A DNA stretch of 35,190 bases, taken from positions 1 to 35,190 of the forward strand of contig CAJCCX010000178.1 of NCBI GenBank assembly GCA_903961015.1. Direction: 5' to 3'. The notes beneath the pieces are model-generated. The model was not told where the DNA came from. It ran no database searches and was given only the letters and a program-made list of their open reading frames with translations. A program made the translations under genes and the position numbers. The DNA is from an uncultured bacterium (GTDB taxonomy: Bacteria; Planctomycetota; Phycisphaerae; Phycisphaerales; SM1A02). Shown piece by piece: positions 1 through 35,190 of this stretch (position 1 is the stretch's first letter; every line of letters begins with the position of its first letter).

Positions 1-1
1 C

Positions 2-463
2 TGGACCGGCATCGATGAATTGGAATCACTGGTGACGGAGTTGGACGATTCTCCAAAGTTGGATGATGCTCTTGCGCGTGCGGCGCGAGAGGAACTTGCA
101 ACTGCGTATTACTACGGTGCACGATTGCTTCGGCTTTCTGGAATGCCAGTGCAAGAGTGGCGCATCGAATCTGGAAAAGCTCGACAGCATTTTCGATATC
201 TTGCTGAACGCGAACTGGCAAAGTCTGCGGACAACGATGGCGCCAACGATGCTGCAAAAAATTATCAGCGGAATCTGGAACTCGTCCTCAATTTGGAACA
301 GTCCAGCCTTGCAGATTTACAGGGAAAGCCCCTGCCGAAAGATTCGCCGCGTGCCGGCAAATCTGGGAAAAGGCCTGGGAAAAGGCCTGGGAAGGGCAAA
401 GGGCCTCCTGCTCAGGATGGTCGTGGCGCTGGAGGTCCACAAGAAATACGCGATGGTTGGTAA
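2..463 (+). CDS. C-terminal part of a hypothetical protein, 5' end outside the window (reads WTGIDELESLVTELDD...)
   Basis: Frame stays open to the window edge upstream of the listed TTG at 20; Lys/Gly/Pro-rich tail; stop just before the next gene. Confidence 0.55.
   Translation, partial: WTGIDELESLVTELDDSPKLDDALARAAREELATAYYYGARLLRLSGMPVQEWRIESGKARQHFRYLAERELAKSADNDGANDAAKNYQRNLELVLNLEQSSLADLQGKPLPKDSPRAGKSGKRPGKRPGKGKGPPAQDGRGAGGPQEIRDGW
365..388 (+). repeat. Perfect 2 x 12 bp tandem repeat (gggaaaaggcct), with a degenerate third unit
   Basis: Direct reading; encodes GKRPGKRPGKGK in the first CDS. Confidence 0.8.
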
Positions 464-506
464 TCAGCATGAAGAACAGAACGACTTCTAGAACCAGAAC
501 ACCACT

Positions 507-3500
507 ATGAAACAGACTATAAAAATATTGAAATTCTCATACGCCTTTACTGCAATTTGCGCTTTTGCAAGCGCTACTGCACTTGGTCAAGGCATGACTA
601 TAAAGCTTGTACCCGCCACACCAGTTGTTCCAGCAAGTGCTTCAGGAACAGTTGGGTTTACTGTCATTCAATCTGCGTCAACTATTGCAATACCAAATGC
701 AACAGCGATTCCAACAGGTGCGGCACTCACAGTTACTACAGACGAGACAGATATTCCATCTGATGCGCAAGGTGTTGGTACTGCGAATCCTTCGGGACCA
801 ATGCTTTCGCCAGAACAATTGGATGACTTGCGACGGGAATACAACGGCGCGAGTTCCCAAGACCGCGAAGCACTGCGTGCGTACTTGCGCGATATGGGAA
901 TTGATATCAAAAAAGTTCTCGGCGGACCGGGCGAGTCGATGGAGCCAAACGCTTCATCACTCGCACAAGCAGTTCGAATGATTGAATTCACGCGAACTCC
1001 ACAGACGGTGCTTGCGGCAAGATCGAAAATCGGATTCGCTGTCGAGGAGAAACCCCCTGCCACCGACTTTGCCGCGACTGCAAAATGGCTTCAATTGCAG
1101 GTGTTTGCTGGCGAATGGGATGCACTCGGTGATGCGCTAGGTCAACTTCCACCAGCAGATGCCATCGCGGTTTATACGCAGATTCTTCAGACGATCAACC
1201 GTTCACAGCGAGGCGATCCCAATCAAAAGCCTGATCCTGGATTGCTGCCCGAAGAAGTTCTTGCGATTGCTGATAGCGCTCCAGAAGCATTAAGTGATTG
1301 GCAAGTGACAATTCTTGCGCAACTGCTGAAAGATGCGGCAGAAAAGTACAGCACCGCACCAATGCTTCAGAAACTTGATGCGAATACTCGAATGTTTGGC
1401 AGACAAGATGCAGCACATCGAGAGCGAACAGTCAAATTCCTCGTCGCTGCGGGTATGGCGCTTGATGCCGCTGCATATTTTCCTCCGCTTGATGATGCGC
1501 GAGCGAAACTTGATGCAGTTGCGCTATTCAATTATGGTCGATATCACGAAGACTTTGCAAACAGTAATCGCGCAGGTGGAGAAACAGAAAGTCAACTGCG
1601 TACTGCATGGGGCTTGTACTGCGAGACTGCGCTGATCGAAAGTGCAGATGCTGGGCTGCGTCAAGATGCAATGCGCCGAGCGATCGACCTTCTGCCTTCG
1701 ATGCCACCTGCACGCGCGTCAGAATGGTTGAATAAAGTCTTTGCCAATGCAACGCTTGCTCCAGCGGCGCTCGAAATCATTGCTTTAAAGGCAGTTTCGC
1801 TGCGTGACAGCCAACTCGATCTTGCTCAGCGTGCGCAGACAATCTTGACAATGAAAGAGTCAGTCGACACTCTGCTTGCGCAAACTGGTCTGGATATTCG
1901 ACTGCTGCGGGTTCCACTTCGAATGTTGACGACAGCACTTGTTGGAGAAGCAGAGTCTGCGTTGGATGGCGATGCTGGCGGTGGCGGTGCCAACCGTGGC
2001 CGTCGTAACCCACGCCAACAAGGTCCTGCAGGACCTCAAGAAAAGAACTTGTTACTTCGTGCGATGCCGAGTGAGAATTGGATGTCAGTACTCGAGCCAA
2101 GCCTTGCAAGTCGCGCGTATCGAGCCGCTGTCGAGATTGCGACGAGCGCAGACGAAGTGGATGTTGCGATCGATTCGTTGTCGCATGCGGTCACGCGATT
2201 TCCTGATCAAGCCGTTGAACTTGCTGACGACTTTTTGCGACGTTGGGAGACTCGACTCGGTCCGCAGAACGAAGTCGATCCCAATCAAATGATGTTCATC
2301 GGTTTTGCACGCGATGGGATGACTTCCGCCCCGCTTACACGTGGACGACAGCGACGAAATCTCGATCGATTGGCGAGACTTATGCTTGTGCTTGAAGAAA
2401 TTGGCGTTGATCCCCGCAAACTCCCAAACGTTGCCAAAGTTTTTAGCGCCTGCCATGGTCGCACCGAAGTTTTCACAAAGGATGGAATCACTAGCATTTT
2501 TGGCCCAATTGATCAACTTGAGGCCGAAACTGCAGCAAGTCTTGCAGATCAAATGCGCACCGGATTGAGTGGCGAATGGCGCGATCGCAAGGCTCAACAA
2601 GCAGCTGGCATGAAGCGATCGCCTGAAGAAATCAACGCAATGGTCGAGCGCGGCTATTCACTTGCGATCGAGTTGATCGACCACTCGATTGCCCAACGCC
2701 CGAAGTCGTGGCGTTATGCGGTTACGAAAGCTGGGCTGACTTATGACCGCGTTCAATATAAACAAGATCAGAAGAAAGAAGACTTTGCGACATACAACCA
2801 ATACCGCAAGGAAGCATTCGAGGCCTTTGCACAAACTGCCAATCGATATGCGGAGGTTGTCAGCCGCGGAGATCAGCGCGATGATCCTGGCGTTTACATT
2901 GCGTGGTTCAGTGCCGCAGTTGGCGCAACAGAACTGAATTATCTCACGCGAGATGATTTGCTCGTTGAGGGTTCGCCACAGGATGATCAGATAGACCTCA
3001 TTCGCAAATCGATTCAGCAACTTCCTGCTGGTGCTGCAGAACGACACACGGCTGCGTTTGCGCAGGCAATCACGGATGCACTTGGCAAGCTCGAACCCGA
3101 CGTGAAGCCACGTATTGTTCGCCACGCAATGCGAATCATTGGTGACAACCCTGCTGGCGCATCTCTGCGACGACTGACCGATCTGTATCAGGATCTCATG
3201 AAGGACGAAATCAAATTACGACTTGCAATCGATGGAGATGACCAAGTTGGATCGAACCAGCGTTTCGGTGCGACGCTCACGCTGCGTTTCACTGGCGAAG
3301 TAGACAGAGAAACAGGCGGATTTAGCCGATATTTGCAAAACGATGTCTGGGCTCGAGTTGGCAATTCGTATCGTCCGATGAACTATCGCGACCTTCTGAA
3401 GAAAAGTCTTGATGCATCATTTGGCGACAACTTCGAAATCGACGGTATCGGATTTTTCGAAGCTCTCGCTCCACCGCGACCAATTCGCGAAAGTGGCGCA

Positions 3501-4499
3501 GACGGTTGGTTGGAAAAGCCAGTTGCATATGTCGTATTGAAGGCCAAAGATCCGAGCGTTGACCGTATTCCCCAAATGACTATGGATATGCACTTCAACG
3601 ACACTGCTGGACCAGTTGTGCTGCCAGTTATGTCCAATTCCCCACAGATTGATGCTGCGAAATCGAGTGGCCTTCGTCCATTGAAGAATCTTGAAGTCAT
3701 TCAGACTGTGGACTTGCGTGACATGGAAAATTCGCAGAAAGGTCGTCCAATTATTTTCGAAATTCAAGCAAAGGCCGATGGGATAGTTCCAGAACTTCCT
3801 GAACTTTTATCTGGCTATATGAACGCAATACCAGGTTACGAACTCTCCGCAAATGGGATCGAATCGAGACCTATAAATCTGATTGAAGCAGATGGCGGAT
3901 CCTCTGCTATGAAATCCATGATGATGTTCAATCAACAACCACAGAAAATTGATTACATCCAAGCAGATGAAACTGGTACGTATCGACTTCCAACTGAGAG
4001 ATCGTGGATACTCACCTTCACTCCGACTGCGTCGACAGTTGGAAGTGCATTTACTTTTCCAACGCTCAACGACAAGTTGCAGGGAACACTTGTTTCAAGG
4101 CAATTTTCGGATATGGATGTGGTCACGATCACAGAACCGTCGGTTGCGGTGCATGCGCGACTATTGAGTTTAAGAAATCTGATTCTTACAGGAATCGCTT
4201 GCCTACTCATCGTGATTGGCTACATCGCACTACGTCGGCGCAAACCCGTTGCGATCGAACAGAGCTCGCATCTTCCCTCCCGTATCACTCCCATGAGCGT
4301 GATCACAGCGTTACGCAGAATTGATTGGGAGCGCGGCGCAGTTCTGACGCCATCTCAGCGCACATCATTGATTGCCGAGATCACGACACTGGAACAAACT
4401 TACTTCGGCCGAAGCGAGTCAATCGACGCACTGCAGAATGGCGAAGCGACGGATCAACTTCGTGGTGCGCTCGACAGATGGGCAAGGGTTGGGAGATGA
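507..4499 (+). CDS. Large secreted/membrane-anchored protein (1330 aa), helical repeat-like, C-terminal TM (LILTGIACLLIVIGYIALRRRK)
   Basis: Long uninterrupted ORF with N-terminal signal-like sequence and a single C-terminal TM followed by a basic cytoplasmic tail. Confidence 0.85.
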   Translation: MKQTIKILKFSYAFTAICAFASATALGQGMTIKLVPATPVVPASASGTVGFTVIQSASTIAIPNATAIPTGAALTVTTDETDIPSDAQGVGTANPSGPMLSPEQLDDLRREYNGASSQDREALRAYLRDMGIDIKKVLGGPGESMEPNASSLAQAVRMIEFTRTPQTVLAARSKIGFAVEEKPPATDFAATAKWLQLQVFAGEWDALGDALGQLPPADAIAVYTQILQTINRSQRGDPNQKPDPGLLPEEVLAIADSAPEALSDWQVTILAQLLKDAAEKYSTAPMLQKLDANTRMFGRQDAAHRERTVKFLVAAGMALDAAAYFPPLDDARAKLDAVALFNYGRYHEDFANSNRAGGETESQLRTAWGLYCETALIESADAGLRQDAMRRAIDLLPSMPPARASEWLNKVFANATLAPAALEIIALKAVSLRDSQLDLAQRAQTILTMKESVDTLLAQTGLDIRLLRVPLRMLTTALVGEAESALDGDAGGGGANRGRRNPRQQGPAGPQEKNLLLRAMPSENWMSVLEPSLASRAYRAAVEIATSADEVDVAIDSLSHAVTRFPDQAVELADDFLRRWETRLGPQNEVDPNQMMFIGFARDGMTSAPLTRGRQRRNLDRLARLMLVLEEIGVDPRKLPNVAKVFSACHGRTEVFTKDGITSIFGPIDQLEAETAASLADQMRTGLSGEWRDRKAQQAAGMKRSPEEINAMVERGYSLAIELIDHSIAQRPKSWRYAVTKAGLTYDRVQYKQDQKKEDFATYNQYRKEAFEAFAQTANRYAEVVSRGDQRDDPGVYIAWFSAAVGATELNYLTRDDLLVEGSPQDDQIDLIRKSIQQLPAGAAERHTAAFAQAITDALGKLEPDVKPRIVRHAMRIIGDNPAGASLRRLTDLYQDLMKDEIKLRLAIDGDDQVGSNQRFGATLTLRFTGEVDRETGGFSRYLQNDVWARVGNSYRPMNYRDLLKKSLDASFGDNFEIDGIGFFEALAPPRPIRESGADGWLEKPVAYVVLKAKDPSVDRIPQMTMDMHFNDTAGPVVLPVMSNSPQIDAAKSSGLRPLKNLEVIQTVDLRDMENSQKGRPIIFEIQAKADGIVPELPELLSGYMNAIPGYELSANGIESRPINLIEADGGSSAMKSMMMFNQQPQKIDYIQADETGTYRLPTERSWILTFTPTASTVGSAFTFPTLNDKLQGTLVSRQFSDMDVVTITEPSVAVHARLLSLRNLILTGIACLLIVIGYIALRRRKPVAIEQSSHLPSRITPMSVITALRRIDWERGAVLTPSQRTSLIAEITTLEQTYFGRSESIDALQNGEATDQLRGALDRWARVGR

Positions 4500-4954
4500 G
4501 GCGACCACTCAGCCTGCAAATAAATCTGGCACGCTTCATTGCTAGGGCTCTTCCACTTATGCTCTTCTCATCCCTTGCTTGCCTAGGTTGCAACACACTT
4601 CCAGGGAAATTGCTTGTCATCCAATCGACTTATTCTCCGCCAGTTGTGCCAGCGGATCCGAAGGGTCAGTACGAAATCTCGGTCTATTTTATGCTCCAAA
4701 ATATTGGAGAGTCTCCCATTCAAGTCCAAAGACTGCGAACAAGTTCCAGTTCTTCAATGACCAGCGAGCCCGCAGTTCCTTGCAATATTGATCCCGGTCA
4801 AACCATCAAGGTGTCATTCAACGCAACAACAATTGAGCAAAAAGTGACTCGATATGCGTGGGTAGAGACAAACAGCGATCGGGTTGAGCTGAAAGTGACT
4901 TTGGATCCAAAGAAGATGCGTGCGGCTGTGGAAGCAGCAAAGCTTGATAAATAG
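4496..4954 (+). CDS. Putative lipoprotein, DUF1573-like Ig-fold domain
   Basis: ATGA overlap with the upstream stop; lipobox-like LACLGC; NIGESPIQVQRLRTS...PCNIDPGQTIKVSFN pattern. Starts at 4496 rather than at the ORF-track start 4325. Confidence 0.7.
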   Translation: MRRPLSLQINLARFIARALPLMLFSSLACLGCNTLPGKLLVIQSTYSPPVVPADPKGQYEISVYFMLQNIGESPIQVQRLRTSSSSSMTSEPAVPCNIDPGQTIKVSFNATTIEQKVTRYAWVETNSDRVELKVTLDPKKMRAAVEAAKLDK

Positions 4955-4968
4955 TGCGATGAAAGTGA

Positions 4969-5916
4969 TCAGCACTTGCAATTCGACTTGCACAATTTTC
5001 TCGCACTCACATCGAGGCTGGTAATGAAATCGCTCGGCTTACTCCCTGGGGGAAGCGCTTCGACGATCTTGCGATACAGCGGATCTTCCCAATTTGTCAG
5101 TGCGTCGATGTAATGAGACTTTGGTGTGAGCACGATTTCAGAAAGTCCCGCCGCGATCGCCTGAGCGCGTGTTTCGTCGACAAGCACTGCACCAGCCACG
5201 CAACCAACGAGCGCTTCGATATCTCGTAGCACGGCTTCTGGCAGCGGCCGCAGAAGTGCAAGATCTGAAACCGCCACTCGACCACCAGGCTTCAGTACAC
5301 GAGCGATCTCTCGCCACACTTGATTCTTATCTGGCGAAAGATTGAGCACACAGTTTGAGATAACCACATCAACGCTTGCGTCCGCCACTGGAAGATGCTC
5401 AATCTCTCCAAGACGAAACTCGACATTTGAAAGCCCCGTGTTCTCACTATAAATCGAAAGATTGCGCCGAGCCTTCGTGATCATGTCGGGGGTCATATCA
5501 ACACCGATGACCTTTCCAGTTGAACCAACCTTGGGGCCCGCAACAAAGCAATCAAATCCACCGCCAGCGCCAAGATCCAGCACAACTTCGCCCATTTTTA
5601 GAGATGCGATTGCCGTTGGATTTCCGCACGAAAGCCCCATGTTCGATTCGCTTGGAGTTGCGGCAAGTTCACTCTGCGAATAGCCGATCGCCTGCGCAAG
5701 AGCGGCTGGGGTGAACGTTGCAGGACCGCAACATCCTCCACCAGCAGTGGGAGAACAAGAAGCGTTCGGCGCCGCAACAACAGACGACCATGAACCGCTT
5801 TGTGCGATCCGCGAGTACCCCTCACGCACTTGCTCACGAAGAGCATCGTCCGTGACGGCCTGATTGGCATTTGGCTGTTGACTTGCACTCTTTTTACTTG
5901 GTTCGTTACTTTTCAT
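4969..5916 (-). CDS. arsM: Arsenite S-adenosylmethionine methyltransferase (ArsM-like)
   Basis: Methyltransferase motif VLDLGAGGGFDCFVAG, ISNCVLNLSPDK, LSCGNP Cys, C-terminal CKSNCKC; start at MKSNEPSKK preceded by GGAG. Confidence 0.88.
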   Translation of the reverse strand: MKSNEPSKKSASQQPNANQAVTDDALREQVREGYSRIAQSGSWSSVVAAPNASCSPTAGGGCCGPATFTPAALAQAIGYSQSELAATPSESNMGLSCGNPTAIASLKMGEVVLDLGAGGGFDCFVAGPKVGSTGKVIGVDMTPDMITKARRNLSIYSENTGLSNVEFRLGEIEHLPVADASVDVVISNCVLNLSPDKNQVWREIARVLKPGGRVAVSDLALLRPLPEAVLRDIEALVGCVAGAVLVDETRAQAIAAGLSEIVLTPKSHYIDALTNWEDPLYRKIVEALPPGSKPSDFITSLDVSARKLCKSNCKC

Positions 5917-6082
5917 AGCAAACTCCATTAGAAGCGGCAATGCCGCAATTGATTCCCCGAACAAACCGCCGGCCTTCGCACACGAACTCGCCGTTCGTCC
6001 AAACTTTGGAAACCTCAAGAATCCCAACGTAGTCGAATAGTTGAATACAAACCGTACTCTAGCAAATCACAGCCGAGGTTTC

Positions 6083-6112
6083 TTGATTTAAGATATCATA
6101 CTCCTAATATCT
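6083..6112 (+). promoter_or_regulatory. Predicted promoter TTGATT-N16-TAATAT directly before the decarboxylase ATG, containing dyad AGATAT-N10-ATATCT
   Basis: -35 at 6083-6088, -10 at 6105-6110, ATG at 6116; dyad arms 6091-6096 and 6107-6112. Confidence 0.5.
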
Positions 6113-6115
6113 ATT

Positions 6116-7855
6116 ATGCCTAAATCCACCACGACCGTCGCTCAACACCTCCTCAACCGAGTTGCTCAAATGGGTGCAGCCCATGTCATTGGCGTTCCCG
6201 GGGACTTTTCGTTTCCAATCACTGACGCTGCCTGCGTCCATCCAGAGATGAAGTGGGTTGGGTGCTGCAACGAACTCAATGCGGCATATATGGCTGATGG
6301 ATACGCACGCGTACGCGGAATTGGCGTCTTAACGACAACTTTTGGCGTCGGCGAACTCAGCGCTCTCAATGGCATTGCTGGCGCATTCGCCGAACGCGTC
6401 CCAGTCGTGCACTTGGTTGGGATGCCCGCAACGTCGACTCAAGCATTGCGAGCAATTGTCCATCACACTCTTGGCGATGGTGATTTCGGTGCGTGGGCAG
6501 GGATGTCGAGTCGAATTTCTTGTGCAAGCGCACTGCTTACTATGGACAACGCTGTCGCAGAAATTGAGCGTTGCCTCAATGCCGCCGCCGCTCACAGTCA
6601 GCCTGTGTACATCGGTATCCCAGCAGATGTTGCGGAGACTCCCCTTTCAAACTCAAGCCTTCCGCAGATTCGCCAGCCTCTTCGGTCCAATCCTGCAAGT
6701 GACCACGATGCGCTCCACGCCGCAGCTGAGGAGATTCTTGAACGCATCGCAAATTCGCGGCGCACTTGCATCTTGGTTGGATCAATCGTCGCACGACTTG
6801 GGCTGCGCAAGCAGACGACTGATTTCGTCGAAGCATCGGGTCTTCCCTTTGCCACGATGTGGATGGACAAATCCATTTTGGATGAAACCCACCCACAACA
6901 TTGTGGCATGTACAGCGGATCCCTCGCAAATGATCAGGTTCGTGAGTTCGTGGAATCAAGTGACCTTGTGATCAATCTTGGCGCGATCCTGAGTGATCTG
7001 AATACAGGCATCTACACAGCCAAGCTCGATCGAATGCGCTGCATAACCATCATGCGCAACACGACGACCATTGCGGCAGCTGCATATCGCGATGTGCACA
7101 TGAGTGATCTACTTCGCATCCTCTGCGTCGGTTGCAAGCGCGCGCCAAAAAAGTCGTCGTGGCCGAGTATTCAAGGTTTAGGTGCACCTCAGGGAGATCC
7201 CGAGGGACCTATTGCCTCGCCGTTTCTCTTCCCATCCATCGAGCAGTTCATGCGAACGGGCGACATGATTTTTGCAGAGACTGGAACTATTTCAATGGGG
7301 CTTCTTTCCGCGCGCATGCCTCGAGGCGCAGATTTCATGAACCAAGCTCTCTGGGGTTCTGTTGGTTGGGCGGTGCCGGCGGGAATTGGTGGCGCATTAG
7401 CAGATCAGATGCGGCGAACAGTCATCGTTACTGGTGAAGGTGCCCATCAATTTTCACCGCAGGAACTCGGAACAGCATCGCGCATGGGATTAAACCCAAT
7501 CATCATTGTTGTAAATAATTCTGGCTATCTCACCGAGCGAATTCTTTGTCGCGACCCAGAGATGCAATACAACGACGTTCAACCTTGGAATTATTCAGCA
7601 CTCCCCGAAGCGATGGGATGCGCTGGATGGAAGAGCACTCGCGTTCAAACCTGCTCGCAGTTCGCCGAAGCTCTGGCAGCAGCAAGCCATCATGGCAACG
7701 GCACATACATCGAGGTAATGGTTCCACGCGACGACTTGCCACCATTTGGAAAATCCATTCGCGATTTTCTACACTCGATGCGCGGCGTCCAAGTCGTCAA
7801 TCATCCACCGGAACGACCTCTTGAAGCGCTGACATCTGCTCGATATATGGCTTGA
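6116..7855 (+). CDS. ThDP-dependent pyruvate/indolepyruvate (2-keto acid) decarboxylase family protein
   Basis: CNELNAAYMADGYAR catalytic Glu region, HHTLGDGDF paired His motif, GEGAHQFSPQELGT...VNNSGYLTER ThDP-binding region. Confidence 0.9.
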   Translation: MPKSTTTVAQHLLNRVAQMGAAHVIGVPGDFSFPITDAACVHPEMKWVGCCNELNAAYMADGYARVRGIGVLTTTFGVGELSALNGIAGAFAERVPVVHLVGMPATSTQALRAIVHHTLGDGDFGAWAGMSSRISCASALLTMDNAVAEIERCLNAAAAHSQPVYIGIPADVAETPLSNSSLPQIRQPLRSNPASDHDALHAAAEEILERIANSRRTCILVGSIVARLGLRKQTTDFVEASGLPFATMWMDKSILDETHPQHCGMYSGSLANDQVREFVESSDLVINLGAILSDLNTGIYTAKLDRMRCITIMRNTTTIAAAAYRDVHMSDLLRILCVGCKRAPKKSSWPSIQGLGAPQGDPEGPIASPFLFPSIEQFMRTGDMIFAETGTISMGLLSARMPRGADFMNQALWGSVGWAVPAGIGGALADQMRRTVIVTGEGAHQFSPQELGTASRMGLNPIIIVVNNSGYLTERILCRDPEMQYNDVQPWNYSALPEAMGCAGWKSTRVQTCSQFAEALAAASHHGNGTYIEVMVPRDDLPPFGKSIRDFLHSMRGVQVVNHPPERPLEALTSARYMA

Positions 7856-8672
7856 TGTGCTCATCATCCATCGTCATAAAATTGTCGAATGTTCCGTCGT
7901 AAAAGACCTTCCCATCGACGAGCATGACGACTCGAGGCTTCAGTCTGCGCAACAGCCCAGTGTCATGAGTGACGACGACACTCGTACGGGTGATGCCGGA
8001 TTCTGGCAGCGAATGATGTGTGGACTCGATCAGCAACTGAATGGTCGCGCACATTTCAGGATCGAGTCCAGCCGTTGGCTCGTCATAGAAAACAAGGACG
8101 GGATCCATCACAAGTGCACGCGCAATCGCCAGGCGTTTCGCCATTCCGCCTGACAGGTCATCGCGGTCGCGAAGCATGATCTCGTCTGCATTGAGACCGA
8201 CCGACTGCAAGGCAACCCGTGCCAGCGGCATAATCTGCTCGTCCGTTAGCCCTTTGATCTCTGACGGCCAGAATGCCAAATTATAAAAAACACTCCCACT
8301 GAGGAGCGCATTCTTCTGAAAAACAACCGCCCAGTGGACGCGCAATCGGTCGAGATCTTCGTCGGACATTCCGCTGAGATTCTCAAGCGGAGAACCTTTC
8401 ACATCATGATTGGCCATCATGACCTTCCCCGAATCGGGTTGAAAATGCCCCGTCATATGTTTCAACAAGACGGTTTTCCCGCAACCGCTGCCACCAATTA
8501 TCGCAATCATCTCCCCTCGACGCACAGTCAAATTGATGCCCCGGAGCACCATCTGATCGCTAAATGACTTGTAAACCTCCTGAATACTGATTTCGGTTGC
8601 TTGATCCGAATTTCGTGGATCGAAAGCGTCCACAGTCGCAGTGCCATTAGGAGTCTGTTTCGAGGGCTTCAT
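7797..8672 (-). CDS. ABC transporter ATP-binding protein, MlaF/Ttg2A-like
   Basis: Walker A GGSGCGKT, signature LSGGMAKR, Walker B VLVFYDEPTAGLDP, H-loop VVVTHD. Confidence 0.9.
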   Translation of the reverse strand: MKPSKQTPNGTATVDAFDPRNSDQATEISIQEVYKSFSDQMVLRGINLTVRRGEMIAIIGGSGCGKTVLLKHMTGHFQPDSGKVMMANHDVKGSPLENLSGMSDEDLDRLRVHWAVVFQKNALLSGSVFYNLAFWPSEIKGLTDEQIMPLARVALQSVGLNADEIMLRDRDDLSGGMAKRLAIARALVMDPVLVFYDEPTAGLDPEMCATIQLLIESTHHSLPESGITRTSVVVTHDTGLLRRLKPRVVMLVDGKVFYDGTFDNFMTMDDEHIKPYIEQMSALQEVVPVDD

Positions 8673-8744
8673 TGGAGTGCGTTGAGAATAGTGGCGCGCG
8701 CAACATAAGGGATGCTAAAAAATGAGCGCAAGAGACGAAAGGGA

Positions 8745-8756
8745 GTCCGATCGGAC
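8745..8756. promoter_or_regulatory. Perfect 12-bp palindrome GTCCGATCGGAC just upstream of the cytochrome promoter
   Basis: Direct reading. Confidence 0.5.
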
Positions 8757-8764
8757 AACATTTC

Positions 8765-8794
8765 TTGACAAACGCCGTAGTCATGGTCTAATTA
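8765..8794 (+). promoter_or_regulatory. Predicted sigma70-type promoter TTGACA-N18-TAATTA for the multiheme cytochrome
   Basis: Consensus -35, near-consensus -10, followed by TAATAGGAG before the ATG at 8833. Confidence 0.6.
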
Positions 8795-8832
8795 AGACAC
8801 ATAGATCCGAATATCTTTAATAGGAGTTCACA

Positions 8833-10632
8833 ATGTCCATTTCTCGACGCAGTCGTATCGCCCTCACCGCACTGGGAATTTGTGCGCTCGCACTCGTCGG
8901 CTCGATACCGATGACTCTCGAGGACTTCTATGTTCCTGGCACACAAGTTGGCGACACAAATCAAAACATGATTTGGTCATCACAATCATGCATGAATTGT
9001 CACGGAACTTCGAACCCTGGGGATCCATATGCAACGTGGCGAGGAAGCCTGATGGCGCTTGCGGGACGCGATCCCCTCTTCTATGCGCAGATGGCAACGG
9101 CGAATCAAGATGTAGAACACGTAGGAAATTACTGCATACGCTGCCATGTTCCAGGCGCGATTATGACTGGCCATGCACTCGTAAGTGACGGATCGACTCT
9201 GGACGACTATGACCGAGATGGTGTCTCGTGTCACTTCTGTCACTCGATGGTTGATCCGATTTTTAAGCCGGGGATAAGCCCTCCAGGCGACAAGTCGATT
9301 CTTGCGGCACTGACGGATGTTCCAACCCACTATGGCAATGCGGCCTTTGTGCTCGACCCCTCAGGCGAACGCCGCGGGCCCCGACTTGACCACCAAGCGA
9401 TGCACTCCATGACCGTATCGCCGTTTCATACAACAGGCGATTTCTGCGGGACATGCCACGATGTTGGCAATCTCGCAACGACGCGTCAATCCAACGGGAC
9501 GTTTCGGTACAACGCGATCGATGCACGCTCGCCCACGACTGACCCGCATCAACAATTTCCGCTCGAACGCACATACACCGAGTGGAAGTTGAGCGCATTT
9601 GCCAACGGTGGCGTGGACATGGGAGGACGCTTTGGTGGCACTGGTCCAAGTGTTGTTTCTTCGTGTCAAGATTGCCACATGCCGCGGGTCGCAGGAACCG
9701 CTTGCGTTTTTGGACCTGATCGGCCAGATGTTTCAAGGCATGACTTCTCAGGATCCTCAGTCGGCGTGCTCAAAATGATCGCGTTGCAAAGTGTCGGAGA
9801 CCCAGATGTCGATCCAGATGCGATCGCAGCCGCAATTGAAAAATCAATCAATATGTTGCAGAGAGCTGCGTCGGTGGAAGTGGATCAAACTGGCCAAACC
9901 GTTCGCGTACGAGTCATCAATGAATCTGGGCACAAGATTCCAACTGGCCACATCGAGGGTCGGCGGATATGGGTGAATGTAAAAATGTTCAACGCTCAGA
10001 ATGTGGTCATCCGTGAGTATGGCGCATACAACGATGTCACTGCGACACTCGATGAAGACTCCACAGAAATCTATGAGATGCATGTCGGACTCAGTGACTA
10101 CGCATCGAAAATGACGGGGCTGCCATCTGGACCAACTGGGCATATGGCACTCGCTGACACGATAGAAAAAGACAACCGTATTCCACCACGTGGTTTTGAA
10201 AATGCAGCGTTTGAAGCGGGTGGCGCTCCAGTCGTCGGGCATTCCTATGCGGACGGTCAATACTGGGATGATTCTTACTTTGCAGTAGTCGCAGGTGCCG
10301 CACGTGCTGAGGTCTCGGTGATGTACCAGAATCTGCCGCGTGATTACATCGAACATTTGCGTGACGGCAACCACACAAATACACAAGGAATGACGCTCTG
10401 GACATTATGGAATGCGACAGACCGCGGCGCACCGATCACGATGGCGTCCACAAAAATTCAATTGGTTGAGGCACTCTCTGGAGATGTCAACGGCGATGAT
10501 CACGTCGACGGATCGGATCTCGCTTACCTCCTCTCGGGATGGGGAACGATCGACTCTCCAGCTGATCTCGACGGAAATCGCATCGTCGATGGCCCAGATT
10601 TGGCGATCGTCATTGCGGGTTGGACTGGGTGA
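8833..10632 (+). CDS. Secreted pentaheme cytochrome c family protein with C-terminal dockerin-like domain
   Basis: CMNCH, CIRCH, CHFCH, CGTCH, CQDCH; ESGHKIPTGHIEGRRIW; C-terminal GDVNGDDHVDGSDLAYLLSGWG...ADLDGNRIVDGPDLAIVIAGW paired Ca-binding-like repeats. Confidence 0.9.
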   Translation: MSISRRSRIALTALGICALALVGSIPMTLEDFYVPGTQVGDTNQNMIWSSQSCMNCHGTSNPGDPYATWRGSLMALAGRDPLFYAQMATANQDVEHVGNYCIRCHVPGAIMTGHALVSDGSTLDDYDRDGVSCHFCHSMVDPIFKPGISPPGDKSILAALTDVPTHYGNAAFVLDPSGERRGPRLDHQAMHSMTVSPFHTTGDFCGTCHDVGNLATTRQSNGTFRYNAIDARSPTTDPHQQFPLERTYTEWKLSAFANGGVDMGGRFGGTGPSVVSSCQDCHMPRVAGTACVFGPDRPDVSRHDFSGSSVGVLKMIALQSVGDPDVDPDAIAAAIEKSINMLQRAASVEVDQTGQTVRVRVINESGHKIPTGHIEGRRIWVNVKMFNAQNVVIREYGAYNDVTATLDEDSTEIYEMHVGLSDYASKMTGLPSGPTGHMALADTIEKDNRIPPRGFENAAFEAGGAPVVGHSYADGQYWDDSYFAVVAGAARAEVSVMYQNLPRDYIEHLRDGNHTNTQGMTLWTLWNATDRGAPITMASTKIQLVEALSGDVNGDDHVDGSDLAYLLSGWGTIDSPADLDGNRIVDGPDLAIVIAGWTG

Positions 10633-10633
10633 C

Positions 10634-12108
10634 ATGACGCAATCGACGCGAGTTGCGCTGACCATCTCGGCGGCAAAGGCGCGAGCTTCGAAACACGGTC
10701 GAGTCCGTGCGATTGTTCTCGTCGGAGTTCATCTCATCGTCGCAATACACATCGCACACTGGATGATGGCCAAGCGAACGCTTGCGCCGATGGAACTGAA
10801 CGAATCGATGTACACGCTCGAGCAAGGTGCGATCACTGTCGGCGGCATATTGATGGCGCTCATTCTTTTGGCGTCCTCTTGTTCGGTCGTTTTTTTTGCG
10901 CTTGGGGATGTCATGTTCTTGCCCTACAAGATGGCGCAGCGTGGTTGCTTGAACGTATCGGCATTCGCCCGCGTCCAATTCGCTCGCGACTCGCCCCGTT
11001 CATTGCAATTGCCGCGGCACTTTCGATGTTCGTCTGGCCACAGATCGAGCGGTGGCAAGCCGGTCGTGAATGGCTCGGACTTCGAGTAACGACAGACAGC
11101 GAAGGATTCGGATCACTGGTCACCGAAAACTTTCTACGCAATCTTCCAGGACCGATCACAACAACTGCGACTTTCATCGTCTGCGGCGGAGTGTTGGTAT
11201 GGATCCTGGGCTCCCGATCGTTCTGTCGCGTGATTTGTCCTTATGGCGCGCTCTTTTCGGCGGCAGATCGTCTCTCAATTGGAGCCATCCGACTCACGGG
11301 CGACTGCGATTCATGCGGACTCTGTACGGCAACCTGCACTTCCCACATCCGAGTGCATGAAGAGACAGCACGACACGGACGCGTGGTATCGCCAAATTGC
11401 TTGAAGGATCTCGACTGCATTAAAGTCTGTCCACGCAACGCACTTTCATGGGGGTGGGGCGCCCCGAGTCTCTTACGAAGCCTCGGCGAGTCACGCTTTA
11501 CGCCGAATCCTTGGACATGGGGAGAGGATGTATTGCTGCTCGTTGTCGCTGCATTCTGCACCATCACATTCCGAAGCCTGTATGGCGAAGTCCCCTTCTT
11601 TCTCGCACTCGGACTCGCGCTGATCGTTGCCTGGATTGTCGTCATGACTGTGCGGATGCGCACTTCGCCTGATCTGCGAATCTCAAGAATCCAACTTCAG
11701 CGCAGCGGCCGCACGACGCGGGCAGGTGCGGTCTGGTTGACGGCGACGATTGGATTACTGTTATTCGTTGGGCACTGCGGTTGGATTCGACTTCATGAAC
11801 AACTCGGGCGCAATGCGTGGGCGCAGTGCGCAGCTGACCCAACTGCCGCAGCATCCTCTGGAGCTGCACAGCGTGGTGCGGATCAGTTCGAAGCCGTTCT
11901 GCGATTTGGAATTTGGCACCCTGCGTATGTCCACCGCATGCTCTGCGACATCTATGTTTGGAGCGGCCGCGCAGATCTCGCACGCCCCCATGCAATTGCA
12001 ATGACGGAGATCTGGCCAGAATCTGTCGAGCGCCGTGCACAACTTGAGGAAGTTCTGCGAATGGCGCAGGTTCTGGAGACGAAAGCCAAAAAACTCGGAC
12101 CGAGTTGA
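10634..12108 (+). CDS. NapH/CcoG/NosR-like polytopic 4Fe-4S membrane protein, interrupted by an apparent 1-nt frameshift near 10875
   Basis: N-terminal part MTQSTRV...HIAHWMMAKRTLAPMELNESMYTLEQGAITVGGILMALILLAS in one frame; continuation LFGRFFCAWGCHVLALQD... with CDSCGLCTATC and CLKDLDCIKVCP in another frame (ORF track 10879-12108). Confidence 0.78.
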
Positions 12109-12146
12109 CGAAACCCCTATTTCGGATACTCTTGTCCGATTATAGG
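12092..12146. promoter_or_regulatory. 15-bp odd palindrome AACTCGG-A-CCGAGTT over the stop codon, followed by imperfect inverted repeat CCTATTTCGGA...TCCGATTATAGG
   Basis: Direct reading; 12092-12106 and 12116-12146. Confidence 0.45.
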
Positions 12147-12204
12147 CATTTCAACATGCTTCGCGTTCTGCCTCACGAAATCATGGCTTCGGAGAGTACT
12201 GCAC

Positions 12205-14052
12205 ATGAACACACATTCATTTCATATTCCCGTCATGGGAACTGGCTTCACGATCGACACACCAATCAAGGTTGCGAAATTTGGAATCTCGAGCGTGATT
12301 TCGCTCGTCGACGATCACTTGATCGAGCAGATGCGCCGGCGATACTGCGCACTGCACGGCGAAACGTTCGAACCCATCGCCGACAGCGAAAAGGATCACC
12401 GAGCCCTTCGCATCACGGCGTATCTGAATCTTCTCGACCTGATCGTGGGGCGTCAGATTGGCGAAATGAAGTGGCAATCATTTGATGGGGTCAGCGATCT
12501 CAGCCTCTACTTCGATCGCATGCACGACCAGTCCGATCTGAAACGTGCATATCAAGAGATGTTGTTGATGGATGAAGGAGCAAACAAAGTCGTTCGCGGT
12601 GACTACCTCCGCACATGCGTGGTCGCTGGCTCTATTGATGTCAACATCATGACCAAAGCCGACCGTGAAAACTCATTCAAGGGAGAAAAGTTGCCGCGAG
12701 AATTTTCGGATGCACTTGCGGCGCTGCGTGGCTATGCAAATAGTTCGCTGCGATCATCAGTCATTTTTTCCGCGGGGCTGAATCCGTATCTTTATAGTTA
12801 TGTCGCTGAATTTGATGATTTCTATGCGGGGATCGGGGAGTCTCCACGCAAGAAAGTCGTGCTCAAAGTCAGCGATTTTAGATCCGCATCGATCCAAGCA
12901 AGAACCCTTGCCAAGAAAGGCGTCTGGGTGAGCGAGTTCCGCGTCGAGTCTGGACTGAATTGCGGCGGCCACGCATTTCCCACGGCGGGGCATTTGCTCG
13001 GACCAATACTTGATGAGTTCAAACACAAGAAGCGCGAATTGATTGATCAACTCTTTCCGATCTATCAATCCGCACTCCTCAAAGGGAATCGAGTTGCGCC
13101 ATCTGCGCCCTATCCCGTTCTTGTCACTGCACAAGGTGGCGTCGGCACGGCAGAGGAGCACGATTTCCTCTTGGAACATTACGACGTGCATTCCGTTGGA
13201 TGGGGCACTCCATTTCTGTTGGTGCCAGAAGTCACGGCAGTTGATCAGTCGACCTTGGATGCGCTTCTGGCAAAGGACAAGGATGTCTATCTCAGCGACA
13301 GTTCTCCACTGGGAGTCCCCTATTACAACCTCCGCAATTCAGCCAGCGAAGAAAAGAGGTCCTCACGAATCGACGCTCGAAAGCCAGGCAGTCCATGCCT
13401 CAACAAACATCTCGCATTGAACACTGAGTTCGGCGAACCTTTGTGCGTCGCATCGCGGGAGTACCAACGAAAGAAGCTGAAAGAGATTCAGAAACTCGAT
13501 TTGAGTGCATCCGATTTCGCCGCCAAGACAGCGCCCATTCTTGAAAAGTCGTGCATCTGCCGAAATCTTGGAGACGGAGCTCTTTTGAAGTACGGGATCA
13601 CAGTGAAGAAAACTGAACTGACGCCAGCGATATGCCCTGGTCCCAACATCGCATATTTTTCGAGAGTCTGTTCATTGTCAGAGATGGTTGGGCATATTTA
13701 TGGAAGGATCAGCGTTTTCAATCCACTGGAGAGTCGCCCCCATATGTTCATCAATGAACTTCGAATCTACGCCGATTACTTCATCGAACGACTTCGGCGA
13801 GCGAGTCCGAGTCCCGCGAATAAAGAGATTCACTATTTCATAGAATTCAAGCAGAACCTCTTGAGTGGTATCGCCTATTACGCAGAACTTTTACGGACGA
13901 TGCGTATGGCCTCCACAATAAGCAGCGACAACTTTGCGTCCGCTCTCACTTCATTAAGCAAGCAATTGGAATTGATCAGAGTCCCAGAACCAACTCCAGA
14001 TGCAGTTCTTGAGGCAAATGTGATGCTTTCAGTTTCGAATCGATTTCAATAA
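12205..14052 (+). CDS. Protein of unknown function (615 aa), possibly TIM-barrel/flavoprotein-like, with C-terminal Cys cluster
   Basis: Long ORF with SD-like ggagag upstream; motifs VMGTGFTIDTPIKVAKFGISSVISLVDD, LNCGGHAFPTAGHLLGP, VLVTAQGGVGTAEEHDFLLEHY, CICRNLGDG...CPGPNIAYFSRVC. Confidence 0.8.
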   Translation: MNTHSFHIPVMGTGFTIDTPIKVAKFGISSVISLVDDHLIEQMRRRYCALHGETFEPIADSEKDHRALRITAYLNLLDLIVGRQIGEMKWQSFDGVSDLSLYFDRMHDQSDLKRAYQEMLLMDEGANKVVRGDYLRTCVVAGSIDVNIMTKADRENSFKGEKLPREFSDALAALRGYANSSLRSSVIFSAGLNPYLYSYVAEFDDFYAGIGESPRKKVVLKVSDFRSASIQARTLAKKGVWVSEFRVESGLNCGGHAFPTAGHLLGPILDEFKHKKRELIDQLFPIYQSALLKGNRVAPSAPYPVLVTAQGGVGTAEEHDFLLEHYDVHSVGWGTPFLLVPEVTAVDQSTLDALLAKDKDVYLSDSSPLGVPYYNLRNSASEEKRSSRIDARKPGSPCLNKHLALNTEFGEPLCVASREYQRKKLKEIQKLDLSASDFAAKTAPILEKSCICRNLGDGALLKYGITVKKTELTPAICPGPNIAYFSRVCSLSEMVGHIYGRISVFNPLESRPHMFINELRIYADYFIERLRRASPSPANKEIHYFIEFKQNLLSGIAYYAELLRTMRMASTISSDNFASALTSLSKQLELIRVPEPTPDAVLEANVMLSVSNRFQ

Positions 14053-14057
14053 AAAAC

Positions 14058-14085
14058 TTGCCTCAAACAAACTTTGTGCTATAGT
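14058..14085 (+). promoter_or_regulatory. Predicted promoter TTGCCT-N16-TATAGT with extended -10 (TGcTATAGT)
   Basis: Direct reading; about 220 nt upstream of the helicase start. Confidence 0.5.
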
Positions 14086-14091
14086 CGGGAT

Positions 14092-14305
14092 CTACCCCGC
14101 CGGTAAGCCTCAGGTTGCAGCACTTTGCTTGCGACACTTCTCTGGGATTCAGCCGGCAACTTTTGGTGGCGCATCGGAAGCGCCCCATCAGTGCCAATAG
14201 GCCTGATTCTGCTTCTTCCCGGCTCGTCCGCGGTGGTGCCAGATCCGTCCAGTACACAGACCAACGGTCTCCGAATAGACCAGTGGTTAGAAAGTTGTTT
14301 TCATT
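14092..14305 (+). promoter_or_regulatory. Long structured 5' leader of the DEAD-box helicase gene
   Basis: About 210 nt noncoding; helices AGGTTGC/GCAACTT (14112-14118/14156-14162), GGCGC/GCGCC (14168-14172/14180-14184), and AGACCaacGGTCTccgaatAGACC. Confidence 0.4.
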
Positions 14306-15682
14306 TTGTCACACGACACTGTCTCTCAAGTCTCTCCCCCGTCCGCATTCTCTTCACTCAATTTGGTCAAGCCATTGCTCGACGCTCTCAACGCCGAGGG
14401 TTACACCACGCCAACTCCAATTCAAACGCAAGCAATTCCGCCTGCGCTTGAAGGGCGCGATGTCTTGGGCATTGCACAAACAGGAACTGGCAAAACAGCT
14501 GCGTTTGCGCTACCAATTTTGAACCAACTCATTGGCAAATCAACACCAGCAACTCCGCTTTTGCACGGGCGTGCACCACGCGCATTGATCTTGGCGCCAA
14601 CGCGCGAGCTCGCCGCACAAATCGGCGAGAGCTTCGCTGCGTATGGCCGTCGAACGCAAATCAAATGTGCCGTTGTCTATGGAGGCGTCGGACAACGACC
14701 TCAAGTGAATGCACTTCGTAATGGCGTTGACATTCTCGTTGCAACCCCAGGACGTTTGATGGATTTGATGCAACAACGACTCGTTGACCTTCGATCAATC
14801 TCATTCGTTGTGCTTGACGAAGCAGACCGAATGCTTGACATGGGTTTCATAGATCCAATTCGCCGCATCATGGCGGTCGTACCGACCAAACGACAGACGA
14901 TGCTTTTTTCGGCGACCATGCCGAGCGAGATCAAGCATCTTGCAGATTCTTTTATGAAGGATCCAGTTCGCGTCGCTGTCACCCCTGCTTCGTCAACAGT
15001 CGACCGTATCGAACAACATCTCTATCAGGTGTCGACTGCGCAGAAGACTCAGTTGTTGCTGTACGTGCTTGCTTCGAAAGGCGTCGAGCGAACTCTTGTG
15101 TTTATGAAGACCAAGCATGGCGCAGATCGCGTTGTGAAACGACTGCATGCTGCTGGCGTGAGTGCGCAGGCAATCCACGGTAATAAGGCTCAAAATCATC
15201 GAATTCGTGCCCTCGAGGCGTTTCGCTCTGGTGAATCTCCCGTGCTTGTTGCAACTGATATTGCAGCACGCGGAATTGATGTTGACGGCATCACGCATGT
15301 GATCAACTTCGATCTTCCGATGGAGCCCGAGGCGTATGTGCATCGCATTGGTCGCACAGCTCGTGCAGGTGCTTCTGGAATTGCGATCACATTCTGCTCG
15401 ACTGAAGAGCGTGGACTTCTGCGAAGCGTAGAAAAATTGACACGCAAGCAAATTCCACTCTTGCCGCTGCCAACATCTTTGCCACCGATGCCACAAGCAC
15501 CGGCGCAGTCAATCCAAGCAAAACCACCAGCGAATCCACAGCGTCGCAACTCTCCTCAGCGAGGACATTCGCCTCAGCGCCAACATGCGCCCGAACAAAC
15601 GCACGCACCAAAGATGCCACATGCGCATCGAGGTCCATCGGTTGCAGGTCGATCAATGTCGCGCAGAACGCAAGGACGTTGA
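14306..15682 (+). CDS. ATP-dependent DEAD-box RNA helicase, RhlE-like, probable TTG start
   Basis: AQTGTGKT, PTRELA, DEAD (VLDEADRML), SAT, ATDIAARGID, HRIGRTAR; basic low-complexity C-terminal tail. Confidence 0.93.
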   Translation: MSHDTVSQVSPPSAFSSLNLVKPLLDALNAEGYTTPTPIQTQAIPPALEGRDVLGIAQTGTGKTAAFALPILNQLIGKSTPATPLLHGRAPRALILAPTRELAAQIGESFAAYGRRTQIKCAVVYGGVGQRPQVNALRNGVDILVATPGRLMDLMQQRLVDLRSISFVVLDEADRMLDMGFIDPIRRIMAVVPTKRQTMLFSATMPSEIKHLADSFMKDPVRVAVTPASSTVDRIEQHLYQVSTAQKTQLLLYVLASKGVERTLVFMKTKHGADRVVKRLHAAGVSAQAIHGNKAQNHRIRALEAFRSGESPVLVATDIAARGIDVDGITHVINFDLPMEPEAYVHRIGRTARAGASGIAITFCSTEERGLLRSVEKLTRKQIPLLPLPTSLPPMPQAPAQSIQAKPPANPQRRNSPQRGHSPQRQHAPEQTHAPKMPHAHRGPSVAGRSMSRRTQGR

Positions 15683-15764
15683 CTGGACGCCAAAATAGCA
15701 CGCAAGTGCACACTGAATTCCACTTTTCTTTATACGCTATTACATAGAAAGAGAGAGTCACACA

Positions 15765-16247
15765 ATGCCTCAATCATCCGCCGTTCAGTGGGTCATCACA
15801 ATCAATTTTCGCCAAGCAAATTTGCTGAGTTGCCACCGTGTACCAAATCACGGATGGCATGCAGATCAGCAGGCAACTCTCGACAATCCGTGGGAAGACT
15901 TCCATGAGCATGACCGCCCTTCGATTCTCGGACAGGGTGGAGTCGATGGATCCGCAAAGCGGACGGCTTCGGTTGGGCACGAACAAGAGGAACTTCACAA
16001 GCGATTTGCCGCGGATGTTTGCCGTTGGATGAAGAAGGTCACCCAGGAATCCAAGATTGAGAGCGTGAACGTTTTCGCGCCATCACGCGTCTTGGGTTTG
16101 ATTCGTGAGCAGCTTGCGGACTTGAGTACGCAGGCTATTTTTCATGATTGCGACATCGCAAACCTGAAACCAAGTGAAATCGCTACCCACCCTACCGTTG
16201 TTCGCTCTCTTGAACCACGCAGCGAATCAGCAAAGAGCGGAAGCTGA
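15765..16247 (+). CDS. Host attachment protein family (baeRF-like)
   Basis: RFAADVCRWMKKVTQESKIESVNVFAPSRVLGLIREQL and DIANLKPSEIATHP pattern. Confidence 0.6.
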   Translation: MPQSSAVQWVITINFRQANLLSCHRVPNHGWHADQQATLDNPWEDFHEHDRPSILGQGGVDGSAKRTASVGHEQEELHKRFAADVCRWMKKVTQESKIESVNVFAPSRVLGLIREQLADLSTQAIFHDCDIANLKPSEIATHPTVVRSLEPRSESAKSGS

Positions 16248-16259
16248 ATTCACGGCTCA

Positions 16260-16808
16260 TCACTGAACTGTGAGTGATTCTGCGGCTTGATGTAGCACCG
16301 AGAGAGGTGACACCGAGAGCGGCAGCATCGAAATTCGTCCAGGCATTCCCTTCATCGCACGTTCTGCACGGAGGTATGTATGGCATGCAACGCAGGTGTG
16401 CGTCAAGACCGCAAAGTCATCCGATGCCGCATCTAATTGTTTCGCTCGTGCGTGGCCAGCCATCTGATCGCAAATTTCGCGAAACCGCGAACTCATCGCG
16501 AAATAGGCTGCGGAATCATTGACAATCCACTCGCCGCCCTCACTGATGCGTTTGAGCGCGAGTGCGTTTCCCTCAATTTTTGTGTAATCACTCACAACGA
16601 GTCCATCGAGAAGCGCCTGTGCATGAACAAGTTTCGATTGCATGACGCCGGACATCGTGGCTTGCGGTGGCGTATCGAATGCGCTTGCCGCTTTGAGCGA
16701 ACTTGCTTGAGCCGACGAATCGTTCGCCTGACTACCAGCACAGGACGCCAGAAGGCATGTTAGAAGGCATGTCAGAACTGAAAACGAAAGATGATTAATC
16801 CGCTGCAT
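16260..16808 (-). CDS. Putative lipoprotein cytochrome c (class II/c'-like), single CVACH
   Basis: Lipobox LLASC; four-helix-like sequence with C-terminal CVACHTYLRAE. Confidence 0.7.
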   Translation of the reverse strand: MQRINHLSFSVLTCLLTCLLASCAGSQANDSSAQASSLKAASAFDTPPQATMSGVMQSKLVHAQALLDGLVVSDYTKIEGNALALKRISEGGEWIVNDSAAYFAMSSRFREICDQMAGHARAKQLDAASDDFAVLTHTCVACHTYLRAERAMKGMPGRISMLPLSVSPLSVLHQAAESLTVQ

Positions 16809-16837
16809 GAATGAAACTCCATTGATTCGCCGAACAA

Positions 16838-17803
16838 TTAAACGACGCTACGAAGTCCAGAAGTTTGGGCTGCTTCTCTCTGCACAGTCAGCACTGGGCA
16901 CGGGGCGTAATGCAAAATTTGCTCCGCAATGCTTCCGAGGAGAAATCGATTGATGCCGGTTCGGCCAACCGTTCCGATGGCGATGAGGTCTGCGCCAACT
17001 GCTTCCGCCTCGCGCAACACGGCATCGACTGGACTGTCACGAGCCACTTTGGTGTCGATCTCGAGCCCTTCGCGGCGCAACTGAGTCGCGAACAACTTCA
17101 AGTGCTCACGAGCAGAAGCTTCGGTTTCACCCCAAAATTCAGGCGACGGGATTGGGATATTGATATCGATATAGAGCAGCGGAATTGGCAACGAATGCAG
17201 CAGAACGAGGCGTTGCTGAACGTTCGCCTGCCAAAAATAACTGATGGCATATCCAATTGCCCGCGCCGACTCCTGTGAAAAATCCGTCGATGCGAGAATC
17301 GTCTGAATGCCCTGCGCATTTGGCTTCAACCGTTTGCGATATGCCACCACCGGAATCGATGTGACTTGGATCAGCCGATTCGCAGTCGCACCCATGACGC
17401 GCTGCATGACTGTCGAGCTGGCATGCGCTCCAACAACAATCAGATTTGCTTTGGACTCTTCGGCGAACTGAGAAACAACGAACCACGGCTTTCCAATCGC
17501 ACACTCCGTGCGAACAAGGATCTTCTTCGCCGCAACAATCTTGCGCAGCGCCTCCAGATTTTCACGGACTATTTTCTCAAGCGGACCGCCTTGCTCTGCC
17601 AGCCATGGCAGAGTGGCATCAATCGCATGCACAAGAATCAACTCCGCACTCTGTTCGATAGCAAGTTGCATCGCCCACTCAAGAGCCTCGGACGCCTGCT
17701 TCGAGAAATCGGTCGCAACAAGAATTCGTTGAAGGCTTGAGTATGTTGGAATGCGATCAGCCGCCGAATTTAATTCGCCAGTACTCATTGATGAATGCTC
17801 CAT
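16838..17803 (-). CDS. Tandem-domain universal stress protein UspA family
   Basis: Two Usp domains (ILVATDFSKQASEALEW; TILASTDFSQESARAIGYA); C-terminal ATP motif GTVGRTGINRFLLGS. Start codon uncertain (17788 or 17803). Confidence 0.88.
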   Translation of the reverse strand: MEHSSMSTGELNSAADRIPTYSSLQRILVATDFSKQASEALEWAMQLAIEQSAELILVHAIDATLPWLAEQGGPLEKIVRENLEALRKIVAAKKILVRTECAIGKPWFVVSQFAEESKANLIVVGAHASSTVMQRVMGATANRLIQVTSIPVVAYRKRLKPNAQGIQTILASTDFSQESARAIGYAISYFWQANVQQRLVLLHSLPIPLLYIDINIPIPSPEFWGETEASAREHLKLFATQLRREGLEIDTKVARDSPVDAVLREAEAVGADLIAIGTVGRTGINRFLLGSIAEQILHYAPCPVLTVQREAAQTSGLRSVV

Positions 17804-17875
17804 ATTGGTAGTGATTCTCTCATAAATCTGTGCACATTCTGCCCCAACGGCGGACAATCTATCATACAACGCGTA

Positions 17876-18049
17876 TCAATATTCATCGGGACGACCCAAA
17901 TTTTGAATTGCTGGATCTTCATTCAACATGCGAACCGCTGGAGTATCAAGATCTTCGAATTGATCGGAACGAGCGGCCCATATAAATGCAGCAACGGCAG
18001 AAGCGGCGATCAGCAGCGCAACTGGAATTGCGATCACGATTAGAGTCAC
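17876..18049 (-). CDS. ccoS: cbb3 oxidase assembly protein CcoS (57 aa, GTG start), absent from the supplied ORF track
   Basis: Manual translation (V/M)TLIVIAIPVALLIAASAVAAFIWAARSDQFEDLDTPAVRMLNEDPAIQNLGRPDEY*; start overlaps the ccoI stop; FIWAxxxxQFEDLDTPAxRML matches CcoS/FixS. Confidence 0.88.
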   Translation of the reverse strand: MTLIVIAIPVALLIAASAVAAFIWAARSDQFEDLDTPAVRMLNEDPAIQNLGRPDEY

Positions 18050-20583
18050 TGCCGCACCCCGCTGCGTAATGGATCTGCCGATGAGGAAAATCGCGGCATT
18101 CGAAGTGCGACCGCTGTGACCGTGAGCCCACTCAGCGGCATCAAAACTGCGGCAATGAACGGGCTGATCAACCCAAGGGCAGCAAGCGTTCCTCCAATTG
18201 CGTTGTATGCAATGCTGATTGCGAAGTTGATATGAATCGTCCGCATCGTGCGCTGCGCACCTTCGATGAGCGACATGACCTGACGGAGTCCTCCCCCAGT
18301 CAGCGCGACATCTGCGTGGGCGATTGTCGCCTGTGCGCCTTGACGAACTGCAATGCCAACGTCCGCCGCCGCCATCGCAGGCAAGTCATTGACGCCATCA
18401 CCGACCATCACAACAGGTCGCAGTAATTGACTGTGAATAATGCTGACTTTTTCTTCTGGAGTGCATGCGCCACGAACCTGAGATGGTGCGATTCCAAGCG
18501 CTGAACCGACTTTATTTGTGATCTGCGAAAGATCACCGGATGCCAACCAGACACTCCATCCACTCATCTGCAGTCCACGAACAAAGTCTGCTGCATCGAT
18601 ACGCACTGGATCGCCAATCGCAAGAACGGCGACGACGACTCCATCAAGAGCGATCAGCGCTGGCGAGAATCCTTCGACAACGCTGCTCTGGCAACCACTC
18701 AAGAGTTCTGCGCTGCATGTCGCGCCGCTGCGCGTCACAAACCCAACACTGCCCACTTCAAGACGTTGACCATCGATCGTGCCCGCAATTCCTTGCCCGA
18801 GAAATTCTTGGACATCGCAGACAACGGGTGTTGCAAGTGATGCACACTCTTCAAACAAAGATTCATGCTTGTGATTATGCCAATGCTCGACAATCGCCTT
18901 GCCAACAGGGTGCGCACTGTGCGCCTCAAGGAGTGCCGCAAGTCGCACAGATTTGCAATCGCCGACCACCGACATCACGCGCATGGAGCCTTCGGTGACA
19001 GTCCCAGTCTTATCCAACACAATCGTCCCCCGCTTTGCGATGCGTTCAAGAACATCGCCACCGCGAATCAGAATTCCCGCTCGGGCAGCCTTACCCAGCG
19101 AAGAAACCATCGTTAATGGCGTCGCGAGACCAAGCGCACATGGGCACGTGACGACGAGCATCGCAACCACCACAGAGGGAACGCGCGATGGATCGATGAA
19201 CCACCAACAGATGCCAACTGCAATTGCCATGACCACGACAACCAATAAAAACCATCCCGCGATTCGATTCGCGAACTCAACAGTTGGAGGGCGCTTGGCG
19301 ATTGCATCTTCGACCATCTGGGCAATTCCTGCGGCTCGCGTCTTGGATCCCGAAGCCGTGACATCAATACGAATCGGCGATTCGCCAAGCAAGCGAACAC
19401 CTGCAAAGACGCACTCGCCATGATTGCGGCGGACTGGACACGACTCTCCTGTGAGGAGCTGCATATCAAAGTGTGCATATGCACTTTGCATGAGGCCATC
19501 GGCACTGACCGATTCTCCAGCGGGGATTTCGATTTGATCACCAAGGCGAAGGGCATCAGTCGGAATTTCTTCAAGTGATCCATCAGGCGAAACTCTTCGG
19601 GCTGTCTGCGGAACAAGCGCGCAAATGAGTTCGATTTCGTGCCGAGCAGACCGCTGTTGCCGAAACTGAACAAAGCGCCCAACAAGCAAGAGAAACACCA
19701 ACATCGAAATACTCTCAAAGTAGACACCTGAGTGACCGGCGATGGTCGTGGCTGCACCACCGATCAGTCCTGCCGCCAATGCGAGTGCGATCGGCAGATC
19801 CATGTGCGGCCTTCGAGCGCGAATTGCATTCATCGCATTTCGCAAGAAGAGTCGGCCTGGCCAGAGCACTGCGATTGCTGCGAGCAACACGCTCGTCCAC
19901 TGAAGAAATTGTCGAGTGGGATCATCCATCCATGAAAATTGTGCGCCGTAGAGGGCGAATGCGATTGCCATCACATTCCCACTGATTGCACCCGCGACGG
20001 CGATATCGATAAGCCAGATTCGATCTTGGCGTCGCCACTCCTGGCGCGATGCAAGCGTTCCGATTGGACGCACCTGATACCCAAGTGCAGCGATTCGCTG
20101 TGCAATCTTGGAAAGAGACGTCTGGGCCGAAACCCATTCGAGCGCGATGACGGAGCGACCAAGATCTACACGCGAATTCATGAGGCCTCGTTCCAACCGA
20201 GGCAACGCTTCGAGGAGCCATAAACATGCGCCGCACTTCAGACCGTCGAGGCGAAGTTCGGCACGAAGTCGATCATCATCCAACGTTTGAACATGCCTCG
20301 ACTGGAACTCCGCATGATCGAGGTATGCCTGTGACGAATTTCGATGCGGTCGATTTGGAGATGACCCCTCCGCTGTTTGCATTGCATAATATTTTTCTAA
20401 CCCGCATTCATGCAGCATCAACCAAACCGCTTCACATCCAGCACAACAGAATTTTTCTACACTCGTTGTTTGGAAACTCTTAGGCATCGCCTGACCGCAG
20501 TGAGTGCACAGCGCCTGCGATGACTTCTCACGAATCGATTCGTCAATCAGTGATTCTTGATTCGTGCCGACAGCGAGAGTCAT
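18046..20583 (-). CDS. ccoI: Heavy-metal (Cu) P1B-type ATPase CcoI/FixI
   Basis: N-terminal CTHCGQAM...CCAGCEAVW, LDGLKCGACLW, CPC (VTCPCALGLATP), DKTGTVTEG, GDGVNDLPA; located in a cco cluster. Confidence 0.92.
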   Translation of the reverse strand: MTLAVGTNQESLIDESIREKSSQALCTHCGQAMPKSFQTTSVEKFCCAGCEAVWLMLHECGLEKYYAMQTAEGSSPNRPHRNSSQAYLDHAEFQSRHVQTLDDDRLRAELRLDGLKCGACLWLLEALPRLERGLMNSRVDLGRSVIALEWVSAQTSLSKIAQRIAALGYQVRPIGTLASRQEWRRQDRIWLIDIAVAGAISGNVMAIAFALYGAQFSWMDDPTRQFLQWTSVLLAAIAVLWPGRLFLRNAMNAIRARRPHMDLPIALALAAGLIGGAATTIAGHSGVYFESISMLVFLLLVGRFVQFRQQRSARHEIELICALVPQTARRVSPDGSLEEIPTDALRLGDQIEIPAGESVSADGLMQSAYAHFDMQLLTGESCPVRRNHGECVFAGVRLLGESPIRIDVTASGSKTRAAGIAQMVEDAIAKRPPTVEFANRIAGWFLLVVVVMAIAVGICWWFIDPSRVPSVVVAMLVVTCPCALGLATPLTMVSSLGKAARAGILIRGGDVLERIAKRGTIVLDKTGTVTEGSMRVMSVVGDCKSVRLAALLEAHSAHPVGKAIVEHWHNHKHESLFEECASLATPVVCDVQEFLGQGIAGTIDGQRLEVGSVGFVTRSGATCSAELLSGCQSSVVEGFSPALIALDGVVVAVLAIGDPVRIDAADFVRGLQMSGWSVWLASGDLSQITNKVGSALGIAPSQVRGACTPEEKVSIIHSQLLRPVVMVGDGVNDLPAMAAADVGIAVRQGAQATIAHADVALTGGGLRQVMSLIEGAQRTMRTIHINFAISIAYNAIGGTLAALGLISPFIAAVLMPLSGLTVTAVALRMPRFSSSADPLRSGVRQ

Positions 20584-21365
20584 CGATCGACCTCACCTTC
20601 CAGACAACATGCTGGCTTCTTGATTTGAATTGAATCCACAGTGGAAACGCCGACGACAAATGAAGGTGAATCATTCAACCGTTCCGCCACAAGCATTGCA
20701 AGCGGAGCGCGAACTCCTGCGGTGTACACGCCGACCCCGATCATTGCCGCACCCGCAATCGCTGCGAGCATCCGGCGTTTATCGCCACCGAGCGATGCAA
20801 TACCTGCGCCGACGAGCGCCAAGATTGGAACTGTTCCAGCCCAGAACATAACCATCACAAGAAGGCCTCCAAGCATCGTTCCCGTCCCTGAACTGACGGC
20901 TGCGAACGCCCACAACCATCCGCACGGCAAGAGCGGTGTTGCGAGACCGATCACCATCGAGCGCCGAATCGGTGGCATTGCAGCAGCCGTCCGATGAATC
21001 AGAGTCAGCATCCCCTTCATCCAATTGGGAATTGGCATTGCTGCGAGACCTACACCGCCCGCCTGCAATAAAACTGCAACACCCACAAGCGCGACGGCGC
21101 AACCGGCCATGATCGCAGCGACATGTTGAATGCCGACAAGTGCACCTCCGGAATTCAGCAGAATTCCAAACGCGCCGGCCAACAACCCAACGACCGCATA
21201 CGAAACAAGTCGCGCACTGTGATAGACGGCGCTTGCGCTCGCACTCCGCCGCCCGTCACACTCCCCTGCACCTGCGCAGAAGGCGGCAATTCCACCGCAC
21301 ATTCCAGCGCAGTGGGGACTGCCAATGACGCTCGCAATCAGAATGCTCGTGGCGAGAGCGATCAT
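20580..21365 (-). CDS. SafE/TauE-like integral membrane protein of cco clusters
   Basis: GSPHCAGMCGGIAAFCAGAG, multiple TM helices, translationally coupled with ccoI. Confidence 0.8.
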   Translation of the reverse strand: MIALATSILIASVIGSPHCAGMCGGIAAFCAGAGECDGRRSASASAVYHSARLVSYAVVGLLAGAFGILLNSGGALVGIQHVAAIMAGCAVALVGVAVLLQAGGVGLAAMPIPNWMKGMLTLIHRTAAAMPPIRRSMVIGLATPLLPCGWLWAFAAVSSGTGTMLGGLLVMVMFWAGTVPILALVGAGIASLGGDKRRMLAAIAGAAMIGVGVYTAGVRAPLAMLVAERLNDSPSFVVGVSTVDSIQIKKPACCLEGEVDR

Positions 21366-21931
21366 TGATCAAACCCTTTCGCTGATGATGTCACGCCAAG
21401 CGCCGACGGCGCGACAAATGCAATGTGCCGACGAAATCGATCCGAATAGATTTTTCCATTTGCCTCGATGGTGACACGAATTTCCCACTGGCCGTTAATG
21501 CGAATAGGAACATCAATTCCGTATCGCCCAGCTCCCTCCGGAGATAATGCGAGCTTGATGCGAGAATCAGCAGCACGAATCGGAAACATTTCTGTAGTAA
21601 CAACTGCGCCTTCAATTTTCACCCCGTACTTATCAGCGATCGTCAATTCCAAACGCGCCGAACGTGGATCCTCATGCCCCGCCACGATGCACGGCGTCAC
21701 GACCCAACCAAGCGCGCCATTTTCGGCGATCTGGCGATTTGTTTCATCCCATGCAGCACCCTTTCTGTAAGAGTCGGGCTCCGCGGCTGTCGCACTTCCA
21801 TCGCCCAAAGCAAGCGTGACCATCGCAGTTGCTCCGATGACGGTGCACGACAACATCACAACTGGAACAAGAGCCCAGCGATTTTCGAGAAATTTCCAAC
21901 CGATCAATTTTCGCATGGAACTTTGGCTCAT
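21362..21931 (-). CDS. FixH family protein
   Basis: N-terminal TM followed by Ig-like domain; located between ccoG and the SafE-like gene. Confidence 0.7.
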   Translation of the reverse strand: MSQSSMRKLIGWKFLENRWALVPVVMLSCTVIGATAMVTLALGDGSATAAEPDSYRKGAAWDETNRQIAENGALGWVVTPCIVAGHEDPRSARLELTIADKYGVKIEGAVVTTEMFPIRAADSRIKLALSPEGAGRYGIDVPIRINGQWEIRVTIEANGKIYSDRFRRHIAFVAPSALGVTSSAKGFDQ

Positions 21932-23409
21932 TTGTGACGACGCTCCTTCGCCTCATGGTTTCGACTCTCGCCACTCACTTCCTTCGCATGACCTGCGGAT
22001 TGTTTTATCGAGAACGGACCTGCAATTGTGAGATGGACGACCTTGCCGAACCCGTGTTCATCATGCACGAAAATGTCGCCAAGCCGACTGCCTCGACCAA
22101 ATGAGTGTGCGGGACACAAGACCGTGATGTCGATTGATCCAGCTTCCGATGCCTCGACCGTCACGTTGGGAATATCGCCTAGAACTGAAACATCGCCGAT
22201 CCCTGAGACCGAATATCGCTCCGAGAGATGCGTGTGATTTTCAATGAGCAATCGAATCGGCGTTGCGATTTCACCCGAAAGCGTCGCCTTGAAATTGGAT
22301 CCCGCCAATCGCGTTTGCTCGATCAGAGCAGGCTCGCGCCGAATGAGAAGTGTGACGAATGCGGCAAGCAACACTGCAAGAATGGCCGGATAGATCGCAA
22401 CCCGAAATCGAGGACCTTTTTGTTTCACCCCCTCAAATAGGTTCTGAGTGGAATATCGGATCAATCCCTTTGGCTTGCCGATTTTCTCCATGACCTCATC
22501 GCACGCGTCAACACACTGCGCGCAGTTGACGCATTCCAATTGAAGACCCTCTCGAATGTCGATGCCGGTTGGACAGACCTGAACACATTTCATGCACTCA
22601 ACACAGTCGCCAACAGGCGCTCCAGCCGACTCCAATTCTCGACGCGCTGCCACCCTCGATCGTGGTTCGCCACGCTCCTTGTTGTAACCGATCACGAGTG
22701 AGTCGCGGTCAAGCAGGACACTTTGAAATCTGCCATAGGGACAAACGATTGTGCAAAGTTGTTCGCGAAAGAAAACAAAGTCGAACATCATCATCGCCAC
22801 GGTTGCTGCGAAAATTCCAAAGGCCACGGGATGATCTGCTGGCGATCTCAACGTCCAACCAATCAATCGGTCTGTGCCAACGAAATATGCAAGAAACGTG
22901 TTGGCAAGGTGTGCGCTCAGCAGCAGGAAGACGGCATACATCGTGACTCGTCGCCACGGCGCAACAGCTTGTTTGGGCTTGCCAAATCCTGCACCAAGGA
23001 AGAATCGCTCGATCGGTCGATAGACGAATTCCAGATAGACGGTTTGTGGGCATGCCCAGCCGCACCAAACGCGTCCGTAGATTGCCGTCAAGAGAAAGAC
23101 CGCCACGAAGATTGACAAAATGAGCAGTGCCAACAGCAGTGTTTCCGTAGGCCGAAACGTCGTTCCAAAGAATGTGAATTGCCGAAGCATGACATCGAGC
23201 AAGAGCGGAGGCTTGCCAGCAATACGAAACCACGGAAGCACCGTAAAGACCACAATCAATGACCAAGCCACGACAAATCGTGACGTCCAAAAACTGCCTC
23301 GTACCTCACGCGGGGAGAGCCATCGTCTGCTTCCGTCACAGTTCAATGTCGAAAGAACTCTTTCATCTAACTGAGGTAGTGTGAAATCGGGACTCATTAC
23401 GGATTCCAT
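21928..23409 (-). CDS. ccoG: Cytochrome c oxidase accessory protein CcoG/FixG
   Basis: YGRVWCGWACPQTVYLEFVYRPIE, CVECMKCVQVCPTGIDIREG, CVNCAQCVDACD; start 23409 or 23397 (TAATG overlap with ccoP). Confidence 0.95.
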   Translation of the reverse strand: MESVMSPDFTLPQLDERVLSTLNCDGSRRWLSPREVRGSFWTSRFVVAWSLIVVFTVLPWFRIAGKPPLLLDVMLRQFTFFGTTFRPTETLLLALLILSIFVAVFLLTAIYGRVWCGWACPQTVYLEFVYRPIERFFLGAGFGKPKQAVAPWRRVTMYAVFLLLSAHLANTFLAYFVGTDRLIGWTLRSPADHPVAFGIFAATVAMMMFDFVFFREQLCTIVCPYGRFQSVLLDRDSLVIGYNKERGEPRSRVAARRELESAGAPVGDCVECMKCVQVCPTGIDIREGLQLECVNCAQCVDACDEVMEKIGKPKGLIRYSTQNLFEGVKQKGPRFRVAIYPAILAVLLAAFVTLLIRREPALIEQTRLAGSNFKATLSGEIATPIRLLIENHTHLSERYSVSGIGDVSVLGDIPNVTVEASEAGSIDITVLCPAHSFGRGSRLGDIFVHDEHGFGKVVHLTIAGPFSIKQSAGHAKEVSGESRNHEAKERRHK

Positions 23410-23993
23410 GGCGCAATAGATTCACCTTGCGGAGCTTTGGGAACAGCTGGTGTTGTGCCTCGAAAGTGTGCGACATATGCAGCGAGCAATACGCGCTGCG
23501 GAACGGGGAATCGCTTCTCCCATGCAGGCATTCCTCGAGGGACCACTCCGCCAGATATCACGGTGTAGATATCGCCAATGCTCTTCACATTGATGTATGA
23601 GCCGTCACACAAATTCGGACCGGTTCCACCCCCGCCATCCTTTGCATGACAGACAGCGCAATTGCTTGCGAAGAGCCCAGTCGCTGCCTGCATCATTTTG
23701 GGGTCGACCATTAATCCCCGAATAGTCTCCGGCGTTGGTTGCAGGTCACCGAGTTTTGCGAATTGCTCCTCATAAAAAACTCCCATGTCAGATTGATAGT
23801 CCGCTTGAACGCTTGGGCCCACACCCATCATGAAGTACATGGCGTACAGCAGTGCATAGCCAAACGACGCCCAGAAAATTGCCGACCACCAAAACGGCAT
23901 TGGATTGTCGTACTCCCGAATACCGTCGGCATCATGAGGAAGAAGGTTGAGATCCAATGGATCAACGTTGTGATGTGTATTTGAATCAGGCAT
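23397..23993 (-). CDS. ccoP: cbb3 oxidase subunit CcoP-like, with a single CXXCH heme site
   Basis: MPDSNTHH...GIREYDNPMPFWWSAIFWASFGYALLY N-terminus; CAVCH; VVPRGMPAWEKRF. Confidence 0.88.
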   Translation of the reverse strand: MPDSNTHHNVDPLDLNLLPHDADGIREYDNPMPFWWSAIFWASFGYALLYAMYFMMGVGPSVQADYQSDMGVFYEEQFAKLGDLQPTPETIRGLMVDPKMMQAATGLFASNCAVCHAKDGGGGTGPNLCDGSYINVKSIGDIYTVISGGVVPRGMPAWEKRFPVPQRVLLAAYVAHFRGTTPAVPKAPQGESIAPWNP

Positions 23994-24183
23994 GGGGTTT
24001 CTCGCTGTTCTCTGGAGTGTGAGTCGGGCGGTCAAGAGGCAATTCAGCGTCTCTCTGCCACGAAGACTTTGGAACCATAAAAACGTATGCAACAATTGCA
24101 AAGAACAAGACTATAAAAATGACTAACGCAATCATCGGCCAGAGACCGGCGAGTGCGAGCATCTGCAAGGGTGCGCGAATCAC
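23986..24183 (-). CDS. ccoQ: Small membrane protein in the CcoQ position
   Basis: 65 aa with one TM helix, overlapping the ends of ccoNO and ccoP. Confidence 0.6.
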   Translation of the reverse strand: MIRAPLQMLALAGLWPMIALVIFIVLFFAIVAYVFMVPKSSWQRDAELPLDRPTHTPENSEKPHA

Positions 24184-26468
24184 TGTGAACCTCCCGTTGG
24201 CGCTGCGGTGCCAGGAGCATTGACGGTTGGAGCTGCAGGCGACAACGCAATTGGCTTATTGAGATCTGTCCCAAGCCGTTGTAGATACGCAATCACAGCA
24301 AGCACTTTCGTGTCTTTGACATCCTCAAGACCGTCTGGCTTTCCATTTTCAGTGATCAACTGATCAAATACTTTTATTGCCTGCGCATGAGCCAAGTCCT
24401 GTGCGTTGGTAATCGTTTCCGGACTGTACGGAACGCCAATAGCGTGAAGCGTCTGAACGGCCTGCGTCGCTTGAGACCAATCGATCGGTTGATCAACAAG
24501 GTGTGCGAACCTCGGCATGATCGATCCAGGACTTGTATCAACAGGATTATTGAAATGGCGAAGATGCCAAAGTGCGCTTGGATTTCGAACGCCTTCTCGA
24601 GCAAGATCAGGACCAATCCGACGACTTCCCCAGAGGAACGGATGGTCAAACACACTCTCGCCAGGCTTTGAATACTCACCGTATCGCTCGGTTTCAGCAA
24701 CGAGCGGTCGAATCATCTGCGAGTGACAATTGACGCAACCTTCGCTGACATAAATATCACGCCCGATGCATTCGAGTGGCGTCAGCGGTTCGACAGTAGA
24801 AATGCGCGGAATATCGCTGCGAATCGTGAACATCGGGACAATCTCAAAGAGACTTGCGACCACGATCGCGATCGCGACCCACACGATAAATATCAGCGGT
24901 AATCCCTCAAATCCGCGGTGCCACCGAAGTCGCGCGAATCGATCGAGTGCGAATCCGACTGGCAGCACACTGTTGGGCGGCAATGTAGATGGCGGCGATG
25001 GATGTGGTCTCCACGACTTTGAGAGACGCGCCGCCTGATACACGGGCACGTCATACAAACGCGGACGACGCAACCATGTCATCAGTAAATTCGAACAACC
25101 GATCAATGCGGCGGTCAAATACAGCGTCCCTCCGATCGAACGAATCCAGTACAGCGGAGTCAATTTTGTAACCGTTGACAAGAAGTCGTACTGCAGAACG
25201 CCATCTGAATTGAACGTTCGCCACATGAGTCCCTGCGTCAATCCCGCCGCATAAATCGGGATGATGTACAAAATGATTCCAACCGTTGCGATCCAAAAGT
25301 GAAGGTTCACCCACGAAGGCTTTGCGATTGGCGCCTGAAACAATCGAGGGGCAAGCCAATACACCATGCCGAAGATCATGAATCCAACCCAACCTAGCGT
25401 TCCAGCATGAACATGGGCGATTGTCCAATCGGTGTAATGACTGAGCGCATTCACGCTCTTCACGCTGAGAAGCGGACCTTCAAAGGTGGTCATGCCATAA
25501 AAAGTAATTGCCACGACGAAAAATTTGAGAATCGGATCTTCCGCAACACGTCGCCACGCGCCGCGCAAAGTCAGAAGGCCGTTGATCATCCCACCCCAAG
25601 ATGGCATCCACAACATCAGACTGAACAACATTCCAACTGTCGAAGCCCAGTCGGGGAGCGATGTGTAATGGAGATGATGCGGCCCGGCCCAGATATAAAT
25701 GAAGACGAGACTCCAGAAGTGGACGATTGACAATCGGTATGAAAACACTGGCCGCCCTGCTGCTTTTGGAAGAAAGTAGTACATGATCCCTAGGAATGGG
25801 GTCGTCAGAAAGAACGCAACGGCGTTGTGGCCATACCACCACTGCATAAATGCGTCTTGGCTGCCCGCATAAATCGAATAACTGCGATGCCAATCAGCGG
25901 GCATGGCGAGATTATTGAAGATGTATAGAACAGCAATCGCCACAACCGTCGCGATGTAGAACCAGAGCGCGACATACAGATGTCGTTCTCGGCGAACAGC
26001 AATCGTGCCGAAGAAGTTCACCGCAAACACAACCCAAATCAACACGACCGCGATGTCGATCGGCCACTCGAGTTCTGCGTATTCCTTGCCTTGAGTAAAT
26101 CCAAGCGGCAAACTGACAGCGGCCGCAACGATGATCAATTGCCAACCCCAGAAATGAATCCGACTTAAGAGATCACTGAACATCCTCGCCTTGAGCAGGC
26201 GTTGACTGGAGTAATAAACCGCTGCGAAGATTGCATTCCCAGCGAATGCGAAAATGACCGCATTCGTATGGAGCGGACGAAGTCTCCCAAACGAGAGAAA
26301 CTCTCCAAGATTCGCCGACGGCATGGTGAGCTGCACGGCGATGATCACCCCCACCAACATGCCCACGACACCCCACAGCATCGTTACGAAGACGAATTTA
26401 CGAACAATGTCGTCGTCGTAACTGAACGATTCGAGCGTGGCCGGCGAGGTTTCTGGTTGCTGACTCAT
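24180..26468 (-). CDS. ccoNO: Fused cbb3 cytochrome c oxidase subunits I and II (CcoN-CcoO)
   Basis: CcoN-like 12-TM region (HTNAVIFAFAGNAIF, WWYGHNAVAFFLTTPFLG, YTDWTIAHVHAGTLGWVG) continuous with CcoO region (IGRDIYVSEGCVNCHSQMIRPLVAETERYGEYSKPGE). Confidence 0.95.
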   Translation of the reverse strand: MSQQPETSPATLESFSYDDDIVRKFVFVTMLWGVVGMLVGVIIAVQLTMPSANLGEFLSFGRLRPLHTNAVIFAFAGNAIFAAVYYSSQRLLKARMFSDLLSRIHFWGWQLIIVAAAVSLPLGFTQGKEYAELEWPIDIAVVLIWVVFAVNFFGTIAVRRERHLYVALWFYIATVVAIAVLYIFNNLAMPADWHRSYSIYAGSQDAFMQWWYGHNAVAFFLTTPFLGIMYYFLPKAAGRPVFSYRLSIVHFWSLVFIYIWAGPHHLHYTSLPDWASTVGMLFSLMLWMPSWGGMINGLLTLRGAWRRVAEDPILKFFVVAITFYGMTTFEGPLLSVKSVNALSHYTDWTIAHVHAGTLGWVGFMIFGMVYWLAPRLFQAPIAKPSWVNLHFWIATVGIILYIIPIYAAGLTQGLMWRTFNSDGVLQYDFLSTVTKLTPLYWIRSIGGTLYLTAALIGCSNLLMTWLRRPRLYDVPVYQAARLSKSWRPHPSPPSTLPPNSVLPVGFALDRFARLRWHRGFEGLPLIFIVWVAIAIVVASLFEIVPMFTIRSDIPRISTVEPLTPLECIGRDIYVSEGCVNCHSQMIRPLVAETERYGEYSKPGESVFDHPFLWGSRRIGPDLAREGVRNPSALWHLRHFNNPVDTSPGSIMPRFAHLVDQPIDWSQATQAVQTLHAIGVPYSPETITNAQDLAHAQAIKVFDQLITENGKPDGLEDVKDTKVLAVIAYLQRLGTDLNKPIALSPAAPTVNAPGTAAPTGGSQ

Positions 26469-26589
26469 ACGGAAGTTCTCTCCAAATCGAGGCGTTTTTC
26501 TCGGAATGGCTCCAAGCGGAACTCTGAAATGCCGAGAAATTGAATACCGACGAAAAATCTTTACGAAACTCCATCAACGAATCACAGAC

Positions 26590-26640
26590 CATGATATCGT
26601 AATTATGTTAGAATAGGAGACATAGATTTCTTAAATTATG
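26590..26640. promoter_or_regulatory. Two related palindromic elements between ccoNO and rrf2: CATGATATCGTAATTATG and CATAGATTTCTTAAATTATG
   Basis: Direct reading; 26590-26607 and 26621-26640, starts 31 bp apart. Confidence 0.55.
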
Positions 26641-26720
26641 AAAAGGAGTCTTTTTCTCCGACTCTCAAATGCGTAGCAGATCTTTCCGAGCAAATTCGAT
26701 CGAACCAAGGAGCCCCTCAT

Positions 26721-27263
26721 ATGTACGGAAAGCAAACACAGCGTGCGATTGGGGCGATGAGTCGCCTTGCGGAAGTTTGGGATGGTGCCCAAACGCGCTT
26801 GTCAGCAGTTGATATTGCACAGCAGCGAGCCCTTCCTGGGCCGATGCTCGCAAAAATTTTGACATCACTCTCGCAAGCAAATCTCATCGTCGGCTCGCCA
26901 GGACCTGGCGGCGGATATGCACTTTCACGAGCGCCTGCGGAGATTTCGTTTCAGGAGGTGGCAGACGTCTTTGAACGTGAAGATCCATCAAACCTCTGCC
27001 CTTTCGGCGGAGGCATATGCGGCGTTGGCAAAAATTGTGCACTCCATGACAAGCTTGTTGAAGTGCAGCGAACTGTCAAAACTTTCCTGGCGGAGACAAC
27101 ATTTGAAATTTTTCGCCGCGCTGCACAGGACGAAGAAATTGATGCTGAAGCTGTTGCTGTTATCGCATCAGTCATGCCAAGCGCGATCGCAGGTGCCATC
27201 GCAAATGACAACGGAAAATTACCTCGTGAAAGTTTTCGAGTCCGCGAACGGCGGCCGCTCTAG
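26721..27263 (+). CDS. Rrf2 family transcriptional regulator with putative Fe-S ligands
   Basis: Winged-helix LAKILTSLSQANLIVGSPGPGGGYALSR; CPFGGGICGVGKNCALH; aaggag SD. Confidence 0.88.
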   Translation: MYGKQTQRAIGAMSRLAEVWDGAQTRLSAVDIAQQRALPGPMLAKILTSLSQANLIVGSPGPGGGYALSRAPAEISFQEVADVFEREDPSNLCPFGGGICGVGKNCALHDKLVEVQRTVKTFLAETTFEIFRRAAQDEEIDAEAVAVIASVMPSAIAGAIANDNGKLPRESFRVRERRPL

Positions 27264-27281
27264 ACCGCAGTGGTCGAGGGC

Positions 27282-28526
27282 CTACGACGAACGCAATTCC
27301 AACCGGGGCAGCCAGGGCAATATTCCCAAAGCGATCGCAGCAAAGAGTGCGCCGATCCAAAAGACGACCTGTGCGTTGCCAGTGCTCCAAAGCCACCCAG
27401 CAAAGAGGCTTGCGATCAACAATGAAATTCCTTGCAGAAATCCAAAAATTCCAAGCGCAGTCGCCAACCTTTCCTTCGGGGCGCAGTCGACGATCAGAGC
27501 TCGCGCAGTTCCTTCTATACACGCGACGCTGACGCCATAAATCGCAAAGATCCCCCACAGTCCGACACGAGTTTCAGCTGAAACAAGCGCGAATGAAGCG
27601 TATGAAATGGCGTACAGGACCCATCCAGTCGCGAGGACATGCCAGCGACCGAACCGATCGCTCAACAATCCCATGGGATAACTCGCGATGGCATAGGTCG
27701 CACTTAATGTGGCATACATCAGGATTGATTCGACTGGAGTACTTCCCAGTTCTAACGCACGCAGTAAGAGGAATGTGTCGCTGGAATTTCCAAGCGAGAA
27801 CAAGACCAACGCCACGATTGCGATCCAAAATGCTCGCCCAAATGATTTATGACGCGCCGTTGCGTGCGCTTCTCGACGTGCGAGCACTTTGTCAGGATGC
27901 GTGCGTGGAATTAGAAAAGTGAGAGCCCATGCTGTCAATGCTGCCACTGCCGCACATGCGAAGATGATGCGAAACTGAAAACCATCCTCAGGAACCGCTG
28001 GTCGCGATCCAATGGACCATGCGATGATCCCTGCTGCGATCAACGATCCAGCCACTCCACCGTACGAATCAATTCCACGGTGAAATCCAAACGCACGCCC
28101 ACGGTCGGACTCCGGCACGCTTTCCGCAATCAGCGCATCGCGTGGTGCACTTCGGATTCCCTTGCCAATTCGGTCCAGTAACCGACCGCTGAAGACCATT
28201 CCCCAACCACCCGCAATCGCAATGATCGCCTTTCCAATGCATGCGAACCCGTATCCCCTGCGAACCCAACGCACTCGATGCCCGCTTGAATCACTGTGAT
28301 ATCCAGCCAATCCACGCACAATACTGACAATCGCTTCCGCAACTCCTTCGATCAACCCGAGCGCCACAGGACTTGCGCCGAGCACGCCGATGACAAACAT
28401 CGGAAGCAGCGGATAGGTCATTTCTCCTGCGAGATCTGCGAAGAGACTGATTCCGCTCAGAATCCACAGCGACTTAGGAAGTGGCAATCGCGGTTGTGCG
28501 TTCGAGTTTTTCATGGTGTACCGCAT
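27282..28526 (-). CDS. MFS transporter
   Basis: About 12 TM helices; GRLLDRIGKGIRSAPRDALIAE motif; start uncertain (28514, 28526 or 28559). Confidence 0.87.
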   Translation of the reverse strand: MRYTMKNSNAQPRLPLPKSLWILSGISLFADLAGEMTYPLLPMFVIGVLGASPVALGLIEGVAEAIVSIVRGLAGYHSDSSGHRVRWVRRGYGFACIGKAIIAIAGGWGMVFSGRLLDRIGKGIRSAPRDALIAESVPESDRGRAFGFHRGIDSYGGVAGSLIAAGIIAWSIGSRPAVPEDGFQFRIIFACAAVAALTAWALTFLIPRTHPDKVLARREAHATARHKSFGRAFWIAIVALVLFSLGNSSDTFLLLRALELGSTPVESILMYATLSATYAIASYPMGLLSDRFGRWHVLATGWVLYAISYASFALVSAETRVGLWGIFAIYGVSVACIEGTARALIVDCAPKERLATALGIFGFLQGISLLIASLFAGWLWSTGNAQVVFWIGALFAAIALGILPWLPRLELRSS

Positions 28527-28544
28527 GGCGCCTCTCAACAATGT

Positions 28545-28567
28545 ACGCACATGCGTCACATACGCAC
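28545..28567. promoter_or_regulatory. Operator-like overlapping inverted repeats ACGCAcaTGCGTcacatACGCAC between MFS and rrf2
   Basis: Direct reading; three alternating half-sites. Confidence 0.4.
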
Positions 28568-28606
28568 TTTGTGTGATTCATATATATTTCGGCAAAGGAG
28601 ATCTCT

Positions 28607-29113
28607 TTGTACGGAAAGCAAACAGAATGTGCAATCGCAGCGGTCAGCAGACTTGCGGAAATTTATGACAACGGGGTATCGCGACTCAACGCTGAAGAAA
28701 TTGCTGTTGCGCGAGGACTCCAAGCTCCATTCGTTGCAAAGATATTGACTGCACTCTCCATGGCTGGAATCGTCCGCGGATCGCGTGGACCTGGTGGTGG
28801 ATATACCCTCACTCGCACGCCGAAAGAGATCACGCTTCGCGAAATCCATAACCTCTTCGAAAGACCAGACACAAGTCCAAACTGTCCATTCGGTGGCGGA
28901 ATATGTGGAGCTGGATCCCCCTGCGCATTGCACGATTCGCTCGTCGGCCTTCAGGGAAACGTTGACCAATTTCTTGACAAGACAACATTTGAGGCATTTC
29001 GCGTTGCATATCAGGAACAAGGACATCGCCCAGTTCCATCGGGAACAAAGCCGAAGGTTGCTCGCCGAGAAAGCTATCGCGCACGAAAGCCGCGGTCACC
29101 CAAAGCTGGGTGA
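28607..29113 (+). CDS. Rrf2 family transcriptional regulator, paralogue of 26721-27263, TTG start
   Basis: MYGKQTECAIAAVSRLAE...RGSRGPGGGYTLTRTPKEI...CPFGGGICGAGSPCALHDS; aaaggag SD. Confidence 0.87.
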   Translation: MYGKQTECAIAAVSRLAEIYDNGVSRLNAEEIAVARGLQAPFVAKILTALSMAGIVRGSRGPGGGYTLTRTPKEITLREIHNLFERPDTSPNCPFGGGICGAGSPCALHDSLVGLQGNVDQFLDKTTFEAFRVAYQEQGHRPVPSGTKPKVARRESYRARKPRSPKAG

Positions 29114-29117
29114 TTTC

Positions 29118-29171
29118 ACTGGGAGCAGTCGCTCCCTCGCAGTCGCTCCCTCGAAAACTCTGTCTCCCAGT
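29118..29171. terminator. Candidate bidirectional terminator/structured element: 8-bp inverted repeat ACTGGGAG/CTCCCAGT enclosing a 2 x 14 bp tandem repeat and an inner hairpin
   Basis: Direct reading at the convergent rrf2/hgd junction; no strong U-tract. Confidence 0.5.
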
Positions 29172-30403
29172 TAGGCCTTCACCCCAACGGTGGCGAACGC
29201 TTCACCCGTTGGAGCGAGCAAGTTTGCTGTTTGCGGACGCCAACTCGACACGTACTTGGGATCCTCAATACTGATTGCTTCCTGCGTTGGCGCGAGGGGG
29301 CGGAATGTATCGCACATCACAGCGAGTTCGTTCGTTGAATGCTGATCCATCGTTGCTTCAACGGTGCCAGGATGTGGACCGTGTGCAATTCCCAGAGGAT
29401 GCAATGTCATTGAACCCTCTTCAACTCCCCTCCTCGCCGTGTAGTGACCATCAGCATAAAACATCACTTCGTCGCTATCGACATTTGAATGCGCGTATGG
29501 CACACGAATGGCTTCTGGATGAAAGTCGAGTGGTCTTGGGCAGAAACAGCAAATCACCGCGTTGTGCCCTTCGAAGACCTGATGGACTGGTGGCGGTTGA
29601 TGCAATTGTCCAACGATCGGCGCGAAGTCGAGCGCATGAAAACAGTACGGCCAACAGACGCCGTCGAATCCAACGATGTCCATTGGATCGTGCGCATATC
29701 GAAAAGAATGCAGCGCTCCACGCGCCTTCACGATGACTTCATACAACCCATCAACCATTGCACTCTTGGGAGTTCCAAATGGCCCTTGAGGTGGACGAAT
29801 GTCACGCTCGCAGTACGGGCTATTCTCTAGAAATTGCCCGACGCCTCCCTGCCGATACCGTGGTGGCGCTTGCACATGTGACCCGTTGACAAACTCCATC
29901 GTCACAAACCGCGCACCAGGTGAGTCGAAATCCATTCGATAGATAGTTCCCTTTGGAATGACAACAAAGTCTCGCGCATGCATCTGAAGTCGTCCGAAAA
30001 TCGTGGTCAGCAATCCAGATCCACACTGAAGAAATATGCATTCATCAGCTTGACCGTTCTTGTACAGCGTCGGCATCGATTCCTTCGCAACGCACATCGA
30101 TATTTCGACATCTGCATTGCCAAGCAACACTTTACGACCTGTAATTGGATCGCCTTCTGGACGCAGATTCTGAGTGCGAAGATGCCGCATGCGAAGCGCA
30201 CGCTCCTGCACATACGTTGGCTCGACGACACGACTCATTTCGCATGACTCGACTGCCGTTGGGGGATGCCGGTGATAGATCGTGCTCATCGTGCCAGAGA
30301 ACCCTTCGTTCCCAAAGACTTCTTCGAAAACAAGATGGCCGTCGACCATATGACGAACATGACGCTTGTGAGGAATCGAACCACGTGCGATATAGAAAGA
30401 CAT
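29171..30403 (-). CDS. hmgA: Homogentisate 1,2-dioxygenase
   Basis: YIARGSIPHKRHVRHMVDGHLVFEEVFGNEGFSGTMSTIYHRHPPT; VIPKGTIYRMDF; HPLGIAHGPHPG. Confidence 0.85.
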   Translation of the reverse strand: MSFYIARGSIPHKRHVRHMVDGHLVFEEVFGNEGFSGTMSTIYHRHPPTAVESCEMSRVVEPTYVQERALRMRHLRTQNLRPEGDPITGRKVLLGNADVEISMCVAKESMPTLYKNGQADECIFLQCGSGLLTTIFGRLQMHARDFVVIPKGTIYRMDFDSPGARFVTMEFVNGSHVQAPPRYRQGGVGQFLENSPYCERDIRPPQGPFGTPKSAMVDGLYEVIVKARGALHSFRYAHDPMDIVGFDGVCWPYCFHALDFAPIVGQLHQPPPVHQVFEGHNAVICCFCPRPLDFHPEAIRVPYAHSNVDSDEVMFYADGHYTARRGVEEGSMTLHPLGIAHGPHPGTVEATMDQHSTNELAVMCDTFRPLAPTQEAISIEDPKYVSSWRPQTANLLAPTGEAFATVGVKA

Positions 30404-30458
30404 GTTGTTGCTCCGTGTGAAAGAAAATGAAGAACGAACGACTGAGTGACTACATAAA

Positions 30459-32567
30459 TCAGAGATTTCCGCGGCGCTCTTGCTCTAATTCCAACGCTTC
30501 AAAAAGGGCTTTAAAATTGCCTTTTCCGAAGCCTTTTGCACCTTTGCGCCCAATGATTTCGACGAATAGCGTTGGTCGGTCTTGGACAGGCTTTGTAAAT
30601 ACCTGAAGGAGATATCCCTCTTCGTCGCAATCGAGGAGAAGTCCAAGCGATTTCACGCGAGCATGCGACTCATCGATGGATCGCCCGAGCGCACCTTCAA
30701 CTCGATCCCAAACACTTTCGTAATACGTGTCGGGCAATCCTAAAAACGCAACGCCACGACGGCGCAGTTCGCCGACGGTTGCGAGTGCGTCACTCGTTCG
30801 AAATGCCAAATGCTGGACGCCAGGAGTTCCGTCATGCCAATCCAAATACTCCTGAACCTGACTCTTACGCAACCCTGCTGCCGGCTCATTGATTGGAATC
30901 TTGAGGACGCTTCGACCGCCGTCCATCACCTTGGACATCAACGCTGAATATTTCGTTGAAATATCTTGGTCATCAAAGTGCTTGAACAACTTGAACCCAA
31001 ACACTTCGCTATACCAGTCCACCCATGTATTCATTTGGCCAAGCCCCACATTGGCAACGCAGTGATCGACAGCACAAAGGCCGCATGGTCGCTGGATATT
31101 CAGGTCATTCATTGGATCATTGACGACCTTTCTGAAATTCGGCGCGAACAACTCCCCCATATTCCCATTCACATCACCACATCGACCGCGGCGACTGACA
31201 AGGCTGTGAACGCATCGACCAAATGCCTGAATGCCTGAAAAAACAGCGACATCGTCGCCATCACGAATTTCAACTGGCTCGTATGCACTCTTCGCACCAT
31301 TGCGCAAAGCCTGCTCATACGCAGCTTCTGCGTCGCGCACAGTGAAAGCGACATCGCTGACTCCGTCACCATATCGCGCAACATCCAAACTGGCGGGATG
31401 ATTTGGCGTCAAGCCCGTCATCAGCATGAGGCGAATGTCGCCTTGAACAAGAAGATGGCATGCTTTATCGCGACTCCCTGTTGTCAGATCGCTGAATTGA
31501 TCCGCCATGAATCCGAAGTTCGCTCCGTAGTACGTACGAGCTTGGAGCGCATTTCCAACATGCAGTCCAATGTGATCGACTCCAAGAAGCGCCAGTGGAT
31601 CTGCGGGCGCACTTTGAAGGAGGGTTGGCGATGCAGAATGTGTTACAGCATGCGATGCATGATTGCCATTTGCAGAGTGTTCTTTGTTCTTCGAACAAGC
31701 CGAACCATTTCGACACGTTCCACCGCAACCAACCTTTGGTGCGCCTTCGGTGTCGAGGTAGGAATTGATTTGAGCCAAATCATCGAGCACGAATAGTTGC
31801 TTCTGGAAGTGATCGATTTCGAACGATGTCGCGGCGACAATCGCAGGATCAAATGGGCGCCGAATGACTTCGGGCGACTGCAAGCAATAAAGTGATTCCG
31901 CAGGCGACGATGCAAGACCCGCACCAAGAATTCGAATGTGATCTTGCTCGCGAATCAGGCCAAATTCAACAGTAAACCAGAGCACATTGGTCAGGCGTAC
32001 GAGTTGTGCGGCATCCGCCTTGACTCCCGCGTGACCGAACCTTTCCAAGATTCGGGCCATCTGCTTGTCTGCACAGAGCGGCGTGTGGCCAAAGATGTCA
32101 TGAAATGCGTCAGGTTCTGGCAAGTATCCCTCGTGCTCGGGATCGCGAACAACGACCGTCACAGGGAGGATCTTGCGAGCGAGGCACGCGAAAAATGCAC
32201 GGGGGGGCAAGTAACCAGTCACCGCACGAACTTCCCACCCCGTCAGCGATTTGAGTTTATTCGAAACGTCTGCGATCACTGGAACATGGTCGTGGTCAAT
32301 CTCAAGGGCACGCGCTCCATCGAGCCAATGCGTACTTGCATGGAGCGGAAGGTATGTACGTTGCTGTTGGCAGAGTCGACTCCAAATCTGATGCTCACGG
32401 GGCTCATATGCGACAAAGTTCTGCCGAACAAATATTGTCTCTAACTCTGGAAGATCGTCTGATCCAGTTTCGTATTTCGCAAGTGCGACGCGAGAGGCTG
32501 CGACCTCCAAAGGATCCAACACACAAGGGTGAACGATTGTCGGCATTGATTTCATTGCAAATCTCAT
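30459..32567 (-). CDS. Bifunctional fusion: N-terminal phenylalanine 4-hydroxylase, C-terminal 4-hydroxyphenylpyruvate dioxygenase
   Basis: PAH: GYLPPRAFFACLA, EPDAFHDIFGHTPL, LWFTVEFGLI. HPPD: VDHIGLHVGNALQARTYYGANFGF, VDHCVANVGLGQMNTWVDWYSEVFGF, GVQHLAFRTSD, LLQVFTKPVQDRPTLFVEIIGRKGAKGFGKGNFKALFEALE. Confidence 0.93.
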   Translation of the reverse strand: MRFAMKSMPTIVHPCVLDPLEVAASRVALAKYETGSDDLPELETIFVRQNFVAYEPREHQIWSRLCQQQRTYLPLHASTHWLDGARALEIDHDHVPVIADVSNKLKSLTGWEVRAVTGYLPPRAFFACLARKILPVTVVVRDPEHEGYLPEPDAFHDIFGHTPLCADKQMARILERFGHAGVKADAAQLVRLTNVLWFTVEFGLIREQDHIRILGAGLASSPAESLYCLQSPEVIRRPFDPAIVAATSFEIDHFQKQLFVLDDLAQINSYLDTEGAPKVGCGGTCRNGSACSKNKEHSANGNHASHAVTHSASPTLLQSAPADPLALLGVDHIGLHVGNALQARTYYGANFGFMADQFSDLTTGSRDKACHLLVQGDIRLMLMTGLTPNHPASLDVARYGDGVSDVAFTVRDAEAAYEQALRNGAKSAYEPVEIRDGDDVAVFSGIQAFGRCVHSLVSRRGRCGDVNGNMGELFAPNFRKVVNDPMNDLNIQRPCGLCAVDHCVANVGLGQMNTWVDWYSEVFGFKLFKHFDDQDISTKYSALMSKVMDGGRSVLKIPINEPAAGLRKSQVQEYLDWHDGTPGVQHLAFRTSDALATVGELRRRGVAFLGLPDTYYESVWDRVEGALGRSIDESHARVKSLGLLLDCDEEGYLLQVFTKPVQDRPTLFVEIIGRKGAKGFGKGNFKALFEALELEQERRGNL

Positions 32568-32669
32568 GAAACCAAGAATACCACGAAATCAAGATCGTCA
32601 ATTCGTTATATTGAATACAGAAGAATAATCTTTGTCTTTCGCCTGTTCTTGGCTTCAAGAGTTAACCCG

Positions 32670-34175
32670 TCACATCAGCCAAGTACAGACCACTGTGATC
32701 ACAATCACCGCGCAGAGATTCAACAAAAAACCAACCTTGATCATTTCTCGAACTGGAATCAATCCCGTTGAAAAAATGATTGCATTGGGCGGCGTCCCAA
32801 CAGGAAGCATGAACGCGAGACTTGCCCCAAGTACTGCGGTGACGACCAATTTCTCAGGAGCGATTCCAAGCCCTGGCGCCATCGCACCGAGAATCGGGAC
32901 GGCCGTTGCGGCAAGCGCCGTATTCGAAGCAATCTCACTTGCGAAAATCATAATCGTCGCAACTCCTGCAATGATGAAAGGTTCAGGAACCCCACCGAGC
33001 CCGGTGACGCTTTGAGCGATCATCTGTGAAACACCCGTTCGCTGCATCGCGTCGGCGAGGCTCAGTCCACCGCCAAAGAGAATGAAGACACCCCACGGCA
33101 ATCGCTCCGTTTGCGACCACGGCACAATGGGCGTTGCACTGCCCCGCGCTGCTGGCAATATGAAGAGCGCAATCGCTGCCGCGACGGCGATAAGCCCATC
33201 CTTCAGCATCAAATCTGGAACCAAGGATTTAAGGAACGGTGCACCAACCCACGAGACCACTGCAACTCCAAAGATAATGAGGGTCAATTTTGCCGCGCGG
33301 GTCAGTGGAACTTGAGGGGATCCGGGGCTTGAACCTGCTTCGCCGATGTCCGTGTTCGGTCGGCGCAATCCATGAAATGGAAAGACGAACCAGAAAATGA
33401 ACTGGGCACAGAGCATCATCAGAACTCCAGCCGGAACTCCGACCGAAGCCCACCGAACAAAGTCCATGCTGCCACCGTTCGCATTGATCCACTCGACTCC
33501 GATGGGATTGGGTGGACTGCCAAGCACGGACATCACACCGCCGATGCTGGCGCCGTATGCGATTGCTAACAGAACCGCCCGCTGAAAATTTGCCGTGGCC
33601 TTGATGGTCGCGCCATCGGCCGTCCCCTTGACTGCATACATGGCAACTGCGGCAGTTGCGAGAGGCAACATCATGGCCGCCGTCGCTGTATTGGAAACCC
33701 ATGCGCTGATCAGCGCTGCCACGATCAAGAAGGCTGCAACAATTCGACCGGGCGAATCTCCGATACAGCGAATCGTCAATAACAAGAAGCGCTTTCCAAG
33801 TCCGTGTTGCTCAAGCGCAATCCCCAGCACACATCCACCTGCAAAGAGGAAAATGACGTCGTTCGCATATGGCGCTAAAACTTGCTCCGCCGTTGATGCA
33901 CGCAAGAGTGGGAGCACCACGATTGGCAATAGACCCGTCACTGCAAGATCGACCGCCTGCGTCGCCCACCAGATTGCCATCCAACCAAGCAATCCGATCA
34001 CCATCGCCCCTGCCGAGGAAAGGGCCGCTGAATCAGACGTGATTGGACGGAAGTACAACCAGAACAAGAATCCCACGAGGGGTCCGATGAACAGCGAGAC
34101 CAGTCTCCGCGTGGTCCATGAATCATTGCAGGATTCATTTGATTTGCTCACATCGAGCAGAATACCTAACCGCAT
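32670..34175 (-). CDS. SLC13/DASS family anion transporter
   Basis: Polytopic; AALISAWVSNTATAAMMLPLA, ASEIASNTALAATAVPILG, LAFMLPVGTPPNAIIFSTG; upstream alternative start at 34217. Confidence 0.9.
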   Translation of the reverse strand: MRLGILLDVSKSNESCNDSWTTRRLVSLFIGPLVGFLFWLYFRPITSDSAALSSAGAMVIGLLGWMAIWWATQAVDLAVTGLLPIVVLPLLRASTAEQVLAPYANDVIFLFAGGCVLGIALEQHGLGKRFLLLTIRCIGDSPGRIVAAFLIVAALISAWVSNTATAAMMLPLATAAVAMYAVKGTADGATIKATANFQRAVLLAIAYGASIGGVMSVLGSPPNPIGVEWINANGGSMDFVRWASVGVPAGVLMMLCAQFIFWFVFPFHGLRRPNTDIGEAGSSPGSPQVPLTRAAKLTLIIFGVAVVSWVGAPFLKSLVPDLMLKDGLIAVAAAIALFILPAARGSATPIVPWSQTERLPWGVFILFGGGLSLADAMQRTGVSQMIAQSVTGLGGVPEPFIIAGVATIMIFASEIASNTALAATAVPILGAMAPGLGIAPEKLVVTAVLGASLAFMLPVGTPPNAIIFSTGLIPVREMIKVGFLLNLCAVIVITVVCTWLM

Positions 34176-34223
34176 CTCACTGGTTATCCAATGAACAAAC
34201 GTGATCAGCCAAATCACACTGGA

Positions 34224-34688
34224 TCAATCAGAACTTTTGGATGCGACGACTGCACCCCACGATGCGATGCTTCCGCGAAGATCACTCATGGATACTCGTG
34301 CATGAGACTCGTCCAAGAATGCGATGATGCCCGACCCCATTGCAGTGTGTGCCGAGGACTTCACTAGAAACGAAGCGGATTCGGCAGGCAACCAAGCCTT
34401 CCCCTGATAATCGCGAACAAATTGCGAAGTGACTTTCAATGTTGTATTCGCCTTCATGTAATCAAGCATGCAGCCGATATCGTCAAAGACAACTGCCTCA
34501 ACACCATCTGGACTCCCCACCAGCAAACATCCCGCACAGCGCTGATCAACAATACTCATCTTGCATTCTGCGCATTCATCTCGACCAAGTCGCAGCTCTG
34601 GGGGGCCCACTGGTATCGCAGGAGCGCATCCATTTAAAACCACGAATCCCGTGACGAGTAGCCAAGTCATCAACTGATTGCGGCTCAT
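34224..34688 (-). CDS. nosL: NosL-like copper lipoprotein
   Basis: Lipobox VLNGCAP, DECAECKMSIVDQR, VVFDDIGCMLDYM; ATGA overlap with the upstream gene. Confidence 0.85.
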   Translation of the reverse strand: MSRNQLMTWLLVTGFVVLNGCAPAIPVGPPELRLGRDECAECKMSIVDQRCAGCLLVGSPDGVEAVVFDDIGCMLDYMKANTTLKVTSQFVRDYQGKAWLPAESASFLVKSSAHTAMGSGIIAFLDESHARVSMSDLRGSIASWGAVVASKSSD

Positions 34689-35035
34689 ATTGGGGACCTT
34701 CTCGAGAAGATTGACGCAGCAACTGTCAGTGGAAGAATGATCCATAAGACCATGACGCATGCAAAGATCCATGTCACACCTGCGCCCCATATGTCTGTTG
34801 CATACAGCCCGGCTGGACCAAGAACGTCGAGGGATGTATCTGAACTAACGAGCGCCCACATCTTGAAAACTTGCATCGGGTTGACCAAACTGAGCGCAAA
34901 AAGATTTTCAATTCGCATTCGAAGTGCGACTGCGCCAGCCATCAATCCAAGGTCACTGACGAAGACAAGCGTGAGCCACGAAAAGATTGCGACGCCCATC
35001 GCCACACTGCTCTTGCGCGTGGCGACCGAGATCAT
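34685..35035 (-). CDS. NosY-like ABC-2 permease, C-terminal half only
   Basis: ATRKSSVAMGVAIFSWLTLVFVSDLGLM...LSLVNPMQVFKMWAL...LGPAGLYA resembles the NosY C-terminus; immediately upstream of nosL; expected N-terminal half not seen in frame. Confidence 0.6.
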   Translation of the reverse strand: MISVATRKSSVAMGVAIFSWLTLVFVSDLGLMAGAVALRMRIENLFALSLVNPMQVFKMWALVSSDTSLDVLGPAGLYATDIWGAGVTWIFACVMVLWIILPLTVAASIFSRRSPI

Positions 35036-35190
35036 CAGTCCAGTTCCAATACTTCGCGTCCGCGTGGGTGTAGACCAACCAATCGAGACGGAGCGTCCAA
35101 AGATCCGTTGTCTGCATTTCTGTTATCGCGGAAATTGTTGGTTTTCATGGTGTTTTCCGCCGCACGATGCGCAATGTTGCATCAGCAGAA

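Follow-up and report, generated by a model that had tools for sequence, protein, structure and literature searches.

The stretch of DNA analysed here (the window, 35,190 nucleotides from an uncultured bacterium) carries a gene that joins two normally separate enzymes of phenylalanine breakdown, phenylalanine hydroxylase (PAH) and 4-hydroxyphenylpyruvate dioxygenase (HPPD), in a genuine translational fusion that is conserved as a gene. It occupies positions 30459–32567 of the minus strand as one unbroken frame of 702 codons, the plus-strand reading of the same interval being full of stops. An earlier note had proposed a single-ORF fusion here without naming its strand, a proposal upheld by the 702-residue minus-strand frame and by profile matches to both domains. 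The domain search that it had suggested placed a Biopterin_H domain (PF00351, 152 bits against a gathering cut-off of 22.7) at residues 52–269 (31761–32414, minus strand) and an HPPD domain at residues 329–702 (30462–31583, minus strand), where the TIGR01263 4HPPD equivalog model is passed with 352 bits against a cut-off of 277. An AlphaFold2 model of the protein, built on 43 aligned sequences (mean pLDDT 86.9, pTM 0.58), contains two confident domains and an unstructured segment with pLDDT below 50 at residues 279–320 (31608–31733, minus strand), which forms a disordered, Cys/His-rich linker with the core CGGTCRNGSAC. We consider it probable that this gene encodes a functional PAH-HPPD fusion derived from a phhA-hpd-hgd operon, and that its benefit lies in matched expression and co-localisation.

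The closest solved structures to the second half are bacterial and animal HPPDs. Foldseek aligned this half with human HPPD (3isq) at a target TM-score of 0.90, and the best 50 matches listed were all HPPD or hydroxymandelate synthase, with HPPD structures ranked first. In the alignment to Streptomyces avermitilis HPPD (1t47), H502 (31062–31064), H586 (30810–30812) and E670 (30558–30560, all minus strand) of the fusion fall on H187, H270 and E349, the iron ligands of that enzyme; the earlier reading of this site as intact thus holds for all three residues. We infer that the HPPD domain converts 4-hydroxyphenylpyruvate to homogentisate. The fusion shares with the S. avermitilis enzyme the full-length domain, the iron ligands and the C-terminal GFGKGNF helix, but it differs in possessing an N-terminal PAH domain and in being a second copy beside a separate HPPD.

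Since the best 50 Foldseek matches listed comprised only HPPD and hydroxymandelate synthase, confirmation of the PAH half came from sequence comparison. By this measure its nearest solved structures are bacterial PAHs, foremost that of Chromobacterium violaceum, ahead of tryptophan and tyrosine hydroxylases. H156 (32100–32102), H161 (32085–32087) and E201 (31965–31967, all minus strand) align with H138, H143 and E184 of the C. violaceum enzyme (1ltu; 4etl was also used in the alignment), its iron ligands, so that this metal site, too, is complete as first described. Residues that correspond to the substrate site of PAH are likewise retained across the fusions, namely Arg in VVVRDP, Trp in WFTVEFGL and the Ser-Ser pair in GAGLxSS. 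Nevertheless, the PAH half scores below the curated bacterial-PAH equivalog cut-offs (231 against 247 for NF008877 and 218 against 265 for TIGR01267), as do the PAH halves of all distinct fusions scored (222–231 against 247). One of these cut-offs is passed by the separate PAH that the genome also encodes (294 against 247). Because these cut-offs were missed, we file the PAH half in the wider hydroxylase family and describe it as working like PAH. It likely hydroxylates phenylalanine; its scores just below the PAH cut-offs and its faster change relative to the HPPD half make this the least certain step of the proposed pathway.

The fusion occurs in metagenome-assembled genomes (MAGs) of several species, two genera and one family, each time followed by the same homogentisate dioxygenase-like gene. 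A near-identical locus (L004) matches the window at 99.94% nucleotide identity over 8.8 kb on a 130-kb contig from an independent MAG, and another (L005) at 98.3% on a contig of 203 kb. Within the genus of the window the same fusion is present in G018, G019 and G008, and a second genus carries it in G106 and G111, the protein being 66% identical to the window copy in G008 and 73% identical in G106 and G111; in G114, also outside the genus of the window, the copy is cut by the contig start. Linkers of 54, 63 and 80 residues by one yardstick are found across these fusions, all of them open and all with a Cys-rich core. Because the family also contains unfused adjacent genes, a single assembly or sequencing error that removed a stop codon could in principle have joined two neighbours, but recurrence in independent assemblies of different species and genera, at 66–100% identity and with open linkers of three lengths, makes such an artefact exceedingly improbable and we reject it; the missed stop or frameshift about which the earlier note had been wary is excluded on the same grounds. 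When the fusion was compared with those of G008 and G106, both catalytic parts gave pN of 0.10–0.30 and pS of 0.75–0.82, with synonymous sites near saturation, values which indicate that the fusion is under purifying selection. One genome of the same genus (G013) contains a broken fusion remnant beside its copy of the downstream gene (L077, G013:C4:16000-32000, at about 7908–8750, minus strand), consisting of PAH residues 17–77 and then, in a different frame, HPPD residues 484–702. The downstream gene is kept there (76% identity), and the remnant reflects either decay of the fusion or an assembly error at this site.

Two further readings accept the open frame and differ on what its product does. 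In one, the PAH half has drifted, leaving a working HPPD attached to a hydroxylase domain of altered substrate or of regulatory, phenylalanine-sensing function. A shift in substrate could have occurred, given that this half falls below the equivalog cut-offs in every distinct fusion scored, sits on a long branch and changes faster in amino acid sequence than the HPPD half, and a redundant PAH is encoded elsewhere in the genome. We regard this reading as rather unlikely, as the three iron ligands and the VVVRDP, WFTVEFGL and GAGLxSS substrate-site residues are kept, bacterial PAHs are the closest solved structures ahead of tryptophan and tyrosine hydroxylases, and pN for the PAH half (0.24–0.30) is still far under pS (0.75). 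In the other reading, the single ORF yields two proteins, with HPPD produced from an internal start or by cleavage within the linker, whose disorder (residues 279–320) would permit it to be cut. The linker in the window gene lacks ATG, GTG and TTG codons, which makes ordinary internal initiation of HPPD unlikely, and the Cys motif of the linker is kept across species; this reading is consequently very unlikely. In G106 the Cys/His-rich sequence of the linker is CGGACKNGGACSGKAHHDHHNH, its counterpart in the window being CGGTCRNGSAC..., and a similar Cys-rich motif is borne on the tail of the lone PAH of G105 (L089). The linker may possibly bind metal.

Immediately downstream of the fusion, after 55 nucleotides, lies a homogentisate 1,2-dioxygenase-like gene, here HGD2 (29171–30403, minus strand), which is probably its operon partner and which shares 80–81% identity with the gene beside the fusion in another genus and in another species. 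The position of this gene and its HgmA_N and HgmA_C Pfam domains, both over their cut-offs, bear out the earlier assignment of a homogentisate dioxygenase at this point, but the product misses the TIGR01015 (hmgA) equivalog cut-off by a wide margin (69 against 511 bits). The other homogentisate dioxygenase-like gene of the genome, 54% identical to HGD2, scores just 59 bits despite sharing a contig with the separate HPPD and fumarylacetoacetase, and because this pathway-linked copy scores so low, the coverage of the model may not extend to so divergent a group. The fumarylacetoacetase passes its own cut-off. Together with the separate PAH and HPPD, which are 45% and 58% identical to the respective fused domains, these genes establish the fusion as a second copy, paralogous to separate genes in the same genome. 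Pterin carbinolamine dehydratase is also encoded, as are several class I/II aminotransferases that are candidates for the middle step of the pathway.

Based on the established phenylalanine/homogentisate pathway, the PAH domain would convert phenylalanine to tyrosine using tetrahydropterin, O2 and Fe(II), a separate aminotransferase would convert tyrosine to 4-hydroxyphenylpyruvate, the HPPD domain would convert the latter to homogentisate and HGD2 would open its ring. That the fused enzymes flank the transamination of tyrosine had been pointed out before, and we agree. Because this step lies between the fused ones, we favour co-localisation and matched expression over tunnelling as the benefit of the fusion, and direct channelling between the domains is unlikely. 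Translation as one polypeptide would fix a 1:1 ratio of two O2/Fe(II)-dependent steps and place them together, and oligomerisation of HPPD would cluster the PAH domains.

The likely precursor of the fusion can be recognised within the same family. Consecutive, unfused PAH, HPPD and HGD genes occur in G060, G061, G074 and G096 in the order of the fusion locus, and in G005 and G088 at least PAH is followed by an unfused HPPD. The PAH and HPPD reading frames overlap by 4 nucleotides in G005 and G074, and are separated by an 18-nucleotide gap but in one frame in G096. Loss of the stop codon and of the short phhA/hpd gap in an ancestral phhA-hpd-hgd operon would yield the fusion, and this is its most likely origin on the basis of gene order and parsimony. 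In phylogenetic trees, all fused HPPDs group in one clade (100/100); the fused PAHs, on a long branch, likewise group in one clade (100/100), which also takes in the lone, long-branched PAH of G105. The fusion clade is not firmly joined to the operon-type genes, and the proposed origin therefore rests on gene order and not on phylogeny.

The architecture survey of Planctomycetota suggested earlier was run on samples and confined the fusion to two genera of one family. It covered all 181 genomes of the family, 400 genomes of the order (163 genera) and 392 genomes of the phylum, the last searched with the PAH family and with long frames checked, and was extended to 399 genomes from the phylum of an alphaproteobacterial locus and 247 from the phylum of an acidobacterial locus; some genomes belong to more than one of these sets, and strict thresholds applied beyond the family. 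No further PAH-HPPD fusion was found in the sampled Planctomycetota and the two other phyla, the groups for which its rarity is shown. Long frames around PAH matches elsewhere in the phylum, in G179, G190, G194, G201, G582, G678 and others contained no HPPD match, the PAH and HPPD of G426 are overlapping separate genes, and the best candidate around the acidobacterial locus (G1407) proved to be two genes that share a frame but are separated by three stops. One strand of G1407 (L121, 211–4698) carries, one after another, an aminotransferase-like frame that by eye looks to be of the branched-chain type, PAH, HPPD and a frame similar to HGD. A genome of the same phylum provided an HPPD that is 64% identical to the fused one (L120, G1175:C181:1451-2596), a case of either transfer or contamination. 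Among the best matches in plasmid records, only adjacent separate genes were found, in Sphingobium.

Phh, Hpd and Hmg have long been described as modules of one catabolic route (PMC1173090). Public records already annotate adjacent phhA and hpd genes, and no report of a PAH-HPPD fusion was found among open-licence papers. The fusion thus appears to be a rare, undescribed architecture of well-known enzymes. The novelty suggested by the earlier note stands within those papers and the sampled genomes; that the fusion is a second copy, has unfused operon relatives and is confined to two genera in the genomes searched lay beyond what that note could see. Bacterial PhhA, as exemplified by the C. violaceum enzyme (1ltu), belongs to the same sequence family, has the same 2-His-1-Glu iron site and in some bacteria neighbours HPPD, whereas the fusion is covalently tied to HPPD through a Cys/His-rich linker and falls below the PhhA equivalog cut-offs. 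In the phhA-hpd(-hmgA) clusters of planctomycete relatives, Sphingobium plasmids and G1407, PAH and HPPD are likewise neighbours, and the planctomycete and G1407 clusters share the PAH, HPPD, HGD-like order of the fusion locus, but the enzymes are encoded by separate genes instead of one polypeptide. The PRK14056-type aromatic amino acid hydroxylase (NF010657, about 580 residues) also combines PAH with extra sequence; HPPD is outside that model, and the fusion scores just 158 bits against its cut-off of 346. The 3-dehydroshikimate dehydratase QuiC (NF042435) resembles the fusion in being a two-domain protein with an HPPD-like C-terminal half, but its N-terminal partner is unrelated and the fusion scores just 59 bits against a cut-off of 1200.

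By joining two iron-dependent oxygenases that flank a missing middle step, the fusion offers a test of what fusions of non-consecutive enzymes are used for, and suggests that their value may reside in stoichiometry and co-localisation, not in tunnelling. Together with the relatives whose genes touch without being fused, it makes up a before-and-after series, and it would supply a one-protein part for routes leading from phenylalanine towards homogentisate.

Upstream of the fusion lie a DASS-family sodium-coupled anion symporter gene (32670–34217, minus strand; TIGR00785, 251 bits against 199) and a nosL-like gene (34224–34790, minus strand; Pfam NosL). The latter ends a nosZ-nosD-F-Y-L cluster of the Sec-dependent nitrous-oxide reductase type, which two genera carry immediately upstream of the fusion locus and which covers 34224–35190 here and continues beyond the window. 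On the homologous contig of G018 (L118), the series runs on with genes for a nosF-like ABC-ATPase, nosD (394 bits against 300) and nosZ (829 against 625). G106 has the same nos genes ahead of the fusion (nosZ 89% identical) but lacks the symporter, and in G008 the upstream gene differs. Any connection of the fusion with nitrous-oxide or low-oxygen respiration is no more than suggestive. One could further imagine that the fusion, its Cys/His-rich linker and the vicinity of nitrous-oxide-reductase genes mark a specialised second phenylalanine-to-homogentisate module, in which the linker would bind metal (e.g. iron for both active sites) or dock the aminotransferase to form a three-enzyme particle tuned to low oxygen, but this scenario is speculative and quite unlikely. 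On the other side, an Rrf2-family regulator gene (28607–29113, plus strand; Pfam Rrf2, 83.8 bits) is convergent with HGD2. It is one of two similar Rrf2 regulators (26721–27263 and 28607–29113) with a C-x6-C-x5-C motif that flank an MFS transporter gene in the region adjoining HGD2. A single ORF at 24180–26468 contains COX1 and FixO domains, and constitutes a fusion of subunits I and II of cbb3 oxidase.
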